A stretch of 64,000 bases of DNA from IMG/VR virus record IMGVR_UViG_3300021598_001271, positions 1 through 64,000 of that record; one strand, 5' to 3'. The notes under the pieces were generated by a model. That model saw only the letters and a program-made list of their open reading frames with translations, made no database searches and was not told the origin of the DNA. Made by a program: the position numbers and the translations under genes. The DNA is from a virus. This document shows positions 1 through 64,000 of the stretch, in pieces; the first letter of the stretch is position 1; every line of letters begins with the position of its first letter.

Positions 1-2
1 AC

Positions 3-107
3 TTAAAAAATATCTCAGAAAAATACGCTCACAAAGTATTTTTAGTGTTTATCACATTGTTATTAATAACAATAATTTCGGTTGTCTTATCATTTATTAA
101 ATCATAA
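3..107 (+). CDS. C-terminal end of a membrane protein (partial)
   Basis: The frame is open from the left edge for 34 codons and ends in TAA. The visible tail contains one strongly hydrophobic stretch of about 20 residues (FLVFITLLLITIISVVLSF) followed by a short polar end, as in a C-terminal membrane anchor. The start and any other domain lie outside the window, so no function can be given. It points the same way as the next gene. Confidence 0.4.
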   Translation, partial: LKNISEKYAHKVFLVFITLLLITIISVVLSFIKS

Positions 108-122
108 TTTATAATTTTAAGG

Positions 123-130
123 TATTTATA
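123..130 (+). promoter_or_regulatory. Late-type octamer TATTTATA
   Basis: The octamer reads toward the gene and ends 4 nt before its ATG. If it is a -10 element, transcription would begin at or next to the start codon, giving a nearly leaderless mRNA. It belongs to a recurrent set in this window. Confidence 0.55.
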
Positions 131-134
131 TGTG

Positions 135-1073
135 ATGAAGATAAAAATCACAGAAAATCAATATAATTTAATATCAACTGTCTTATCAGAAGCGTTTGGT
201 AAAGGTGATTCATTTGCAACTTTCATCAGAGGTGAATTGAAGAGGATATACTCACCGTTAGGTAAATGGGGTAAAGCCCCCAATCCTGATGATAATTGTA
301 TTACCGAAGAAGGAGTTATTGGAATATTTCCTCACTCAGATGAAGATACTTGGTCTATTTTAAATAGATTCGACACCAATTCTAAAGTTAAAAAAGAGAT
401 TGAATCAATATTTGAATCGTCTGATTATGAAGACAAAACTGAATCAGGATTTAGAACTTGGATTTCTTTAAACTCTAATGAGTTGTTTGGACCTGATGGA
501 GAATATACTCAAAGATTAGTTGACCTTAACACTGAAACAGTTATTAAAGGTAATAGAAATGAATTATACGCAGTTAGTATAATTGGTAATAGATTTCCTG
601 ACGCCAAAATAAAAAGATATTGTTCAGGTGATATAAGAGACACAAGAAAAGGTATGGACATCTCAGTTGAGATAGGTGATGTAAATTTAAATTACCAGGT
701 TAAACCTTTTTCATCTGTAACTAGTTTTATTGATGATGAAGGTGATACTTTTTTTGAAGTTAAGTCTTATGTTGATGTTACAAAATATTCAGAGAAAAAT
801 GTAAATGTGTTTATGTTCGTTGATAGTACTAATAATCAATTTATAAGTTTTGCGAACGTAAAACGTAAGATAGGTAAAGTTGGTGCTAATACTATTAGAT
901 TTTATGAAGCCCCTTTGGAAACAAATATGACATTTAAGACAAGAAAGAAAAAGAGTAGTTTAAATGTCGCATCAAAATTATATGGTTTAGATGATAAGAA
1001 ATTAGAGAATATTGATTTTAGATTAAATTCTTTAGCAAACTTAAAGAAAAAGTATTTAAAGAAAAAACCCTAA
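135..1073 (+). CDS. Tagged protein with PD-(D/E)xK nuclease-like core
   Basis: A 312-residue protein. The ATG is preferred over the GTG one codon earlier. The N-terminus MKIKITENQYNLISTVLSEA carries the recurrent tag with two T4-type processing sites (ITE and LSE). The middle has a plausible PD-(D/E)xK arrangement: Glu about 143, Asp about 175 (GMDISVEIG) and QVK at about 188-190 (LNYQVKPF), as in restriction-like nucleases that use QxK. The C-terminus is basic (repeated Lys). Inference: a nuclease packaged in the capsid and delivered with the DNA. The nuclease call comes from motif spacing only. It ends in a terminator shared with the convergent gene. Confidence 0.6.
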   Translation: MKIKITENQYNLISTVLSEAFGKGDSFATFIRGELKRIYSPLGKWGKAPNPDDNCITEEGVIGIFPHSDEDTWSILNRFDTNSKVKKEIESIFESSDYEDKTESGFRTWISLNSNELFGPDGEYTQRLVDLNTETVIKGNRNELYAVSIIGNRFPDAKIKRYCSGDIRDTRKGMDISVEIGDVNLNYQVKPFSSVTSFIDDEGDTFFEVKSYVDVTKYSEKNVNVFMFVDSTNNQFISFANVKRKIGKVGANTIRFYEAPLETNMTFKTRKKKSSLNVASKLYGLDDKKLENIDFRLNSLANLKKKYLKKKP

Positions 1074-1091
1074 TTATTAGGGTTTTTTTTA
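1062..1091. terminator. Bidirectional intrinsic terminator
   Basis: AAACCCTAATTATTAGGGTTT forms a GC-capped hairpin with an A-run on the left and a T-run on the right, so it can stop both convergent genes. The two stop codons lie inside it. Confidence 0.85.
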
Positions 1092-1270
1092 TTGTTTTTC
1101 CAATCTAACCAAAATCCTAACGCAACTATTATATTCATACCAAAAGAGGCAATTATTTCATAAATGTCCTCATATACATTCATAGTTAAATGTACGTGAC
1201 CAATAACCCAAAAAGGTATTGATAGGTTAGTCGCAATCCAAATTATTGTAAAGATAATAAATTGTTTCAT
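1070..1270 (-). CDS. Small two-helix membrane protein
   Basis: 66 residues with two hydrophobic segments, at about residues 3-24 and 40-56, and a basic, Asn-rich tail (WKNNKKNPNN). No family recognised. It ends 4 bp inside the opposite-strand gene at their shared terminator and starts 1 bp beyond the stop of the tagged gene upstream, so it is probably co-transcribed with it. Likely an inner-membrane protein of unknown role. Confidence 0.6.
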   Translation of the reverse strand: MKQFIIFTIIWIATNLSIPFWVIGHVHLTMNVYEDIYEIIASFGMNIIVALGFWLDWKNNKKNPNN

Positions 1271-1271
1271 A

Positions 1272-1865
1272 TTAAAACCCTGTAATTTCTTTTCGTTTAA
1301 CTATGCCCAAAATATCTAAGTAGAAATCTTCAAGGTCTCTTTGACCTGATTTTATTTGGTCAATTATTTCTTGTCTTTTATATCCTGTATTTTTGTCAAT
1401 AAAATCAATCATTTCTTCATCGGTAATACCTTCAGGTTTGGTAGGTTCAGGAACACATTCGTGGTCTCTTTCTGTGGTACCAATATCTTCGATAAATAAC
1501 CCTGTTTCACCAACAATTTGTTCAAATTTAGGTATCATTGTTTCTTCATACCATTCTTCAAATACGTGTATAACAAATGATTCTCTAACACTGAATATCG
1601 ATTGTATTGATTTAATAAGATTCTGAGACACAATTAGATGACCACCATCAAATTTATTATTATCAAAATAATATACTGCGGTTATAGATTCAACACCATC
1701 AACACACCAATCCTCACGAAGATTACCGTAGTTACGAGATTTTTTACCAACCTTTCTATTACCATTTGAAATGTATTGATTTAAATATTTTTCAATCCCT
1801 GACTGTAAAGCGGGACTACTTTTCATAAATCGTTTATACTGTTGTTCTGTAATTACTATCTTCAT
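1272..1865 (-). CDS. Tagged hypothetical protein (ITEQQY family)
   Basis: 197 residues. The start is placed at MKIVITEQQYKRFMKSS rather than 13 codons upstream, because this N-terminus matches those at 2931, 13594 and 135 and a TATTTATT octamer lies 4 nt before it. The ITE triplet is a T4-type prohead-protease site. The body is acidic, with a conserved-looking EEWYEE segment and a C-terminal part rich in charged helices. No known domain recognised. Inference: packaged virion protein. Confidence 0.65.
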   Translation of the reverse strand: MKIVITEQQYKRFMKSSPALQSGIEKYLNQYISNGNRKVGKKSRNYGNLREDWCVDGVESITAVYYFDNNKFDGGHLIVSQNLIKSIQSIFSVRESFVIHVFEEWYEETMIPKFEQIVGETGLFIEDIGTTERDHECVPEPTKPEGITDEEMIDFIDKNTGYKRQEIIDQIKSGQRDLEDFYLDILGIVKRKEITGF

Positions 1866-1869
1866 TAAT

Positions 1870-1877
1870 AATAAATA
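1870..1877 (-). promoter_or_regulatory. Late-type octamer TATTTATT
   Basis: Reads toward the tagged gene on the minus strand, 4 nt before its ATG, preceded by G (GTATTTATT). Confidence 0.5.
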
Positions 1878-1894
1878 CTTCGTTAGATAATAAT

Positions 1895-1921
1895 AAACCC
1901 CCACATTTCTGTGAGGGTTTG
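1895..1921 (-). terminator. Intrinsic terminator
   Basis: AAACCCTCACAGAAATGTG-type hairpin on the minus strand directly after the synthetase-like gene. The T-tract is short (GGGTTTATTATT), so efficiency may be modest. Confidence 0.6.
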
Positions 1922-1925
1922 TTAA

Positions 1926-2753
1926 TTATACTAATTCTAACTCTTCTTGTTTTAGTAGTTCGTAAGCTCTCGCTAATCTTGTCATCCCTATTCCTCCACC
2001 ATATCTTGGGAAGAACTCCATCGATAAGAATTCTTCTAATTCTTTCTCAACTCTTTCTTTACCGAATAGTTCAAATAATTTAGCACAATATCCACCATTT
2101 TCAATTGTGTAGAACATCTCTCTCATTTTTTCAACATCACAACTTCTTTCAGCAGAACCAATTGTTTCTTGCCCATATAATATGACATCAACTTTGTTGA
2201 AAATTCCATTTGTACCGTGTTTCATATTCCAAAATGGATTAGTTCTTAGTGGGAAATGTTGTAATGAAATTGATTCACTAATCTCATTCCACATTTTAGT
2301 TTCGTGTTCGTTCTCTAAAATCTCCGTATTATATTCCGCACATAAACTTTCATAAGTAGCAGACTTTGGTTTATTAAACCCTAAATAAACTAATAGTTCT
2401 TCTTCTAACTTTACTAAATCAGACATAGTTCCTTTAGATTCAAATTCAAACATCGGGAAGATTAATTCGTGTCTACCAGGTATCGGAGTTTTTTCTTCTC
2501 TATATGAAGTTGATACACAAAATACTCCATTCCACTCAGGATTTTTAAGTAACTCATACTCTAACCACATCTGTCCTGTTTGTGGTAGTGGCCAAATTTC
2601 ACCTGAATACTCAAATGTCTTAACCGAATGTGGGTTTTCACAAGCAGCTAAAATCGATAATCTTGATTGGGTTGGAACCTCAATAAAACCTTTATCAAGG
2701 AAAAATCCTCTCATCTTTTGAACTAGTTCGTTGTACGTCTTAGTGTTTCTCAT
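1926..2753 (-). CDS. Class II aminoacyl-tRNA-synthetase-like enzyme (Asp/Asn type), no anticodon domain
   Basis: 275 residues covering only a class II catalytic core. Motif 2 is visible as YREE followed by RHELIFPMFEFE (about 84-105) and motif 3 as GGGIGMTRL (about 252-260). GQETIGSAER at about 194-203 resembles the conserved segment of Asp/Asn-type enzymes. The N-terminal OB-fold that binds the anticodon, about 100 residues in true AspRS and AsnRS, is absent. It may therefore make asparagine from aspartate, as the archaeal AsnRS-derived asparagine synthetase does, or modify another substrate rather than charge tRNA. The class II assignment is solid; the substrate is inference. Confidence 0.75.
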   Translation of the reverse strand: MRNTKTYNELVQKMRGFFLDKGFIEVPTQSRLSILAACENPHSVKTFEYSGEIWPLPQTGQMWLEYELLKNPEWNGVFCVSTSYREEKTPIPGRHELIFPMFEFESKGTMSDLVKLEEELLVYLGFNKPKSATYESLCAEYNTEILENEHETKMWNEISESISLQHFPLRTNPFWNMKHGTNGIFNKVDVILYGQETIGSAERSCDVEKMREMFYTIENGGYCAKLFELFGKERVEKELEEFLSMEFFPRYGGGIGMTRLARAYELLKQEELELV

Positions 2754-2803
2754 TTTTTCTTTTTTTTTATTTATTGTTTATTGTTTATTAGAATCGTATG
2801 GGC

Positions 2804-2834
2804 AAAAAAAATCCCTTCAATAAATGAAGGGATT
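2804..2834 (-). terminator. Intrinsic terminator
   Basis: AATCCCTTCATTTATTGAAGGGATT hairpin, read on the minus strand, followed by a run of seven or more T. It ends the tagged gene upstream. Confidence 0.85.
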
Positions 2835-2930
2835 ATTTTCAGACGTAAAGTCTGTATTATTTTCATAGTTTCTTAGTCTCAGTTTTCTATTCATTAGGTA
2901 TAAATATATAATACTTTTGTAAAAGGTAAA

Positions 2931-3497
2931 CTATTCTTCAAACATTCCTTTTTCAGTAACCGACATAAAATCACATATTACAGGGATACCTGTTTGTTTA
3001 GTTACAATAATAAACATTTGTAGATTTATAGCTTCTTTCATTTCTTCATCAACTTCCCATCCAAAATCCTCGTTAGTATGAGCATCATAGACATTATCAA
3101 TCACAACACCATCACCGTGGTCAATATCAACAATACCATTTCCATCAACTTCAGCGTCAAACCAAAAATTTTCAATAATATCTATATTAAAATCACCACT
3201 TATTCTAAACCCACTAACTTTAAATTTAAAATCATAAGTTCCTAACTCAGCTCTATAAATCTTATTAGAAAACTGTTCTAACATTTTGTAAACAGTTTCT
3301 ATTCCTCCGTACCACTCAACTAACCATTTTAGTACCGTTGACCAATAATCGTTCACACCAAATAGTTTTAAGGTGGAATCTGAAACATCAGGTCCATTCT
3401 TATCCCAATACTTAAATATTGGGGATTTAAGGTGGTCCACAGAATGTTTAGATTTCTGTAATAAATTATATTGTTGTTCGGTAATTATTATTTTCAT
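2931..3497 (-). CDS. Tagged hypothetical protein (ITEQQY family)
   Basis: 188 residues beginning MKIIITEQQYNLLQKSK, almost the same 10-residue start as the proteins at 1272 and 13594, with an ITE processing site. The rest is unrelated to those proteins: an acidic, aromatic-rich beta-type domain with a run of Asp/Gly (DIDHGDGVVIDN). No family recognised. It has its own late-type octamer and a strong terminator, so it is a single-gene transcript. Probably a minor virion protein. Confidence 0.65.
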   Translation of the reverse strand: MKIIITEQQYNLLQKSKHSVDHLKSPIFKYWDKNGPDVSDSTLKLFGVNDYWSTVLKWLVEWYGGIETVYKMLEQFSNKIYRAELGTYDFKFKVSGFRISGDFNIDIIENFWFDAEVDGNGIVDIDHGDGVVIDNVYDAHTNEDFGWEVDEEMKEAINLQMFIIVTKQTGIPVICDFMSVTEKGMFEE

Positions 3498-3501
3498 TAT
3501 T

Positions 3502-3509
3502 GATAAATA
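3502..3509 (-). promoter_or_regulatory. Late-type octamer TATTTATC
   Basis: Ends 4 nt before the ATG of the minus-strand tagged gene. The last base differs from the A/T seen elsewhere. It lies only 12 bp from a diverging copy of the motif. Confidence 0.5.
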
Positions 3510-3521
3510 CTTTATTAAATA

Positions 3522-3529
3522 TATTTATT
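3522..3529 (+). promoter_or_regulatory. Late-type octamer TATTTATT
   Basis: Ends 5 nt before the ATG of the plus-strand gene. With the neighbouring minus-strand copy it makes a compact divergent promoter pair in under 40 bp. Confidence 0.5.
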
Positions 3530-3534
3530 AAGGT

Positions 3535-4509
3535 ATGATAAACGAAATCAAAATAAATAAACAATCATTAATGCACGACCTTATGATTATGGACTATAAT
3601 CACGAGGATGCAGAATATGAACTTAATTCATTATTAGATTGGTTTAAATCATTACCCAACACATTAGAATTATATAGAATCATATACGTTGATAGTGAAA
3701 ATCAAATCAATGTTAAACAACCTGGTTCTCATTACTCCCTTAATAAAGATGAGTTATTATCATCTCACACCTACTCCTCAGGATATGGTGATTTGAAGTA
3801 TCTTATAACTGTTTCGGCAAGTAAATCATTAGTAGATGTTCAAGATACATTATCAAATAACATTTTGTACCCTAATGAGTTGGAAATTACTCTAAAGAAT
3901 AAAGGTAAGGGTGCTAAAATAATATCTTTAACACTATTATCTGAACCCATAGACGATACTAATCCTGATGATTCAATATTATTTGAACAGAAATCAAATA
4001 ATGATGTGTCTAAACTTCTTACTAAACTAGTTAATGAGCACGGGGTTTACAAAGCGATGGAAATGACAGGTTTAAACGTTATTCAATTGTTTGATAGATT
4101 AGGTAATAACATTATTATCGATTCTGAAATGGCCAGTGACTTATTGAGATTGTTGTGGAATAAAAATTTTCTCCCTAAAAAGGTAAATAACTTTAAATTA
4201 TATTTTGAAAGTTTTGATGGTGTTCTTTACTGGCATTTAGATACTGAAGCGGAAGAAGCACAAGCGATGTGTACTCCGTTTTGGGAAGGTAATAAATCAG
4301 TCCCAATTGATTTTGATTACTACACAGTAAAAAAAGATGGTGGTAGTGAGGAACATAATCCTCAGTGGTACAAAAGTATACCGTATGAAGACAATTTTGA
4401 TTCAATACAAGATTTAATTGATTGGTTCAAAGAGTGGTATATACCTGTGGTATATCACCAATTAAATAATTTTATGAAAAAAGCGAGAAAAGAATTTAGA
4501 GATAACTAA
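3535..4509 (+). CDS. ADP-ribosyltransferase-like protein
   Basis: 324 residues. The first 140 show the layout of R-S-E-type mono-ADP-ribosyltransferases: LYRII (Arg about 48), GSHYS (about 64-68) in place of the STS strand, and NELEI (about 114-118) matching the ExE turn. Phage enzymes of this fold, such as T4 Alt, are carried in the head and modify host RNA polymerase or other proteins. MINE at the very start gives an (I/L)-x-E triplet but not the full tag. The C-terminal half (about 150-324) is unrecognised. It is preceded by a late-type octamer. The enzymatic call is inference from motif spacing. Confidence 0.5.
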   Translation: MINEIKINKQSLMHDLMIMDYNHEDAEYELNSLLDWFKSLPNTLELYRIIYVDSENQINVKQPGSHYSLNKDELLSSHTYSSGYGDLKYLITVSASKSLVDVQDTLSNNILYPNELEITLKNKGKGAKIISLTLLSEPIDDTNPDDSILFEQKSNNDVSKLLTKLVNEHGVYKAMEMTGLNVIQLFDRLGNNIIIDSEMASDLLRLLWNKNFLPKKVNNFKLYFESFDGVLYWHLDTEAEEAQAMCTPFWEGNKSVPIDFDYYTVKKDGGSEEHNPQWYKSIPYEDNFDSIQDLIDWFKEWYIPVVYHQLNNFMKKARKEFRDN

Positions 4510-4925
4510 TTCTTAGGACCTGGAAAGGTTAATTCAATATCAACACCAACGTTTGGAATCCACTGTTCAATCTTACTAAGTATATCTTCTTCCATTCTAT
4601 CCCAAGACCAACTTGGTAAATCATCTCTCCAATATACTCTTTCCCATTCATCTAAATTAGACTCACCAATAAGGATGTCATCAATTATTAATTTAATTGT
4701 ACCTGAAAATTCACCATCACCTTCTTCCCATAAAGATATTTTATCTATATGATAACCAATATGGTAATCAACCATATCGTCATTGTCTGAGTAAGGCATA
4801 GAATATGAATCGTCAAACTCACCTACCTTACCAACAACTTTCACTATCGCTTTAATCATTGGATGTGTTTGAGGTAGTCTATAGTCAGTCTCTTCTCTTA
4901 ATATTTGTTTGATTAATTCTCTCAC
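4506..4925 (-). CDS. Tagged hypothetical protein (ILREE type)
   Basis: 139 residues from a GTG start, MRELIKQILREETDYR, matching the start of the protein at 15588 (MREIIRKILREQNTG). LRE is a T4-type processing site. The remaining domain is very acidic with many Trp and Tyr residues (EWERVYWRDDLPSWSWDRM). Not recognised. The stop overlaps the converging gene by 4 bp. The octamer 3 nt upstream supports the GTG start. Confidence 0.6.
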   Translation of the reverse strand: MRELIKQILREETDYRLPQTHPMIKAIVKVVGKVGEFDDSYSMPYSDNDDMVDYHIGYHIDKISLWEEGDGEFSGTIKLIIDDILIGESNLDEWERVYWRDDLPSWSWDRMEEDILSKIEQWIPNVGVDIELTFPGPKN

Positions 4926-4928
4926 ATT

Positions 4929-4936
4929 TATAAATA
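4929..4936 (-). promoter_or_regulatory. Late-type octamer TATTTATA
   Basis: Ends 3 nt before the GTG start, preceded by G. Same geometry as the other short-spacing copies. Confidence 0.5.
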
Positions 4937-4946
4937 CTCAGTAAAT

Positions 4947-4971
4947 AAAAAACCTACTCTTCAGTAGGTTC
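4947..4971 (-). terminator. Intrinsic terminator overlapping a stop codon
   Basis: AACCTACTGAAGAGTAGGTT followed by TTTT on the minus strand. The hairpin includes the last codons of the gene it ends. Confidence 0.8.
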
Positions 4972-5331
4972 TTCATCGTCTATTTCCCAACCATCTTCTT
5001 CGTACCAATATTCAGCACAAGGATAAGGTCTTCCTTTGTCGTCAAGATATACCCATATCTTATCATCTTTAGTTATCTTTGGCATATAGTCATCACCAGG
5101 ATGTTCAACCCATCTCCAATCTTTACCCTCTTCTCCTTCAGGAATTTCAGGGTTATCTAGCGGAGGGTGGTAAGCATTTACATCAAAATAACGCCAATTA
5201 CAAGAACATCCAATGTCCTCAGGTGAACTTATACAATCATCACATAAGTATGGGTTACCACCTCCTGAAAATCCAGGGGCGTAAACCCATACCGCCATTT
5301 TACCACAATCACAAAGTTTTTTATTTTTCAT
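4954..5331 (-). CDS. Cys-rich, probably zinc-binding hypothetical protein
   Basis: 125 residues. The N-terminal part holds CDCGKMAVW, CDDC and CSC motifs at about residues 8-10, 30-33 and 43-45, enough for a zinc-binding knuckle. The rest is acidic and Trp/Tyr-rich and ends in EEPTEE. It overlaps the RNA ligase stop side by 11 bp and is probably translated from the same message. Family not recognised. Confidence 0.6.
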   Translation of the reverse strand: MKNKKLCDCGKMAVWVYAPGFSGGGNPYLCDDCISSPEDIGCSCNWRYFDVNAYHPPLDNPEIPEGEEGKDWRWVEHPGDDYMPKITKDDKIWVYLDDKGRPYPCAEYWYEEDGWEIDDEEPTEE

Positions 5332-6355
5332 TCAATAAGAATTTGTTTGAAATTGCTTTAAAACTAATTGTTCTATCAGAACTTCTAATAACAATCCCTT
5401 CTCTATCAAAAGAAAAATTTAACACTGATTTATCATCCGCAACCTTCAACATATCTTCAACAGTTTCAGGTAATGTAAAGTTAGTATCTAATACAGGTAC
5501 TGTTTCTAAGTCCATACCATTAATCAAGGCAATAAACTCACCCAATCCTAAGTACTCTTGAGTGTCGATGTTAAATGCGTTGAAGAATTTAACCGTTTGT
5601 CCTTTAATCTTGTAAGGATTACCTTGAATACCTTCTCCAATCAACTCACCTTGTAAACAAATGTTATTGTCTAAAGTACCTAATTTTTCTTCCAACATCA
5701 ACTCACGAGCCACTTTCCAAAAAGTGTTACCTTCGGTTTCAAGTAACTCTAAATTACGAGAACACACACCAAAGATACCGTCTTTGAAGTAGTATGTTGC
5801 TGAAGAACCGTCTAACTTCTCGGTTACATAGAACTTCATACCTTCTTTGTTTTGAGTCTTAAATAACTCATACTCGGACGCTAAGTTTTGAATTCTCTCC
5901 TCATCTGTTTTACGGATGAAAGATGGGAATAAACCTTTAACTTTACCAGCAAGTTCTGCAGGAATTGGTGGTTCGTATTTAACAATCCCCAACATCTCAG
6001 TTACGTCTAACCCTTCAAATGGTGTTACGTAAATGTTAGTGTCAGTAGGATTCAAAACACTGATAGGTAAAATCAAACCTTGAGATACTTGACCTCTAAG
6101 TTTAATTGTTTTTAATCGGAAACCTTCTTGGTCTCCCATTTTTTTGTAAGAACTCTTACGTAAGAATTCAAACTCTTCTTTGATTGGTAAGAATGAGTCA
6201 ATCTCACAGTAGATAACCATATCACCAATTTTGTGACCTACATTCTTAGCAACCACAACTTTCCATCCATCAACGATGGCAAGTTCAATCATATCGGCTT
6301 CAGGTATTTTTTGGATGTCGTTAATCACCCTAACACTTGCTAATTTCCTTTCCAT
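5321..6355 (-). CDS. RNA ligase, DraRnl/Rnl5-like
   Basis: 344 residues. The adenylation motif KLDGSS gives Lys about 180 as the AMP-accepting residue, followed by a nucleotidyltransferase core (SRNLEL, LQGELIGEGIQG, EGIVIRS). The N-terminal 120 residues form a separate OB-like module (VVVAKNVGHKIGDMVIY), the order seen in the Deinococcus-type RNA ligase family rather than in T4 Rnl1. It would seal 3'-OH/5'-phosphate breaks in RNA, for example tRNAs cut by host defence nucleases. No polynucleotide kinase is present in the window. It overlaps the HNH gene by 16 bp. Confidence 0.85.
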   Translation of the reverse strand: MERKLASVRVINDIQKIPEADMIELAIVDGWKVVVAKNVGHKIGDMVIYCEIDSFLPIKEEFEFLRKSSYKKMGDQEGFRLKTIKLRGQVSQGLILPISVLNPTDTNIYVTPFEGLDVTEMLGIVKYEPPIPAELAGKVKGLFPSFIRKTDEERIQNLASEYELFKTQNKEGMKFYVTEKLDGSSATYYFKDGIFGVCSRNLELLETEGNTFWKVARELMLEEKLGTLDNNICLQGELIGEGIQGNPYKIKGQTVKFFNAFNIDTQEYLGLGEFIALINGMDLETVPVLDTNFTLPETVEDMLKVADDKSVLNFSFDREGIVIRSSDRTISFKAISNKFLLNEK

Positions 6356-6891
6356 TTTATATTTATTTTTTCTATTTTCTCAATTAATTCGTCAAGATTA
6401 AAATCACTTTTAATTCTATTGCACATAAAACAACACGGTTTAGAATTTTCTTTAGTATAACCAACCGAATTATCAATTCTATCTAAACTATTACAAACAA
6501 CCCAATTATCAGTATTTTTACTGTATCTTCTCCTTGTATAACCATAATGTTTATCTTTTGGTTCATCACCACAAAGGTAACAATTTTGTTTGGTTAATTC
6601 AACAAAAGTTTCATAGTCAAGTTCGAATAATAAATTTCTACTTTTAGCACCGTTTTTTAGTGAATTGTATAATTTTTTGCGGCCCGTTTCAGGATTTGAT
6701 TCACCTCCATTATTACAACCACAACTTTTAGATTGACCATTTCTTAAATTAGTTCCTGGTATTTCTTTAATGTTACCACATTCACATTCACATAACCAAT
6801 ACGAAGAACCTGATGCAGTTTTTTTTTCGGACTTATTTATAACTAATAATTTACCAAATTTATTACCTATTTCATTTTTTCTTTTTTCCAT
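6340..6891 (-). CDS. HNH homing-type endonuclease
   Basis: 183 residues. The start is set at MEKRKNEIGNKFGKLLV, directly behind a late-type octamer. The N-terminal part carries a CECECG zinc knuckle typical of phage free-standing HNH enzymes, and the C-terminal part has CYLCG, NSLDRIDNSVGY and CFMCNRIKSD, a zinc-stabilised HNH core whose DRID segment supplies the central catalytic residues. Probably a selfish mobile endonuclease inserted upstream of the RNA ligase. Confidence 0.85.
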   Translation of the reverse strand: MEKRKNEIGNKFGKLLVINKSEKKTASGSSYWLCECECGNIKEIPGTNLRNGQSKSCGCNNGGESNPETGRKKLYNSLKNGAKSRNLLFELDYETFVELTKQNCYLCGDEPKDKHYGYTRRRYSKNTDNWVVCNSLDRIDNSVGYTKENSKPCCFMCNRIKSDFNLDELIEKIEKINIKWKGN

Positions 6892-6894
6892 ACC

Positions 6895-6902
6895 AATAAA
6901 TA
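6895..6902 (-). promoter_or_regulatory. Late-type octamer TATTTATT
   Basis: Ends 3 nt before the chosen ATG of the HNH gene (GTATTTATTGGTATG). It supports the shorter start and shows that the homing gene has joined the same regulon. Confidence 0.5.
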
Positions 6903-6942
6903 CTGCGTAAATACACATTACGCACCATTTTTAGGTTAATTT

Positions 6943-7164
6943 TTATTTTATAAGTACCATATTTGTATTCGCTACTGGGGCTCTGAATACAGGAATTGCT
7001 GAAGTTGAATTTTCATCTGTTTTTTGCATTACCTCATAAAATCCTAATTCGGAACATTTCACTGTTGAGACGTTATCAAATGTTTCTAAAACTTTTGAAT
7101 CTCCTCTTGAACCTGATAGTAAAACTACTCTTTTAAGTGTTGTGTTGAATGTTAGTGTTTGCAT
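6943..7164 (-). CDS. Small hypothetical protein
   Basis: 73 residues, mostly beta-type (LTFNTTLKRVVLLSG at the start), no known motif. It overlaps the preceding gene by 13 bp, so the two are translated from one message driven by the TATCTTTG promoter. Early expression is likely from that host-type promoter. Function unknown. Confidence 0.55.
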   Translation of the reverse strand: MQTLTFNTTLKRVVLLSGSRGDSKVLETFDNVSTVKCSELGFYEVMQKTDENSTSAIPVFRAPVANTNMVLIK

Positions 7165-7373
7165 AATTTAAATTTTTTTTCTGTTAATATTCGTCTTAAT
7201 TCTCGTTCGGCTTTAGTATATAAAGATAAGTCTTTAGAGTTGAGTAAACCTTTGGTGAAGTTGTTAACCAACTTCTCCGATGTCTCTAAGTGTTCTTGGG
7301 TTTCACAAGAATTCACAACTCTTTTAACCCATTCTAAATTTTTTTCAAAAGTTACATTATATTCTGTCGTCAT
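7152..7373 (-). CDS. Small hypothetical helical protein
   Basis: 73 residues, predicted all-helical with alternating charge (EKNLEWVKRVV, RELRRIL). No family recognised. First gene of a two-gene unit behind a host-type promoter, hence probably early. Confidence 0.55.
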   Translation of the reverse strand: MTTEYNVTFEKNLEWVKRVVNSCETQEHLETSEKLVNNFTKGLLNSKDLSLYTKAERELRRILTEKKFKLCKH

Positions 7374-7397
7374 AATTACAAGTTATTTACTTTATGA

Positions 7398-7405
7398 CAA
7401 AGATA
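7398..7405 (-). promoter_or_regulatory. Host-type -7 box TATCTTTG
   Basis: Matches the Bacteroidota TAnnTTTG box, 24 nt before the ATG. No clear TTG is seen about 19 nt upstream. Confidence 0.55.
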
Positions 7406-7467
7406 CGAATTTTTTTTTAAAATAAAAATCTAATTTACTATAATACTCGTGAGTCTTATATTTTTTT

Positions 7468-7821
7468 ATGGCACATCCAATTTTACACGCAAAATCATCA
7501 GCTAAAAAGTTTGGTGGTAAATGGGAAGATTACATACATTTACACAATTGGTTAGACGAAACCAAAGGGTGGTACGCACATTCCATTCATAGAATGTTTA
7601 GACACCACAGTGAAGGTATTTTTGAAATGCAAGAAAGGTTTGGTCCTACATTTATCAATAGTGATGGTAAAACTGTCTACACTCGTTATGTTGGAGAACA
7701 ACACGTTAAGGAAGATTGTTTCAATTACATACCATCCGCAAAAGAATGGTTACAAGCTTTAGATTCAAAAGAAAAACCAATTTGGATGTTAAAAACAATG
7801 GAAATAAACGTAGAAGATTAA
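7468..7821 (+). CDS. Conserved phage/bacterial protein, DUF6915-like
   Basis: 117 residues with the hallmarks of a widespread small family: start MAHPILHAKSSAKKFGG, then HRMFRHHSEGIFE and RYVGEQHVKEDC. The many conserved His residues (HSEG, EQHV) hint at metal binding, but no activity is established. Full length for the family. I recognise the pattern from memory; the exact family number is less certain than the kinship. Confidence 0.7.
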   Translation: MAHPILHAKSSAKKFGGKWEDYIHLHNWLDETKGWYAHSIHRMFRHHSEGIFEMQERFGPTFINSDGKTVYTRYVGEQHVKEDCFNYIPSAKEWLQALDSKEKPIWMLKTMEINVED

Positions 7822-7829
7822 TATTTATT
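7822..7829 (+). promoter_or_regulatory. Late-type octamer TATTTATT
   Basis: Begins right after the stop of the upstream gene and ends 13 nt before the next ATG, in the long-spacing class. Confidence 0.45.
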
Positions 7830-7842
7830 AATAAAAAAAAAT

Positions 7843-8535
7843 ATGGGTCTAAATAAATTAAGTGACGAGGATATTAAAATATTACAAACATTCTCAATGT
7901 ACATACAAAGTTATGGTTCTAAAGTAGTTAGAACTACTCTTGAAGTTAGTACTGATGGTGAATTTTATGACGATATTTACGGTTGGAATGGTGATGGTAG
8001 TAGAATAACAATACCATCGTATGAATCAATCGACGAATTAATTTTAAAAATTATAGAAGAAGAAAATTTTGTAAACAATTATTTTGATAGTGATGATAGA
8101 GGTAATATCACACCAATAATTAACGCAAATGCCCAAACATTAACTTTCAGTGCCGACATATATGTTACAAAAGGAGACCCTGTTGGAGGTACTTTTGATT
8201 CCGAGGATTTACCTGAATATGTTTTAAAGTGGATTAGAGAAAACAGAGAAAATGAAAGTTATAAGTTTGGTACTATAAGTTACCAAGGCGGTGGTGATGA
8301 CGGTTATTTGGAATCGGATATTATAGTTAATGGTAATTCAGGTCATAGTTATCCTGAAAATGTACACGATTGGTTAATTCACACAATAACAGGTTTTGGT
8401 GATTGGTACAATAATGAAGGGGGTCAAGGTGAAGTTCACATTGATTTCATTAATGAAGAAGTATCAATAGAAGGTGAAATAAATTACGAAACTGAAGATA
8501 CTCAAAAATTAGATTACTACGCTTCGTTCAAATAA
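7843..8535 (+). CDS. Acidic hypothetical protein
   Basis: 230 residues, strongly acidic, Gly- and Tyr-rich, with no tag, signal or membrane segment. Pairs of Asp/Gly-rich stretches (GGGDDGYLESD) suggest a beta-rich fold. No family recognised. Preceded by a late-type octamer, so possibly a virion or late accessory protein. It converges with the next gene, overlapping by 19 bp. Confidence 0.6.
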   Translation: MGLNKLSDEDIKILQTFSMYIQSYGSKVVRTTLEVSTDGEFYDDIYGWNGDGSRITIPSYESIDELILKIIEEENFVNNYFDSDDRGNITPIINANAQTLTFSADIYVTKGDPVGGTFDSEDLPEYVLKWIRENRENESYKFGTISYQGGGDDGYLESDIIVNGNSGHSYPENVHDWLIHTITGFGDWYNNEGGQGEVHIDFINEEVSIEGEINYETEDTQKLDYYASFK

Positions 8536-8720
8536 TTAATAAATTCATCAATAGACATAACCCCATCAATCCCTTCGATTAGTATGGGGTTTTTCTTTTT
8601 ACCACCTTCAACCATATTTTTAACAACCATATAAAACTTACAAGGTTGTTCCACTTTTAGTTTCATCATCAAAGCATTATATGACTTCTGTTTCAATCTA
8701 TCACTACGATAAGTTGTCAA
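8517..8720 (-). CDS. Small basic hypothetical protein
   Basis: 67 residues with a basic N-terminus (MTTYRSDRLKQKSYNALMMK) and a small C-terminal domain. Family not recognised. The 3' end overlaps the converging gene. No convincing promoter box directly upstream. Confidence 0.5.
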   Translation of the reverse strand: MTTYRSDRLKQKSYNALMMKLKVEQPCKFYMVVKNMVEGGKKKNPILIEGIDGVMSIDEFINYLNEA

Positions 8721-9027
8721 ATTTGTTACCGTTATTTGATTTTCCTTTGTTTGAACTATTGTGTTTCATATCTTTATTTTATATAATAATAAGAAATATT
8801 TTTTAAATAAAAAACCCCTCCGAAGAGGGGTTGGTCAGGCTACTAAGTTCAATAAATTATTCTAAAAAGAATTTTAAGTGTTGATAAGCGAAGTTTGAAA
8901 TGGCAATTTTTGACTAAAGGACTGTTACAGTATCAAAATCTTCTCATCTGTTAGCTCAATTTCATAATAGAAGTTGTAGATAACCATAAAGGTTATATAA
9001 TCTATATCCCTGTTCGCACTGACGGCT
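8721..9027 (-). other. Gene-free 0.3 kb stretch, probable long 3' UTR or small RNA
   Basis: No open frame with coding character on either strand. On the minus strand it runs from the stop of the upstream gene to a strong terminator at 8808-8833. It contains a perfect six-pair hairpin (ATAACC-TTTAT-GGTTAT at 8980-8996). It may be a structured 3' UTR or an independent small RNA. The left 85 bp beyond the terminator show nothing recognisable. Confidence 0.35.
8808..8833 (-). terminator. Intrinsic terminator with TTCG tetraloop
   Basis: AACCCCTCTTCGGAGGGGTT followed by TTTTATTT on the minus strand. A UUCG loop on an 8-bp stem is very stable. Confidence 0.9.
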
Positions 9028-9465
9028 TTAGATTTCAGTCACCGCATTGTGGGTGTCCAAAATATCTTGGATTTCCTCGATTTGAGCTTCGATGTGTTTA
9101 ACCATCTCGTCTCTTTCAACGATTCCAATTTCGGCAACCATAATAGATGGTGGTAATTCACTATCCCATCTACCTCGGGTAACCTTTCCTTCTTGACAGT
9201 TAAGAGATTTTAATCTCGAAGCCATCGATTTCAATTCTGACAATCTAAAAATCTTGTCATATACAGTAGCGTTTGCTCTGTGGATTTTGGTTTTTAACTC
9301 AACCAACTCATTAACTGATGAGTTGTACGCTTCCAACGCTTCTCGAGTGTCGTAAGGTTTTTTAGTACCTTCTTCAACTGAATTGTACGCTGAAAGTTTT
9401 TGGTAGTTTTCACTAACCTGAAGAACTAACTTGTTCTTTAACTTTAAGGCTTTCTTAATATTCAT
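9028..9465 (-). CDS. Helical protein, DIP1984-like
   Basis: 145 residues, nearly all helix. LKTKIHRANATVYDK, LSELKSMASRLKSLN and the end HIEAQIEEIQDILDTHN match the layout of the DIP1984 family of small alpha-helical proteins, which often occur in bacteria and phages and have no firm function. Probably oligomeric. No host-type promoter was found immediately upstream. Confidence 0.5.
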   Translation of the reverse strand: MNIKKALKLKNKLVLQVSENYQKLSAYNSVEEGTKKPYDTREALEAYNSSVNELVELKTKIHRANATVYDKIFRLSELKSMASRLKSLNCQEGKVTRGRWDSELPPSIMVAEIGIVERDEMVKHIEAQIEEIQDILDTHNAVTEI

Positions 9466-9527
9466 ATTGTCTGTCTATCTTTGTTTTAAGAATATAAGTG
9501 ATTATTCAAAAAAGTCAAATTAGTTAT

Positions 9528-10091
9528 TTAATTAAAAAGATTTTCTAAATAAACAAACATAGGTTCTAAGTCCTTGTTTGCAGTGTGACGACCAATCATC
9601 AATTCAAAATCTTGATGTTCTTTTTTATACATTTCAAACATACGAGATTTAGTCATCTTTGAGTATTGTACGTTCGCAATACGGTCACATAGTTTAACAA
9701 ATACCGCACCTGGAGTTTGACGTATTCCTTCGTAGTATTTAACACCACCACGTTCTTTACGATTCTTACCTTTCTCGTTGGTAACTGCGTAAACAATATC
9801 CGCAGCTTCTTGACCCAAATGATTCATAACATCATTGTAAGATACTCGAGTATCCTCAATCAAGTCGTGACCCCAAGTCGCCAACATACAAGCTTGCATT
9901 AATGTAACTTGTTCTTGTCTTGGTCCACGATACGGTTCACCTGTGTAGTAATCTACCTCGTTGTCTAACAAATAATTAAAATCTTTTGCCACCTCATTAA
10001 CCATACGAAGATGAAACTCATACGGAAGATAGGTGTCATACATATGGTTTGTGTTTCTGTGTTGGTCTATACACCATTGTTGTTTATCCAT
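9528..10091 (-). CDS. HD-domain phosphohydrolase, (p)ppGpp hydrolase-like
   Basis: 187 residues. The HD signature is complete: His about 27, GHDLIEDT at about 74-81, and KLCDRIANV with Asp about 136. EDT after HD and the CDRIANV strand are features of SpoT/MESH1-type ppGpp hydrolases. No synthetase or ACT domain is attached, so it is a single-domain small alarmone hydrolase type. It could block the host stringent response during infection. Behind a well-formed host-type promoter, so probably early. The substrate is inferred from motif likeness only. Confidence 0.75.
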   Translation of the reverse strand: MDKQQWCIDQHRNTNHMYDTYLPYEFHLRMVNEVAKDFNYLLDNEVDYYTGEPYRGPRQEQVTLMQACMLATWGHDLIEDTRVSYNDVMNHLGQEAADIVYAVTNEKGKNRKERGGVKYYEGIRQTPGAVFVKLCDRIANVQYSKMTKSRMFEMYKKEHQDFELMIGRHTANKDLEPMFVYLENLFN

Positions 10092-10110
10092 AATCTTGTC
10101 TTTTATATTA

Positions 10111-10140
10111 CAAAGATAATATTTTATTTGGTAAGTTCAA
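10111..10140 (-). promoter_or_regulatory. Host-type promoter TTG-N19-TATCTTTG
   Basis: Minus strand: TTG at 10138-10140, 19-nt spacer, then TATCTTTG at 10111-10118, 19 nt before the start of the HD gene. The classical Bacteroidota arrangement. Confidence 0.7.
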
Positions 10141-10486
10141 AGTAAAAAGTGATTGGATGTGGTGTTTCTTGAACTAAATTGTATTTTTTAGCAAACCTGA
10201 AGTTGGGATTGTATTCATTTAACCTTCTAAGTTGTTCCCCAATTTCTTTTCTAAACTGTTCAACCGAGTGAGATGATTTCCATTTGTTACATACACGACA
10301 AGTTGGTAAAAGATTACTAATATCATTCATCTCTTTGTCTGTATACTTTTTTTGTATCTTCATCTTAAAATGAAATTGCGATACAATGTGGTCAACCTGC
10401 ATTTCTTTGAATTCTATTTCACACCCACAGTAACCGCAGTGTCCACCACATTTATCGTAAACTTCTTGTCTATTAATCTTCTTCAA
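10124..10486 (-). CDS. HNH endonuclease
   Basis: 120 residues if translation begins at TTG (MKKINRQEVYDKCGGHCGYC). ATGs further upstream at 10525 or 10549 would overlap the preceding gene by more than 50 bp. CGYCG and CRVCN supply zinc ligands, and VDHIVSQFH with LLPTCRVCNKWKSSHS is the HNH core. Probably a homing or DNA-processing nuclease. It overlaps the upstream gene by 14 bp. The start choice is uncertain; the family is not. Confidence 0.75.
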   Translation of the reverse strand: MKKINRQEVYDKCGGHCGYCGCEIEFKEMQVDHIVSQFHFKMKIQKKYTDKEMNDISNLLPTCRVCNKWKSSHSVEQFRKEIGEQLRRLNEYNPNFRFAKKYNLVQETPHPITFYFELTK

Positions 10487-10739
10487 CTTCTTCAGGATTA
10501 AACTGTTCGAAATGGGTGTTCTCATCCATCTCTTTCCATCCACCTTCACCTTCCATATAGGTGAAAGCTAATGTTACAATACAACTTCTTAAACCATCCA
10601 ACTCCCTTTGGATATAGTCAGGGTCAATGATGATTTGTGGGTCCCAACTAGCATCGGTGATTCTACTATTTAGTTTTTCTGCGAGAGAGTTGTAATTAAA
10701 TAACAACTGTCTCCTCAATCCATCCATACTTACTGTCAT
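10473..10739 (-). CDS. Small hypothetical protein
   Basis: 88 residues, helical, with an acidic tail ending NPEEVEED. No family recognised. It sits in a tightly spaced minus-strand string (1 bp gap to the upstream gene, 14-bp overlap with the HNH gene). Confidence 0.55.
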   Translation of the reverse strand: MTVSMDGLRRQLLFNYNSLAEKLNSRITDASWDPQIIIDPDYIQRELDGLRSCIVTLAFTYMEGEGGWKEMDENTHFEQFNPEEVEED

Positions 10740-10740
10740 A

Positions 10741-11046
10741 CTAATTCTCCTTTTCGTTTAAACGTTTAACAACTTCATCCTCAATTCTAACTAAGAAGTT
10801 AATATCCTTTTCAACCATATCGTTAATCTTACCCCCAAATCTACCCATAACATCATATAGGTTGGTGTAGAATCTACACATATTAAACTTCAACTTGATT
10901 TGAGTGTACTTGAATCCAGGGACTTTTGTTAATCCTTCAAACACTTCATCAAGATATTCGATAACTGCTGGTATTGCAATATCAAGCCCGTAGTGACCTT
11001 CTTCAAGATATTCTCCATATTTTTCATTAAATTCATTAGTCGTCAT
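10741..11046 (-). CDS. Small hypothetical protein
   Basis: 101 residues starting at MTTNEFNEKYG. The upstream in-frame extension overlaps the neighbouring gene and is discarded. Helical, mixed charge, one Cys. It overlaps the stop of the upstream gene by 11 bp. Family unknown. Confidence 0.6.
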   Translation of the reverse strand: MTTNEFNEKYGEYLEEGHYGLDIAIPAVIEYLDEVFEGLTKVPGFKYTQIKLKFNMCRFYTNLYDVMGRFGGKINDMVEKDINFLVRIEDEVVKRLNEKEN

Positions 11047-11248
11047 ATTCTTCTTCATAACTTTCAATTTTATCATTAACGTATTCACGTATTTTTTTCA
11101 TACTCTCCAAAAACTCCAATCGTAATTTATGGAACTCCTCATCCTTAATTTCCTCAAAACTTGAGTAATGTTCAAAACAATAATCAATACCTTCATTTCC
11201 CATTCGGTACTGAACCATTTGCCAATCTTCCAATTCTTCTAAAGTCAT
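11036..11248 (-). CDS. Small acidic hypothetical protein
   Basis: 70 residues from MTLEELEDWQMVQYRMG, very acidic at the C-terminus (ESYEEEYDD). The start is chosen because a TACTTTTG box lies 14 nt upstream and the 17-codon extension overlaps another gene. Acidic small early proteins are often inhibitors or DNA mimics, but nothing specific supports that here. Confidence 0.55.
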   Translation of the reverse strand: MTLEELEDWQMVQYRMGNEGIDYCFEHYSSFEEIKDEEFHKLRLEFLESMKKIREYVNDKIESYEEEYDD

Positions 11249-11252
11249 AATA

Positions 11253-11612
11253 TTAATTTTTACAAAAGTAGATATTTTCAGGGAAACTTCCAAACACAAA
11301 TTTAGTTACGTCACAAAGCCACATATCTAATTTGTATTCAAGACCCATATAACTAACCAATTTATACCAAGCACCTGTACCCATTTCCCATCCTTCTAAC
11401 GTACCCAAATATTTCATTTCAAGTATCTCAGAACCTTCAAAAGGGACGGTAGATAATGTAAGAAATACCGTTTCCTCTCCTTGAGACAGTAACTCAAGGA
11501 ATAAATCGGCACCTGCAACCATTTCCAATTCATCAACACTACCCTCCCATTCAGGTAAATCAACATACCATCGACCGACTTCAGTTTTATAAAATTTGAA
11601 CGTTCTCCTCAT
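11253..11612 (-). CDS. Conserved protein, DUF6717-like
   Basis: 119 residues beginning MRRTFKFYKTEVGRWYVDLP. The pattern DLPEW, MVAGADLFLELL, AWYKLV and MWLCDVTKFVFG matches a small family of phage and bacterial proteins without known activity. The ATG overlaps the stop of the upstream nucleotidyltransferase gene by 1 bp, so translation is probably coupled. Confidence 0.65.
   Translation of the reverse strand: MRRTFKFYKTEVGRWYVDLPEWEGSVDELEMVAGADLFLELLSQGEETVFLTLSTVPFEGSEILEMKYLGTLEGWEMGTGAWYKLVSYMGLEYKLDMWLCDVTKFVFGSFPENIYFCKN
11263..11270 (-). promoter_or_regulatory. Host-type -7 box TACTTTTG
   Basis: Matches TAnnTTTG, 14 nt before the start of the acidic small gene and inside the 3' end of its upstream neighbour. 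No clear TTG partner, so it may be weak. Confidence 0.35.
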
Positions 11613-12340
11613 TATTGTTCCATTGTTGGTTTTAACCACATTAATTTATTCTCAAAGATATATCTTTTAAGTCTTGGGTAATCATTCAAAGTATCCAAAG
11701 TGTCCATCGTATCGTGTTTGAAACACTTATACAACTCTTCTCGGATTCTCTCAGAAGAAACAACCTTCATCTTATTTTCATAGTCGTAGTTGTTGATATA
11801 GTAATCTAAGTGTCTCAAACTAAATCCTTTGGTGATTGCAAAACGAATCGCTCTTAAAATACGAAGTGGGTCATCGTCAAATGTTTGTTTTGTCGGTAGT
11901 GGAGTAGTCAAAACCATTTTATCTAAGTCCTTCATTCCACCAAACAAATCTATAATCTCACCATCATCACCTTTCGCCATCGCATTAACAGTAAAGTCCC
12001 TACGTTCTAAATCGTCTTTAAGAGTCCCTGGTATTACGATAGGTGTTCTTGTACCTTCCACATACCCAATCTCTTTTCGAGCCATTACGAAGTCGGCAAC
12101 ACCTTGATACTTGTGGTCTTTTGGGAACTTAGCTCTAACGGTAAAACAATCAGGTGTTGATAGGAAAATATCAAACTTCTCATTAGTTAGGTATGTTTCC
12201 AAAACCACGAACATCTCGTGTGCGGTTTTGTATCTATCCAATAACGTATCGTTAGGGACTGCAACATAGTCCACATCCTTGGATTGAAGACCTAAAATCT
12301 CATCCCTAACTTTTCCACCAACTTCATAAAATTTAAACAT
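11612..12340 (-). CDS. CCA-adding enzyme / poly(A)-polymerase family nucleotidyltransferase
   Basis: 242 residues covering the class II head and neck. GGKVRDEILG with the metal-binding DVDYV (Asp about 22 and 24) is the catalytic site; RRDFTVNAMA (about 113-122) and DDPLRILRAIRF (about 156-167) are family hallmarks. The body and tail are short: bacterial CCA enzymes exceed 350 residues. It may repair tRNA 3' ends or add short tails, and fits an RNA-repair role alongside the RNA ligase. It has its own host-type -7 box immediately upstream. Confidence 0.85.
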   Translation of the reverse strand: MFKFYEVGGKVRDEILGLQSKDVDYVAVPNDTLLDRYKTAHEMFVVLETYLTNEKFDIFLSTPDCFTVRAKFPKDHKYQGVADFVMARKEIGYVEGTRTPIVIPGTLKDDLERRDFTVNAMAKGDDGEIIDLFGGMKDLDKMVLTTPLPTKQTFDDDPLRILRAIRFAITKGFSLRHLDYYINNYDYENKMKVVSSERIREELYKCFKHDTMDTLDTLNDYPRLKRYIFENKLMWLKPTMEQ

Positions 12341-12341
12341 A

Positions 12342-12947
12342 CTACAAACTTAATATTTTTTCTTTAATTTTCCTAACCCAACTTTTCTTTTCAGGTTTAC
12401 TAACTGGTAATACAAGACTAGATTGATTGAATAAATCTCTACCACCGCCTAACATCATTTCTATTCTTTCTCTTTCAACCTCCATCCTTCTTTTTTCATA
12501 TTCCTCTCTAATACGTTCCTGACCAGCCCATCTCATAAACCTTTCATATCTAGGATGAACTACTATTATACCATTTCTCGGTCTAAAAGTGTAAGGGTCG
12601 TAACCACTACCTTGTGTTAATACCTTTTGAAACAGTTCGAAGTATGTCATTCTAACACACTTTTGAGTGTATTCATTAATTCTGATTAATATATTAAAAT
12701 TACAAAACTCAGTAATATCAAACCATTCAAGTAATTTATCTGTAGTTGCCAGAATCGCCTCCAACATAATATTAGGATTACGATATTCGTTTCTAATATC
12801 AAAAACCAATTCATAGTTTTCATATGTTTTATACATACATAAACCCTGTAGTAACTCACCGCAGTTATCCTGTTCAGTAATCCGAATTGTAATCCGAATT
12901 AGATTATTGAATATGTCGGTAATACGGTCTTCTCGATTATGGTACAT
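12342..12947 (-). CDS. Hypothetical protein with C-terminal basic coiled region
   Basis: 201 residues from MYHNREDRITDIF; a longer frame overlaps the next gene by 44 bp. An Arg/Glu-rich helix (about 140-165, RIREEYEKRRMEVER) and a basic end (KKSWVRKIKEKILSL) suggest nucleic-acid or membrane contact. Family unrecognised. It lies between two nucleic-acid-related genes in one unit. Confidence 0.55.
   Translation of the reverse strand: MYHNREDRITDIFNNLIRITIRITEQDNCGELLQGLCMYKTYENYELVFDIRNEYRNPNIMLEAILATTDKLLEWFDITEFCNFNILIRINEYTQKCVRMTYFELFQKVLTQGSGYDPYTFRPRNGIIVVHPRYERFMRWAGQERIREEYEKRRMEVERERIEMMLGGGRDLFNQSSLVLPVSKPEKKSWVRKIKEKILSL
12345..12352 (-). promoter_or_regulatory. Host-type -7 box TAAGTTTG
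   Basis: Only 4 nt before the ATG of the nucleotidyltransferase gene, implying an essentially leaderless mRNA if used. It lies in the coding end of the upstream gene. Confidence 0.35.
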
Positions 12948-13548
12948 ACAATACGGTTGGGTTTTTCTTTTGAATATCAATATCAGGATATCTTTCCTTA
13001 AACTTCATAACATTAAATGGTTGAGTAATGATGTGGATACCACTCTTAGTTTTAATGAAGGTCATACCTTGCTCCTTCTTAGCTTCAAGTTGTAATTCAT
13101 TAATATACTCTCTCATTGAGATGTAATACGAATCGTGATTAAAACTATCTATCGATACGTTATCGATGTCAATTACCCATCTCTTCTCATTAGTTTTGAT
13201 TTGTCCGACAACACTATCGAATAATCCTTTCTGATTGTGTACTCCGTTTTTGATTCTTTCTGCGAGTGACATCATCATATCTAAAGAAACATCACTGTGG
13301 TTTTGTTTCTGTACGTGAATGTAAGCTCGGGCATTGAACATCTCACAAAGTTGCTTAATCTCGTCGTATCTTTTCTCAAGATACTGAACACTATCCACAC
13401 AATAAGTTTTGATAGTTCTAACTGACTGGTGGTTATCTCTTTCCCCCTCAGGTTGGTCCTTCTTCCTCTTAAACACATAAAGCATATAAAAGTCACCTTC
13501 TTTCTCGAAGTTAAGCAGGGTCTTAATTACGTTTATATTATCTATCAT
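12937..13548 (-). CDS. Hypothetical protein, possibly primase-polymerase-like
   Basis: 203 residues starting MIDNINVIKTLLNF; the 54-codon extension upstream would read into the neighbouring plus-strand gene. RWVIDIDN (an Asp-x-Asp strand) followed by TKSGIHIITQPFN and a closing KKNPTVLYVP resembles the active-site order of small archaeo-eukaryotic primase-type folds, where an acidic pair is followed by a basic or His strand. This is a faint resemblance, not an identification. Confidence 0.5.
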   Translation of the reverse strand: MIDNINVIKTLLNFEKEGDFYMLYVFKRKKDQPEGERDNHQSVRTIKTYCVDSVQYLEKRYDEIKQLCEMFNARAYIHVQKQNHSDVSLDMMMSLAERIKNGVHNQKGLFDSVVGQIKTNEKRWVIDIDNVSIDSFNHDSYYISMREYINELQLEAKKEQGMTFIKTKSGIHIITQPFNVMKFKERYPDIDIQKKNPTVLYVP

Positions 13549-13552
13549 AGAG

Positions 13553-13560
13553 CAAATATA
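13553..13560 (-). promoter_or_regulatory. Host-type -7 box TATATTTG
   Basis: 4 nt before the chosen ATG on the minus strand, and the reason the shorter start is favoured. Another near-leaderless arrangement. Confidence 0.4.
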
Positions 13561-13582
13561 AGAAATTAATTTTAAACCGCAA

Positions 13583-13590
13583 TATTTATA
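13583..13590 (+). promoter_or_regulatory. Late-type octamer TATTTATA
   Basis: Ends 3 nt before the ATG of the plus-strand tagged gene. Confidence 0.55.
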
Positions 13591-13593
13591 GTT

Positions 13594-14202
13594 ATGAAAA
13601 TTACTATTACAGAACAACAATATAAAATATTGGTCGAGGACGCTCAGATTGAACCGTCTAAAACCGCAGTCAAAAATATCTGTACTGCGGAAAAATTCTG
13701 TAGTAGTCAAGGTAAAATTACTTTTGGTCAGTTAAGAGCACTTGTTGAGGCGGGTAAAAAAGAAAGACTTCTTAAACATATTGGTGAAGGGGGATTTAAA
13801 GCAATGATTAGAATTGTTCCTTGGTTTTTACCTCAGGCGGCGATTGCAGGGTTCATTGGTTCAACTGCAAGAGCTTTAAACAAATTATTTAAACCAGCAC
13901 TTACTGAAACTGAATCTTATAAAACTTGGTGGGGTAAAGTAGTTTTAAAGTCATTTAAACTATCCGAAGGTGAGTTGAACTTGGAAGACCCATTCTCAAG
14001 AATATTCTTTATATCTGATGGTCTTATGACAATGTTAGATGATAAGTATAAAGTTAAGTTCGCTAACCATATTTCAGATATCGCATCATCAATGGATGAT
14101 AATACCGAAGTACCTGAATTATTTGTAGAAAATGAATTAAGGAAATGGGTTAATGATAAATTCTTTTTAGACCCACCCTTACCTGAAAAAATAATACAAT
14201 AA
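13594..14202 (+). CDS. Tagged hypothetical protein (ITEQQY family)
   Basis: 202 residues starting MKITITEQQYKILVEDAQ, with ITE and LVE as candidate processing sites. The body has a hydrophobic segment at about 71-90 (MIRIVPWFLPQAAIAGFIGS) that could cross or contact a membrane, then a helical acidic domain. No family recognised. A single-gene transcript with its own octamer and terminator. A membrane-active packaged protein is possible. Confidence 0.65.
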   Translation: MKITITEQQYKILVEDAQIEPSKTAVKNICTAEKFCSSQGKITFGQLRALVEAGKKERLLKHIGEGGFKAMIRIVPWFLPQAAIAGFIGSTARALNKLFKPALTETESYKTWWGKVVLKSFKLSEGELNLEDPFSRIFFISDGLMTMLDDKYKVKFANHISDIASSMDDNTEVPELFVENELRKWVNDKFFLDPPLPEKIIQ

Positions 14203-14232
14203 AAAAACCCTCTTTCGAGGGTTTCTTTTTTT
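14202..14232. terminator. Bidirectional intrinsic terminator
   Basis: AAACCCTCTTTCGAGGGTTT with A-run and T-run on either side, serving both converging genes. Confidence 0.9.
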
Positions 14233-14965
14233 ACATCATCTTCAAGATGACTTCGGTTCTACCATCCCATTTGATGATTCTTGATTTTGGAATCCAAAAT
14301 TCCATCTCACCGATTTCCTCAACTTTCGCCAAGTACTCATCACGGAATCTTTCGGCTTGACTTGCGTCTGTGATGTACTCAACTCCCATATGTTTAGCAC
14401 AAGTCTTACCCATTCTTGTCAACATTGAGAACTCGTCAGTCAAGGTCTTAGCACAACACATACAAACATCACCACGTTTAACTGTCATCTTACCTGAGAA
14501 CTTAACCGCTTTTGGTGACACCGCCAACACCTTAGTGATGTCAATCAAGATTGGGTTGAACTTAAGTTCGTAAGTCTCTCTCAAACCTTGTCCGATGGTA
14601 CGTCCGATTTTGATAGTCTCACCGATAGTTGGGATGTTCAAGTTAACAGTGTTCGCTTTAGTATCCTCTTTTTGGATTTGTCCAATAGCCGCACTCACTT
14701 GTTTGTCCGACAATTTACCATACTTCTCAAGTTTAGATTGGATTTCTTTAACGAAAGAGTTCTCTCCTTGGTAAGATTGGATTCTCTTCATATCCTCGGT
14801 CATCTCAACCTGTTTAGCCTCAACAGGGGCGTTTAAGATTTTTTCAACTGCGTTTGCCTGAGCTTGAGTTAAAGAACCGTACTTTGCAACCGCGTCTTTC
14901 ATTTTATTGATGAAAGAGTTTTGACCTTTGTAATTCTGAACTTTTTGGGTGATGGTAGATGTCAT
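14231..14965 (-). CDS. Repeat-containing zinc-binding hypothetical protein
   Basis: 244 residues from MTSTITQKVQNYKG. Two copies of a 33-residue helical repeat lie at about 12-44 (YKGQNSFI...KYGSL) and 68-100 (YQGENSFV...KYGKL). A Cys cluster follows (CMCCAKTL and a distal TCAKHMG), likely one zinc site. An acidic, Trp-containing C-terminus ends it. It has one of the strongest conserved promoters in the window, so it is probably made early and in quantity. Function unknown; binding of nucleic acid through the zinc site is possible. Confidence 0.6.
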   Translation of the reverse strand: MTSTITQKVQNYKGQNSFINKMKDAVAKYGSLTQAQANAVEKILNAPVEAKQVEMTEDMKRIQSYQGENSFVKEIQSKLEKYGKLSDKQVSAAIGQIQKEDTKANTVNLNIPTIGETIKIGRTIGQGLRETYELKFNPILIDITKVLAVSPKAVKFSGKMTVKRGDVCMCCAKTLTDEFSMLTRMGKTCAKHMGVEYITDASQAERFRDEYLAKVEEIGEMEFWIPKSRIIKWDGRTEVILKMM

Positions 14966-15016
14966 AGTTGTATCGTTTTGTGAATACAAAGATACAACAA
15001 TAATCCGAATCTACAA
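14966..15016 (-). promoter_or_regulatory. Strong host-type promoter with conserved leader
   Basis: TTG at 15014-15016, 19-nt spacer, TATCTTTG at 14987-14994, then a leader containing TATTCACAAAACGATA before the ATG. The same leader block occurs before three other genes. Confidence 0.75.
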
Positions 15017-15030
15017 GGAATTTTTTAAAA

Positions 15031-15663
15031 TTATTTTTCTTTTTCGTGAATGAAGTTGAATTTCACGTTAGACCTGTCTTCAATGTTTTTACCCCAAGGT
15101 TGGTGTTTTCCTACGTAGTTAGTGAAGTCACTTTGAATAACCCTAACAATGTTCTTTTCAACCTTTTCTTTTGTTACACCAGGTAATTCACCTTTTGTGT
15201 AGTTTTCAGGTGTTTTAACGGCTTTGTTACCATCGCGTCTATTAACTTCCATAACGTTAACATCAACAACAATTTTACCGTCTTCTTCTCTAACATCAGT
15301 TATTTTAAATTTAACTTTAAATCCAACATCGTTAGGATTAACATCATTACGGTCTTCCCATCCTACCTGAGAAGTAACGTTTTTAGGTCTTTTACTGATT
15401 AAACTTTCTTTATCCTTAACCGCACTTTTGACTTTGTTTTTCATTATATCATCAAGAGTTGCAGACCTTTCAAGTTTTGACATCTCATCTTGAGTAACAA
15501 GTACCACATCTTTACCAATGTTACTATCATATTTAACAGGATTAGCATTAGACATTTGTCTACCTGTTGAACTTGAGTATCTTCTTGTTACCTCGTACCA
15601 CACACCTTGTTTGAACAGATATACAGGATACCATCCATAAGAATAAACCGCGTAAACTCCCAA
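15031..15663 (-). pseudogene. 3' part of a frame-disrupted tagged gene
   Basis: The frame carries 210 codons but has no normal start: it opens with TTG inside the upstream frame, and its first residues (GVYAVYSYGWYPVYLFKQGVWYEV as read on) continue naturally from the upstream protein after a -1 shift. The pattern YPVY, GVWYEV, RYSSSTGRQMS is a recurrent phage-protein segment that normally sits inside a longer chain. The rest is charged and beta-rich and ends IHEKEK. Either a programmed -1 shift, a recent mutation, or a base error in the assembly. Confidence 0.55.
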
Positions 15664-15968
15664 GCCTTAGTGTTTGGTATTGTTCTACTTCTGAACTCTT
15701 TAACACCTTTAAAATTTTCGTGAGTTAAGTTCTCGTAGTCTCCGTCTTCTCTATAGTTAAGAGCAAACATCTCATAGTAAAACGCCGCTAACGCAGGGTC
15801 TAATCCCATACTTTTCAAAGTTGTGGTAATTAATTCCATTAACTTTGGTTTTGTTTTAGCGTCCTTCTTTTTACTATTAATATATTTGAATAACATAATC
15901 TCAGTACGACTTAAAGGATTCGTACCAGTATTTTGTTCTCTTAATATTTTACGGATTATTTCTCTCAT
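15588..15968 (-). CDS. Tagged protein (ILREQ type), 5' part of a frame-disrupted gene
   Basis: 126 residues starting MREIIRKILREQNTG, with the LRE processing site. Residues 1 to about 100 read as an ordinary helical domain; after NTKAW the frame gives EFTRFILMDGILYICSNKV and stops. The -1 frame continues sensibly, so the native product is probably about 310 residues across both frames. No canonical slippery heptamer is visible at the junction near 15660. It has its own octamer 4 nt upstream. Confidence 0.6.
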   Translation of the reverse strand: MREIIRKILREQNTGTNPLSRTEIMLFKYINSKKKDAKTKPKLMELITTTLKSMGLDPALAAFYYEMFALNYREDGDYENLTHENFKGVKEFRSRTIPNTKAWEFTRFILMDGILYICSNKVCGTR

Positions 15969-15972
15969 ATGT

Positions 15973-15980
15973 TATAAATA
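15973..15980 (-). promoter_or_regulatory. Late-type octamer TATTTATA
   Basis: 4 nt before the ATG of the ILREQ-type gene; flanked by the terminator of the next operon upstream. Confidence 0.55.
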
Positions 15981-15990
15981 TTCAGGAAAT

Positions 15991-16015
15991 AAAAAAACCC
16001 TCATAAGAGGGTTTT
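15991..16015 (-). terminator. Intrinsic terminator
   Basis: AAACCCTCTTATGAGGGTTT followed by seven T on the minus strand, right after the stop of the nuclease-like gene. Confidence 0.85.
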
Positions 16016-16017
16016 AA

Positions 16018-16911
16018 TTATTGAGTTAACATTAAACATATCACAGGACAACTATAAGTCTTAGGACCTGTACTACTATGATTGTAAGTGTAAGCAACCG
16101 TATGCGGTTCGTCAAACAATATCTCACCAACTTTTTCCTCTATTCCTTCCAATTCATATGACCCATCAACATCTATTATAAACAACCTAGGTACATTAGA
16201 GAATCTTGCTTCATCACCCAACTCCATAAGATATCTTGTAACCTCATACGGTTGTTCTAAAGCAACTTCTCTCCAATTATCACCATAGGTATCCATAAAC
16301 TGATTAGTAACACTCCTTGAGACCTTTTGGTCGAATCCAATACCGTGTATATAGAAATCAATCCCACCTCTATGTGAGAATGTTGGGATAATATCTTGGT
16401 CGGCATTGAAGATTAGATATTCAAGGTAATCGTTCCTAAGTGTATTGAATATCTTTAGGTATGAGAACTTTTCAACGTCCTTCTGAGTTCGTCTTAAACC
16501 CTCCTCAAATTTACTTTCGTCAGATACTGACGGATAAACAACGGTCTTAACCGCATAAGCATCAAACTGTCCAGATACGAACGGCCACTTGTAATCGGTA
16601 TAACCCATATCAAAATACTTTTTCTTGAATTGGTTAAATGTTTTTTTAGCCGATTTACCTCTCAAGTACTTCTCAGTATTTTTAAACATATCTCTAAGGA
16701 CCTGTTTAGCCGACTCATATTCCCAGTTGTCAATTATAAACTGCGTTACATCAGTAAGTTGTTTGTTATCTATCACCTCCAAACCTTTACGGTTTAACTT
16801 GGTAGGGACATTCCATACATCTTTCATAGACAATAAGAAAGCAAGTTGGGTCTCCCTCGACCCGAGGATTAACCCAACCTGTTCTTTTGTTATACCGTTC
16901 TTTATATTCAT
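16018..16911 (-). CDS. Predicted PD-(D/E)xK endonuclease
   Basis: 297 residues from MNIKNGITKEQVG. LEYLIF (Glu about 164), GGIDFYIHG (Asp about 185) and FDQKVSR (Asp194-Gln-Lys196) give the E-D-(D/E)xK order of restriction-type nucleases with a tight hairpin. No tag. It follows the upstream gene after 1 bp and is thus in the early-type operon. It may act on host or competing DNA, or be a restriction-like enzyme. The nuclease call is from motif spacing. Confidence 0.6.
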   Translation of the reverse strand: MNIKNGITKEQVGLILGSRETQLAFLLSMKDVWNVPTKLNRKGLEVIDNKQLTDVTQFIIDNWEYESAKQVLRDMFKNTEKYLRGKSAKKTFNQFKKKYFDMGYTDYKWPFVSGQFDAYAVKTVVYPSVSDESKFEEGLRRTQKDVEKFSYLKIFNTLRNDYLEYLIFNADQDIIPTFSHRGGIDFYIHGIGFDQKVSRSVTNQFMDTYGDNWREVALEQPYEVTRYLMELGDEARFSNVPRLFIIDVDGSYELEGIEEKVGEILFDEPHTVAYTYNHSSTGPKTYSCPVICLMLTQ

Positions 16912-16912
16912 A

Positions 16913-17374
16913 TTAGTTTTGAGTGAAGGCTTTGTCTGCCCAAGTTTTAGCTCCCATACGCTCCCAAATTTGCATATCACACATTTCAGGGAATGACTCT
17001 CTCATAGTTCCTACAGTCAACGCCTCCAAGAAACCTTTGTCGATTGAGTACCATTTACCACCTTTGGTTGTGAACACGTTCATCCATTGACCATACTCGT
17101 TCTTAGCTTGGATATTTACAAGGGTGTTTTTCTTGTACCCACGGATAACACTTGCTGGTGTTCCTTTGGTATCGTGAATAGATACGAATCCTGCTTGACA
17201 TTTTCCTGCGATACGGAATTCGTATTCTTTGTCGCCATCTTTCAAATGGTTAGATACCATTACGTTGATGACTTTATCTTTGATTCGAGTCTTGAATGAG
17301 CCGTAGAATACGTCTCCTGCCATAGTTCCTTCAGTTACTTTGATGATTGGGGTGGTGGTGTTTGTAGTTGTCAT
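16913..17374 (-). CDS. Hypothetical protein, early operon
   Basis: 153 residues from MTTTNTTTPIIKVTEG. A beta-rich domain (about 10-110) with many Gly/Lys turns, then a helical end (about 115-153) with METs and Trp. No family recognised. First gene behind a strong host-type promoter and paired with the predicted nuclease, so it could regulate or partner it. Confidence 0.6.
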   Translation of the reverse strand: MTTTNTTTPIIKVTEGTMAGDVFYGSFKTRIKDKVINVMVSNHLKDGDKEYEFRIAGKCQAGFVSIHDTKGTPASVIRGYKKNTLVNIQAKNEYGQWMNVFTTKGGKWYSIDKGFLEALTVGTMRESFPEMCDMQIWERMGAKTWADKAFTQN

Positions 17375-17424
17375 ATCTTTATCGTTTAGAATACAAAGAT
17401 ACAATAAATTTCCGAACTGCCAAA
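17375..17424 (-). promoter_or_regulatory. Strong host-type promoter with conserved leader
   Basis: TTTTG ending at 17421, 19-nt spacer, TATCTTTG at 17394-17401 and the leader TATTCTAAACGATA before the ATG, 19 nt from box to start. Confidence 0.75.
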
Positions 17425-17425
17425 A

Positions 17426-17872
17426 CTATTTGTAAAATTCTATCATTTCTTTTGCGTGATTGATTAAAGACTGTTCAACATTAGGTACTTTATATAGAAA
17501 TGATAATTCATATTCGTAGGCTAATATCTCTTCTCTAACAACGTCACCTTCTTTACATTGTCTCCATCTAAACATATGAAATGATTCGTGAACAATAACC
17601 GCAGCAATGTTATTAATAGAATTTAATCTCATATCTTTTTGAGATATCATAATTGTGGTCTTATCCTCCAACGTTGAAAAGTCCCCGTTCCAAAATGTAA
17701 TATGTTTACAGTTACTCATTAAACTGTCATATTTTTTAGGGTCATAGGTTTTGATAACAATTAATGCGGAATCAACTTTTGACTTCCAATTGTCCCCTAT
17801 ATCATCAATCTTAATTTGTGAGTATAAATTAAAACTTGTTAGGAGTAAGATTAGTAATAGAATGTGTCTCAT
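17426..17872 (-). CDS. Secreted HExxH metallopeptidase-like protein
   Basis: 148 residues. A signal peptide is clear (MRHILLLILLLTSFNLYSQ, cut after the Ser-Gln typical of Bacteroidota). HESFH at about 95-99 is a zinc-peptidase motif and EE at about 113-114 could supply the third ligand. The domain is short for a peptidase, so it may be minimal or inactive. Acts in the periplasm or outside. The phage may use it on the host envelope. Confidence 0.65.
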   Translation of the reverse strand: MRHILLLILLLTSFNLYSQIKIDDIGDNWKSKVDSALIVIKTYDPKKYDSLMSNCKHITFWNGDFSTLEDKTTIMISQKDMRLNSINNIAAVIVHESFHMFRWRQCKEGDVVREEILAYEYELSFLYKVPNVEQSLINHAKEMIEFYK

Positions 17873-17887
17873 ACTAATAAGTATAAT

Positions 17888-17914
17888 AAAAAACCCCCAA
17901 CAAGTGGGGGTTTT
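17888..17914 (-). terminator. Intrinsic terminator
   Basis: AAACCCCCACTTGTTGGGGG hairpin followed by TTTTTT on the minus strand, after the 150-residue gene. Confidence 0.9.
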
Positions 17915-17916
17915 AG

Positions 17917-18369
17917 TTATTTTAAATTTCTTAATTTATAAAGTGTCGAATATATTAACTCCTCAACGGTATCAATTTGGTTCTGTATGTAAGAATCTTT
18001 ACAACAGTCTCTTTTACTACTGACCATTTCTCCAAGGTCCTTAAAGTATTTAATAAGTTGTTCTACATTTTTATAATCTTTAAACTCATAAGATTTGTAA
18101 CCTTTAAGTAAGTCGTACTTACCTTGGTAACTTTCAATAATTCCATCTAATCTACCACCTATCTCAGTGTAATATCCTCCAAGTGCCATATGTTCAGCAA
18201 ATGAGGTCTGTGATTTAGTTTGTAAATGAAACATATGTACTTGTGTTTCTGAGTGGAATAGTTCAGAAACCATCTCAACTAATTTTTTTTCACTGTTATT
18301 TTTTTGTTCTGTAACAACGTTCGTACTTTTAGAGGTACCACCTAATATTTCTTTTTTTGTAAATTCCAT
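17917..18369 (-). CDS. Hypothetical helical protein
   Basis: 150 residues, mostly helical, with a polar N-terminal 30 residues and a middle His/Gln segment (HSETQVHMFHLQTKSQT). Similar short proteins in phages interact with structural or DNA-binding partners, but I recognise no family. No clear tag, though VTEQ at about residue 19-22 is reminiscent. It has a late-type octamer 17 nt upstream. Confidence 0.55.
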   Translation of the reverse strand: MEFTKKEILGGTSKSTNVVTEQKNNSEKKLVEMVSELFHSETQVHMFHLQTKSQTSFAEHMALGGYYTEIGGRLDGIIESYQGKYDLLKGYKSYEFKDYKNVEQLIKYFKDLGEMVSSKRDCCKDSYIQNQIDTVEELIYSTLYKLRNLK

Positions 18370-18386
18370 TTTGTTTCTTGTTTAGT

Positions 18387-18394
18387 AATAAATA
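18387..18394 (-). promoter_or_regulatory. Late-type octamer TATTTATT
   Basis: Long-spacing copy (17 nt to the ATG). Immediately adjacent to the divergent host-type promoter of the secreted CAP gene. Confidence 0.45.
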
Positions 18395-18425
18395 TTTGTA
18401 AATAAGAAAAAAAGTAGTATCTTTG
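18395..18425 (+). promoter_or_regulatory. Host-type promoter TTTG-N19-TATCTTTG
   Basis: TTTG at 18395-18398, 19-nt spacer, TATCTTTG at 18418-18425. The box ends only 4 nt before the ATG, so the message should be leaderless or nearly so. Confidence 0.65.
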
Positions 18426-18429
18426 TTAT

Positions 18430-19002
18430 ATGAAATATATCGTATCCATATTATTCTTGTTTGTCTCAGTTTCTTTGTTCGGTCAAAACATCGATTACAG
18501 TAACTTTGATAAAAAATTGTTCGAGAATACTTTGTTTGAGGTTCTTAACGAAAGACGTGAATCTAAAGGTGTTGATACTTTGGTTTGGTCTAAAGTTTTG
18601 TACAAAGAGGTTTCTGTTCATAATATGAATATCATCACAAAGACTAACAAGTTACACCACCCTGATTTCAGTGCGGCTTGGGATTCTTTACGTGTTCGTC
18701 AATTATTGGCTAACGAGTCTGATAAAGTTATTGGTGGTAAAACTTTTGTTAGTTCAACTACAGGTCCTTTCATCACTTACTTTGAAAACGTTTATTGGAC
18801 TATCAAATCTGATATGACTTATCGTCAATTAGCCGAAAAGGTCATCAACGCTTGGGAAAAATCTCCATCACACAATGCGGTACAATACGCTAGCTTACTA
18901 CAAAAAGGTAAACCTGGTATGGCGTCTTGTACTATTGGATTTGTAAAAGGTACTGATGACTTATATGTAATCTTTAACTTTGTAGAAATCTACAGAAAAT
19001 AA
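18430..19002 (+). CDS. Secreted CAP/SCP-domain protein
   Basis: 190 residues. Signal peptide MKYIVSILFLFVSVSLFGQ, then a CAP fold: NERRESKGVDTLVW, HNMNIITKTNKLHH, FENVYW, VINAWEKSPSHNA and YVIFNFVE follow the family order with its His and Glu residues. CAP proteins of bacteria are secreted and poorly understood. A phage copy may alter the host surface or lodge in the envelope. Expressed early by promoter type. Confidence 0.8.
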   Translation: MKYIVSILFLFVSVSLFGQNIDYSNFDKKLFENTLFEVLNERRESKGVDTLVWSKVLYKEVSVHNMNIITKTNKLHHPDFSAAWDSLRVRQLLANESDKVIGGKTFVSSTTGPFITYFENVYWTIKSDMTYRQLAEKVINAWEKSPSHNAVQYASLLQKGKPGMASCTIGFVKGTDDLYVIFNFVEIYRK

Positions 19003-19030
19003 AAAAGGAGTCCTAAGACTCCTTTTTTTT
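19001..19030. terminator. Bidirectional intrinsic terminator
   Basis: AAAAAAGGAGTCCTAAGACT with the matching arm and T-run, between converging genes. Confidence 0.9.
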
Positions 19031-20252
19031 ATTTTTCAACTTTAATGTTATCTAATTTGAATGTTGGTAATTTAACCATAAATCGTCTGTTTTTTAAAGT
19101 CTCATCAGTACTTTTAGAATTTGGCCATTTTTTACCAGGGTCAAACTCATCGGTCTCTCCCATACCTTTACCAACAAAATTACCAATTTCAGGTAACTTC
19201 TCATTAAGTATCTTAGCAATTTCATCCGCTCTACCCTGAGATAAACATAAATTATACTGTCCCCTAGTTCCATCACCATAACCTCTACAAGGACCATACT
19301 TACCTTGTACTTTTTGTTTAGGGTCTCCATCAATTGATGAGTATGCTAAAACTGTAATTGGATTTTGTTTTAAGAAATTAATATATTTGTTATACATATC
19401 TTCACCGTATGTAGAGCTAACTTCTTTAATTTGGGATACAAACATATTAATACTATCAATAGAATCTTGTTGTAATTGTATGGTGTCAAAGATAAATGGT
19501 TCTGCGTTTTTATTATCCAAAGTAATACTAACAACACGTTCTGTAGTCGTATCACCTGTATATACAGGTTGTTTGAATATTGAACCAGTGTTCCCAATTT
19601 TAAAAGCTTTTAAATATAATTTTGAGTTTCCTACTTCAAAGTTGAACATCATTTTTTTAGCAACTTGGATACTAAATAAATTTGAACCTTGTCCGTCAGT
19701 AGTAAGTCCAGAACCAAATGGAATTTGTTCATTAATACCGTAACCATCTTTACCATTGGAAAGTCCTCCAACAATACTAACGTATCCAAATTGTCTGTTT
19801 TGAGGAACCATAAAGCAACTAGCCATCGCGGCATCTACTTGTTCCTTAATATAAGGATGTCTTTCAAAAAGTATTTTGTAGTCAGGATTTTCATACACAG
19901 GTCCTAAGTATTCTGATATTGGGTTATCCCCCATATCAATGTAAGCCACTTCTGTAACCCATTGTCTTCTATCAGATTCATAGTTCATAACAATATCTTT
20001 ACCACTAACTTTACCATCAAATAAAACTGATAAAATAACAGGTTCGTCATCACCACCTGATTTCCATTTTAATGTTAGACTTGAAAAAATTTCGTTTTGT
20101 TTTTCGGAAATAATTTTATTAATTTCCTTTTCAAGACTTATTACTGCTTGTTGGTCGGTTAATGTTCCACTATTAGTTGTTTTTTGTTCTGAGATAACTC
20201 TCTTAACTATTCGATATAAGTCAGACTCAGTTAATTTTATAACTCTACCCAT
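19029..20252 (-). CDS. Tagged protein with C-terminal OmpA-like domain
   Basis: 407 residues. The start MGRVIKLTESDLYRIVKRV, ending ISEQ, is the clearest full tag, with LTE and ISE sites. Residues about 290-400 match the OmpA peptidoglycan-binding domain: VLAYSSIDGD, LCLSQGRADEIAKIL, GMGETD and NRRFMV. The domain carries an unusual Cys pair (GPCRGYG, LCLSQ). The middle 250 residues are beta-rich and unrecognised. A packaged protein that holds peptidoglycan could help genome entry. It has its own octamer. Confidence 0.75.
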   Translation of the reverse strand: MGRVIKLTESDLYRIVKRVISEQKTTNSGTLTDQQAVISLEKEINKIISEKQNEIFSSLTLKWKSGGDDEPVILSVLFDGKVSGKDIVMNYESDRRQWVTEVAYIDMGDNPISEYLGPVYENPDYKILFERHPYIKEQVDAAMASCFMVPQNRQFGYVSIVGGLSNGKDGYGINEQIPFGSGLTTDGQGSNLFSIQVAKKMMFNFEVGNSKLYLKAFKIGNTGSIFKQPVYTGDTTTERVVSITLDNKNAEPFIFDTIQLQQDSIDSINMFVSQIKEVSSTYGEDMYNKYINFLKQNPITVLAYSSIDGDPKQKVQGKYGPCRGYGDGTRGQYNLCLSQGRADEIAKILNEKLPEIGNFVGKGMGETDEFDPGKKWPNSKSTDETLKNRRFMVKLPTFKLDNIKVEK

Positions 20253-20267
20253 TTTAAATATTTTACT

Positions 20268-20275
20268 TATAAATA
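20268..20275 (-). promoter_or_regulatory. Late-type octamer TATTTATA
   Basis: 15 nt before the ATG of the OmpA-like tagged gene; overlaps the end of the upstream gene by nothing but 0-1 bp. Confidence 0.5.
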
Positions 20276-20548
20276 TTAGGATTTTCTAATTTGATTTAAA
20301 TAATCAACAACTTCCTGTAATTTATCGGCGTCTTCGGGATTGAATAAAAACTCATCGAAAGCTCCATATCTACATTTATACCCAAAAATATATTTAAAAC
20401 CATATTTAACTCTTTCCCAAAATGGTCTTTTATTTAAATGGATGTGTGAATAAACTATTGGGTACCCATCGTCTTCACTATATAAAATAATCATTTGGTG
20501 TTCAGTGGAATTACAACCACAAATTAAGATATCTTTGTTATTTTCCAT
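20276..20548 (-). CDS. Small conserved-looking phage protein
   Basis: 90 residues with ICGCNSTEHQM near the start and a basic aromatic stretch FWERVKYGFKYIFGYKC in the middle that could touch membrane. Pattern familiar from phage genomes but without an assigned role. It follows the rmlC-like gene after 2 bp. Confidence 0.6.
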   Translation of the reverse strand: MENNKDILICGCNSTEHQMIILYSEDDGYPIVYSHIHLNKRPFWERVKYGFKYIFGYKCRYGAFDEFLFNPEDADKLQEVVDYLNQIRKS

Positions 20549-20550
20549 AA

Positions 20551-21093
20551 TTATTTGTTTAGGTATTCTTCAAGTGTTTGACAAACGTTATCTTTATTTG
20601 AAATAATAATCTTATTTATATCAAAATCAGGAATGAATTCTTCCATAGTTTTAACAATATAAGGAACCGAACTCCATAAGATTGAACCTTCAGAACTTGG
20701 ACTATAATGATTGTCTACCAAATATTGAACAACTGTATTATCCTCGGTTGTTATAAACCCGTGAGCAAATCCTTTTGGTATGTAAAGTTCATAATTAGGT
20801 TTAACCTCTTCAACTTTACAAGTCCCATAAGTCATTGAATCTGGTCTCAAGTCAATAAAGAAATCTAATATTGTACCGTTAATTACTTTAACTAATTTTG
20901 TCTGAGCGTTCTCACCTTCTTGGTAGTGCATACCTCTGAATGTGTATTTTTTATCGTTAAAACTAACGTTACTTTGAATCCATTTTTTTCTAAGTTCTTC
21001 TCTTTTAGATTCTCCAAATATTAGTGGTTGTGGCGCGAAAGTACCTCTATGGTCTCTAAAGCACGGATTGTACATAAAAATAGGTTGTTCCAT
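20551..21093 (-). CDS. rmlC: dTDP-4-dehydrorhamnose 3,5-epimerase-like (RmlC)
   Basis: 180 residues, full length for RmlC. RGMHYQ near residue 62 and IPKGFAHGF around 125 with YLVDNHYSPSSEG are the cupin and catalytic His/Tyr motifs. It would act on dTDP-4-keto-6-deoxyglucose in deoxysugar synthesis. No other dTDP-sugar gene is in the window, so it would rely on host enzymes, for example to change the host's surface glycan or to decorate virions. Confidence 0.85.
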   Translation of the reverse strand: MEQPIFMYNPCFRDHRGTFAPQPLIFGESKREELRKKWIQSNVSFNDKKYTFRGMHYQEGENAQTKLVKVINGTILDFFIDLRPDSMTYGTCKVEEVKPNYELYIPKGFAHGFITTEDNTVVQYLVDNHYSPSSEGSILWSSVPYIVKTMEEFIPDFDINKIIISNKDNVCQTLEEYLNK

Positions 21094-21446
21094 TATGATA
21101 ATAGTTGTATTAAAAAATATGATAATTTATATCCTGTAAAAGCACCTAATGCCGATGGGATTGGGAAAACAATTAGTTTACCTAAGTCCGTAACATATTT
21201 TGGTCTGTTCAAAATTCTACCCATAAAAAAATAATAAAATAAATAACCTAACAATACCGCAATATCGGTTTTAGTTGCAATAAAAACAACTAAAGTCGCA
21301 CCGATAAATGCAAACACAAAGTTATCTCTAAAACCTTCCCATACTTCATATGGTGTAGCTTCATTCCATTCCTTTATGATTTTTTTATATTTAGGAGTTA
21401 TAACCTTACTAGTTTTACCTTTGGTAGGTTTTGTTTTTATTTCCAT
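21093..21446 (-). CDS. Membrane protein
   Basis: 117 residues: a basic N-terminal 30 residues, then three likely membrane segments (about 45-60, 64-80, 92-112). It overlaps the epimerase start by 1 bp. No family recognised. Sits between thymidylate synthase and rmlC-like genes. Confidence 0.6.
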   Translation of the reverse strand: MEIKTKPTKGKTSKVITPKYKKIIKEWNEATPYEVWEGFRDNFVFAFIGATLVVFIATKTDIAVLLGYLFYYFFMGRILNRPKYVTDLGKLIVFPIPSALGAFTGYKLSYFLIQLLS

Positions 21447-21448
21447 AA

Positions 21449-22681
21449 TTAATTACTTAACGGTGCTTTAATTGTTGGGTGAGCCTGATAGTTCTCTAAA
21501 ATAACATCACTAATAGAACTACAGAATATACCATCTCTAACGTGGACTGTTGGTAATTCAAAAGGTTCTCTTGTTCTTTTCGGTGTTGGTACATAATATT
21601 CATTATCAAAATCAGGTAAATTATTAGGGTCAAAATATCTTTCCATACCCGTTTCGTAGTTGTTATTAAACCATATGTTATATCTTTCCTCATCAGTTAA
21701 CTCTCTACCAATCTGTTCTTTCGCTTGTTCAATATGATTTAAATATATGTGTGTATCACCCAAATTACCAATTAATTCATCAGGAACCATATTCACCTCA
21801 TCGGCTAACATTAGTAACAACAATCCGTAAGATGCAATGTTGAATGGTAAACCTAAGAATGTATCTACTGAACGTTGATTCCACATTAAAGAGATTGCTC
21901 TAGTTGGGATGTTGTAAGTATCAAGTAATCTATTCCACCCACTTACATCACTTGGAAATATATCTTTGTTCCAATTCGATTTGTTATATAAATCCATTCG
22001 TTCTTGTTCACTTAACTCTCTTGTATAAACTTGAAATCCATAATGACAAGGTGGGAGTACCATAGAATCCAATTCTCCGACATTCCAAGCATTAACCATT
22101 AATCGTCTTGAGTCTGGGTTTGTTTTAAGGTCGTTGATTAAAATAGATATTTGGTCAATAACCGTTTGGTTGACTTCATCATAAATGTTTTCATATGAAC
22201 CATCAGTTGATAGATACATTTTCTTTTTAGTCCAACCTCTCCATTGTTTACCATAAATTGGACCTAACTCACCCCACTTCTTAGCAAACTCATCATCTGT
22301 TTTGATTTTGTTGATGAATTCTTCTATTGGATATGGTCTTAAACTATTTCTATAAAACTCACCTAATTCATTTTTTTCTAAGTATTCATCCATAAAGTGC
22401 TTACAATAATTCTTATAAGCATCACCATCCCAAATATGACAACCATTATCAACAAGGAACTTGATATTTGTACTACCTTGTAAAAACCATAGTAACTCAG
22501 TCACCATTGTTTTCCAAGCCATTTTCTTAGTTGTAAGTAATGGAAACCCTTCACTCATTTTATGACGGATTTGTCTTCCGAATACTGAAATGGTTCCTGT
22601 ACCTGTTCTATCTTTTTTCTCTATACCGTTATCCAAGATGTCTTGAAGTAACTCTTGGTATTTTTTATCTATATTATTCAT
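21449..22681 (-). CDS. thyA: Thymidylate synthase (ThyA type)
   Basis: 410 residues against about 264 for E. coli ThyA; the excess is spread as insertions (about 105-165 and 330-380). The catalytic Cys is in LPPCHYGFQ, the nucleotide-binding residues in DSRRLMVNAWNV and QRSVDTFLGLPFNIASYG, and the C-terminal SDVILENYQAHPTIKAPLSN closes the fold. Makes dTMP from dUMP using methylene-tetrahydrofolate for phage DNA synthesis. Confidence 0.95.
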   Translation of the reverse strand: MNNIDKKYQELLQDILDNGIEKKDRTGTGTISVFGRQIRHKMSEGFPLLTTKKMAWKTMVTELLWFLQGSTNIKFLVDNGCHIWDGDAYKNYCKHFMDEYLEKNELGEFYRNSLRPYPIEEFINKIKTDDEFAKKWGELGPIYGKQWRGWTKKKMYLSTDGSYENIYDEVNQTVIDQISILINDLKTNPDSRRLMVNAWNVGELDSMVLPPCHYGFQVYTRELSEQERMDLYNKSNWNKDIFPSDVSGWNRLLDTYNIPTRAISLMWNQRSVDTFLGLPFNIASYGLLLLMLADEVNMVPDELIGNLGDTHIYLNHIEQAKEQIGRELTDEERYNIWFNNNYETGMERYFDPNNLPDFDNEYYVPTPKRTREPFELPTVHVRDGIFCSSISDVILENYQAHPTIKAPLSN

Positions 22682-22723
22682 ATAGAAGTATAACCCTATT
22701 TAATTAAAATCTCAACTTTACTC

Positions 22724-22753
22724 CAAAAAAAAATCCAACCTAAGTTGGATTTA
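22724..22753 (-). terminator. Intrinsic terminator
   Basis: AAATCCAACTTAGGTTGGATTT followed by nine T on the minus strand, after the LamG-like gene. Confidence 0.85.
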
Positions 22754-22774
22754 TTATATAAATAAGATTTAATA

Positions 22775-23728
22775 TTATAGTCCGTATTTACCTTTAAATT
22801 CACTCCAATGGTCAGCAACCTCATTATTATCAAGTAAATCAGCCCACGCATATACTTCACCAATTTCACATTTTAAACCGTTAATTTTTGGTCTACTAAA
22901 TCCAACAAAAAAATCATTTGAAACTACCACACCCGATAGTAGTCTAATTACAATATTATGCCATTGATTATCCTGTATTACCGCTTGTGAGAAGTTAGTA
23001 AATGCACCACCAGTTGCGTTATCTACTTTTATTGACGCCCCTACAAAAGCACTTCCTAATCCGCCATAGGAGCTGATTTCAAATTCACCTAATTGACTAT
23101 CCGTCAATGCGTAATCAGGAGACGGTTGAATATACGTTTTAATCCATAGTGAAATAGTTTGTATGGGAAAACTTCCATTAAATTTTATACCTTGGATATT
23201 ATTACCACCATTAAAATCACTATTATCACACAACATAGTATGTGTGCTATCATTAATAGACGATTCTAACCAAGTAGCATTAGCATCGACGGGAGCAACA
23301 CTAGAACTTATGTCTTTAGCGTTATTATTACCATTAGAGGTGTTCCAACAGGGAGGAAATGATGTGTCAAAAGCCAGTCTAAGACCATCAGTTCTTAAAC
23401 TAGGATAATCTCTATATACCGCAATTTTATCACCTTGATTATAAATCCAATCATATGCTTGTCCCATATTTGTAATACTACCAAGTCCAGAAATTTGATT
23501 TAATGAATCTACAATATCAGTTGTATTATATATACTTGGTCCTTGGGAAACTTTAGTTAGGTAAACGGTCCATCCTGCAGGTTGTGGTGTAATACCTGCC
23601 CAAAAACCAGTAGTTGATGTAGGCCCAAATGTTACTGCTTCGTCAATACCAAGTAACATAGAATTACTTATAACACAACCAGGTTCGTAAGTATTACTCA
23701 TTTTAATTTTGTTAGGAATAAATGCCAT
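22775..23728 (-). CDS. LamG/concanavalin-like structural protein
   Basis: 317 residues with no signal or tag. About residues 95-317 look like a laminin-G-type beta sandwich: IQTISLWIKTYIQP, QDNQWHNIVIRLL and the closing KCEIGEVYAWADLL with an end typical of these repeats. The first 90 residues are Gly/Ser/Thr-rich. Such modules sit on fibres or decoration proteins and bind glycans. It has a late-type octamer, supporting virion location. Confidence 0.65.
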   Translation of the reverse strand: MAFIPNKIKMSNTYEPGCVISNSMLLGIDEAVTFGPTSTTGFWAGITPQPAGWTVYLTKVSQGPSIYNTTDIVDSLNQISGLGSITNMGQAYDWIYNQGDKIAVYRDYPSLRTDGLRLAFDTSFPPCWNTSNGNNNAKDISSSVAPVDANATWLESSINDSTHTMLCDNSDFNGGNNIQGIKFNGSFPIQTISLWIKTYIQPSPDYALTDSQLGEFEISSYGGLGSAFVGASIKVDNATGGAFTNFSQAVIQDNQWHNIVIRLLSGVVVSNDFFVGFSRPKINGLKCEIGEVYAWADLLDNNEVADHWSEFKGKYGL

Positions 23729-23745
23729 AGTTAAATAATTTTATT

Positions 23746-23753
23746 AATAAATA
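23746..23753 (-). promoter_or_regulatory. Late-type octamer TATTTATT
   Basis: 17 nt before the ATG of the LamG-like gene, overlapping the end of nothing; long-spacing class. Confidence 0.5.
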
Positions 23754-23757
23754 TCCA

Positions 23758-24156
23758 CTATTTTAATTTTATCCACTTCCTATCAGAATTTAATATAAAA
23801 GTCCCAATATAATATTTTGAGTTATTCCATTCTTCTGGTGATATCAAAGACAAAGTCCTACCTGATTCAAATTCATATAAAAAATAAGTCTTACCAACAA
23901 TCGGTTCAAAAGATATTTTTGATTCCCAAACCATAATTGAATCATTATATTCATCATACAATTTATTAATCTTTTCTATAATCTCATCTCGCTCTCTCTC
24001 AAATACTTCCAACATTTTTTTTGAGGATTCCTGTTTAACTAACCCCACATTTGGTAATTCGAATTTAGGAGCACCAATATTTGTTGGATATTTTTTTAAC
24101 TTTGAATTATATCCTTCATTAATATCCCAAACAACTAAATCGGGTTTTTTACTCAT
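23758..24156 (-). CDS. DUF2452-like protein
   Basis: 132 residues. KPDLVVWDINEGYNSKL, YPTNIGAP, FEPIVGKTYFLYEF, SLISPEEWN and the end YIGTFILNSDRKWIKL follow the DUF2452 pattern, known in Bacteroidota and their phages with no defined activity. It overlaps the upstream gene by 8 bp. Confidence 0.75.
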   Translation of the reverse strand: MSKKPDLVVWDINEGYNSKLKKYPTNIGAPKFELPNVGLVKQESSKKMLEVFERERDEIIEKINKLYDEYNDSIMVWESKISFEPIVGKTYFLYEFESGRTLSLISPEEWNNSKYYIGTFILNSDRKWIKLK

Positions 24157-24514
24157 ATTCTATTGAAAATAAATTAACGTCTGAAACACTACCTTCATTA
24201 TCAGTATAAGTAACACAAGTAGTAATCTCTTTATCTAATGATACCAAAAAACTTTTGTAATATAATGGAGCTCTAACCACAACCAATAAATCTTTGTTCT
24301 CTTGGATTTCATAGTTAACCAAGACTGAGTTAGGCATATTTTGAAAGTAATGGTTGTCGTAAAATATTTTAAGAAACCACAATTGGGTTAGGTCATCAAG
24401 GCTTGGATGTGTTTTATATTTGGAGAATAAAGAATGGTATTGATATACGAATCTTTGTATTAAATGATATAGAATCATATCATTTGTGTTCATTTGTAAT
24501 TTAATTTTTGTCAT
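24149..24514 (-). CDS. Hypothetical protein
   Basis: 121 residues from MTKIKLQMNTND; the 13-codon extension would enter the terminator upstream. Helical N-terminal half (LYHLIQRFVYQYHSLFSKYK), beta C-terminal half. Family unknown. Precedes and overlaps the DUF2452-like gene. Confidence 0.55.
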   Translation of the reverse strand: MTKIKLQMNTNDMILYHLIQRFVYQYHSLFSKYKTHPSLDDLTQLWFLKIFYDNHYFQNMPNSVLVNYEIQENKDLLVVVRAPLYYKSFLVSLDKEITTCVTYTDNEGSVSDVNLFSIEYE

Positions 24515-24515
24515 A

Positions 24516-24550
24516 ATAAAAAAACCTTTACCTAATGATAGGTAAAGGTC
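24516..24550 (-). terminator. Intrinsic terminator
   Basis: ACCTTTACCTATCATTAGGTAAAGGT hairpin with a T-run on the minus strand, after the 59-residue gene. Confidence 0.85.
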
Positions 24551-24574
24551 CAATATTTTTAAATAGGTAATATA

Positions 24575-24754
24575 TTATATTTCCACCTCATTAAAATCCA
24601 ATTCCATCATATAAAACGCTTTATATATTGAATCGGAAAATGATAGTTTTACATTCTCAAGTCTTAACTGTGATGCCAACCTTGTTAGTTCAGTGTATGA
24701 TTCTTTTTTGTGTGCTATCCAAAGCATTTCTTCTACGTGTTCTTCTCCAGTCAT
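24575..24754 (-). CDS. Small helical protein, 59 residues
   Basis: A short frame starting MTGEEHVEEMLWIAHKKESY and ending VEI then TAA. It is all-helical, with codon use like its neighbours, and lies exactly between a terminator and a tagged gene with no other candidate in the gap. Function unknown. Confidence 0.55.
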   Translation of the reverse strand: MTGEEHVEEMLWIAHKKESYTELTRLASQLRLENVKLSFSDSIYKAFYMMELDFNEVEI

Positions 24755-24767
24755 TGTATATTAAGTA

Positions 24768-25094
24768 TTAAGTTCCAATTAACAAATCGTCATAGTTAAT
24801 AGACGTGTCAGTACCTTTCTGACCATCTTTAACTTCTCCGTACATAAATGATTTAACCACCGATGTTATCGATTGGTCGCACTGTGCAATTTTACTTTCC
24901 ATCCAATCTTCAAGTTCTTCACCTTCCTCAAGTAATTCCCACATTTTATAGGCCAAAGTAGCAATAGTAAATAACTGTTGTTTCGCCATATAATTTCCAT
25001 CTGAACCTTCCGACACTTCACTTTCATTAATTGTCTTTATTCTACTAACAATCTTAGCAAGTTGTTCTTCAGTTATAATAATATTTTTACTCAT
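24768..25094 (-). CDS. Short tagged protein (ITEEQL type)
   Basis: 108 residues starting MSKNIIITEEQLAKIVSRI and reaching INES, so ITE and INE are both present around an amphipathic helix. The body (MAKQQLFTIATLAYKMWELL, LEDWMESKIAQCDQS, VVKSFMYGE) is a compact helical domain I recognise as recurring in phage genomes, without known function. Probably a small internal head protein. Octamer 13 nt upstream. Confidence 0.7.
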   Translation of the reverse strand: MSKNIIITEEQLAKIVSRIKTINESEVSEGSDGNYMAKQQLFTIATLAYKMWELLEEGEELEDWMESKIAQCDQSITSVVKSFMYGEVKDGQKGTDTSINYDDLLIGT

Positions 25095-25107
25095 AATAAT
25101 GTTTAAA

Positions 25108-25115
25108 TATAAATA
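25108..25115 (-). promoter_or_regulatory. Late-type octamer TATTTATA
   Basis: 13 nt before the ATG of the short tagged gene, between it and the terminator of the next unit. Confidence 0.5.
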
Positions 25116-25124
25116 CTTTATAAT

Positions 25125-25156
25125 TAAAAAAAGTGGAGGGGTTTATTCCTCCACTT
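25125..25156 (-). terminator. Intrinsic terminator
   Basis: AAGTGGAGG with a matching CCTCCACTT arm and seven T on the minus strand. The 50 bp before it hold two more small hairpins (CGACA/TGTCG and CCTTG/CAAGG), giving a structured 3' UTR. Confidence 0.85.
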
Positions 25157-25211
25157 AGGGCCGACAGGATTGTGTCGCATCCACCACCTTGTTTTTCTAA
25201 ACAAGGAAACA

Positions 25212-25520
25212 TTACCTTGGGATGTTAAAGTACAAATCGTTAATCTCATCGATTGTTGCGTATCCTAAAACATCATCACTCTTGGTACTAGAACTATACT
25301 TACCAGTAACAAACTCACCATTATTATCGTCAATCAATGCAACCTCAAAAGTGTTTTTGAAATTACCGTACAAACCATCACATCCACCAACAATCGATAA
25401 GGTATAGTTACCAACCTTCTCAGTGTACTGTCGAGCATTACGATAGTTTTGAAGACCGCTCGAAGCCATCCCGTGTGGCTTTGAGTTTTGTATGATATGT
25501 TCTTTAGTTAATGGTTTCAT
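25212..25520 (-). CDS. Hypothetical protein
   Basis: 102 residues, mixed alpha/beta, with a Gly-rich turn (SIVGGCDGLYGNF). Family unknown. Start overlaps the stop of the upstream gene by 1 bp; the pair is driven by a strong host-type promoter. Confidence 0.6.
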   Translation of the reverse strand: MKPLTKEHIIQNSKPHGMASSGLQNYRNARQYTEKVGNYTLSIVGGCDGLYGNFKNTFEVALIDDNNGEFVTGKYSSSTKSDDVLGYATIDEINDLYFNIPR

Positions 25521-25795
25521 TACGCTGGTTGTTCAATTTTAGATTTAGTAAGGATATGGTCAGTCAAAGTGTAAGCATCTACGTTAGTAGTGATTACAGA
25601 GTCCTTCAATATTTTGTTTGGGATGTTTACCAAGAAGTCCTCCCCATTGAAGAATGTCAAAGCCTCATCATTATTCAAACATCCATTAACCATCTTCAAG
25701 AACAACTTGAATTGAGTTGGGTTAACAAAAGTTTCATTCAATAGTACACCGAATTTCTCGTGTTGAATCTTGATAGTTTTAGTTGACATATTCAT
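25520..25795 (-). CDS. Hypothetical protein, first gene of early pair
   Basis: 91 residues (MNMSTKTIKIQHEKFGVLL); the Met at residue 3 is also possible as start. Beta N-terminus, helical middle. No family recognised. It carries the same promoter and leader block as three other early genes. Confidence 0.6.
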   Translation of the reverse strand: MNMSTKTIKIQHEKFGVLLNETFVNPTQFKLFLKMVNGCLNNDEALTFFNGEDFLVNIPNKILKDSVITTNVDAYTLTDHILTKSKIEQPA

Positions 25796-25846
25796 ATTGT
25801 TACCGTTTTAGAATACAAAGATACAAATAATTTCTGATTTTACAAA
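25796..25846 (-). promoter_or_regulatory. Strong host-type promoter with conserved leader
   Basis: TTTG ending at 25843, 19-nt spacer, TATCTTTG at 25816-25823, then TATTCTAAAACGGTAA before the start codon. Confidence 0.75.
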
Positions 25847-26725
25847 TTATTTTTCAAAAACAGGTAAAGTTTTTTCAACTGAAGAAATAAACTTACTAAT
25901 TAACAATTTGGCTTCGGAGTACTCTTTTTTGTCAACACCCTTAATAACCTCTAAATGATTTAAGATGTTATCTAAGTTTAAATTTTTTAAAGTAACCATA
26001 ACCTTATTCACCTCATCTCTTGACCTTTTCAATCTTAACCATTCCACAGAGTGAATTCTATATTCTAATAACATTCTAACAATTAAACTTTCGTCCCATC
26101 CATTATTAATCAATGTTGTTTCAGAAACACGAGAATCATTTTGATTATAAATTTCAATCTCACCTGTCAATTGATGACCAGTTGAATTATAAATCGCAAT
26201 CTTAGAATACGTACCACCCTTAGAATTTTTCTTATCTATCAAATACGTCAAACAACCTCTACCTGAGTATGAAGTAAAGGTACTAGGATTATTTTTTGAA
26301 GCGGTACACCATCTAGTGTTTGAACCATACTTTAACGAACCTTTATGAGTTTTAGGTTCCAAGTATAAAATATCATCGTCCTCATAGATAACTCTAGCGT
26401 GCTCATCTCTGTTGAAGGTTTTCTCTTCTTTAATCTCAAAATGTTTTTGGTTATGGTTTTTTAATCCGTTAAATAACCTATACTCACTTGAGTAGATATC
26501 TTTATTAACGGTATTATAAGGTAATAACTCGTCAAACAATTTAACTTCTTTTAATAAGGATTCTGCGGATGGTAATGATTGGATACCCTCAATCTTAGAG
26601 GTCCAAATCTTTAACATATATTCCAAATATTTTTTTGTAGGTGTAAAATCACCATTAACTAATTTTGTAAATGTCGCCACGGAGATACGTGGGTACTTCT
26701 CTCTTAATTCATCAACTTTTGACAT
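25847..26725 (-). CDS. WCTA-motif hypothetical protein
   Basis: 292 residues. The core at about 105-200 reads LYLEPKTHKGSLKYG, NTRWCTASKN, FTSYSGRGCLTYLID, KIAIYN. The same arrangement (RWCT, a Tyr/Phe turn, then a hydrophobic strand) appears in the tagged protein at 44844, so the two share a domain of unknown function, perhaps with a catalytic Cys (about 140). N-terminal 100 and C-terminal 90 residues are helical. It precedes smpB's stop by 7 bp. Confidence 0.6.
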   Translation of the reverse strand: MSKVDELREKYPRISVATFTKLVNGDFTPTKKYLEYMLKIWTSKIEGIQSLPSAESLLKEVKLFDELLPYNTVNKDIYSSEYRLFNGLKNHNQKHFEIKEEKTFNRDEHARVIYEDDDILYLEPKTHKGSLKYGSNTRWCTASKNNPSTFTSYSGRGCLTYLIDKKNSKGGTYSKIAIYNSTGHQLTGEIEIYNQNDSRVSETTLINNGWDESLIVRMLLEYRIHSVEWLRLKRSRDEVNKVMVTLKNLNLDNILNHLEVIKGVDKKEYSEAKLLISKFISSVEKTLPVFEK

Positions 26726-26732
26726 TTTAATT

Positions 26733-27170
26733 TCATATTAAAGTTCTACTTATTTCTCTTTCTATATCACGATTTTTAATCGTGTCTCTTTTATCGTGTA
26801 ATTTTTTACCACGACCTAAAACAACCTCAACCTTTATTAGTCCTCTTTCATTTTCAAAAATACGATAAGGCACTATCGTCAAACCTTTTACTAACTCTTT
26901 TTTAAGTCTATCCAATTCTATTTTCTTCAAAAGAAGTTTTCTATCTTGTGTAGATTTGTGAGTATATGATGAGGACATCTCAGTTATGTTCGCATTCTTA
27001 AGAACTAACTCGTCATTAATGAAGGTACAATATGATTCTGACAAAGAAACCTTCCCTGATTTGATTGATTTAACCTCAGAACCAATTAATACAATACCAG
27101 CAATTTCAGTACGAATAACTTCATACTCAAACTTAACTCTCTTGTTTACTATGTTGACTTTGGTTTTCAC
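26733..27170 (-). CDS. smpB: SmpB, tmRNA-binding protein
   Basis: 145 residues from a GTG start. AGIVLIGSEVKSIKSGKVSL, SESYCTFINDE, RKLLLKK, KGLTIVPYRIF and the C-terminal GRGKKLHDKRDTIK are the SmpB hallmarks, including the oligonucleotide-binding barrel and the basic tail that reads the empty A site. SmpB delivers tmRNA to stalled ribosomes. A phage copy could replace or hijack host ribosome rescue. It has a host-type promoter 5 nt upstream and lies next to the giant RNA locus. Confidence 0.85.
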   Translation of the reverse strand: MKTKVNIVNKRVKFEYEVIRTEIAGIVLIGSEVKSIKSGKVSLSESYCTFINDELVLKNANITEMSSSYTHKSTQDRKLLLKKIELDRLKKELVKGLTIVPYRIFENERGLIKVEVVLGRGKKLHDKRDTIKNRDIEREISRTLI

Positions 27171-27175
27171 AGTAG

Positions 27176-27205
27176 CAAAGATAATAATAAAATTTAAATA
27201 AACAA
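27176..27205 (-). promoter_or_regulatory. Host-type promoter TTG-N19-TATCTTTG
   Basis: TTG at 27203-27205, box at 27176-27183, ending 5 nt before the GTG start of smpB. The -33 end touches the terminator of the giant RNA. Confidence 0.65.
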
Positions 27206-27235
27206 AAAAACCTCCTAAAAAAATTTAGGAGGTTT
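27203..27235 (-). terminator. Intrinsic terminator of the giant RNA
   Basis: AAACCTCCTAAATTTTTTTA with its GGAGGTTT arm, then seven T on the minus strand. The stem is nine or more pairs. It separates the RNA locus from smpB. Confidence 0.85.
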
Positions 27236-28197
27236 AATGTTTTGTTCTATAGATATTGGGTAATTTTTAAAAAAAAGGCTGAGAATACACCGTTTTGTGA
27301 GAATCTTTAGAAGGATTATTGTTTCCCTTCATTTCCACCATCTTTTGAATGGTAATCCTCATCGCCGATTGGTTAGACCAATCACTCCTAAAGGGTTTAA
27401 CTACTCTTTTACTACTCTACTCTCTTCAATCTTGCGAACTGACTCGGGTTTCGACACCCTAGAGGTTTTTGGTAAAAATATACGTTGACTTGCGGTCTCG
27501 GTATGCCACGGACAACCCGTGACTGTGTAGGCGACTTTCATCAAACCCTGACGAACACTTTTGCTTATATCTTTTTAGTATAACTTTTACATTAACCTTG
27601 TAAATTATAAGTTTCGTGTCGTGGATGTTTCCAAGTAGAGGTCCGTCTTAAGCCTCGTTATCTTTTGAACAACAAGATACTTTTCTACTCGGTAGAGTGT
27701 CCCCACTCTCATATTTCAAGATTACTTCATACCAAGACCTTGGTGGGTCTTTGGTAAGGATAGTAGCGACACCACTCGTTCTCTATCTTACCTTCAGGTA
27801 TCACCCCTTCGGTTTTAAGTCACCTTTTATATTGGAACCCGCAATTGTGTATTTGGAAGTACACTTCTTACTTGATTCCTATGGGTTATTCTTATTGGTG
27901 TTCCCACCTCAAACTGACAATCCACATTGCCCGTTCAGTTTTCCATTTCCCTACGAAGTTATCCTCGGTACTACAGGCTCACTGATATCCCACTTGTATA
28001 CTCGAGTTCGGTTTCCCAAACCGCAGAACCACTAACACTGATGATTCCACTTTATCCCCCTTTCGAGGTTTATTTAACGACCATATACGGCCGATTATCT
28101 TTCTCAGTCAAATCTCAATATCAACCCGAGGGTCTCAATATCGACATCCTGATGGATAAATAATATTTTCAAAGAACGTTTCGGACTTTTCCGATTT
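27236..28197 (-). ncRNA. Giant structured non-coding RNA (about 0.95 kb), unidentified class
   Basis: Neither strand carries a credible gene, and base composition is visibly less AT-rich than around it. On the minus strand many local hairpins are perfect or near perfect: 27367-27383 (GATTGGT/ACCAATC), 27507-27521 (CACGG/CCGTG), 27730-27756 (TACCAA-GACC with one bulge), 27847-27864 (GTGTA/TACAC), 27897-27908 (GGTG/CACC), 27912-27940 (AACTGA/TCAGTT enclosing CAAT/ATTG) and 28009-28023 (CGGTTT/AAACCG). It runs from tandem promoters to a terminator. Size and phage setting resemble GOLLD or ROOL RNAs, but I could match neither by sequence. No rRNA, RNase P, tmRNA or intron core was recognised. Confidence 0.7.
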
Positions 28198-28203
28198 GTT
28201 TTA

Positions 28204-28211
28204 CAAAGGTA
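28204..28211 (-). promoter_or_regulatory. Proximal host-type box TACCTTTG for the giant RNA
   Basis: TAnnTTTG reading into the RNA; TTTG about 20 nt upstream (28232-28235 on the opposite strand) may be its -33 element. A small CGGA-AAAG-TCCG hairpin follows near the expected 5' end. Confidence 0.5.
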
Positions 28212-28317
28212 GGTAAAGTTTTTCAATTTACCAAATCTTTTTTTATTTTTTTTTTGACAACCTTACTCTATAACTACCGATAGTGAGATTTGGTTTCGGT
28301 GATTGTCAAATGTTTTA

Positions 28318-28347
28318 CAAAGGTAATAAACTTTTTTGAATTGTCAA
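28318..28347 (-). promoter_or_regulatory. Middle tandem promoter TTGAC-N-TACCTTTG
   Basis: TTG at 28345-28347 within TTGACAATTC, 19-nt spacer, TACCTTTG at 28318-28325. Points at the giant RNA. Confidence 0.65.
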
Positions 28348-28405
28348 TTTTTTTTTTAAAAATTTTCTGTGTTCAATAAATATGTCCTTGTTTTGTAAAG
28401 TTCTA

Positions 28406-28435
28406 CAAAGATAGTAAATTTTTTCATTCTGTCAA
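28406..28435 (-). promoter_or_regulatory. Distal tandem promoter TTGAC-N-TATCTTTG
   Basis: TTG at 28433-28435 followed by AC, 19-nt spacer, TATCTTTG at 28406-28413. The third promoter pointing at the giant RNA, 88 bp behind the second. Confidence 0.65.
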
Positions 28436-28458
28436 CCCATTAAACGACATTTTTTTAA

Positions 28459-28487
28459 TTTGTGGAACTTTTTTAAACCTAACTTTG
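28459..28487 (+). promoter_or_regulatory. Host-type promoter TTTG-N17-TAACTTTG
   Basis: TTTG at 28459-28462 and TAACTTTG at 28480-28487, reading toward the membrane-protein and transglycosylase genes and leaving a leader of about 70 nt. Confidence 0.55.
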
Positions 28488-28563
28488 TTTTATGTGGCAC
28501 AGAGATTGTCTATTTCGGATAATTTTATTATACTTAAGTAACAAATTAATTAAAAATTATATT

Positions 28564-28899
28564 ATGAAAAATTTCGATTTAAAGTCTACTCTTGAAAGAA
28601 TTAAAACATTTGTTAAACATTTTATGTTTTATGTTGTGTTTGTATTATCTTTAGTGGTTGGGTTTTCTGTAGGTTACTACTACAACACAATTAAATCCTA
28701 TAAGAAGAATATCTACTCACCTGAAGTGGTAATGAAAAAAGACATCACTTTAGCAATCGACGAATCTAACAATATGATTGTCATTAATAAGAAGGATGGT
28801 ACCTACATTGTCTACCAAGACAGTGTTGGATACACAATCTTTAACTTTTACGCCAAAAATATTTGGGGTGAACATAATTCAACACCAGTTAAAAAATAA
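28564..28899 (+). CDS. Membrane-anchored hypothetical protein
   Basis: 111 residues starting MKNFDLKSTLERIKTF; the 24-codon extension upstream falls in the promoter leader. One membrane segment (about 19-40, FYVVFVLSLVVGFSVGYYY), N-terminus inside, then about 65 periplasmic residues. It ends 1 bp into the transglycosylase gene, so the two probably work together. Confidence 0.65.
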   Translation: MKNFDLKSTLERIKTFVKHFMFYVVFVLSLVVGFSVGYYYNTIKSYKKNIYSPEVVMKKDITLAIDESNNMIVINKKDGTYIVYQDSVGYTIFNFYAKNIWGEHNSTPVKK

Positions 28900-29450
28900 T
28901 GAATATGAAATTCTTAAATTTCTTTAAGTATTGGTACGTAATTGCTTGTACGTTTATTTTGTTGACGAGTCTTTCTGCCGTTTTTGACGAGGACTTGTCT
29001 CCAAATAAACGTTTAGAACAAGCATCTTTAAAACCTAACTCCCCTGTTTCTTTACAGATGTATTATCTTCTTGAAAAATATTCTGAAGAATATAAGATAC
29101 CTAAATACATTGCTTACAATGTGGCATTTTTGGAAACAAGGTATCGAGGTCCATTTGATTGGGATTACAATCCTTATTTGATTTCATCTGCAGGTGCGGT
29201 TGGTCCTATGCAAGTAATGGTTAGAACCGCCGAGTATGTAAATAAAAAAGATATTACTAAATCTAATTTGAAAAATAACTTGGAGTTAAATATTTCAACA
29301 AGTATGAAATTGTTAAATAAGTTATATAACCAATATGAAGACTGGGGAATATCCTGTGGTTATTACAATACAGGATATCCTAAGGTAAATGATTATGCTT
29401 TATTCTGTGTAACAAATAAAAATTACACTAAGAATTGGGAATCTTATTGA
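28899..29450 (+). CDS. Lytic transglycosylase, SLT type, membrane-anchored
   Basis: 183 residues. A hydrophobic N-terminus (about 12-30) acts as signal or anchor. The SLT core follows: AFLETRYRGP with the catalytic Glu, SSAGAVGPMQVMVRTA, NISTSMKLLNKL and GISCGYYNTGYP. Cleaves peptidoglycan glycan strands without water. Expressed from a host-type promoter rather than the lysis region, so it could act in entry, wall remodelling or superinfection control. Confidence 0.8.
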   Translation: MNMKFLNFFKYWYVIACTFILLTSLSAVFDEDLSPNKRLEQASLKPNSPVSLQMYYLLEKYSEEYKIPKYIAYNVAFLETRYRGPFDWDYNPYLISSAGAVGPMQVMVRTAEYVNKKDITKSNLKNNLELNISTSMKLLNKLYNQYEDWGISCGYYNTGYPKVNDYALFCVTNKNYTKNWESY

Positions 29451-31411
29451 TTAAAGAATTTTTTTCTGATTTCAAAATTAACATCAACCTTATTTAACTT
29501 ATCATTCAACCAATCTAACATATTAGATTCACTACTGAAAAGTTCTTGCGGGTCTTCATTATCTCTTAAAGGTAATTCTACAACTCTTTTAGCACCATCT
29601 AAATAATGAGCACCACTATTTTTAGGCCCGTATTTAATTACTCCGTTGTCACCAACTAAAATTAAGTCGTGTACTATATCGTCACAGTCAATACCATTAC
29701 CATCCACAATTATATATTCTAAATCTTGGAAAGGACTGTATGACCTGTAACCATCAATATGGGGTAACATTTCTTTATCATCATCCGATTCTAACAATCC
29801 AAAATGCTCAGGTTGTTCTAAGTCAGGTTGTAATCTATAATTTGTAGTTAATTCTTCACCTTTCTTAATTGGTCGAGACGCTACTAAAAATCTTTGTTTG
29901 TCCTTTAAAACATTGTGACAGTTAGGGTCATCACTATGGTTGTGCATTTTACCTAATTCTGTAAAATCATAACTAACTCCAGGTTTGTTTATAGTATGTA
30001 AAAGTCCAATGGTTTCATTCTCTTCCAAATCATTTTTTGCAAATGAACCTTTTCCCTGGATATCACTTTTATCTACGTAATATTTTTTAACATCAACGTT
30101 TTCAGTAATATTATTAGATTCGTTATTAATTTTGTCTTTCAATTGTTTAACAAATTCATTTTGAATCATTTTAGTAAATTTAACATAAGGTGAATCGTCT
30201 GATTCAGGATTATACTTATAAGTTCCTTGTGGTGGTCTGCTAGACCTTCCTAAGTAACTAAGACCTGAAATATTTGTAATACATTTATGTCCACCGCTAT
30301 TTGCTTGAATTAAGTCCCAAGCCGAAACACCAATATTATCTAATATCAACATTTCTTCTTCAGTTAATTCAGATGTTGGTTTGTTCATTAATTCTCTAAC
30401 TCTCATTAGATAATCAGCACCACCATCAACAGATTTAAATTTATCACCGTATAATGCAGTGAAGTCTTTAAACGTGAATCCTACTGATTCAGGTCCAAAT
30501 CCTTTAGAAGATTCCGAAATCCACTTAATAGTTGATAACGAAACTCTCTTTTCTTTAAGTTGTGATTCCCATTTAGATAAAACATCTTGTGCAATCTCAC
30601 CAAGATTTACTCCTTTTAATTCTCTTTCTTTTTTAAATGGATTACAAGAGGCTTGAACCAATCCTAATGGCCAAGCAATAACCAAGAAATCCGCTTCAGG
30701 ATTATTTTTAAATGGAGTATATCTATCATAGGAACCTGGCTTCATCATACTACCACCACCATACTGAACGATAATATTGTCGTCAATCTTAACGTTAGGA
30801 TGTGACTTCATTTGTTGAACGTAACCCTCTTTATTTTTTTCTAACTCAACTTCTTTAGGATAACCTTTATCACCCATTATTTTCTTTATTTCAGTAAAAA
30901 TACTCATTAAAGATGGTTGACAGTTCATAACCAACTGTTCAAGGAATCCTGGTTTATTTTTAAAAGCCAATAATAATTTGTTAGTAACTAAACCTAATAA
31001 AGTTTTGTTTTTAGCTAAATCAGAATCTTTGTCAATTCTATAGATATAGTTCATAACCATATCTGGAGTAATTTCGTTTTTGGCATAGTCAGCACTATCG
31101 ACCATTGAAATTAAGAATATGTCTTTCGCAGGGAATAGGTCTCCAGGGGATACTATCTGAGAAATAAAGTCCACTAAGACAGGCATTGTATCACCCTGAG
31201 CATCATTCTTCTTAACAGAAAACTCTTTATCACCATATTGAATTACGTGAGCGTCAACTACTTTAATACCATTGTTCTCAAGGTATTTTTTCATCGCAAT
31301 AGCGGTAGTAACACCGTCTAAATCTTGGTGAAAGTATATTTCCGCTTTTGGATATCTTTTTTTAAGTAGGTTAATATCTCTTAACCCTGATTCTTTTAAA
31401 ATTCTTTTCAT
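29444..31411 (-). CDS. Tagged DHH-phosphoesterase-like and SET-domain fusion
   Basis: 655 residues. Start MKRILKESGLRDINLLKKRY holds an LKE site. FHQDLDGVTTAIAM (about 27-40) is a DHH-type metal site, and SGGHKCITNISGLSYLG (about 370-386) resembles the RecJ-like DHHA1 signature. About 443-530 is a SET methyltransferase domain: GKGSFAKNDL, HNHSDDPNC (about 490-498), RPIKKGEELTTNY (Tyr about 525). The last 120 residues are unassigned. A phage protein joining a nucleic-acid or nucleotide phosphoesterase with a protein lysine methyltransferase is unusual. It follows the tagged PG-binding gene by 3 bp. Confidence 0.75.
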   Translation of the reverse strand: MKRILKESGLRDINLLKKRYPKAEIYFHQDLDGVTTAIAMKKYLENNGIKVVDAHVIQYGDKEFSVKKNDAQGDTMPVLVDFISQIVSPGDLFPAKDIFLISMVDSADYAKNEITPDMVMNYIYRIDKDSDLAKNKTLLGLVTNKLLLAFKNKPGFLEQLVMNCQPSLMSIFTEIKKIMGDKGYPKEVELEKNKEGYVQQMKSHPNVKIDDNIIVQYGGGSMMKPGSYDRYTPFKNNPEADFLVIAWPLGLVQASCNPFKKERELKGVNLGEIAQDVLSKWESQLKEKRVSLSTIKWISESSKGFGPESVGFTFKDFTALYGDKFKSVDGGADYLMRVRELMNKPTSELTEEEMLILDNIGVSAWDLIQANSGGHKCITNISGLSYLGRSSRPPQGTYKYNPESDDSPYVKFTKMIQNEFVKQLKDKINNESNNITENVDVKKYYVDKSDIQGKGSFAKNDLEENETIGLLHTINKPGVSYDFTELGKMHNHSDDPNCHNVLKDKQRFLVASRPIKKGEELTTNYRLQPDLEQPEHFGLLESDDDKEMLPHIDGYRSYSPFQDLEYIIVDGNGIDCDDIVHDLILVGDNGVIKYGPKNSGAHYLDGAKRVVELPLRDNEDPQELFSSESNMLDWLNDKLNKVDVNFEIRKKFFNQ

Positions 31412-31414
31412 ATA

Positions 31415-31801
31415 TTAATCCCACCCTAACCAGTGCATTGCTTTATCAAAAAGGTCACCTTCATCTGATTTACATTCGTTAAACAAGTTTCTGTCTTTCT
31501 GAGGCATTTTAGACATTGTATTATAACCCCATACACCATCTTGGTCAGCGTTAATCATACCTTGGTAATTGAAAATAGCTTGAGCAGTTTTTGAATTAGG
31601 ATAATTACCGATACTACCATCAACAACTAAAGAATTACCCGCATCGTCCTTCACACCTTTTTTGTTTAAGAAACATTGTACCGCTCTCTTAAAATTATAC
31701 TCTTCTAATTGTTCAAAGATATTACCTTTTGATTTTTCTTCTTGATGTAATTTAAGAATTGAATCTTTTTCCGATTCATTTATAATAAATCTCTTATTCA
31801 T
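31415..31801 (-). CDS. Tagged peptidoglycan-binding-domain protein
   Basis: 128 residues starting MNKRFIINESEKDSILKLHQ (INE site). The body matches a PG-binding type 1 fold: AVQCFLNKKG, VVDGSIGNYPNSKTAQAIFN, DGVWGYNTMSKM. The domain is complete but has no catalytic module, so it anchors to the cell wall. Upstream partner of the DHH-SET gene. Octamer 16 nt before the start. Probably packaged or virion associated. Confidence 0.75.
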   Translation of the reverse strand: MNKRFIINESEKDSILKLHQEEKSKGNIFEQLEEYNFKRAVQCFLNKKGVKDDAGNSLVVDGSIGNYPNSKTAQAIFNYQGMINADQDGVWGYNTMSKMPQKDRNLFNECKSDEGDLFDKAMHWLGWD

Positions 31802-31817
31802 AATAAATTGTTTTAGT

Positions 31818-31825
31818 TATAAATA
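31818..31825 (-). promoter_or_regulatory. Late-type octamer TATTTATA
   Basis: 16 nt before the ATG of the PG-binding gene; it would serve the DHH-SET gene as well. Confidence 0.5.
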
Positions 31826-31835
31826 TTCAATAAAT

Positions 31836-31860
31836 AAAAAAAGGGGTTATAAAACCCCTT
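31836..31860 (-). terminator. Intrinsic terminator
   Basis: AAGGGGTTTTATAACCCCTT followed by TTTTT on the minus strand; the stem begins inside the last codons of the methyltransferase. Confidence 0.85.
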
Positions 31861-32701
31861 CAATTACTAATTGTTTTTTCTTTTCAACAAACTCATTAAC
31901 TCGTTTTCTTGCAACATCTGTATATGATTCAGAAAGTTCAATACCAATCCAACGTCTGTCATTAACCTCAGCCGCAACTAAACTAGTACCCGACCCTACA
32001 AATGGGTCAAGAACAATATCATTTCTATATGTTAAAATTTTAATGGCTTTCGCTGGAATATCCATTGAGAATGTTGCTTTAGTCATTTGTTTAGTGTCTG
32101 CAAAGTATTCCCACTGACCGTACACTAAACTCATAAATTCTTTTTTAGATTCTTCAGGGTACATAATTTTGGTTTTAAACGTACCATCCGCCTGTTCCAT
32201 ATCAACAGGTTCACCAACCCATTGTGGTTCACCTTTTTCCTGTTTTTTAGAATTAATCTTATATCCTAATATTACACACTCTTTAGGATTATAGATATAT
32301 GGAGATGATGGCGACATCCAAGAACCCCAAGCAGTTGTTTTACTTCTGTGTGGAGACTGTTCGTCAAGGTCTACAAGACCAAAGAATTTAAAACCAACTT
32401 CTTTCATAATCATCCAAAACTCAGCCATAAATAAAATACGACCACCTCTATCTTGAACATTAACTTCGTATGGAATGTTAACGGCAATTCTACCTCCAAC
32501 CTTTAAAGTTCTGTACGACTCAGATAACCATTGTTTAGTAAATTCCCAATACTCATCCATACTCATTCTATCATTGTGTGAATCATATTCAATCCCAACA
32601 TTATATGGAGGACTAGTAACTACTAAATCTATTGAATTTTCAGGAAATTTAGACATTTCTTTAATGCAATCCCCATTAATAACTTTTTGTGTCTCTATCA
32701 T
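31847..32701 (-). CDS. DNA methyltransferase, N6-adenine or N4-cytosine type
   Basis: 284 residues. TSPPYN (about 29-34) is the catalytic motif and DPFVGSGTSLVAAE near residue 235 binds S-adenosylmethionine; their order (catalytic first) marks the beta group. No specificity-subunit or nuclease partner is adjacent, so it is an orphan methylase, most simply protecting phage DNA from host restriction. Confidence 0.9.
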   Translation of the reverse strand: MIETQKVINGDCIKEMSKFPENSIDLVVTSPPYNVGIEYDSHNDRMSMDEYWEFTKQWLSESYRTLKVGGRIAVNIPYEVNVQDRGGRILFMAEFWMIMKEVGFKFFGLVDLDEQSPHRSKTTAWGSWMSPSSPYIYNPKECVILGYKINSKKQEKGEPQWVGEPVDMEQADGTFKTKIMYPEESKKEFMSLVYGQWEYFADTKQMTKATFSMDIPAKAIKILTYRNDIVLDPFVGSGTSLVAAEVNDRRWIGIELSESYTDVARKRVNEFVEKKKQLVIEGVL

Positions 32702-32790
32702 TATATTTTTTTTACATCCAACCTCTACCAGATTTTTCCATAGATATTAATCTTTGTTCTTCAACAAAAATCATAAACTTGTAAAAATTT

Positions 32791-32919
32791 TTAAGAATCC
32801 TGAATAGTTTTTTGTTTAATTTCTTTATTTTTACTATAAGCATCACAATCAATTTTTTCACTTGTTTTACAACTACAAATTGTCACAAAGATTAAGAGAA
32901 ATAATAGTATTTTTTTCAT
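32791..32919 (-). CDS. Small lipoprotein, 42 residues
   Basis: Starts MKKILLFLLIFVTICSCKTS: a positive N-terminus, a hydrophobic core and a Cys after TICS make a plausible lipoprotein signal (Cys about 15 or 17), leaving about 25 polar residues. It lies 2 bp from the next upstream stop. It could be a small outer-membrane spanin or an exclusion lipoprotein. Confidence 0.55.
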   Translation of the reverse strand: MKKILLFLLIFVTICSCKTSEKIDCDAYSKNKEIKQKTIQDS

Positions 32920-32921
32920 AA

Positions 32922-33227
32922 CTAATCAATATTTTCAGATAATCTGTATACAGTTATACCACCTTTTTTAATTGGTTCAATCATTAAATCTAGAAATACT
33001 GCGTTTTGTTCACCAGCGTGAAGACCTAAGATATTGAAATCATAAAATTCTTCGGCTTCTCCTTGAGTCATTAAATCACGTTCACAAAGAATCTGAATTA
33101 TCTTAGGTTTAGAGTATAGAATTCTTCTACCGTTACCGAATTCTTCTACAATACCTACGATTGCATCTTCAAGACCGTCAAGTAATATTGCCCCCTCAGC
33201 GTATTCGTTGATATCAACAGTTATCAT
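32922..33227 (-). CDS. Hypothetical protein
   Basis: 101 residues, mixed fold, with ILLDGLEDAIVGIVEEFGNG at the start and a beta C-terminus. I recognise it as a type frequent in large phages, but it has no assigned function. Overlaps the upstream gene by 1 bp. Confidence 0.6.
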   Translation of the reverse strand: MITVDINEYAEGAILLDGLEDAIVGIVEEFGNGRRILYSKPKIIQILCERDLMTQGEAEEFYDFNILGLHAGEQNAVFLDLMIEPIKKGGITVYRLSENID

Positions 33228-33445
33228 TAGTCTTTAATATTAAAATATTTTTCAATCGCCTCCAATTTATCGTCAGCATCAACTAATAATGTTAACGCCT
33301 CAGATGCGTCTTTTAAGAAATCATTTGCCGTGTGGTCTCCAATACCAACTGCTTGATTTTCTAACAGGTCTAAAGCCATTAATGCTTTTTCTTTATCTGC
33401 CAAAGCCTGTGCTTTCAAAGCTGCGAATACTCTACTTTTTTTCAT
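33227..33445 (-). CDS. Small helical protein
   Basis: 72 residues from MKKSRVFAALKAQALADKEK; the longer frame overlaps its neighbour heavily. Two helices around GIGDHTAND. Four-helix-bundle-like dimers are possible. Function unknown. Confidence 0.55.
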   Translation of the reverse strand: MKKSRVFAALKAQALADKEKALMALDLLENQAVGIGDHTANDFLKDASEALTLLVDADDKLEAIEKYFNIKD

Positions 33446-33656
33446 TTTTTTTACGTTTTTTTTGTTTTGGTTTAATATTGTTAGAATGGTTATCTTCAAT
33501 TTCTTTCTCAAAGATAACTTCTTTTTTACTTTCTTTAACTGTGTTTTTATTTATTTCAGTTTCAATAATTTCTTTAAAACTTTTATTTGAATTAGTTTGT
33601 TTTGTTTTATTTTTTTTAACAAAAATTAGTTTAAAAAACTTTTCAAAAATACTCAT
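33432..33656 (-). CDS. Small very basic protein
   Basis: 74 residues with a hydrophobic start (MSIFEKFFKLIFVKK) and a Lys-rich tail (KPKQKKRKKNEKK). It may contact membrane and nucleic acid. Overlaps neighbours by 14 and 4 bp. Low-complexity composition keeps confidence modest. Confidence 0.45.
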   Translation of the reverse strand: MSIFEKFFKLIFVKKNKTKQTNSNKSFKEIIETEINKNTVKESKKEVIFEKEIEDNHSNNIKPKQKKRKKNEKK

Positions 33657-33877
33657 AGATTATTATTTTCTAAATTATTTATTTTTCTTTCCAAGTACCA
33701 CAAAGCCTTTTTTAAATCTTGTAGTTCTTTATCCGTACCTTTTTTACCCGCCCTTGAAATATATTTAACAGTATTTCCAAGATGGAAATCTAAATCCCAA
33801 GCTTCAATAACTTTAATTGCTTCATATAGATTTTCTTCACCCCCGTAATGTTGTGGATGATTTACTTGTTCACTCAT
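33653..33877 (-). CDS. DUF3310-like phage protein
   Basis: 74 residues. VNHPQHYGG at the start, EAIKVIEAW and KYISRAGKKG then DLKKALWYLERKI give the DUF3310 pattern, common in phages and thought to take part in nucleotide metabolism. Full length for the family's minimal form. Confidence 0.85.
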   Translation of the reverse strand: MSEQVNHPQHYGGEENLYEAIKVIEAWDLDFHLGNTVKYISRAGKKGTDKELQDLKKALWYLERKINNLENNNL

Positions 33878-33880
33878 AAA

Positions 33881-35122
33881 TTAATCGTTATAAATTGACC
33901 CGTTTTTATTATTCTTAAATCCTATGTTAGTTGATTCTACATTAGCTTTAGACTCCATCAAGTCTTCAGTTAACTCGTACTCATCATCATTTTGATATTC
34001 CTTTAACAAGTCTTCATTTGAAATGATTCCATTAAACTTGTCTTTTAGTTTTGTAGTGTCAACATCGTTGTACATTGCGTGTAATGTTGTGTCCAACTCT
34101 TCAGATAATTTTAATGATTCTGAAATAACATTAAGAATTCTATATGGGTCTGCGTTTGAACCAGGTCGTCTATCTTCAAGATAACCTTTCCAAGTTTCCC
34201 CAACAACCTTTGGAACTCTAATTGAAGCACCTCTGTCAGATACCCCCCAACTAAACTTATCAATTGATTGTGTTTCGTGTTTACCAGTTAAACGAAGATT
34301 ATTATCTGAACCGTAATTGTCAATATGAACTTTTTGTCTAGACTCAAATACTTTGAATATTGAATTGAAGTAATCTTCTCCTCCTATTTCTCTCATTCTT
34401 TTATTTGAGAAGTTAGTATGTAATCCTGAACCATTCCAATCACCTGATGTAATTGGTTTTGGATGTAGTTCTATTTGATATCCATACTTTTCGGCCAATT
34501 TATAAAGTAGGTATCTTGACATCCATAAGTCATCAGCCGCCTTTAAAATACCTTTTGAAAATGTTTGGTACTCCCACTGACCTAAAGCAACTTCGGCGTT
34601 AGTACCTTCAACAGTAATACCAAGGTCAAGACATAAGTCTAAATGTTCATCACTCAAATGTCTACCAAAGATTTGACCTCCAACACCGCAGTAGTATTTA
34701 CCTTGGGGGTCAATCATTGAGCCGTTATCAAACCCTAAAATGTTTTTATTATGTCCTGAACGGATGAAGTACTCTTGCTCAAATCCAACCCAAAAATCCG
34801 AGTCCTCTTTCCCTAACTTAAATCTTTGATTGGTTTCGTGAGGTTTGTTATTTTTGTCATAAACTTCACAAAGAACATAAAATAAAGGGTATTGCTCATC
34901 GTTTTTAATCATACTACTGTATATTCTAACAGGTTTTAAATAACAGTCTGAAGAATAACCTTCGGCTTGCATAGTTGAGCTGCCATCAAAACCCCACTCT
35001 GGTATATTCTCAATACTTAAACTGTTGTGGTTCTGTTTATTGTCGATGATTTTAATTTTACTTCTGAGGTTTGGTTCTGGTTTGTATCCATCTAACCAAA
35101 CATATTCTAATTTAATTTTCAT
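33881..35122 (-). CDS. Glutamine synthetase, type II-like
   Basis: 413 residues. WGFDGSST (about 43-50), GTNAEVALGQWEYQ, HPKPITSGDWNGSGLHTNFS, RLTGKHET and DRGASIRVP with the final DRRPGSNADPY are the glutamine synthetase catalytic motifs in the order and length of the eukaryote-like type II enzyme. About 60 extra residues follow at the C-terminus. Makes glutamine from glutamate, ammonia and ATP. In a phage it could sustain nucleotide and amino-acid supply. Confidence 0.95.
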   Translation of the reverse strand: MKIKLEYVWLDGYKPEPNLRSKIKIIDNKQNHNSLSIENIPEWGFDGSSTMQAEGYSSDCYLKPVRIYSSMIKNDEQYPLFYVLCEVYDKNNKPHETNQRFKLGKEDSDFWVGFEQEYFIRSGHNKNILGFDNGSMIDPQGKYYCGVGGQIFGRHLSDEHLDLCLDLGITVEGTNAEVALGQWEYQTFSKGILKAADDLWMSRYLLYKLAEKYGYQIELHPKPITSGDWNGSGLHTNFSNKRMREIGGEDYFNSIFKVFESRQKVHIDNYGSDNNLRLTGKHETQSIDKFSWGVSDRGASIRVPKVVGETWKGYLEDRRPGSNADPYRILNVISESLKLSEELDTTLHAMYNDVDTTKLKDKFNGIISNEDLLKEYQNDDEYELTEDLMESKANVESTNIGFKNNKNGSIYND

Positions 35123-35382
35123 AATTTAATAAAATAATATTTGCCAAGTTTTAAAGATTTTTTATGTTTATATCTAACAGAAAATAGAGGTTTTTCAGTC
35201 ACTATAAATCCTTTCTCATTATCACCTAATCTAATGTAGAAAGAACTGTCATTCGAACCAAGTAAAATAGGATAACCCAACAACTTAATAAAGTGTTGAG
35301 TTCCATACCCGTCAATTCTATAGGTTTTTTTTTGGAATAACGTAGTATTCTTTCGCGTATTTACTTTCCTCGATTTCGCCAT
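35119..35382 (-). CDS. Hypothetical protein
   Basis: 87 residues with a basic N-terminus (MAKSRKVNTRKNTTLFQKKT) and a beta-rich remainder. Overlaps the glutamine synthetase start by 4 bp and the upstream gene by 65 bp, an unusually long overlap, so a later start (for example the second half) is possible. Function unknown. Confidence 0.45.
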   Translation of the reverse strand: MAKSRKVNTRKNTTLFQKKTYRIDGYGTQHFIKLLGYPILLGSNDSSFYIRLGDNEKGFIVTEKPLFSVRYKHKKSLKLGKYYFIKL

Positions 35383-35512
35383 TATCGGTTAATGTTTTTA
35401 ATATTTCTTTAGTTTTTACAATATCTTCTTTTAGGATATATTTGCTTATGTAATCAATGTGTATTGGTTGTCTTAACTTAGACATTAAAAGTTTACTTTG
35501 TTTCGTTGTCAT
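35318..35512 (-). CDS. Small winged-helix-like protein
   Basis: 64 residues; LRQPIHIDYISKYILKED, VKTKEILKTLTDNGEIEE and YYVIPKK follow the helix-helix-turn-helix-wing rhythm of a small winged-helix DNA-binding protein. Function otherwise unknown. Confidence 0.5.
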   Translation of the reverse strand: MTTKQSKLLMSKLRQPIHIDYISKYILKEDIVKTKEILKTLTDNGEIEESKYAKEYYVIPKKNL

Positions 35513-35699
35513 TTATTTGTAAGATTTTAAGTTTAATATCTTCATCTGAAACTCCTTTACTGTATAGTTTATATACTTCAGACGCTAAAGAATCCATAAA
35601 AATTAACGCATCCGCTTTAAATAATTGCTCTAATGTTGAGCCACCTTTTAGATAGGTTTCTATTTTATTCTTATCCACAAATCGTTTGTTAAACCCCAT
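35493..35699 (-). CDS. Small helical protein
   Basis: 68 residues with no recognisable domain (MGFNKRFVDKNKIETYL at the start). Part of an overlapping string of small genes behind the glutamine synthetase. Confidence 0.5.
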   Translation of the reverse strand: MGFNKRFVDKNKIETYLKGGSTLEQLFKADALIFMDSLASEVYKLYSKGVSDEDIKLKILQINDNETK

Positions 35700-35749
35700 A
35701 TTGAAATAATTTTAATTAAAAATAATATTAAAAAACCACATTGTCAAAA

Positions 35750-36526
35750 CTAATCTTCAAGTTTTTTTATGTTTTCTAACCTAACACTTTGTAAAACGTA
35801 AGACATTAGTTTTCTTTTGAATAATGGTACCAAGGTTTCATTTAATGGATATTCTTCAGAAGCCTTCATATCAAATACTGGTGAGTTTTTTTTGTCTTTA
35901 TCAGAATAGTTGGAGTACAAATCAATAATTTGATTAAAGGTAAACTCTTTTTTATTACCATCGTATATCAAATGTAATTCAATATAGTGTTCATTAACAT
36001 TTTTTGCAAATTCATAAAGAGAATATTGCCAAACATAAACTTTATTATTTTTTTTATCCGTATAAGTCATATATCCAATACCATTTTTCATATACCTTTT
36101 ATTTCTTTTCAAAGTGATTGAGATGGTATCATAGATAATACTCCAATAAGATTTAACAATATTGAAATACTCAAAAAATTTTGCAGAAGAATATTTTAAA
36201 ATTGTATCAATTTCTTTGGTTTCTTCTTTATTTAAATTTGGTAAGTGTTTGACCAACAGGTCCTTGAATAAAACTTCGTCATCATAACTTTTAAAAACTT
36301 TTTCAGTATATAATATGACATTTTCTTTGAGAAGAGTTTGTAAACTCGCCAAATGTAGTGAAAGTTCTATAAATGTCGGATATATTTTATTTTGGTTAAG
36401 TAGGTCGTCAACCTTTTTAAAATACCCAAGTAGAACATATTTTTTATGTTCAAAATCAATTGGTTCTTGAATTAACCAATCAGTATCCATTAAAAATTTA
36501 ATATCTTTTTTTTCCTCTATCTCCAT
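35750..36526 (-). CDS. Hypothetical protein
   Basis: 258 residues, mostly helical with many Lys and Leu, no signal or Cys cluster. It starts MEIEEKKDIKFLMDTDWLIQ. Similar to unnamed phage proteins only in composition. No promoter box was identified in the 50 bp upstream. Confidence 0.55.
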   Translation of the reverse strand: MEIEEKKDIKFLMDTDWLIQEPIDFEHKKYVLLGYFKKVDDLLNQNKIYPTFIELSLHLASLQTLLKENVILYTEKVFKSYDDEVLFKDLLVKHLPNLNKEETKEIDTILKYSSAKFFEYFNIVKSYWSIIYDTISITLKRNKRYMKNGIGYMTYTDKKNNKVYVWQYSLYEFAKNVNEHYIELHLIYDGNKKEFTFNQIIDLYSNYSDKDKKNSPVFDMKASEEYPLNETLVPLFKRKLMSYVLQSVRLENIKKLED

Positions 36527-36579
36527 ATTAGGACTATTATATATGAATAATAATACAATACAGAGAAATTTGAATAGTT

Positions 36580-37962
36580 TTAACCTACTCTCATAACAAT
36601 AAATGAGTCACCGTCAATATCCACTTCATCATAATTCCCATCATAACTATTCAGAATATGTCCAACACCATCGGTACTAATTATATCTTCAATTGCGCTT
36701 TGTCTGTCAATATATTCCCCAATTTTAAAACCCCAGTCTTTCATATAATCAATAAGATTTCTCTTAACATCGTACAATAATTCTTCAACTTTATTGTCAA
36801 TCATATCCTGACTTGGGTCGCCATCGGGTTCCATCTCGTCAATTTCTTCCTGTAATGAATCTATATGGTCTTGTATTTGGTCATACATTCTAGAATATTC
36901 ATCAGGTTCTTCGATTTCACTATCAAGGTTTTCTTGTTTTTCCTCCCATTGTCTAATCTCATCTTCAAGTTGTTCTTTCCTTTTTTCCTGTTCAGAACTT
37001 AATTCAAAATCATCATCACTAAAATAAACATCAGGATTTTCCGCAACATCGTATTCGTAATGGTCTCTGAAATAATCTAAAACTTCGTCTTCATTAATAT
37101 GGTTTTCTAAAAAACTTTCACTAAAATAATACTCAGGACTATCAAACTGTTCGTCTAAGTAATCTTCACAAGATTTTTCGGCTTCGTATTCAGTACCTAC
37201 CGCATATTCCGCTCCTTCTAAATCATCATTACCAACAACTTCAAATTTCATCATACGATAAAACCCATAACCTTCTTCAGGTATTAAATTATATATGTCT
37301 AGTTTTTCATTTATTTCATTGATTTCATCCTCAACGGCTTCAATGTCTGCATAGATATCGGTTAAATCTCTGCCTTCACTATCATATTTCTTTTCCTTTT
37401 CTAATAAACTTTCCATCTGTTTATTAAGTTCGGACAAACGTTCGTTATCTAATGCAGTTCTGATATTTACACGAGTGTTACTGTTTTCAATGTACTCAAA
37501 TACCGCCCTCGCTCTAATACCTACATCATCCCCACTATCAGGACCCCATTCATCATCATCTCTTCTTTGTTGAGCCGAGGCTAATTTTTGTTGTTTAATC
37601 TTTTGTTTTCTTATTCTATCAACACCACTTTCATAATCACTAACTCTACCCTTAACATTAATGAATGAAATATCATTAATACCTGTACGACTAATATCTA
37701 AATTACCCTCAACATACCCAATACCTTCCAAACTTTTAATTGGTAAATCTTTAACAATTAAATCACCAGTTATCCATATCTTCTTACCTCTGTATTGTGG
37801 TAACATACTTACACCTTTAGCGTTATAGCTGGCGTATTTCATAATATCCAAATAAGTTTCAGGCGAAATTTTAACCCACTCATCATTATCAGTTTGTTCA
37901 AACAAAACTTTACTAATGATGTCCTTCAAGTTAGATTGTGTTACTTTTATAATTCTTCCCAT
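36580..37962 (-). CDS. Tagged large acidic coiled-coil protein
   Basis: 460 residues starting MGRIIKVTQSNLKDIISKVL then FEQ, matching the OmpA-like protein's tag closely (LFE site). Residues about 55-95 form short beta repeats (ITGDLIVKDLPIKSLEG, GYVEGNLDISRTGIND), after which the chain is long acidic helices rich in Glu/Asp (about 150-440). The acidic bulk resembles core or DNA-mimic proteins of heads. Two octamers precede it. Confidence 0.7.
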   Translation of the reverse strand: MGRIIKVTQSNLKDIISKVLFEQTDNDEWVKISPETYLDIMKYASYNAKGVSMLPQYRGKKIWITGDLIVKDLPIKSLEGIGYVEGNLDISRTGINDISFINVKGRVSDYESGVDRIRKQKIKQQKLASAQQRRDDDEWGPDSGDDVGIRARAVFEYIENSNTRVNIRTALDNERLSELNKQMESLLEKEKKYDSEGRDLTDIYADIEAVEDEINEINEKLDIYNLIPEEGYGFYRMMKFEVVGNDDLEGAEYAVGTEYEAEKSCEDYLDEQFDSPEYYFSESFLENHINEDEVLDYFRDHYEYDVAENPDVYFSDDDFELSSEQEKRKEQLEDEIRQWEEKQENLDSEIEEPDEYSRMYDQIQDHIDSLQEEIDEMEPDGDPSQDMIDNKVEELLYDVKRNLIDYMKDWGFKIGEYIDRQSAIEDIISTDGVGHILNSYDGNYDEVDIDGDSFIVMRVG

Positions 37963-37966
37963 CTTT

Positions 37967-37985
37967 TATAAATATACTATAAATA
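37967..37985 (-). promoter_or_regulatory. Double late-type octamer
   Basis: Two TATTTATA copies at 37967-37974 and 37978-37985 on the minus strand, the nearer 4 nt before the ATG. The only tandem pair seen. Confidence 0.55.
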
Positions 37986-38043
37986 CTCACATTTTTTATT
38001 CTAAGAATTAAAAGTTATATTGACATTAAATCTTAAATGGTGA

Positions 38044-38051
38044 TATTTATA
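38044..38051 (+). promoter_or_regulatory. Late-type octamer TATTTATA
   Basis: 31 nt before the small Cys protein gene, the longest spacing in the set. Confidence 0.4.
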
Positions 38052-38082
38052 GGTATAATAAACCACATTAATATCAATCACT

Positions 38083-38232
38083 ATGGGATGCGGATGTAAA
38101 AATAAAAATACTACGACAACACAACAGACTCAAACTCAACCAACTCAAAGTCAACCAGCTCAAACGTCGAAAAGCCAATCTGTTCAAGAAGCGATTAAAA
38201 AGACAATTGAAAAGTACTACACTAAGAGATAA
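38083..38232 (+). CDS. Small Cys- and Gln/Thr-rich protein, 49 residues
   Basis: Starts MGCGCKNKNTTTTQQTQTQP and ends IEKYYTKR. The N-terminal CGC motif, a Gln/Thr/Ser/Pro linker and a short C-terminal helix make a recurring phage microprotein layout. Possible zinc-binding or crosslinked structural peptide. Flanked by its own octamer and terminator, so a stand-alone late gene. Confidence 0.65.
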   Translation: MGCGCKNKNTTTTQQTQTQPTQSQPAQTSKSQSVQEAIKKTIEKYYTKR

Positions 38233-38254
38233 TATAAATTGGGTCTTAAATTTT

Positions 38255-38282
38255 TAAAAGGGGAAATATTTCCCCTTTTTTT
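38255..38282 (+). terminator. Intrinsic terminator
   Basis: AAAAGGGGAAATATTTCCCC followed by seven T on the plus strand. Confidence 0.9.
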
Positions 38283-38283
38283 A

Positions 38284-38291
38284 TATTTATT
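38284..38291 (+). promoter_or_regulatory. Late-type octamer TATTTATT
   Basis: 3 nt before the ATG of the acidic gene, next to the upstream terminator; it would also serve the metalloprotease gene. Confidence 0.55.
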
Positions 38292-38294
38292 AGT

Positions 38295-39317
38295 ATGAAC
38301 ATTGAGAAACTAACTGAAATTATCGAGGAAGTTAATAATGGAAATTGGGAAGAATATTCTCAGTATTTCAATAACGATATGGAATTGTTCATTAAAGTGA
38401 TTACCAAATATGGATTAATCGATTTAATAGACCCAATGTCGAATGACTTATCAGATTATCAAAACGATATTTTATACGTATTGGTAAATGAAAATCCTGA
38501 AAAATGGATTAACTTCATTTGCGAATCAGTTATCAATAGTGATATTACAAAAGAAGGTGATAGTTGGTACCTACATTTAAATGACCAAGAAGATTTAGGT
38601 GATTTATTTTATCACGGAAACCGTGAATCCACAAGAAATTTAGTTAAAAGTGTTTTAGGCGAGGATTCGTGGGAACCATATTGGGATACCACTGACGATG
38701 TTTATAGGGATGTTGTTGAGGAACTGAATGACGAAAACTTAAAAGTACTCTACTCAAGAATATTAAAAGAAGTTGAGGGTGAGACAATAGGTGCCGAAAC
38801 TGATTATTTAGAAGACCTGGATGATTCAGGTTCAGGTGAAATTGTAATTACCAAAGAAAACTTCGAAGGAATGTTCAAAGATGAAGAAACTATCAAATAC
38901 ATACTAAAGGAATATGCGGATGAGGTAAGACAAGAATTGTACAGTGTACATAGTAATTGTTATAACTCATCGTATGAAAGTGAAATTTATGATGATATTT
39001 GGAGTGAACTATCAACATTCTTTGAGGGTAGAACCGAATGGAAATCAAGACCATATAAATCAGACCCAAGTAAAACTCAATATTATTCATTAGTTAAAAT
39101 TAGAGACATTGGTGGTGATATTACAAATTTTTTATATGAGATGAAAGGTTCTCATTGGTCTCAAGATTCTTTAGAATATTACGGCTCTTATATGGGAATG
39201 TTAAAGAATGGAATGGATAATGATATTTGGGACTATTTAGATTTTAGAATACCTGATTATCCAGATTCAAGTAGAGTAGACGCTTGTATTAATGACGACT
39301 TTGGAAATTATTTTTAA
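38295..39317 (+). CDS. Acidic hypothetical protein
   Basis: 340 residues, highly acidic with many Trp/Tyr, starting MNIEKLTEIIEEVNNG. LTE occurs at residues 6-8, but the N-terminus does not fit the tag well. Repeated EDLDDSGSGE-like segments suggest loops. No family recognised. Its stop overlaps the metalloprotease start (TAATGA), so they are translated together. Confidence 0.55.
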   Translation: MNIEKLTEIIEEVNNGNWEEYSQYFNNDMELFIKVITKYGLIDLIDPMSNDLSDYQNDILYVLVNENPEKWINFICESVINSDITKEGDSWYLHLNDQEDLGDLFYHGNRESTRNLVKSVLGEDSWEPYWDTTDDVYRDVVEELNDENLKVLYSRILKEVEGETIGAETDYLEDLDDSGSGEIVITKENFEGMFKDEETIKYILKEYADEVRQELYSVHSNCYNSSYESEIYDDIWSELSTFFEGRTEWKSRPYKSDPSKTQYYSLVKIRDIGGDITNFLYEMKGSHWSQDSLEYYGSYMGMLKNGMDNDIWDYLDFRIPDYPDSSRVDACINDDFGNYF

Positions 39318-40144
39318 TGATTAAACTTATAGACATATTAAACGAATCGACAAGAGTTAAGATGGACCCTGATTTTAAAAGAGTCCTAAATAATGTTGTG
39401 GATATTATTTTCAAAAAAAGAAAAACAGGGTTTAAAAAATATACTGAGATTACTTCAATCCCAATTGAAATTGCCGATGGTACTCCAGGTACTGTAGAAA
39501 TTGTCGTTGACCCTGAATTAGAACATTATGGTATATTAGACGTTAAAGTTGAGGATAGTACCGACCCTAACGATTTCATAATTAAGATTAATCCTAATGA
39601 AGTTAAAAGTAAAAAAGGATTATACCAAACTCTATACCACGAAATAATGCACGCCACGGACCCAATGTTTAGTACTAAGTCCACCGAATCTTTTTGGGAT
39701 ACTTATGACCCTGAGATGGACGAGAAATACTGGGGTCACCCTGTAGAATTCAGAGCAATTACTAATGAATTTATTGAAGGTTTAATTAATGAATTCACGT
39801 TAAGAAAATCTAGAGTTAAAAACCCTACAAGTATAGAATCACTTAAAAAATCATTAGATAATATTATGAACCATTTCTCAAATGGTGATAAGTTATCAAT
39901 ATTATCTACAGACATTATTGGTGATATGTATGGGTCAGAAGAAATGACTAGGTCAAGAATGGTCTTGAACAATATACTAATTGATAATCCCGAGATTTCA
40001 GATGTATTACGTAAAACAGAAAGAAATTTAGAGTATATGGTTGTTCTTGAGTTGGTTAAAAAATATAGCGGTTCTGATTGGAAGAGATTCTTAGGGATGT
40101 TATACAAAGCGTCTGAAGAAATAAAAGAAATTCTAAATAAGTAA
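39317..40144 (+). CDS. Tagged zinc metalloprotease-like protein
   Basis: 275 residues starting MIKLIDILNESTRVKMD with an LNE site. LYHEIMHATDP (His108, Glu109, His112) is an HExxH zinc site and HPVEFRA (Glu about 144) supplies a likely third ligand, giving a gluzincin-like layout. About 100 N-terminal residues form a beta domain. It could act as an ejected protease, or in maturation inside the head. Expressed behind a late-type octamer through its operon partner. Confidence 0.75.
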   Translation: MIKLIDILNESTRVKMDPDFKRVLNNVVDIIFKKRKTGFKKYTEITSIPIEIADGTPGTVEIVVDPELEHYGILDVKVEDSTDPNDFIIKINPNEVKSKKGLYQTLYHEIMHATDPMFSTKSTESFWDTYDPEMDEKYWGHPVEFRAITNEFIEGLINEFTLRKSRVKNPTSIESLKKSLDNIMNHFSNGDKLSILSTDIIGDMYGSEEMTRSRMVLNNILIDNPEISDVLRKTERNLEYMVVLELVKKYSGSDWKRFLGMLYKASEEIKEILNK

Positions 40145-40200
40145 TTTTCTATTTAACCTTTGACTTAATTTTTCTATTATTACATCAAATAATAATTAGA

Positions 40201-41016
40201 ATGAAATTAATCAATTTGAATACTAAATTAGGTGTAATAAACTTATTTTCAGATTACATATTAAAACATATAAATCCAAAACATAATAGTATTATCCAAG
40301 TGACCGATGTTGGTCATTTTATAATAATTAACGGAACAACAGATTCATCAGATTTATTAGATTTTTCAAAAATAAAAGATGACTTTATTTCTGAACATCA
40401 TAATCTGTTATTGAGTGTTGGGTATTCTGAAAATTTGAATACTATGGATTTAATAAAATATAGTACAAAAATTGTAGAAGGAGATAACAGGTATTTATGG
40501 TCTACCTTCTATAATTCAACAAGACCGTTATATCATCAAGAAGTTATTGACGCCAGTAAATCTGATAAATCAGTTTATTCTATAGATTATAAAGATGGTG
40601 TGGTTTATGAAGTTGATTACAATTCATATATATCACCTTCAAAATTTAATACAATCCCACAACAAATTACCTCATCATTCCCACACGGTTATAGTTTATC
40701 TATGGGTAGAGGTTTATTATACTATTCTGAATATATCGCAAATCAAATTATCAGACCATCTATGACGAATAAGATAGATTTGTTTTTAACTAATAGAAAG
40801 AATAATGAAGATGAAATAATGTTAGAAGTAAAATTCAAATCTAACATTTCTGAAGAAACAATTAAATCAATGATACTTGATGTGTTCTCATTTGATTATG
40901 ACAAATTCAACAAGGATATTGAGGGGTACGATTTATGTGACGACATAAAAAAACCAACCGAAGTTAAGCCTTGGTTGGTTAATGATGTTAATCCTAAAGA
41001 TTTGATTGTATTTTAA
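40201..41016 (+). CDS. Hypothetical protein
   Basis: 271 residues; SSFPHGYSLSMGRGLLYYSEY is the most conserved-looking stretch, with an aromatic Gly turn. An N-terminal beta region and a C-terminal helical one. No domain recognised. No promoter motif was found directly upstream. It converges with the glutaredoxin gene. Confidence 0.55.
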   Translation: MKLINLNTKLGVINLFSDYILKHINPKHNSIIQVTDVGHFIIINGTTDSSDLLDFSKIKDDFISEHHNLLLSVGYSENLNTMDLIKYSTKIVEGDNRYLWSTFYNSTRPLYHQEVIDASKSDKSVYSIDYKDGVVYEVDYNSYISPSKFNTIPQQITSSFPHGYSLSMGRGLLYYSEYIANQIIRPSMTNKIDLFLTNRKNNEDEIMLEVKFKSNISEETIKSMILDVFSFDYDKFNKDIEGYDLCDDIKKPTEVKPWLVNDVNPKDLIVF

Positions 41017-41309
41017 GAATTAAAGTTAGTATAACTTTCTTTAATTATTTTAACTCCGTCAACAATTTCATTGTAATCTCTTTCAGGGGCATAAAACTTA
41101 GTATTGTGGGTTTCTCCATCGCTTTCAATTATCATAAAAGCGGGTACAAAATCATTACCACCAACCGCTTTAACAAATAAATCATATTCCTCACTTTCTT
41201 CATCAATATCTCTATCGATAAATGGGATGTCTAATTTATCGAGTTGTTCTTTCATCTCAACACAGTACGGACATCCCTTCATTGAGTATATAACGACTAG
41301 TTGTTCCAT
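41013..41309 (-). CDS. Glutaredoxin
   Basis: 98 residues; GCPYCVEM (Cys about 13 and 16) is the CPYC active site and DFVPAFMI holds the cis-Pro. Reduces disulfides, probably feeding ribonucleotide reductase. Overlaps the thioredoxin start by 1 bp, so the redox pair is co-translated. Confidence 0.9.
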   Translation of the reverse strand: MEQLVVIYSMKGCPYCVEMKEQLDKLDIPFIDRDIDEESEEYDLFVKAVGGNDFVPAFMIIESDGETHNTKFYAPERDYNEIVDGVKIIKESYTNFNS

Positions 41310-41626
41310 TATACAAATCTTTCACTCATTTCCATTATGACGTTAGTCTGTTTCAACCCAACTTCAGAAAACACTTCTGAACCGTTTGCAAAACCTTTAA
41401 TTGTAGGTACACTTCTTAACCCTAATTCAGATACAAACTCTCGGTCACTTTCAATATCAAAAGTATATAATTGAACTTCAGAATTATTACCTCTTAAGGT
41501 TTCACCAACACTTTCAAACATCGGTTTCATTACCTTACAAGGTCCACACCAAGGAGCCCAAAAATCCACAATTAATTTTTCTCCATTTTTAATTTTTTCT
41601 TTTAATTCTACAGACGTGATTTCCAT
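41309..41626 (-). CDS. Thioredoxin
   Basis: 105 residues with the WCGPC active site in DFWAPWCGPCKVMKP and the cis-Pro in RSVPTIKGF. Full length for a thioredoxin. Electron donor for phage ribonucleotide reductase or a maturation partner. First of a two-gene redox unit. Confidence 0.95.
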   Translation of the reverse strand: MEITSVELKEKIKNGEKLIVDFWAPWCGPCKVMKPMFESVGETLRGNNSEVQLYTFDIESDREFVSELGLRSVPTIKGFANGSEVFSEVGLKQTNVIMEMSERFV

Positions 41627-41630
41627 TTTG

Positions 41631-41954
41631 TTATTTTATTTTTTTTAAATTGTTTATAAAGATTTTCAATTCTTCGTATTGTTTTATTTTGTATACCACC
41701 TTTAATGTAAATACCTCACTCTCACCCTTTCTGTTTAAACATATGTAAAATCCGCTAGTATGTTTAAACGCCGCTTCATAATGATTAATACGTGAATTAA
41801 CATACTTAGTCATCAAATATATTGGACTATATATTTTTGAGTATTTTTCATCATTTAATAGTGTTGATGGGTTTAAGACTTCACTATCAATCTCAATGAT
41901 TGAATAGATTTCATCAGTCAAACTATTATAGAATTTATTAAAGATATCTAACAT
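41631..41954 (-). CDS. Hypothetical protein
   Basis: 107 residues, mixed fold with KHTSGFYICLNRKGE in the middle. No family recognised. It lies 4 bp upstream of the thioredoxin gene, probably in the same unit. Confidence 0.55.
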   Translation of the reverse strand: MLDIFNKFYNSLTDEIYSIIEIDSEVLNPSTLLNDEKYSKIYSPIYLMTKYVNSRINHYEAAFKHTSGFYICLNRKGESEVFTLKVVYKIKQYEELKIFINNLKKIK

Positions 41955-41976
41955 ATTGAAATTATAATTTAAATTA

Positions 41977-43695
41977 TTAAAAATTAAACTCCTCTATCAA
42001 ATTATCAAGACCATTATTATAGTAATTAGGTCTTAAACCATTTTTTAGAAATGGACTTACCCACTCAACAGTCCTCCACTCATTACCTGATGTAAAGCAA
42101 CTTTCAGATATAATAGACTGATTCTTAAAGTCAACTTTAACTTTTGGTAGTTTGAAACTTTTTTCAACTAAAGAATTAATTCTATTATCAAGTTCTTCAA
42201 TCACCAAATCCCATTTACCATCTAAAGATTTATTAAACCTACCCAAAGTCTGAACTCTTTTTAACTTAAATCCCTTTTCACCACTTTTCATTATCATATA
42301 TTCAATAGTCGCTCTCTCATCAGAATCTATGTCATTCTCTCTAAATGACACAATTAATGAAGACGCCTTATCAATATATGTTTTAACACAATTGTGTTGT
42401 CTACTCGACTCAGAATTATACTGGTGAGAGTTTAATAACACCACAGGATGATACTCAATAGAGTTGACATTATATATTGGTTGTTCAACTCCATTTATAA
42501 AGTCTTCATCATAATATCTAGTGTAACTTCCTTTAGTATAGTGAGAATATCTATCGGTCCAATCTTCGTGTTCCCTTCTAAATGTCATTGAATCGTATGA
42601 CTTCCATTTAATATCCTCCAATGGTTTCAACATCACATAGAAATTAACGTGGTCAATGAATGTCTGAATATTTTGAGTACTCTTAATCATACCCTCAAAA
42701 ACTTTAAAGGCATTTTTCTTTTCTAAATCAGTAAGGGTTTCAATATCTCCTGGCATTTGATAACCACTCTTAAACTCAAAAATGTTTTTAAGTGATTCAG
42801 TACTTTGGTGTTTTAAAAACTTCTCACCAAAAAAATTCTCAACCTGTTTATAGAATTGGTCATTAATGAAACTAACTTCGTGAAGAACTTTACGCAATTT
42901 ATCTCCATTAAATCCTTTATTTAACATATAAGAATCTAATAATTTACCACCTGTTTTTTTCAAAACTCTTTTACTTGGTAATGGAATAGTATGTCTAAAT
43001 ACTAAACAGTTATTTGGTACTTTAATATTTCTATTCTTTAGGAAATTAAGGTAAAATATTTCATCCCAATTATATCCTGACATCACATCGATATTTGGGA
43101 TTTTACTCACAAATACGTTTAATGCTTGTGATAAAATTTCTTTAGCAGAATCTTCACTATCTTTTTTATATGGTGAAAATACGTTATGAAATGCCACTTC
43201 AATTGATGCAAAAGGATTAGACGCAAAAAAGTTACGTCTAACCGAACTAGAGTATTTCTTTTTCTTAAACCCATTAGTTATTTGACCAAAGAACAAATCA
43301 TTCTTATCAAATTTATAAGTAATAAATTTAACTTGGGATTGTTTTCTAAAATATGGTTTTCCAACGTCTCTATGTTTCATATATTGAAACAACTTAATGG
43401 ACACTTTAGTATCATCACCTTCAACAACTAAAGTAACTCGTTCAAGATGAACCGTACACATAGGGTTACCAAATTCTTTAACAAAATTCTCTTCGGTGTT
43501 TGAGGATTTTAAATAATCAAACATAGGATGTTTTGCGGTACCACTAATTCTACCTGTAACAACATTTAAATCACCACTCCAAATATCAATCTCCCCCTCA
43601 TTAGTCTTTTCGTTAACTAACACTGGTAAGTTATTGTGGTCTTTATGGTAAACCGTATTAAATTTCTCGTATTTTCTCTTAAAAAAAACTTCCAT
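41977..43695 (-). CDS. PcfJ-like domain protein
   Basis: 572 residues. The C-terminal third matches the PcfJ-type core: SRQHNCVKTYID (His434, Cys436), IVSFREND and DERATIEYMIMKSGEKGFKL, the order seen in conjugative-plasmid PcfJ proteins. Its role in any system is unclear. The N-terminal 400 residues are helical with basic patches. The WCT-type proteins in this window may belong to the same broader superfamily; this is inference from the central Cys. Confidence 0.6.
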   Translation of the reverse strand: MEVFFKRKYEKFNTVYHKDHNNLPVLVNEKTNEGEIDIWSGDLNVVTGRISGTAKHPMFDYLKSSNTEENFVKEFGNPMCTVHLERVTLVVEGDDTKVSIKLFQYMKHRDVGKPYFRKQSQVKFITYKFDKNDLFFGQITNGFKKKKYSSSVRRNFFASNPFASIEVAFHNVFSPYKKDSEDSAKEILSQALNVFVSKIPNIDVMSGYNWDEIFYLNFLKNRNIKVPNNCLVFRHTIPLPSKRVLKKTGGKLLDSYMLNKGFNGDKLRKVLHEVSFINDQFYKQVENFFGEKFLKHQSTESLKNIFEFKSGYQMPGDIETLTDLEKKNAFKVFEGMIKSTQNIQTFIDHVNFYVMLKPLEDIKWKSYDSMTFRREHEDWTDRYSHYTKGSYTRYYDEDFINGVEQPIYNVNSIEYHPVVLLNSHQYNSESSRQHNCVKTYIDKASSLIVSFRENDIDSDERATIEYMIMKSGEKGFKLKRVQTLGRFNKSLDGKWDLVIEELDNRINSLVEKSFKLPKVKVDFKNQSIISESCFTSGNEWRTVEWVSPFLKNGLRPNYYNNGLDNLIEEFNF

Positions 43696-43706
43696 ATACT
43701 TCTAGT

Positions 43707-43731
43707 AAAAAGGGGGTATTACCCCCCTTGT
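43707..43731 (-). terminator. Intrinsic terminator
   Basis: AAGGGGGGTAATACCCCCTT followed by TTTT on the minus strand, after the DUF932 gene. Confidence 0.85.
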
Positions 43732-43734
43732 TAA

Positions 43735-44493
43735 TTAACAATAAGTTTCAGCTAATTCCCAAAGTTTGGTATTAACATTGTTAACCACTGAGATGTTTTT
43801 CAATTCTCTCATTGAAGTCAATCGACCTCTACCTGAACGATATCCAACACCACCACGAACCATCTTCTCCTGTACTACGTTGAATACTTTCCACAAACTG
43901 TTTCCAACATCTCCGTCTCGTAAAGGATTAAGGATTTCTTCGATAGACATTGTTGACGGCATATTACCTTCTTTCCAACGGATTGCTGCAGCTCCTTTAA
44001 CAAACCCAACTTTCTCATCCATAGTTAACTCTCTGTTTTCCATTTTAGACAATGATTCTTGAATGATTGGAAGACGTGAAGCAAAACTATCAGTTAGACG
44101 ACGAACCTCTCCTAAATCAAAGTTTTGGTGACGGATATTGAATTGTTCAGCCAATGAAGTAGGTACTGTCAATCCATTAGAACATACTAAACGGTGTAGT
44201 CCTGAACTAACTGAAAATGTAGTTAAACCATTGTGAGAATTACGAATAACCGCTTCAATCAATGAGTCACCAACCGCTGGAAGTTCTCCGTTACGAAGAC
44301 GGATTTCGTGTGTCGCAAATTGACTACGACCTGTTTGTTTTGCCGAATAAACTTGCCAACCTTCTTGTTCAAAATTCTCCAAAATATCCATAGTCGGAAC
44401 AAACGTATATTTGTCAGACATTTTTGGTGAAGGTGAAGTTGTAAAAATTGCAGGTACCTGAGATTTAAGGGTTTCAAAATTTAATGGAGTCAT
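43735..44493 (-). CDS. DUF932-like early protein
   Basis: 252 residues. FVPTMDILENFEQEGWQVYSA, HEIRLRN, EAVIRNSHNGLTTFSVSSGLHRLVCSNG-type core (as a run broken at 20) and the helical C-terminus match the DUF932 family found on plasmids and phages. Function is not known; the strong promoter implies high early expression. Confidence 0.85.
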   Translation of the reverse strand: MTPLNFETLKSQVPAIFTTSPSPKMSDKYTFVPTMDILENFEQEGWQVYSAKQTGRSQFATHEIRLRNGELPAVGDSLIEAVIRNSHNGLTTFSVSSGLHRLVCSNGLTVPTSLAEQFNIRHQNFDLGEVRRLTDSFASRLPIIQESLSKMENRELTMDEKVGFVKGAAAIRWKEGNMPSTMSIEEILNPLRDGDVGNSLWKVFNVVQEKMVRGGVGYRSGRGRLTSMRELKNISVVNNVNTKLWELAETYC

Positions 44494-44543
44494 ATCTTAT
44501 TGTTTTAGAATACAAAGATATGAATAAATCTTGGATATACAAA
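44494..44543 (-). promoter_or_regulatory. Strong host-type promoter with conserved leader
   Basis: TTTTG ending at 44540, 19-nt spacer, TATCTTTG at 44513-44520, leader TATTCTAAAACAATAA before the ATG. Confidence 0.75.
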
Positions 44544-44545
44544 AT

Positions 44546-44836
44546 TTAATTTAAACAAATTTGACCAAATTTAGTATCTAAGAAAATACTATTAATCTTT
44601 TTTTCTTCAACAGGTTTGTTAACTTCATTAAACATATCAACGACAATATCAACCATCTGTTTTTTGGTCAAGGCGGCATCTCCATTATCGGAATAATTTT
44701 TGTCCGACAATATCTTAATTCTTTCGTAGAATATTTCTTTATTTAAGTTACCAATCAAAGTAAAAAGGTCTTTCGGATTTGACTCGAAAAACCTTATCAT
44801 TTGACTGACATAGATTTCTACGTCAATTTTGCTCAT
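44546..44836 (-). CDS. Small hypothetical protein
   Basis: 96 residues, helical and acidic (MSKIDVEIYVSQMIRFFES at the start). No family recognised. Lies 7 bp from the stop of the leucine-rich tagged gene and is probably in its operon. Confidence 0.55.
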   Translation of the reverse strand: MSKIDVEIYVSQMIRFFESNPKDLFTLIGNLNKEIFYERIKILSDKNYSDNGDAALTKKQMVDIVVDMFNEVNKPVEEKKINSIFLDTKFGQICLN

Positions 44837-44843
44837 AATTTAA

Positions 44844-46238
44844 TTACATTTTTTTAGTAAAGAATCCACTACCGCTTGAACCTTCTTCCCCGAATTTTTC
44901 AGTGAAAGATTGTGACAAGTTTGGTTTAGAACCTTTAAGGTTAACAAACATTAGGTTAGGTAATTGAATAACAGACTCAGGTAAACTTGATAATTTAGGA
45001 TTATCAGGTAAAGCTAAGAACGATAAGTTAGTTAATTGACCGATTTCATTAGGTAATGATTTAACACAATTCATTAATAACAACGCTTCTAAGTTTTTAA
45101 ATCTACCCAAAGTACTTGGGACATCTAAAGCAATAGTTTCATTTGATTTGTTGTTAAATAATAAATTAGTGATATCGTCAGGTAAACTAGCGAAGAACTC
45201 ATCAAATCCATACAATGCAATGAATTTAGCTGCAGAACTGTTAGGATATTCAATTTCAACTTTCTTACCACCTGAAGTCGTCATACCTTTAGCAAATTCA
45301 GGTTTAAAGTATTCTTTAAGTTCAGACATTGACCCATTTAAGTATTGAATTAAATCAATTCTATGGTCCGCTCTATCCATAAATTGAGAAGACGGGAAAT
45401 GGAATTGAAATCTTTCTTGAGGTAAACCAGTTCTTTTACCAACACTTCCTTTATCGTCATTAGCTAAGATAACATATAACGGTCCATCTTTAGCATAATT
45501 TCTAAAGTAACTTGAGTTTGGTGGTGAAGTACACCATCTAGATTCTCCATTATCGTAATCATAATATCCCCCATACCAACTAGCAGCCTCTTGAGCCTTT
45601 TCATCAACACCTTCAATTTTAATAACAGTCCATTTATCTCCTGTGAATTCAACAGTGGCGCCAGGGTGAGAGAAACCTTCTCTCTCTTTTCTAATTTCTT
45701 TTTTTAGTTCTTTCTTTTCTAACTCTTTTTGTTTCTTCTCAGGAAGTTTAAAAGATTGTAAGAATCTAAATAATTCGTCAGGATTTGAGAATCTATTGAT
45801 GTCTCTCTTATCCTGAGGAAAATATTGTTTGTATTTTGTAAACTTTTTAAGGTCCCCGTTCACTTTAAACAAATCCTCCATAAACAAATCACGATACTCT
45901 TGTACCATTTTTTTATATTCAGGAGTACCAGGTTGTACATCATCTCTTTCATCGTTGAAGGTACCAGGTGTTATGTAAGTCTTAAGTAACCAATTAGTAT
46001 ACGCTCCTGGTTGAACTCTTGATAAATTTTCAACCGTAACATCACTCTCATCAAAGTTTTGTGGTTTCTTAGTTGTAGGGTCGGCAAAGATAATTCTTGA
46101 TAAATCAAGTAAATCCATAATAGGTTTTATCTCCTTACCAGTCTTCTTGTCCTTCTTTTTAGAGGTATATTTGTCTAATAGAACATCAAACCTAGACTGC
46201 TCCATTAATATGTTAACTAAAGTATTACTTAATCTCAT
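44844..46238 (-). CDS. Tagged WCT-motif protein with leucine-rich repeats
   Basis: 464 residues starting MRLSNTLVNILMEQSRFDVL (LME site). The WCT core (SRWCTSPPNSSYF, about 232-246) is shared with the protein at 25847. Residues about 370-445 form leucine-rich repeats (LGRFKNLEALLLMN, LPNEIGQLTNLSFLALPDN, LPESVIQLPNLMFVNLKG). LRRs bind proteins, so a virion-delivered protein with a target-binding end is plausible. Octamer 17 nt upstream. Confidence 0.7.
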   Translation of the reverse strand: MRLSNTLVNILMEQSRFDVLLDKYTSKKKDKKTGKEIKPIMDLLDLSRIIFADPTTKKPQNFDESDVTVENLSRVQPGAYTNWLLKTYITPGTFNDERDDVQPGTPEYKKMVQEYRDLFMEDLFKVNGDLKKFTKYKQYFPQDKRDINRFSNPDELFRFLQSFKLPEKKQKELEKKELKKEIRKEREGFSHPGATVEFTGDKWTVIKIEGVDEKAQEAASWYGGYYDYDNGESRWCTSPPNSSYFRNYAKDGPLYVILANDDKGSVGKRTGLPQERFQFHFPSSQFMDRADHRIDLIQYLNGSMSELKEYFKPEFAKGMTTSGGKKVEIEYPNSSAAKFIALYGFDEFFASLPDDITNLLFNNKSNETIALDVPSTLGRFKNLEALLLMNCVKSLPNEIGQLTNLSFLALPDNPKLSSLPESVIQLPNLMFVNLKGSKPNLSQSFTEKFGEEGSSGSGFFTKKM

Positions 46239-46255
46239 TATCCGTATTGTTTTAA

Positions 46256-46263
46256 TATAAATA
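46256..46263 (-). promoter_or_regulatory. Late-type octamer TATTTATA
   Basis: 17 nt before the ATG. A TATTTTTG box that would fit the host type lies just behind it (46274-46281), so this gene may have both promoter kinds. Confidence 0.5.
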
Positions 46264-46283
46264 TTTGATAAAGCAAAAATAGA

Positions 46284-47123
46284 TTAATAATTCATAATTA
46301 ACAACTCTTCACCCATATTTTGTGTCTTACCTTTTTTAGCGGCAGCCGCCTTTGCAAACTCTTTTTTCTCCCAACGATATTGATTCTCAGGAAACCAAGT
46401 ATGTAAAAGTTCAAAGTCATAATAAGACAAACTAAACTTACCTTGGATGTTATATAAGACATTCGCAAGTCTTTCGTGGTCATTTCTATCAAAATCGTGA
46501 TTAGAATAATAGTTTTCGGTTTTCCAGTATGGAGGGTCCAAATATATGTATGTGGTTGGCGAATCATACTTTGCAATCACGTCTGCAAAATCCATATTCT
46601 CAACTTCAGTTATTCTTAAGAAATGTTCCACCCAATCAGGTTTAGATAATTTATCTCTGAATGTAAGATACTTTGATTTATACTTACCTTTTAGGTCAAT
46701 GAATGAACTTGTTTCAGGTTTACTACCACTAAACACTTGGGTTAATACATACGCATATTTAGCCGCAACAGTATAATCATAAGCATTTACGCTGAAATTT
46801 TCCGCAAATATTTCAGCTTGGAACCTTACAAATTGTTCACGATATATTGCAGGCGTATTCTCCTCACCTACTTGTTGACAAGGAATTGCATTAATCGCTT
46901 CTAATAATAGTGTTGGGTTTTTAATACACTGAAACAAATTATAGTTTAATGGGTTAAAGTCGTTATATACAACTTTTTTAAGATTAGGATACTTTGTTAA
47001 GTCCATATTAAAGAAACACCAGAACATACCTCCAAATGTTTCTACGTATGTCTCCATATCCTCAGGGTAAAAAGGAACTATCCATTTACCAATTTTACTT
47101 TTACCTCCGATGTACGATAGCAT
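46284..47123 (-). CDS. DNA adenine methyltransferase, Dam/D12 type
   Basis: 279 residues. YIGGKSKIGKWIVPFYP at the start is the cofactor-binding FxGGK-type motif, VYNDFNPLNYNLFQCIK is the second motif and YLDPPYWKT is the catalytic DPPY. Methylates adenine N6 in a short site. No linked nuclease, so a second orphan methylase in the window. Confidence 0.9.
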   Translation of the reverse strand: MLSYIGGKSKIGKWIVPFYPEDMETYVETFGGMFWCFFNMDLTKYPNLKKVVYNDFNPLNYNLFQCIKNPTLLLEAINAIPCQQVGEENTPAIYREQFVRFQAEIFAENFSVNAYDYTVAAKYAYVLTQVFSGSKPETSSFIDLKGKYKSKYLTFRDKLSKPDWVEHFLRITEVENMDFADVIAKYDSPTTYIYLDPPYWKTENYYSNHDFDRNDHERLANVLYNIQGKFSLSYYDFELLHTWFPENQYRWEKKEFAKAAAAKKGKTQNMGEELLIMNY

Positions 47124-47192
47124 AATTATTTGATTTTGATTAAATATAAGAAATAAAACTCAAAAAGGCAAATGGTTTAACTATTTTTTTTA

Positions 47193-47223
47193 TTGACATA
47201 GTCCGATTTTTGAAGTAACTTTA
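47193..47223 (+). promoter_or_regulatory. Possible host-type promoter TTGAC-N20-TAACTTTA
   Basis: TTG at 47193-47195 and TAACTTTA at 47216-47223 (one mismatch to TAnnTTTG), about 14 nt before the ATG. Confidence 0.4.
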
Positions 47224-47237
47224 CTAAAAGAATTAAA

Positions 47238-47528
47238 ATGGTTAGTGTAACATCCTATAAGTTTATTTATGATAATTTAGGTTTAGAACACATTAAGTGT
47301 TGTCTAAATAATAACAAATTTTTTGACATCGAAATCGATGACTTTTTTTTCTATCTTTTAGATTTAGATAAAAATTTAAAATTATATTCTGACAAATTCA
47401 ATAATTGGGATGAATTAGTGTGTGATTTATCCACTTTGGGGTATCCTTTTGAAACTTATTTTGAATCATACATCAACACTCAGTTTAGTGAGGAAGAATT
47501 AGTGGAATTCACATACAGTTATATTTAA
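47238..47528 (+). CDS. Small acidic hypothetical protein
   Basis: 96 residues, acidic, with IEIDDFFFYLLDLDKNLKL in the middle. Family unknown. Leads a two-gene plus-strand unit behind a possible host-type promoter. Confidence 0.5.
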   Translation: MVSVTSYKFIYDNLGLEHIKCCLNNNKFFDIEIDDFFFYLLDLDKNLKLYSDKFNNWDELVCDLSTLGYPFETYFESYINTQFSEEELVEFTYSYI

Positions 47529-47532
47529 AAAT

Positions 47533-47676
47533 ATGGAAGAAAAAAATTGTAGATTTTGTAAACGAGTTAAAAAACGTATTAACAAATACGTTATAATATC
47601 AATATACTTATTAATTTTAGTTATCATTGGACAAATCGAATTAATTAGATTTATACTGTCGTTGTTTCGTCCCTAG
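47533..47676 (+). CDS. Small membrane protein with N-terminal CxxC, 47 residues
   Basis: [20 protein letters not shown] leads into a hydrophobic segment ([18 protein letters not shown]), giving a CxxC motif in the cytoplasm and one membrane helix. Overlaps the dnaJ end by 26 bp on the opposite strand. Follows the previous gene by 4 bp. Confidence 0.5.
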
Positions 47677-48607
47677 TATATTTTACATTCATTTTAATCA
47701 GTAAATCCCCAACAAATCCATTATTAAGTTTAAATCCTTTTTGTCTAACTCTTAAAGGAACTTGTGTGTTAAACTCTTTAGGGAATTTAACAGATATCTT
47801 ACCATCAGGATGACTAACTTGGAAATCATTATTCTTCAAGTCTTCTAAATTAAAGAACGCATTATATACTAAATCATTATTGTATTTTTCAAAACCATCC
47901 TTATTAACAAGTTTAACTTTTAATATAACGTCACCAATAACTCCATTAACAAAATCTCCTTTACCTGGTACTCTCAACATTTGTCCATCATCAACATTTC
48001 TTGGAAAATTAATTGTCAAAGAATCTACAGTATCTTTATTTCCAAATCCATTACAACTATAACATTTATTTCTAAATGTAAAACCTCTACCTTCACAAGA
48101 TGTACAAGATGTTTTTAGTATTTGAGTGAACATACCTGTACCAACTCTCTGGTGAACAAACCCTTGTCCTCCACAAGTTAAACATCCTGTCTTCTCCCCA
48201 CCACCACCTGAACAAGGTTCACAAGCAATTTTCTTAGAGAAATTAATACTTTTAGACGTACCTAAAAAAGACTCAACAACAGTTAATTGAATCTCAACTA
48301 ATTTTTCAGGAGTTCGAGGTCTTCTATTATTCATATTATTGAACATCTGATTTATCATATCGTCCATAGAACCTCCTCCACCTCCAAAAGGATTTTGTCC
48401 TGCAAATGGATTATTCAATCTATTATCATAATCACGTCTTTTGGTCTCATCACCAATAACATCATAAGCTTCCGCAATTTGTTTAAATTTTTCTTCACCC
48501 TGTGGATTCTTATCGGGATGATACTCTATCGCAAGTTTTCGATACACCTTCTTAATCTCCTCTTGAGTTGCGTCTTTACTTACTCCTAAAATTTCGTAAT
48601 AATTCAT
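47651..48607 (-). CDS. dnaJ: DnaJ chaperone (J domain, zinc repeats, C-terminal domains)
   Basis: 318 residues, short for DnaJ (about 375). The J domain carries HPD at about 30-32, a Gly-rich linker follows ([13 protein letters not shown]), then four zinc knuckles ([32 protein letters not shown]) and the substrate-binding halves. Neither DnaK nor GrpE is in the window, so it would steer host DnaK, for example toward virion assembly. Confidence 0.9.
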
Positions 48608-48609
48608 AT

Positions 48610-49257
48610 ATGAATGGTGATTATATTATAGTTCTATTTAAGAATAAACAGAGATATAAAATAATAAAGCAATATAAAACGTATAAAAACGCATTAAGTT
48701 TATTTAAATCAATGATTGATGAAAATAAAGAAGTTGTGTTCGATGTCCAAACAGAAAATGGTAAGGATGTTAAATACGAGATTGCATTATTAGAGAAAAG
48801 TTCTGCGAAACTAATACCTATGTTTATGACAGATGAAATGGGTAGGAATGTCAAAGTAGATGTTGACAATCCTGACTATACTATAACAAAAATTGAAAGT
48901 TATCGAATCCCTGAAAAAATACAAAACATAACAACCAATGAAAGGGTAGAAGTAAATCAACTAATTAAAAAATACATTACAGATTCTTCCTTAAAATTAG
49001 TATCTAAATTGAATAACAAAATAATCATTCAGGATGATGATAAATTCAATGTATTTGCAACTAAGTCAATATACGATGCCGAAAGATTTCTAAATAATTT
49101 AGAATCTTATATGATTTCAAATAATAGACGTAATTGTTTAATAGTAAAAGATAGTAGTATTGAGCAAAAAAAATACCTCTATGAGGTATTATCTAATCAG
49201 GGGTTTAGTAAAAAAATGTTATATAGAACTTCGACTACTCATCTAAAAGATAAATAA
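48610..49257 (+). CDS. Hypothetical protein divergent from dnaJ
   Basis: 215 residues from [17 protein letters not shown]. The ATG lies 2 bp from the dnaJ ATG (CATATATG), so each gene's promoter would fall within the other. Mixed fold with conserved-looking [18 protein letters not shown]. No family recognised. It converges with the next minus-strand gene with overlap. Confidence 0.5.
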
Positions 49258-49456
49258 ACTCCACACCTGAGATATCAATCTTAAACTGTTCTTTATCTTC
49301 ATCAGCACCTTTTAGAACTGACCTCATCTTAACAAATTCATTTCTATTTAACTGGAAGACTACACCTTTTTTACCTTCGTATAGTTCATCAACGGCATCG
49401 GCAATTAACGCCAATTTTTCTAAATACCCATCAAAACTTTCTTTATTCTCTGCCAT
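49235..49456 (-). CDS. Small acidic protein
   Basis: 73 residues (MAENKESFDGYLEKLALIADAV...). Helical start, beta end. Overlaps both neighbours. Function unknown. Confidence 0.5.
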   Translation of the reverse strand: MAENKESFDGYLEKLALIADAVDELYEGKKGVVFQLNRNEFVKMRSVLKGADEDKEQFKIDISGVEFIYLLDE

Positions 49457-49611
49457 AAAGTTAATTTTTTAAATTTGTTTTCAAATATTTCTTCTTTTTT
49501 TAGTTTTTTAAGTTTGTTAGCAAACTCAACTTTTTTTCTATCAGTCTCAATCTTATCTTTCTCAATTTCCTTCTGATACCAATTCAATATTTTCTCCGTC
49601 TTCTGGCTCAT
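49420..49611 (-). CDS. Small basic helical protein
   Basis: 63 residues, Lys/Glu-rich coiled helix with a basic hydrophobic end (LTLWQRIKKVLMGI). Overlaps its neighbours by 37 and 50 bp. Function unknown. Confidence 0.45.
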   Translation of the reverse strand: MSQKTEKILNWYQKEIEKDKIETDRKKVEFANKLKKLKKEEIFENKFKKLTLWQRIKKVLMGI

Positions 49612-49999
49612 CTTCTAATTCAATTTTTAAACCTTGTTTAATCTGAAACTCTAACGCTTTCAAATCATCTAAATTACTTTTATCGAAAAATGATTTCAAC
49701 TCTTTAACTTTATCTTCAAATAACTTTTCTTTCTCTTCTCTTTCTTTATTGTATCTGATGATGTTTTTTAAGTTATAAAACAAAACATCAATAGGCTCTT
49801 TTTGAAAGATAGTTGCAAATGAAAAAAACCTTGTATTTGGTTTATCACTTTTTTGTTCAACCACCATCTTTTCATCTACATATTTCTTAGGTAATTTCCA
49901 AGTGGTAGGGAATTCAACATCAATCGTTATGTAGTCTTCTAGTTTTCTAATAGAAACTAAATGTGGAAATATATCGCTAATCTGTTCGTATAAATTCAT
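49562..49999 (-). CDS. Hypothetical protein
   Basis: 145 residues: a beta N-terminal part (YITIDVEFPTTWKLPKKYV) and a charged helical C-terminal part. I recognise the type from phage structural neighbourhoods but cannot name it. Starts at the stop of the next upstream membrane gene. Confidence 0.55.
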   Translation of the reverse strand: MNLYEQISDIFPHLVSIRKLEDYITIDVEFPTTWKLPKKYVDEKMVVEQKSDKPNTRFFSFATIFQKEPIDVLFYNLKNIIRYNKEREEKEKLFEDKVKELKSFFDKSNLDDLKALEFQIKQGLKIELEDEPEDGENIELVSEGN

Positions 50000-50190
50000 T
50001 ATATGTTTTTAATTATGTAAGTTATTAAATAGGATAACATTAATCCGTTGAAAAAAAGCTCCCTACTACTGAGAACCAACTTTTGTGGAGGGTCTTGTAG
50101 TAGGGCACTTATAAATTTAATTACAACTCTTAAGTTTGTAAGAATTGAAAAGATAAATAGAAATAAAAATATGTTTTCTATATTAAGCAT
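49999..50190 (-). CDS. Small membrane protein
   Basis: 63 residues with hydrophobic segments near both ends (FLFLFIFSILTNLRVVIKF and LMLSYLITYIIKNI). Overlaps both neighbours by 1-8 bp. Function unknown. Confidence 0.5.
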   Translation of the reverse strand: MLNIENIFLFLFIFSILTNLRVVIKFISALLQDPPQKLVLSSRELFFNGLMLSYLITYIIKNI

Positions 50191-50374
50191 TCTCGTCTTT
50201 TTTTCTATCTTCTAAAATTTCTTTTCTTAATGTTTGTAATAAGTCTTTTAATTCCTGAGCTAATTTTCTCGCTCTAGTTCCAGCACTCTTGTTACCTTTG
50301 TAGTGTTTTCCAGTATCTACAGATAACTCTTCTGTTTTAAGTTTGATTTGCTCAATTGTTGATAATTGTTCCAT
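50183..50374 (-). CDS. Small helical histone-like protein
   Basis: 63 residues: GKHYKGNKSAGTRARKLAQELKDL lies in its middle (shown here in part as AGTRARKLAQELKDLLQTLR). This segment recalls the C-terminal helix pair of small Bacteroidota histone H1-like proteins, suggesting DNA binding. Tentative. Confidence 0.5.
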   Translation of the reverse strand: MEQLSTIEQIKLKTEELSVDTGKHYKGNKSAGTRARKLAQELKDLLQTLRKEILEDRKKDENA

Positions 50375-50459
50375 CTTATTTAAGATTTGTTTTTTGTGTT
50401 TATTAAATTACTAAAATAATAATTTTTCTTTCGTACAAGTAAATAAAACCAAAGTTTTT

Positions 50460-50927
50460 TTATTGTGAAATATTTTTATCTAATAGTTTATATAGTTCAG
50501 TATATAACTCAAGGTCCGATTTAGTAAATGGTATTTTACGATTAAATAGGTCTTTTAAGAAAGAATCAATAGAGTCTCTAACGTTGTTATTCTTTTGCGT
50601 ATAATAAACCTCCATAAAGAAACTATTAAAGTATTCGAAATGGTCCCCTTTGGTATTAAACCTAACGTTTTCTTTCTTAAAGTTTTCGATTGTTTTGTTC
50701 CAACACCATTCAAAATGTTTTTTCTTATCTTCTTCAGATAACGTGACTTTGGTTTCATAATTAAAAGATTCGTCACCAAGATACGTTTCTTTCATTAAAG
50801 TGAATAACGATACGCAAAAATCGAAAAATAATTCACCTTTTTCAGGTATCATATTATTCATATTAAACCAAATCTCAACGTCTTCACTATCCATAGGTTT
50901 GGATATCCAATTAAAAAAATTCTCCAT
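50460..50927 (-). CDS. Hypothetical protein behind an overlapping terminator
   Basis: 155 residues, helical, aromatic and acidic (MENFFNWISKPMDSEDVEIW at the start). No family recognised. The ATG sits in the right-hand stem of a terminator hairpin and its first codons are the T-tract, so initiation could be held back. Confidence 0.55.
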   Translation of the reverse strand: MENFFNWISKPMDSEDVEIWFNMNNMIPEKGELFFDFCVSLFTLMKETYLGDESFNYETKVTLSEEDKKKHFEWCWNKTIENFKKENVRFNTKGDHFEYFNSFFMEVYYTQKNNNVRDSIDSFLKDLFNRKIPFTKSDLELYTELYKLLDKNISQ

Positions 50928-50949
50928 AGAAATATACTTCTATGGAGAA
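50920..50949 (-). terminator. Terminator hairpin that covers the next start codon
   Basis: TTCTCCATAGAA and TTCTATGGAGAA are perfect 12-nt arms around a 6-nt loop. On the minus strand the second arm contains ATG of the next gene and is followed by seven T. It ends the scaffold-like gene and may hide the start of the downstream one. Confidence 0.75.
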
Positions 50950-50977
50950 TATAATATAAGTTAAATAAAATTGTATA

Positions 50978-52027
50978 TTATTGAGTGTTTTTGTTGTAAC
51001 CCATTAAATGTTTCATTTTATTAAATTCTTCATTTAATAATGGGTTTTCTGTATTTTTGACAGATTCATCAACGTTATTTAAAACTTCTTGAGCCGTTTT
51101 CTTACCTTTTCTACTTTTTAAAGTACCTCTTTCAGTTTTTTCACCAGCGGTGTCAACAGGTTGTGGTTGTCTCTTATATGAAGCATTCATTTGTTCTTGA
51201 CCATAAAGATTATCATCAAAATTCTTTTTGAATTTTTTACCCACTTTACTTGGTACAACATTACCCAACGCTTTACCTTTACTATCAACTTGAGCGTTAC
51301 CTGTTGTACTATCGCCTGTTAAGTATTTGTCAATTAGTTCATCATTAGGTTTAATCTCATCATAAACTAAATTTGTCATACCAGGATATGAAAATGCGTC
51401 AATATATTCATCCACCGCATCTGAAGGTGTATATTTTTTAACTTTAGAATCTTTTTCTAAAGAACCATTACCTTTAGGAAAGTCTTCAGGATTAGTTTCG
51501 TAAGAACCTTTAGTCATATCCTTAAGATAGTCTTTCATTTTTTTAGTAACCGCTTTAATAGCATCTTCATTTTCTTTTTTATCAGCACTTAAAACTTTTT
51601 CAGTTTCACCAAGTCCTTTAGCTTTCTTTTGTTCTAATACTATCTTTTCAATTAAATCAATCATTTCAGTTTCGGTCAATCTTAAAGTGTCTTTTTTAGA
51701 CTCTTTAACTGAATATTTTTTACCATCAACTTCAAATTCATCATCACCTTCTTCTTTAGCTTTAGCTAAAGCCCCTGTAAAAGCATTACCTTCTTCAGTT
51801 TCCGCTTCCTCAAGTTCGTTATTTCCCTCACCACAGTACTCTTGAAGTTTACCTAATGGAGTTGAGTCTTCGTGCATATCAGTATCTTGACCACTAATAG
51901 TTACAGGACCGTTAGGATTCCATTCATCAACTTTAGATTTAATTTTAGTAACTAAATCATCGGCTTTTTCTTGAAGAGATTCCTCTAAAACTCTTTTAAC
52001 TAGACTGTCTATGTTTAATTTTTTCAT
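50978..52027 (-). CDS. Tagged scaffold/core-like protein with internal tag copy
   Basis: 349 residues starting MKKLNIDSLVKRVLEESLQE (LEE and LQE sites). A second tag-like segment lies inside at about 113-134 (LRLTETEMIDLIEKIVLEQK), and a third motif at the C-terminus (LNEEFNKMKHLMGYN). The rest is charged, low-complexity helix and turn. Multiple (I/L)-x-E sites in a helical, acidic protein fit a prohead core or scaffold that is cut up during maturation. No sequence family recognised. Own octamer 15 nt upstream. Confidence 0.65.
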   Translation of the reverse strand: MKKLNIDSLVKRVLEESLQEKADDLVTKIKSKVDEWNPNGPVTISGQDTDMHEDSTPLGKLQEYCGEGNNELEEAETEEGNAFTGALAKAKEEGDDEFEVDGKKYSVKESKKDTLRLTETEMIDLIEKIVLEQKKAKGLGETEKVLSADKKENEDAIKAVTKKMKDYLKDMTKGSYETNPEDFPKGNGSLEKDSKVKKYTPSDAVDEYIDAFSYPGMTNLVYDEIKPNDELIDKYLTGDSTTGNAQVDSKGKALGNVVPSKVGKKFKKNFDDNLYGQEQMNASYKRQPQPVDTAGEKTERGTLKSRKGKKTAQEVLNNVDESVKNTENPLLNEEFNKMKHLMGYNKNTQ

Positions 52028-52042
52028 TTTCAATTGTTTTAT

Positions 52043-52050
52043 TATAAATA
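52043..52050 (-). promoter_or_regulatory. Late-type octamer TATTTATA
   Basis: 15 nt before the ATG of the scaffold-like gene, in the gap after the upstream gene. Confidence 0.5.
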
Positions 52051-52052
52051 TA

Positions 52053-52703
52053 TTAAATCGACGGTTTGTGTTTATAATTTTCGATTTCGTATTGGATTAT
52101 TGTTTTTATTACATTCTCACTAATATTATGTTCTTTACTAATTTTAGTGATGACTTTCTTAACTACTTCGTTTTCATAAATCTTAAGAGCCTTTATGTCT
52201 CCTTGATTACAGTACGGGAAGGTTTTACATTTCTTTTTAATTGTCACGAATTTACCACCAGGAATTTGAGTTTTTGATTTACCTCTCCAATGTTTTTTGT
52301 CGGTAGATTTAGCCCAAGCTGCGGTTGTTGTATATTGACCTGCAGATGCCGCTCCTGTCGCTTCTTTTGTTTCAACTTTACTAACATTCTTATTAACAAT
52401 ATCTCCCTTTGTGGTTGAGAATAATGGTGCAGAATAACCCCCTGCTGAAGCAGCTCCTGTAGATTCTTTGTTTTCTTTTTTCTTGGCCTTTCCTTGACAA
52501 TGAGCTCTTTGTGAAAATCCTTTAGGGTTATTACAGTCAATACTGTCTTTATATTCTTTAGACCACTTTTCTTCAACTTCATTCTCAGGTAATTCACCTT
52601 TGAAGTCATTATAGGTTTGGAATCCCTCGTTGTCTTTGAATACATCGGCAGATGCAAAAGAACTTGATAATTTATCTTTTAATGAATTTATTATGTCTCC
52701 CAT
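52053..52703 (-). CDS. Hypothetical virion-associated protein with GAASAG repeats
   Basis: 216 residues. CNNPKGFSQRAHCQGK resembles a motif common near head and tail genes of large phages. Two repeats (STGAASAGGYSAP and ATGAASAGQYTTT) follow with a basic middle, then a helical end. Probably a structural or assembly protein. Confidence 0.6.
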   Translation of the reverse strand: MGDIINSLKDKLSSSFASADVFKDNEGFQTYNDFKGELPENEVEEKWSKEYKDSIDCNNPKGFSQRAHCQGKAKKKENKESTGAASAGGYSAPLFSTTKGDIVNKNVSKVETKEATGAASAGQYTTTAAWAKSTDKKHWRGKSKTQIPGGKFVTIKKKCKTFPYCNQGDIKALKIYENEVVKKVITKISKEHNISENVIKTIIQYEIENYKHKPSI

Positions 52704-52708
52704 AGTTG

Positions 52709-52954
52709 TTAAGCGTTTTTAATTCTAGATTCCCAATAGTTTCTGTTTACCCACATAAAATTGTAGAATTCTCTAAACATTTTTAATACAATGTCTTTAA
52801 CATCACCTTCAAGTTTACCTCGTTTAATTTCTCTTGCGATGGTATCTAAAAACTTGTCTTCAAATTGTTTCATAGTAGTATGACCCATAAAGTCTTTAAT
52901 CTCTTTACGAACCATAATTTCAATTTCTCTTTTATCAGTTTGATTTAAAGCCAT
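52709..52954 (-). CDS. Small helical protein
   Basis: 81 residues, charged helices (KREIEIMVRKEIKDFM, IKRGKLEGDVKDIVLKM), ending in an aromatic segment. A type seen next to phage structural genes. Function unknown. Spaced 5 bp from the next gene. Confidence 0.6.
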   Translation of the reverse strand: MALNQTDKREIEIMVRKEIKDFMGHTTMKQFEDKFLDTIAREIKRGKLEGDVKDIVLKMFREFYNFMWVNRNYWESRIKNA

Positions 52955-52955
52955 T

Positions 52956-53381
52956 TTAGTTTGTTATTAATAAAAATGATGTTGCAATGACTCCGACAAC
53001 AGTCCCTACTTTATACCAAAAAGTAGTTCTTTTTTGTGACTTCAATTCTTTTTGTAAGTCCTTAGTCATATCATCATATAGTTTAATTTGTTGGTCTTTT
53101 TGAGTAATAATAAATTGGTTATTTTTATCTTTATCTTTTAATAAAGATATGATAGTATCTTTCTGAGATTCTCTCTCTTCAAGTTTAATAACCTTCTCTT
53201 GAGTTAATTTTAATTCTTCAACACAACCGTCAAGTTTAATTAAATCTTTCACAACTTGTTTAGCAACCTCTTTAGTTAATACTACTTTAGTTGTATCAGT
53301 TTTAATCTTATTTGTATCTATCTGCGAAAAACAATTCAAGCTCGTTAAGGCCAAAATTGTCAACATTATCAATTTTTTCAT
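52956..53381 (-). CDS. Spanin-like envelope protein
   Basis: 141 residues: signal MKKLIMLTILALTSLNCFSQ, a long coiled coil (about 60-115) and a C-terminal membrane helix (WYKVGTVVGVIATSFLLI). Together with the overlapping gene upstream it recalls the two-component spanins that fuse membranes at lysis, though the exact topology differs from lambda Rz1. Lies two genes from the amidase. Confidence 0.55.
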   Translation of the reverse strand: MKKLIMLTILALTSLNCFSQIDTNKIKTDTTKVVLTKEVAKQVVKDLIKLDGCVEELKLTQEKVIKLEERESQKDTIISLLKDKDKNNQFIITQKDQQIKLYDDMTKDLQKELKSQKRTTFWYKVGTVVGVIATSFLLITN

Positions 53382-53643
53382 CTGTGTTGTTTTTTACTAT
53401 AGTTATTGTATTATCTATGTGATGAATTTCCTTAGTTACAATTGCAACTTTTTCATCAACTTTTTCTATCTTATTATCAATCTCTTTATTAATTACTTGA
53501 GCAGAGTCAACTTTAACTTGAATTGAATCTATTTTTTTAACATACCCATCAACGTCAGTTTTAATACCATTAGTGTTAAAGATGTTATAAACAACTAAAA
53601 TAACAACTAAGAATAATAAAACAGTTTCTTTTGTAATTTTCAT
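53308..53643 (-). CDS. i-spanin-like protein
   Basis: 111 residues: an N-terminal membrane helix (VLLFLVVILVVYNIF) followed by a coiled coil (about 30-95). Its 3' end overlaps the next gene by 74 bp, as spanin genes often do. Rz-like topology; identity otherwise unproved. Confidence 0.55.
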   Translation of the reverse strand: MKITKETVLLFLVVILVVYNIFNTNGIKTDVDGYVKKIDSIQVKVDSAQVINKEIDNKIEKVDEKVAIVTKEIHHIDNTITIVKNNTDEKIDNVDNFGLNELELFFADRYK

Positions 53644-53644
53644 A

Positions 53645-54250
53645 TTATGGTTGTTGAGTTGGTTTAGGTGATGTCTTCTTACGAGACGCTAAAACTTTAG
53701 CCCATTTAGCTTTAAATTTCTCATAATAAGTGTCTAATTTATTTAGCATATTCAAGAAATTCTCATCCACTTTAATCATAGTACCATCGATGTATATTCC
53801 GTTATTTTCACCTAATGTAAAATAGTATTGGATATCGAAGTCAATTATCTTACCACCCCATTCAACATCTGTTTTATATACGTTTAAAGGTTCAAAGTCA
53901 ACTAAGTCAGAAACTTCATTAACAAACTCATCCATAGTTTCTTGGAATGCAGTTTTATCGTCAGTGGTTAATTCTAAATCAGTACTTTCTTTTCCGTGAA
54001 GAGTTATTACACCACCTGAAATTCTATAAGACTGTTGTTTATCCGATTTACTTTCAGTTTCCTTACTGTCTTCAATCTCCTTTTCAGCATCTTCAATAGG
54101 GTTAATTTTTTGAGTTAAATCCTCTTGTTCAGAGATAATCCCATAAGATTTTCTGATTTCACTAATTTCTTCATTTAAACTACTGTTTTTACCTAACATA
54201 TTGTTAGAAGCCTTTAGTAGTTTTTTTATTTCATCATACGAGTTGTTCAT
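53645..54250 (-). CDS. Hypothetical head/core-like protein
   Basis: 201 residues. The first 45 residues are helical and contain LNE and GIISEQEDL sites, then an acidic linker and a beta domain (LEITTDD-type), ending KKTSPKPTQQP. Resembles a scaffold- or head-associated protein with a removable front, although the short tag itself is absent. Overlaps the amidase gene by 17 bp. Confidence 0.5.
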   Translation of the reverse strand: MNNSYDEIKKLLKASNNMLGKNSSLNEEISEIRKSYGIISEQEDLTQKINPIEDAEKEIEDSKETESKSDKQQSYRISGGVITLHGKESTDLELTTDDKTAFQETMDEFVNEVSDLVDFEPLNVYKTDVEWGGKIIDFDIQYYFTLGENNGIYIDGTMIKVDENFLNMLNKLDTYYEKFKAKWAKVLASRKKTSPKPTQQP

Positions 54251-54839
54251 TTTCTATTTTTTTTAAAAAGTTTTCGAAATTAAACGCTGGGCTTAAACCA
54301 GTGTATTTGGAATCAAAATTACTTTTGGAAACAATTCCTTCAAATCTTTCAATTCCTTCTACCTTGGTATTATGACCAACACATTTTTTATCTATGGAGT
54401 ATTCTTTAAATAGAATCTTACAAAGTTCAACACAAGAATTTATTTGTGTCTCGGTGTAAGGTTGCCAAAAAAAGTAATCTCTCCATTTTCTTTCGTAAAC
54501 CTGTTCTTTATAAATATCACCAATCCAGTTAACGTAATAATCATTTAACGGCATTTTTTGAAGCCACCCCAAATTTTCTAATGAAATGATGATTGAATTT
54601 CTATTTATGTTTTCTTCTTGGAAATAATTGGAGAATCCAATTTCAGGTAGTAGTCTATAAATGACACCGTCCCTACCTATAATAAAGTTAGGGACTTTGT
54701 CATATTTTCCATTATATCTATACTTTAAAGACGATATATAATCTTTTAAATTTCTTGAAGTATGTGTTAGTATTATTTGTTTTTTTTTCTTTTGTTTTCC
54801 AAAACATTTAATACCTTCAATGTTTTCTATTTTAACCAT
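54234..54839 (-). CDS. N-acetylmuramoyl-L-alanine amidase (endolysin)
   Basis: 201 residues of the amidase type 2 fold: ILTHTSRN (the usual HHT is THT here, with one His), YNGKYDKVPNFIIGRDGVIY, NRNSIIISLENLGWL, and GHNTK for the zinc-binding His. Cuts the amide bond between muramic acid and the peptide stem. No signal peptide, so it needs a holin or export. Confidence 0.75.
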   Translation of the reverse strand: MVKIENIEGIKCFGKQKKKKQIILTHTSRNLKDYISSLKYRYNGKYDKVPNFIIGRDGVIYRLLPEIGFSNYFQEENINRNSIIISLENLGWLQKMPLNDYYVNWIGDIYKEQVYERKWRDYFFWQPYTETQINSCVELCKILFKEYSIDKKCVGHNTKVEGIERFEGIVSKSNFDSKYTGLSPAFNFENFLKKIENEQLV

Positions 54840-55617
54840 CTCGTCTAAGATAACTCAATCTGTTTATTTTAGGAACATTTTGGTTTTCTTCTGGTTGTAT
54901 TTCTTCTTGGTTATTAAGAATATTATTTAGTTCCTCTTGTTCTTCCATTGTCGGTTGATAAGGTTCTTGGAAAGAGTCTTCAGTAAATTCTTCGTTAGTC
55001 TCTTCTTTTTTAAGGTTTAATATTTTTTCAAATATTTCAAGTTCTTCACTTGTTGGGGTCCATTTGTCTTTCTCAAATTCAGCTTCAATCTTACCCGCCT
55101 TTAAACTTAACTCGTCAATATCAATATCAGGACTAGTTGGTTTGTCTTTCTTTTTTTCTTCTTCCTCAAACTTAACTAACATATGTAAGAATGATAATGA
55201 AATTAATGGTAACATACCACCAGCAAATAACGCTAAGAATCTTTTATGTCCAACAGGGTCTCCTGACTCAACTCCAAGGTAACTAACTACAGGGTCTACT
55301 AAATCAACCCAGTCTTTGAATGTTTGTCCATTCACATCAATATATTGATAAGCAAAAAAGATGTTACCAATAAATTGTATTAATGTTACAATTCCGAATG
55401 GGAAATAAACTTTCTTACCCATCTGCGCTGAGATTGCGGCAAGGGCAGATAAAGCAGCGATTTCAATACCTATTGAAAGATATATCGCCCAAGATAATGG
55501 ATTAGATATCCCATACCATTTAGTTACGTGAGATATCGATACAAAGGCAACTGTCAATATTGGTATTAGAAACGCTCCGTATATAATACTTTTAAAATTT
55601 CTTTGGAACCAATTCAT
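54832..55617 (-). CDS. Membrane protein near lysis genes
   Basis: 261 residues with four predicted membrane helices (about 10-30, 40-62, 72-92, 124-148) and a long acidic cytoplasmic tail. Overlaps the amidase start by 8 bp. It may act as a holin or holin regulator, but is large for one; assignment is by position only. Confidence 0.5.
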   Translation of the reverse strand: MNWFQRNFKSIIYGAFLIPILTVAFVSISHVTKWYGISNPLSWAIYLSIGIEIAALSALAAISAQMGKKVYFPFGIVTLIQFIGNIFFAYQYIDVNGQTFKDWVDLVDPVVSYLGVESGDPVGHKRFLALFAGGMLPLISLSFLHMLVKFEEEEKKKDKPTSPDIDIDELSLKAGKIEAEFEKDKWTPTSEELEIFEKILNLKKEETNEEFTEDSFQEPYQPTMEEQEELNNILNNQEEIQPEENQNVPKINRLSYLRRDG

Positions 55618-55901
55618 TATTTACCTGATTTTAATCTTTTTATCTCTTCTTCTATTTGAGTTTGTCTTTGAACGTCAAGTAATTTTCTGTCGGTTGCTTG
55701 AATCATTCTTTTTTCCGCTTCAAGTCCCATAACTTTCAATTCAATATTTAATTCATTCTTAGTGTAAGTCGAGTCTTTAATTGTTTCGATTTCTTTTCTC
55801 ATTTTAGCAAGTTCTCTTGAATCTCCACATCCTTTGAAGAAGGATAACAAAGCGATTGTTAAAACGATTATTGTAAAGTTGTTTTCAATAAATTTTTTCA
55901 T
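55617..55901 (-). CDS. Membrane-anchored coiled-coil protein
   Basis: 94 residues: N-terminal helix (FTIIVLTIALLSFFKGC) then a charged coiled coil to the end. Spanin-like layout again; a Cys at about 24 might be lipidated. Starts 1 bp within the upstream gene. Confidence 0.5.
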   Translation of the reverse strand: MKKFIENNFTIIVLTIALLSFFKGCGDSRELAKMRKEIETIKDSTYTKNELNIELKVMGLEAEKRMIQATDRKLLDVQRQTQIEEEIKRLKSGK

Positions 55902-55977
55902 AATATACTTTTTTATTAAATTTATGAATATCCTATAAAAAATAAATGGACTATAATAAATAGTCCATTTATGTCAT

Positions 55978-56775
55978 TTAGATATAATCAAATAATTCTA
56001 AACTTTGGTCTCTAAGCTTCCTAAGAGCCTTTTCCTTAATTTGTCTAACCCTTTCTTTAGTTAGTTTAAAGTCACCACCAATGTCTTCAAGAGTTCTTGT
56101 ATTACCAGTCAAACCAAAATAATCTTCAATGATTATTCTCTCACGTTCATCCAAAACATTCAAAGTATCCATTAATTTTTGTTTCAATAAATCTTTACTG
56201 TTGAATACTTCATCAGGACTATGGGCGTCTTTATTAACGATGATATCCATAAGAGTATCACCCTCCTCGTTAATACTTCTATCTAATTGGACCATAGATG
56301 GTAGATTGGCATATTTTGAGGATATCTCACCAGTACCATTTTCAACCGCTTTCTTTTCCTTTTGAACATCCTGAACAACATTAACTGGAAGTCTAATTGT
56401 TCTTGCGTTCTCATTCAATGATTGTAGAATCGATTGTTTAACCCACCAAACCGCGTAAGAAATGAATCTTAGGTTTTTACTCCAATCAAAGTTTTTGATT
56501 GCCTTAATCAAACCTAAGTTACCTTCTGCAATTAGGTCCGCTAAGTCCAATCCTTGGTTTTGATACTGTTTAGCAACGGTGATTACAAATCTAAGGTTAC
56601 CTTCAACAATTTCTTGTTCAATAATTTTTCTCTGAGACTCAGTCAAAGTGTTTGAAGTCATTAGAGCGGAAAGTTCTTTCTCCCTATCAGGAGTCATAAC
56701 TTTAATCTTTCTAATATCTTTTAGATACGTGTAAATTTCTTCTTGGTTAATTGGGATTTGGGATTTTTCTTTCAT
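55978..56775 (-). CDS. Sigma-70 family sigma factor
   Basis: 265 residues, resembling Bacteroidota primary sigma factors in the shortened, region 1.1-free form. Region 2: EGNLGLIKAIKNFDWSKNLR, FISYAVWWVKQSILQSLNEN and RTIRLPVNVV. Region 4: TLEDIGGDFKLTKERVRQIK and EKALRKLRD, the helix-turn-helix that contacts the -35 region. It would redirect host RNA polymerase; a natural candidate target is the TATTTAT(A/T) octamer. This link is inference. Confidence 0.9.
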   Translation of the reverse strand: MKEKSQIPINQEEIYTYLKDIRKIKVMTPDREKELSALMTSNTLTESQRKIIEQEIVEGNLRFVITVAKQYQNQGLDLADLIAEGNLGLIKAIKNFDWSKNLRFISYAVWWVKQSILQSLNENARTIRLPVNVVQDVQKEKKAVENGTGEISSKYANLPSMVQLDRSINEEGDTLMDIIVNKDAHSPDEVFNSKDLLKQKLMDTLNVLDERERIIIEDYFGLTGNTRTLEDIGGDFKLTKERVRQIKEKALRKLRDQSLELFDYI

Positions 56776-56778
56776 ATA

Positions 56779-57348
56779 TTATTTTGAAAATGAGTTTAAA
56801 AAAGTAAGTTCTTGTTCTGTCAGTGATTTAATTCCTTCTGAGTTAATTTTATCTAAAATGTCATCAATACTATAATTAATTTTATTACTACGTTTGATTA
56901 AGAGGTCTTCATCGTCTTCGTCTTCATCGAGAATATTCTCCATAAAAGATAAAGTAATGTTCTCCGCAAGTTCTTTATTAATTTCATCAATAGATTTTTT
57001 AAAGTCCTCAGGAATAGAACTTTTAATCTTATCTTTTATTTTGTCGATGTTAGTATTTTCTATCAACAAAAACGTGCCTAAATCATTTTCATCCATAGAA
57101 ACTGACATATTGTCATTATATTCCACAATATAATGAGCTTTAGAACATTTTGTCATAACAATATCAATAAAATCTTTTAATTTTACAAATTCTTCGTTAG
57201 AACCAAAATGTATTGCGATTGAGTATCCGTCACCTACTCTATATTTCAAAAAGTCACTATGAGTAACATCTGAAATGGCATCGACAATATAAGCTATTGT
57301 TGCGTAATCTTTAAAATTTCCTTGAGCAAATAAAAGGTATTTCTTCAT
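56779..57348 (-). CDS. Hypothetical protein upstream of the sigma factor
   Basis: 189 residues, mixed N-terminal domain (FAQGNFKDYATIAYIVDAISD) and an acidic helical end (EDEDDEDLL). No family recognised. Lies 3 bp upstream of the sigma gene and shares its promoter. Possible anti-sigma or accessory factor by position only. Confidence 0.55.
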   Translation of the reverse strand: MKKYLLFAQGNFKDYATIAYIVDAISDVTHSDFLKYRVGDGYSIAIHFGSNEEFVKLKDFIDIVMTKCSKAHYIVEYNDNMSVSMDENDLGTFLLIENTNIDKIKDKIKSSIPEDFKKSIDEINKELAENITLSFMENILDEDEDDEDLLIKRSNKINYSIDDILDKINSEGIKSLTEQELTFLNSFSK

Positions 57349-57376
57349 ATGTTATTTGAATTGTTTTACAAAGATA
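57349..57376 (-). promoter_or_regulatory. Host-type box TATCTTTG for the sigma-factor operon
   Basis: Box at 57369-57376, 20 nt before the ATG. Suggests that the sigma operon is transcribed by host polymerase before late genes. It overlaps closely the divergent late-type octamer of the neighbour. Confidence 0.6.
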
Positions 57377-57380
57377 CGAA

Positions 57381-57388
57381 TATTTATT
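57381..57388 (+). promoter_or_regulatory. Late-type octamer TATTTATT
   Basis: 17 nt before the ATG of the small tagged gene and only 4 bp from the oppositely directed host-type box, so early and late control meet here. Confidence 0.5.
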
Positions 57389-57405
57389 AGAAAAACACAA
57401 AAATT

Positions 57406-57828
57406 ATGAAGAAAAAAATTTATCTATCGGAATCGGAATTAATTTCGGTAATAAAAAAAATGGCCATAATTAGTAAATCTAAGGAAAATTCAGTTAACGA
57501 ACAAGTTAATGATGAAGAAGAAGATGACTATAACCCAAGACAAGACTTAATTAATACTTTAAAATCAAAAATAGATTCTGATGAAGATTTTGATGAATCT
57601 GATATAAGAGACATTTATGATGATGGTAAACCATTTAGAAGTGGTAGAGGTTCAATATATGTTGACATTATGGTACCTGAGACCGATGATAAAGAATTTG
57701 ACAGAGCGGTCGCTAAAAAAATGTTAGAGTACTACTCAAAACAAATTAAAGATGAAAATTACGTTGGTGGAGTTGGTTTCAAAAATAGAGGAAATTTAAT
57801 AAAACCTTACGACAATATGGATTTCTAA
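57406..57828 (+). CDS. Tagged acidic protein (LSESEL type)
   Basis: 140 residues from MKKKIYLSESELISVIKKMA with a second site in VNEQ after a long helix, close to the ITE-type tag in layout. The body is very acidic (NDEEEDDYN) with a small C-terminal domain (GKPFRSGRGSIYVDIMVP). No family recognised. Stand-alone late gene with terminator. Confidence 0.65.
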   Translation: MKKKIYLSESELISVIKKMAIISKSKENSVNEQVNDEEEDDYNPRQDLINTLKSKIDSDEDFDESDIRDIYDDGKPFRSGRGSIYVDIMVPETDDKEFDRAVAKKMLEYYSKQIKDENYVGGVGFKNRGNLIKPYDNMDF

Positions 57829-57832
57829 AAAT

Positions 57833-57860
57833 AAAAACCCCGATTTCTCGGGGTTTTTTT
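57833..57860. terminator. Bidirectional intrinsic terminator
   Basis: AACCCCGATTTCTCGGGGTT with A-run and seven T, between converging genes. Confidence 0.9.
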
Positions 57861-60192
57861 ATTGACTAACTTTACTGATGTTATCGACTTTATTTATCTT
57901 AACAATTGAATCTGCCCAATTGGTCACTAAAGGATTGTGAGTAATTACAAATATCTTTTCAAAGTATTCTTTAATCTTTGTAAAGAACTCAGACACCATT
58001 TCTAAATTATCATTCGATATCTTACCAAATACCTCATCAAATACAATAATATTAGGTTTAGGTAATGAACATACTTTACTTAATACCGCTCTCAATGCTA
58101 ACGATGCTATTGTTCTTTCATAACCAGAACCTGACACCATTAGTTTCTCAACCCCTGTTGAGTTATCAATCATCCAAAACTCAACTTCGTTTTTATCAGA
58201 TATTCTAATCTCTAATCGGAAGTAAGAACTGTCTTGTAATAATCTTTGTAGTTCAGAGTTGATAAGTGGCATCATAGTCTTCATAATAATCTTACTAACA
58301 CCATTTTTACCAAACACCTCAGAATAAATCTTATAGATTCTTTCCTTCTCAAACTCCTCACCAATTTTGATTATATAATCATTGTTCTTTTTAATCTTAT
58401 CATTCAAAGTTTTAATCTGAACACCATTAGAAGTCACAGTATTCTCATACTGTCGTTTTTCTCTTTCTAATTCTTCAATCAACAAATTAGCTTTAATAAG
58501 TTTTTGTTCAACCTCATTATTACTTTTGATTTTCTCCTGAACATCAAAATACCTTTTTAATTTATCATCTAATTTTGATTTTTTAAGGTCGTTACTTTCT
58601 AAAGTTAATTCCAACTTACTCTTGATAAGTTTGTTTTTTTCGTATTGGTCAAACTCTTTTTTAAGTTGTGTGAATCCTTGTTCTTTGATGGTTAAATCCT
58701 GCATTAACCCCTCATTTTCGTTATAATTCAGTATAAACCCGTCAAGTTCAGCAATTTTTGCTTGGGTGATAGCGGCATTCATAAGGTTGATTCCACAGTG
58801 TTCACACTGTATTCCACCTTCGACAGAACTTTGAAGTTTTTTAATCTCAGAGATTTTATTATCTAACTGAACTTTAATTTTATACTTCTCGTTATACTCT
58901 TCTTTAACCTTGTCGTGTTGGTCTTCGTGATAGAAAGATGATGGTTCAACTACATTAACCTCAGATATCTCTTTAGTTAACCTACCGTTTTCATTTACAA
59001 TACCCTGAATTTCAACTTCAATACTATTTGGGTTCATAATAACCAACTCTTGGTCTATGTCGGTATGCTTAGACGAAATTAACCCTTCCTTATATTCTTG
59101 TCCCTTCCTTAGTCTCGCAGTAACATCTGAGATGTTTTTGTTGGCAGTTTCAATCTGACTTTCAAGTTCAGATATTCTTTCCTCAGAATCAACGTTTTCC
59201 TGTTTTAGAGTTTCGGTGTTATATATGTTAGACAACATACCTTTTGAAAACTCAGAATACAGTTCTTTACCAGTTTCCTCTTTCTTTTTAAGGAATTCTA
59301 AACCTAAGAATTTAGTTAATACTTGTCCTCTTGCCGTTGGCTTGGATTCAATTAAATCTTCAAGATTTGTTGCGGTGGTTAAAATGGTCATTAAGAAATC
59401 TTCTTGTTCTCCAATAGAATTCTTCATAAACTTCTCAGTTTCTCTACGTTGTTCACCAGTAAAGTTCTGTAGTTGTCCATCGGCTAAAATTTTAAAGAAG
59501 TCTAGTTCTGTTTTCACATTCCATTCTCCTGCCTTTGATTTCTTTCTCTCAATATTTCTAACAATAATATAGTCCTCACCATCTATTGTTATATACCCAC
59601 GAACTGAGACCTTATCCTTATCTGTAAATCTATTAAAGATTTCTTCTGCTTTGTTCGTCTTTGTTGTGGTATTGAAGAATAAGAACATTAACAAGTCTAC
59701 AGTCAATACTGTCTTACCACCAAAGTTAGGTGGGTCGGACTCAACAACTGTAATTCCACCACATTTCTCAAAATCCAACACTTGGTTCTCACCATAAGAT
59801 AGGAAATTAGAGAATTCGATTTTCTTAATGTACCATTTTTTAAACGCCGCAACTTCTTCTGAAGTTGATAATATTTTGTTCTCTACCGCATTATCTAATT
59901 TTAAAACCTCTTCAGTATAAGAATCATAACCTTTGGATTGTAAGAATGACTTAACCAATTCAATCTGGTAATTTTTGTCCATAATATTGAACGAAACATC
60001 AACAGTTTGCATAGTATCATCCTCAACTAATTTAACCTTAGTAATTACGTTAACATTTGTAGTAACGTACTTTTTTTGGAAATACTGTTTAACACTCTTA
60101 ATTCTTTCTTGTGTGAAGTTTTCAGGAGTGTCCTCCCAAATAACCTGTAAGTAAGGATTGTCAAGTGTTGAAACGTCAAGTTTATGACTCAT
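57859..60192 (-). CDS. Rad50/SbcC-like ATPase (T4 gp46-like)
   Basis: 777 residues from MSHKLDVSTLDNPYLQVIW; 14 codons upstream overlap the previous gene. Walker A at about 152-161 is degenerate (SDPPNFGGKT), the zinc hook is CEHC in the middle of two long coiled coils, the ABC signature is VSGSGYERTIASLALRAVLS and Walker B is PNIIVFDEVFGK. An unusual 120-residue domain precedes the ATPase head. Pairs with the SbcD-like gene to resect DNA ends for recombination-dependent replication. Confidence 0.9.
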   Translation of the reverse strand: MSHKLDVSTLDNPYLQVIWEDTPENFTQERIKSVKQYFQKKYVTTNVNVITKVKLVEDDTMQTVDVSFNIMDKNYQIELVKSFLQSKGYDSYTEEVLKLDNAVENKILSTSEEVAAFKKWYIKKIEFSNFLSYGENQVLDFEKCGGITVVESDPPNFGGKTVLTVDLLMFLFFNTTTKTNKAEEIFNRFTDKDKVSVRGYITIDGEDYIIVRNIERKKSKAGEWNVKTELDFFKILADGQLQNFTGEQRRETEKFMKNSIGEQEDFLMTILTTATNLEDLIESKPTARGQVLTKFLGLEFLKKKEETGKELYSEFSKGMLSNIYNTETLKQENVDSEERISELESQIETANKNISDVTARLRKGQEYKEGLISSKHTDIDQELVIMNPNSIEVEIQGIVNENGRLTKEISEVNVVEPSSFYHEDQHDKVKEEYNEKYKIKVQLDNKISEIKKLQSSVEGGIQCEHCGINLMNAAITQAKIAELDGFILNYNENEGLMQDLTIKEQGFTQLKKEFDQYEKNKLIKSKLELTLESNDLKKSKLDDKLKRYFDVQEKIKSNNEVEQKLIKANLLIEELEREKRQYENTVTSNGVQIKTLNDKIKKNNDYIIKIGEEFEKERIYKIYSEVFGKNGVSKIIMKTMMPLINSELQRLLQDSSYFRLEIRISDKNEVEFWMIDNSTGVEKLMVSGSGYERTIASLALRAVLSKVCSLPKPNIIVFDEVFGKISNDNLEMVSEFFTKIKEYFEKIFVITHNPLVTNWADSIVKINKVDNISKVSQ

Positions 60193-60202
60193 AGTTTTAT
60201 AA

Positions 60203-60442
60203 TTAAATAATTTCGGCGGATTGAACAAATCCATCAGTGTTTAGTTTTATTGTTTCGCTAGTTGATGTTTCTTGATTTTGAGTTTCACCTGAAATTGATT
60301 CTCTCATTTTTTCAAGTTGTTCCATAAAAGCATCTTGGAACATTTTTTCTTGTTTTTTAATTTGAGACTTGATTAGTTGATTTCTCGCATTAACTCTTTT
60401 TCTGTGTGCTTTAGCTCCACCTCTTAACTTTGATTTTCCCAT
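60203..60442 (-). CDS. Small basic phage protein
   Basis: 79 residues with MGKSKLRGGAKAHRKRVNAR, a very basic start that recurs in large phage genomes, then a helical and polar end. Probably nucleic-acid binding. Upstream of the SbcC-like gene by 10 bp with the chosen start. Confidence 0.65.
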   Translation of the reverse strand: MGKSKLRGGAKAHRKRVNARNQLIKSQIKKQEKMFQDAFMEQLEKMRESISGETQNQETSTSETIKLNTDGFVQSAEII

Positions 60443-60453
60443 TGTATTTGTTT

Positions 60454-60822
60454 TTATAAAATTTGATTATTTTGATTATTGTTTGGTCTGTTTTCTTCAA
60501 ACCATTCAATTATTGAATTTATCATCCAAGTTACTCCTGAAGCCAAAGCTCCGTCAAAGAACCAAGAAACATACTCATTAATACCTAATAGTTGATGTAT
60601 TGGTGAATATAGGAAAATTCCAAAGAAAAATCCAATCCAAACTGGTAAACACATCATACATCTCATCATTTCTCTAAGAAAATGAAAAAAACCATTAAAT
60701 GGGACTGTGATGTCATTACCCCATCTTTCAATTGTGTTTCGGAAACCATCCATAATTTTACCATAAACACCAATATTACTCATACCGTAAATTGTTAAAC
60801 ACCAAATAATTAATTCTGTCAT
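60454..60822 (-). CDS. Membrane protein with CxxC, DUF1360-like
   Basis: 122 residues with CMMCLPVWIGFFFGIFLY, as in the DUF1360 family of small phage and spore-associated membrane proteins. Two or three helices. Role unknown. Overlaps the next gene by 4 bp. Confidence 0.6.
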   Translation of the reverse strand: MTELIIWCLTIYGMSNIGVYGKIMDGFRNTIERWGNDITVPFNGFFHFLREMMRCMMCLPVWIGFFFGIFLYSPIHQLLGINEYVSWFFDGALASGVTWMINSIIEWFEENRPNNNQNNQIL

Positions 60823-61382
60823 AATTTATCTCTTAAGTTAGAACCAGGGTGGAATCTTGCTAATTTGCTTTGAATGATTCCACTTAGGTCGTTTATTTTA
60901 ATTTCTTGTTCTTTAATTTTTTTATCTTTAGTACCAACCTCTTCTCTAAGATTTTGTAATGTTTGAGTTATCATTGATAATTTTTCATTACAATCTTTAC
61001 TACCTGTCTCGATTATATTTTTTTTAGACTCCTCTAATTCTTGAATTTTGGTTAACATTTCAATTCTTTCTTTTCTGAAATTATTTTCCATCTCATCCAT
61101 TTTTAGTGAGAATTTTTCTTCAATATATTTAATCTCCTGTTCCTTCTGTAATGTATTTTCAATCATTACCTCTTTAACCACTTCAACCTCTTTAACTACC
61201 TCGACTTCCCAAGGTTTAATTTCATCATCCTCACCAAGTAATCCATATTTTTCAATATAGTATCCTTTTTTGAAACATTCAAATCTAAATCCTTCTACGT
61301 CTTCAATCTCATTAAGTTTACAAAAACTTATAAAATCTGGCTCAAGGGGTTTACTAATAGTTAAGTAATCGTTCAGTTCCAT
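60819..61382 (-). CDS. Coiled-coil hypothetical protein
   Basis: 187 residues: a small N-terminal domain (about 1-60) and a long coiled coil (about 62-170) with repeats (VVKEVEVVKEV). Ends ARFHPGSNLRDKL. Overlaps the SbcD-like gene by 29 bp. It might be a partner of the nuclease complex. Confidence 0.6.
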   Translation of the reverse strand: MELNDYLTISKPLEPDFISFCKLNEIEDVEGFRFECFKKGYYIEKYGLLGEDDEIKPWEVEVVKEVEVVKEVMIENTLQKEQEIKYIEEKFSLKMDEMENNFRKERIEMLTKIQELEESKKNIIETGSKDCNEKLSMITQTLQNLREEVGTKDKKIKEQEIKINDLSGIIQSKLARFHPGSNLRDKL

Positions 61383-62133
61383 CTACTAAATTTTCAATCG
61401 AGTCTATCTTAAATGATAGGAAAGGTTTAGGGTTTTTTAAGTCAACAAATTCGTAAGTATCGGTTTCAACATCGTATATGCCGTATCCGTGTTTATTAAC
61501 TGTTTCTCCAAAATTCTGTTGAATAGTCGAACCAATCATATATGCCTTCTTACCGTTTGGAATGTTGAATACCTGTCTTTTGTGAATATCACCACAAAGA
61601 ACTAAATCACATCCTGCAAACTTATTAACATCAAAACCTTCATCAAATTTATAACCTATGTCAGTTGTTAATCCTTGTACTGGTCCGTGGAATAATCCAA
61701 TATTAACATTACCATCATTTTCTATTTCAGGCGGAATATTATGGTCCATAAGCGAGTATACACACCAATTAATGTTTTGGTCTTTATATACACCTCTGTT
61801 TTTGTAATAAACAACCATTTCATTTTGAAGTGAATCAATAATTGGAGTTAATGCGTCTAATCTTGACATATTGTTCTCAAGGAAATCGTGATTACCAATT
61901 ATAACAATAGTTTTAGTAATTTTAGAACATTCTGTAAGAACCCAAGCAACAAATTCAATTAACTCAGGTGTCATCTGATTTTTACTATGAACTAAATCAC
62001 CTGTGAATACAATTCTATCAGGGGCAATTTCTTTCCATTGGGTTAAGGCATCTGTAATTATTGATTTATATAATTCGTGGTCTTTGAACAACCTGATATG
62101 TAAATCACTAAAATGTACTAGTTTTTTAATCAT
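61354..62133 (-). CDS. SbcD/Mre11-like nuclease (T4 gp47-like)
   Basis: 259 residues from MIKKLVHFSDLHIRLFKD. HFSDLHI, FTGDLVHS, IGNHDFLEN and CGDIHKRQ are the five-motif calcineurin-type metal site. Short form without the C-terminal capping domain. Partner of the Rad50/SbcC-like ATPase. Overlaps the zinc-ribbon gene by 8 bp. Confidence 0.9.
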   Translation of the reverse strand: MIKKLVHFSDLHIRLFKDHELYKSIITDALTQWKEIAPDRIVFTGDLVHSKNQMTPELIEFVAWVLTECSKITKTIVIIGNHDFLENNMSRLDALTPIIDSLQNEMVVYYKNRGVYKDQNINWCVYSLMDHNIPPEIENDGNVNIGLFHGPVQGLTTDIGYKFDEGFDVNKFAGCDLVLCGDIHKRQVFNIPNGKKAYMIGSTIQQNFGETVNKHGYGIYDVETDTYEFVDLKNPKPFLSFKIDSIENLVDGTERLLNY

Positions 62134-62359
62134 CGGTCTTTTTTTGTTCGTCAAATAATTTAAATTCTTCGTTAACGTGTCCACAACCATTACACATATA
62201 AGTTGGGAATGGCACTAAGGTATCTTCTGAACTACCAGTTATTAGTTTAGATACTTTCTTTAATATAACAACTTCTTTGAAGTAGTGTCCTCCACATTCT
62301 TCACAAATAACTGTAGGTTGTTGTCTTAAATCAATTTTAGGTCTTATTAAATCATCCAT
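62126..62359 (-). CDS. Zinc-ribbon protein
   Basis: 77 residues: VICEECGGHYFKEV and MCNGCGHVN give the four Cys of one ribbon. Small phage zinc ribbons often act as transcription or replication accessories. It precedes the SbcD-like gene in one unit. Confidence 0.7.
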   Translation of the reverse strand: MDDLIRPKIDLRQQPTVICEECGGHYFKEVVILKKVSKLITGSSEDTLVPFPTYMCNGCGHVNEEFKLFDEQKKTDD

Positions 62360-62405
62360 ATTGTTTTTCTTTAAATTTAGGTTATTTTGTTTATTTTGTC
62401 AAATG

Positions 62406-63059
62406 TTACTTACTTTGTTTTTGAAAAATAGAAACCACATCAAATCCGTTCCATATCTCATTACCGTCATTAATTTGAATCTCTCTTTGTTCAACTATAG
62501 TCATATTATATTTCTCAACAAGCTCTTTAAAAAGAACTGCATCCATATTTGACCTACCCCCTTGGTTTTCAAAAGAATAGTCTTTCCCTCCTTTTAAATT
62601 AGAGTGGTGAATAATACCTTTACCACCAACAACTAATACTCGATATATCTCTGATAGGTAATCCTCAATCACATTTTGGTGCATATGCACAAATGAATCA
62701 TATGAATAAACTAAATCTTGTGATTCGTTTTCTATAAAAGGAATCGATTTACCGTCACAAACAAAATAATTTGAAACGTGATGTCCAAGTTTTTCTTTTG
62801 TTTTTTCAATACAAGTAGGATTTAAATCTACAACTGTAAGTTCCCCTGACAATATTGCTAAAAATTGAGTTATTCTCCCATAACCTGGTGCAATCTCTAA
62901 AATTTTTTTACCTCTAAATTCTTTTAAATCGTCAAACAGATGTTTGTTCCATAAATTTTCAGTACTACCAAACTTAGTTGACCATTCGTGACCTCCGTCA
63001 GTCCAAACTTCTTGGTTATCCCAATAACGTTGTTCATCAATGTTATAAAATTTCTCCAT
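62406..63059 (-). CDS. SAM-dependent methyltransferase, class I
   Basis: 217 residues: ILEIAPGYGRITQFLA is the cofactor motif, VVDLNP the acidic pair and VYSYDSFVHMHQNVIEDYLS the post-core; GKGIIHHSNL follows. Substrate unknown; FHM-type methylases with small molecules or sugars are the nearest look. It stands between nuclease and recombination genes. Confidence 0.75.
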   Translation of the reverse strand: MEKFYNIDEQRYWDNQEVWTDGGHEWSTKFGSTENLWNKHLFDDLKEFRGKKILEIAPGYGRITQFLAILSGELTVVDLNPTCIEKTKEKLGHHVSNYFVCDGKSIPFIENESQDLVYSYDSFVHMHQNVIEDYLSEIYRVLVVGGKGIIHHSNLKGGKDYSFENQGGRSNMDAVLFKELVEKYNMTIVEQREIQINDGNEIWNGFDVVSIFQKQSK

Positions 63060-63061
63060 AA

Positions 63062-63919
63062 TTATTTTTTTAAATACTGTTTCATATCCATATCTAAAAT
63101 GGTGGTTATCACATCTTTAGGTACTCTGTATTCTTGGAAGTCAGAACTATCTTTTAAGTGAACAATAATACACCCGTATAATCTTAAATTACCATATTTA
63201 CTACCTTCTAACATCTTTAATAGAAGTTTAGCGTAGAATGGTAATTGTAAATAATAGTGTCCCAAAGCAGTACTTGGGTGTTTTTGGAATGGAGGATACA
63301 TTGGTTTAGTAAAACTATTCGTTTGAAAGTTTTTTTCTTTATTGGTCTTCCAATCTGTTATAATTAATCCAAATTCGGTTAATTCTTTATTAAAAATTAA
63401 CCATACTTTATCAGGTTGTCCTGTATATCCAAGTTCAGGATGTCCTAATACCATCTCAGTGTCAAGTAAAATAGCGCCTCTATCATTCATTAAGTTAAGA
63501 AATTTAGTTCCCGCAGAAACCATACTATCTCCTTTTAATATTTGTTCAATATCACAATCAAATATAGGTTGTCTAACTTCTTTATATTTCCCAAACATAT
63601 CTATCGTCTTCTTCTCTAATAGAAAATGTACACGAGAACCCATATTGGTTGAGTAGTCACCTGCCGCAGCCCACTCTTTAATTAATCTTTCCATCTCATC
63701 AGGGTCTCCTCCTGATTTGTTATAAGCAGCCTCTTCAGTTGGGAATTCTTTATAGAACTTTTTAATTACTTTAGATACAGAAGGGAAATCGGTTCTAACC
63801 TTTCCATCCAAATCTTTCATTGTGTATGAGTGAGTATCTTCAGTAAATGTTAACCCTAACTCATCTTGTTTTTTTGAGATAATTTCTCTTATCTCTTTTG
63901 CAATATCCTCTAAATTCAT
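63062..63919 (-). CDS. PD-(D/E)xK exonuclease, Cas4/AddB-like
   Basis: 285 residues. MGSRVHFLLE contains the first His, GYTGQPDKVW the catalytic Asp and LIITDWKTNKE the Glu/Asp-x-Lys pair, followed by HYYLQLPFYAKLL with the Gln-Tyr motif typical of RecB-type nucleases. No Cys cluster. Likely end-processing in recombination. It starts directly after the partial gene at the right edge. Confidence 0.8.
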   Translation of the reverse strand: MNLEDIAKEIREIISKKQDELGLTFTEDTHSYTMKDLDGKVRTDFPSVSKVIKKFYKEFPTEEAAYNKSGGDPDEMERLIKEWAAAGDYSTNMGSRVHFLLEKKTIDMFGKYKEVRQPIFDCDIEQILKGDSMVSAGTKFLNLMNDRGAILLDTEMVLGHPELGYTGQPDKVWLIFNKELTEFGLIITDWKTNKEKNFQTNSFTKPMYPPFQKHPSTALGHYYLQLPFYAKLLLKMLEGSKYGNLRLYGCIIVHLKDSSDFQEYRVPKDVITTILDMDMKQYLKK

Positions 63920-64000
63920 TTATTTCATTTTATAATAATAATCGTTTATTTCACCTCTTAAATCACACACGTCCTTATCAACAGGTAATTTTACAATCTT
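63920..64000 (-). CDS. C-terminal end of a protein (partial)
   Basis: An open frame from the right edge reads KIVKLPVDKDVCDLRGEIND then YYYKMK and TAA, with the stop abutting the start of the nuclease gene. The upstream part lies outside the window, so no function can be given. Confidence 0.55.
   Translation of the reverse strand, partial: KIVKLPVDKDVCDLRGEINDYYYKMK

What the first reader, a model, noticed from the sequence alone, without database searches (positions are those of the whole stretch)
29444..31411. Fusion of a DHH phosphoesterase-like domain with a SET methyltransferase, carrying the capsid tag
Seen: FHQDLDGV and SGGHKCITN motifs, then GKGSFAKN, HNHSDDPNC and GEELTTNY of a SET domain in one chain. 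Known: SET enzymes methylate lysines, DHH enzymes cut single-stranded DNA or small nucleotides such as c-di-AMP or pppA. Inference: an injected bifunctional effector that could remove a defence signal and modify a host protein. I know of no such phage fusion.
Basis: partly seen in the sequence, partly recalled or inferred. Interest (0 to 1): 0.78.

Follow-up and report, generated by a model that had tools for sequence, protein, structure and literature searches.

The report
Phage DHH–SET fusion with capsid tag
A large T4-like phage lineage carries a gene that joins a nucleotide-cutting enzyme to a protein-methylating enzyme behind what looks like a capsid-packaging tag; the join recurs in related phages and is probably injected into the host, but the copy in this window has lost the core of the first active site.

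Summary
The gene is real, on the minus strand (29444–31411, 655 aa). The SET half is secure: Pfam E=5e-10, NHS..PNC and GEELxxxY kept, dN/dS 0.03–0.19. The DHH half is a RecJ/NrnA-type phosphoesterase by fold. All 102 relative loci checked carry the DHH motif; the window copy lacks it through a clean in-frame 111-bp deletion. A contig identical for 2.8 kb upstream and 575 bp downstream is intact, so this is either a recent loss or an assembly error.

The fusion occurs in 13 other viral contigs, while most relatives (74 of the best 80) have DHH alone. SET behaves as a swappable module: one pair shares 97.6% DNA identity in SET but only 67% in DHH. A related SET sits in marine phage multidomain proteins behind a nucleotidyltransferase-like domain.

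The 'capsid tag' is supported: N-terminal enrichment on held-out genes P=7e-5, an invariant Glu at the predicted cleavage site, and T4-type gp21 protease and gp23 capsid genes in a relative. A second (L/I/V)xE site precedes SET in every fusion, so the prohead protease may cut the chain in two.

Best reading: an injected multidomain effector. Targets are unknown. Nothing was tested experimentally.

The parts
29444..31411 (-). Whole gene, 655 aa plus stop; starts 3 bases after the stop codon of the upstream tagged gene (31415-31801), so probably translated from the same message
31391..31411 (-). N-terminal tag MKRILKE, predicted prohead-protease cut after Glu7
   Evidence: Glu7 and Gly9 are the only invariant residues in the first 24 of alignment A3; L/I-x-E rule from PMC9026906
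30122..31390 (-). DHH/DHHA1 (RecJ/NrnA-type) phosphoesterase region, aa 8-430: motif I FHQDLDG 31313-31333, motif II PVLVDF 31166-31183, motif IV MVDSADY 31085-31105, DHHA1 NSGGHK 30284-30301; motif III (DHH) absent in this copy
31165..31166 (-). Junction of the 111-bp in-frame deletion (aa 82/83) that removes AHGKPMFVIHTDHHDRQAGAEDTKSTSFRHSRSNVET
30098..30112 (-). Linker NITEN with a conserved (L/I/V)xE site directly before SET; candidate internal prohead-protease site
29801..30097 (-). SET domain (GKGSFAKN, NHSDDPNC, GEELTTNY) and the conserved LQPDLEQPEHF flank
29447..29800 (-). C-terminal domain of about 110 aa, found only in DHH-SET fusions; no known relative
31415..31801 (-). Upstream tagged gene (MNKRFIINESEK..., weak peptidoglycan-binding-like match), conserved neighbour in this branch (family 18)

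Best explanation
The gene belongs to a family of capsid-targeted, injected effectors of large T4-like phages. An N-terminal targeting sequence (M-K-x-L/I-L/I-x-E) brings the precursor into the prohead, where a gp21-type protease removes the tag. The body is a metal-dependent DHH-DHHA1 phosphoesterase of the RecJ/NrnA kind that hydrolyses a nucleotide or short nucleic acid in the newly infected cell. In some lineages a SET lysine methyltransferase plus a small C-terminal domain has been joined to its end, so the virion also delivers an enzyme that methylates a host (or phage) protein early in infection. The protease may also cut at the conserved (L/I/V)xE site before SET. In this particular genome the phosphoesterase half is predicted inactive, through a recent 111-bp deletion or an assembly error. 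Shown: architecture, folds, recurrence, module exchange, purifying selection, N-terminal pattern, presence of gp21 and gp23 in a relative. Inferred: packaging, cleavage, injection, substrates.
For: Fold: the intact relative L007 matches archaeal RecJ (5x4j E=4.5e-4), PggH pGpG phosphodiesterase (7d62) and SET domains (MLL1, viral vSET 3kma), each with Foldseek probability 1.00; the SET half alone gives the same SET matches. H28, D30, D32, D81, D94-H95-H96, D142 and G410-G411-H412 (L007 numbering) are invariant in nine diverse members. Recurrence: 13 other fusion contigs, and the tree needs at least 3 gains or losses. Module exchange: L011 and L088 share 97.6% DNA identity in SET but 67% in DHH; L009 and L013 are 94-99% identical along their shared stretches, one with SET and one without. 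Selection: dN/dS 0.03-0.19 in SET. Tag: N-terminal enrichment on held-out genes, P=7e-5; distant members start MIKKYQNFLNE or MKKFQSFVNE; a relative's genome has gp21 protease (E=1.5e-24) and gp23 (E=1.9e-65). ITE/VTE is conserved before SET in all six fusion proteins compared, and the Glu also in the marine SET proteins.
Against: No virion proteomics, so packaging is unproven. Bare (L/I/V)xE triplets are common (10 in L007, 5 conserved) and show no N-terminal enrichment by themselves. Models are of modest confidence (mean pLDDT 66.6 and 55.8), and the loop bearing DHH is below 50. The window record itself holds no gp21 or gp23 match, but it is an 89-kb fragment. The DHH member in the Myxococcales contig L126 has no tag, so the enzyme can work outside a phage head. 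No substrate evidence exists for either half.
Confidence: 0.55

Rival explanations
1. It is an intracellular nucleic-acid enzyme (a RecJ-like exonuclease or oligoribonuclease for phage DNA metabolism) made during infection. The N-terminal pattern is only a conserved helix start, and SET is a passenger that modifies a phage protein.
For: Best solved-structure matches are archaeal RecJ nucleases. It lies next to an N6/N4 DNA methylase in nearly all relatives of its branch. Bacterial homologue L126 has no tag.
Against: The tag-like N-terminus recurs on unrelated neighbours (families 6, 18, 39, 45) and is enriched over background. A Glu at the cut position is invariant although the residues before it vary.
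Confidence: 0.25
2. The DHH half is a counter-defence enzyme that destroys a second messenger, such as cyclic oligonucleotides of CBASS or type III CRISPR, or SAM-AMP of Bacteroides-type type III CRISPR. The SET half could then serve mainly as an S-adenosylmethionine-binding partner.
For: DHH phosphodiesterases of jumbo phages have been proposed to counter such signals (PMC7824862). A DHH-family enzyme, NrN of Bacteroides fragilis, degrades SAM-AMP specifically (PMC10600005). Injection at time zero would suit this.
Against: No substrate data. SET keeps methyltransferase residues under strong purifying selection, more than binding alone would need. Most relatives lack SET, so DHH does not depend on it. 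The host is unknown.
Confidence: 0.2
3. The 111-bp deletion is an assembly error, and the real phage carries an intact DHH motif.
For: L007 is identical for 2786 bp before and 575 bp after the junction. The junction was found in no other IMG/VR contig. There is no sign of relaxed selection elsewhere in the DHH half (0 non-synonymous changes against L007).
Against: The deletion is in frame and on a codon boundary, without repeats at its ends that would explain an assembly collapse; a recent real deletion looks the same.
Confidence: 0.5
4. The precursor stays uncut and acts as one bifunctional enzyme.
For: Every SET copy with this C-terminal domain is fused to DHH, and no standalone version was found. 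There is no in-frame start codon in the linker.
Against: Conserved (L/I/V)xE in a low-confidence linker directly before SET, in all fusions and (as the Glu) in the marine proteins.
Confidence: 0.4

Closest known systems
T4 internal (IP) proteins and Alt
   Same: Short N-terminal targeting sequence ending in (L/I)xE, cut by gp21; variable cargo behind it; ejected into the host (PMC9026906, PMC3012670)
   Different: Cargo here is a DHH phosphoesterase with or without SET; the tag was not tested experimentally
Polyvalent proteins of phages and plasmids (Iyer et al. 2017, PMC5512222)
   Same: Several enzyme domains in one chain, thought to be packaged and injected
   Different: A text search for SET, DHH, RecJ and lysine in that paper found no mention of such domains in the passages shown; here carried by a T4-type tag
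RecJ / NrnA / PggH DHH-DHHA1 phosphoesterases
   Same: Fold, motifs I to IV and the DHHA1 GGH motif in intact relatives
   Different: Below curated family cut-offs; large insertions; tag; fusion to SET
vSET of chlorella virus PBCV-1
   Same: Viral SET domain and structural match 3kma
   Different: Standalone, of a eukaryotic virus acting on histone H3; its presence in the virion is from my own knowledge, not checked here
Standalone SET proteins of Pelagibacter phage Kolga (gp27) and cyanophage P-RSM6, and marine nucleotidyltransferase-like/SET multidomain proteins (L097-L107)
   Same: SET domain 35-58% identical; in L097-L107 also a Glu directly before SET and the DLEQPEHF flank
   Different: No DHH domain; no C-terminal 110-aa domain

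Membership tests
SET methyltransferase (PF00856) | Profile score above curated cut-off | tested here: met
   40.1 bits against 22.4
SET methyltransferase (PF00856) | GxG, NHSxxPN and the terminal Tyr motif | tested here: met
   GKG, NHSDDPNC, GEELTTNY; usual D before Y is N here, D in L014 and L097
SET methyltransferase (PF00856) | Lysine methylation activity | not testable with these tools
   needs an assay
DHH-DHHA1 phosphoesterase (RecJ/NrnA kind) | DHH motif III in the window copy | tested here: not met
   deleted; present in all 102 relative loci
DHH-DHHA1 phosphoesterase (RecJ/NrnA kind) | Motifs I to IV and GGH in the intact relatives | tested here: met
   invariant in A3
DHH-DHHA1 phosphoesterase (RecJ/NrnA kind) | Pfam DHH above curated cut-off | tested here: not met
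   22.2 bits (L007) and 27.7 (L108) against 28.1
DHH-DHHA1 phosphoesterase (RecJ/NrnA kind) | Fold of the family | tested here: met
   5x4j E=4.5e-4, probability 1.00, for L007; model of modest confidence
T4-type capsid-targeted internal protein | Short N-terminal sequence ending (L/I)xE, shared by unrelated proteins of the phage | tested here: met
T4-type capsid-targeted internal protein | Phage lineage has gp21-type protease and gp23-type capsid | tested here: met
   in a relative's 318-kb record, not in the window's own fragment
T4-type capsid-targeted internal protein | Found inside virions and cut after the Glu | not testable with these tools
   needs mass spectrometry
Polyvalent protein | Two or more enzyme domains in one chain of a phage | tested here: met
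   DHH-like plus SET, intact in L007

The most novel reading that the evidence does not exclude
A phage capsid polyprotein: one targeting tag carries a DHH phosphoesterase and a SET methyltransferase into the head, the prohead protease cuts at the tag and at the linker, and two separate enzymes are injected in equal numbers, including a lysine methyltransferase that acts on a bacterial protein at the start of infection.
Probability: 0.3. Interest if true: 0.8.

Novelty: new variant of a known kind. Interest (0 to 1): 0.58.

Why it matters
If right, it shows phages delivering a eukaryotic-type lysine methyltransferase with their DNA, and a simple way for them to load several enzymes behind a single packaging tag. 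It gives a concrete, testable set: an intact relative (L007), a natural with/without-SET pair of near-identical phages (L009 and L013), and a natural loss of the DHH motif in this window. I know of no identified target for a phage SET protein, so this could help find one.

Tried and rejected
Plus strand at these coordinates: no long frame. Tag defined as bare (L/I/V)xE: no N-terminal enrichment, so a stricter pattern was used and tested on held-out genes. Separate fold of the SET half: poor confidence, kept only as support for the fold match. Profile of A1 against PDB sequences: nothing useful. Defence library: no match. Cellular homologues: two loci in the genome collection, one on a phage-like contig (terminase-like gene nearby, by eye), one in a Myxococcales contig with a signal-like N-terminus. 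A Shiga-toxin subunit profile match to L126 covers only its signal-peptide-like start (E=0.036) and was dismissed as chance. Direct repeats at the deletion ends, inspected by eye: none.

Full report
The gene. The finding lies on the minus strand, 31411 down to 29444, one open frame of 655 codons. It begins 3 bases after the stop of a smaller tagged gene (31415-31801). The record holding the window is an 89-kb virus fragment.

Domains. SET is clear by profile (PF00856 E=5.2e-10). DHH is only hinted at in this copy (PF01368 E=0.079, TIGR00644 E=0.015). In the near-identical contig L007 the protein is 37 residues longer and reaches E=1.8e-4, still under the curated cut-off. An AlphaFold2 model of L007 (mean pLDDT 66.6) matches archaeal RecJ (5x4j, E=4.5e-4), the pGpG phosphodiesterase PggH, and SET domains including MLL1 and vSET, each with Foldseek probability 1.00. 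TM-scores are low, as expected from modest confidence. The SET half alone gives the same SET matches. In the viral structure library the best matches are uncharacterised phage proteins of the same family.

The missing motif. The 37 residues absent from the window copy include the DHH motif, and all 102 relative loci have it. At the DNA level the window and L007 are identical for 2786 bases before and 575 bases after the gap, which is exactly 111 bases, on a codon boundary, without repeats at its ends. The junction occurs in no other IMG/VR contig. The remaining DHH half shows no non-synonymous change against L007. The window protein is therefore predicted dead as a phosphoesterase; whether the deletion is biological cannot be told without reads.

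Distribution. A scan of IMG/VR gave 400 relatives, of which the best 80 were kept: 74 are DHH alone, 6 are fusions. A scan with the SET part gave 24 contigs: 13 DHH-SET fusions and 11 marine proteins in which a related SET follows a nucleotidyltransferase-like domain. The C-terminal 110 residues occur only in the fusions. On a DHH tree the fusion needs at least three gains or losses. L011 and L088 share 97.6% of SET DNA but 67% of DHH DNA; the near-identical phages L009 and L013 differ in having SET or not. SET is thus a module that moves among these phages, and it is under purifying selection (dN/dS 0.03-0.19).

The tag. In T4, gp21 cuts after (L/I)xE, and the first ten residues of an internal protein suffice for packaging (PMC9026906). 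Here Glu7 is invariant in nine diverse members although the residues before it vary (MKRILKE, MKKLIKE; in distant members MIKKYQNFLNE, MKKFQSFVNE). A stricter pattern read off the window genes is enriched at N-termini of held-out neighbour genes (16 of 142 against 3.7% background, P=7e-5). The 318-kb record of relative L071 has gp21 protease and gp23 capsid genes. Together these make packaging likely; they do not prove it.

The linker. ITE or VTE stands directly before SET in all six fusion proteins compared, in a low-confidence linker, and the Glu is kept in the marine SET proteins. No start codon exists there. I read this as a possible second protease site, at about even odds or less, because such triplets are common (10 in L007, 5 of them conserved).

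Function. Jumbo-phage DHH enzymes have been proposed to destroy defence signals (PMC7824862), and a DHH-family enzyme degrades SAM-AMP in Bacteroides (PMC10600005). The nearest folds, however, are nucleases and an oligonucleotide phosphodiesterase. The SET target is unknown. In the papers searched I found no report of a DHH-SET fusion in a phage; most subscription journals were not searchable.

Verdict. Observation partly confirmed, interpretation partly supported; a new variant of capsid-injected multidomain effectors.

Noticed in passing
26733-27170 (-): SmpB homologue (PF01668 E=9e-43), conserved near this locus in many relatives; no tmRNA gene found in the window
   Followed up: partly
33881-35122 (-): Glutamine-synthetase-like protein (PF00120 E=1e-18), conserved in relatives; the distant branch has beside the DHH gene a different protein with a GFEFEF stretch near its start (family 31), which resembles amidoligases by eye only
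   Followed up: partly
21449-22681 (-): Thymidylate synthase of 410 aa whose profile match spans 361 residues for 257 profile positions, suggesting a large insertion
   Followed up: no
135-1073, 1272-1904, 2931-3497, 13594-14202, 19029-20252, 24768-25094, 31415-31801, 57406-57828: Further genes with the same tag-like N-terminus (KIxITEQQ and similar): a candidate list of injected proteins of this phage
   Followed up: partly
L097-L107: Marine phage proteins, the complete ones about 940-1100 aa: nucleotidyltransferase-like domain, SET, basic linkers, then DUF6267 or (by eye) a ligase-like domain, with repeated NE/ENE motifs between parts
   Followed up: partly
L126:4833-6497: A relative of the DHH family in a Myxococcales contig with a signal-peptide-like start and no capsid tag
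   Followed up: no
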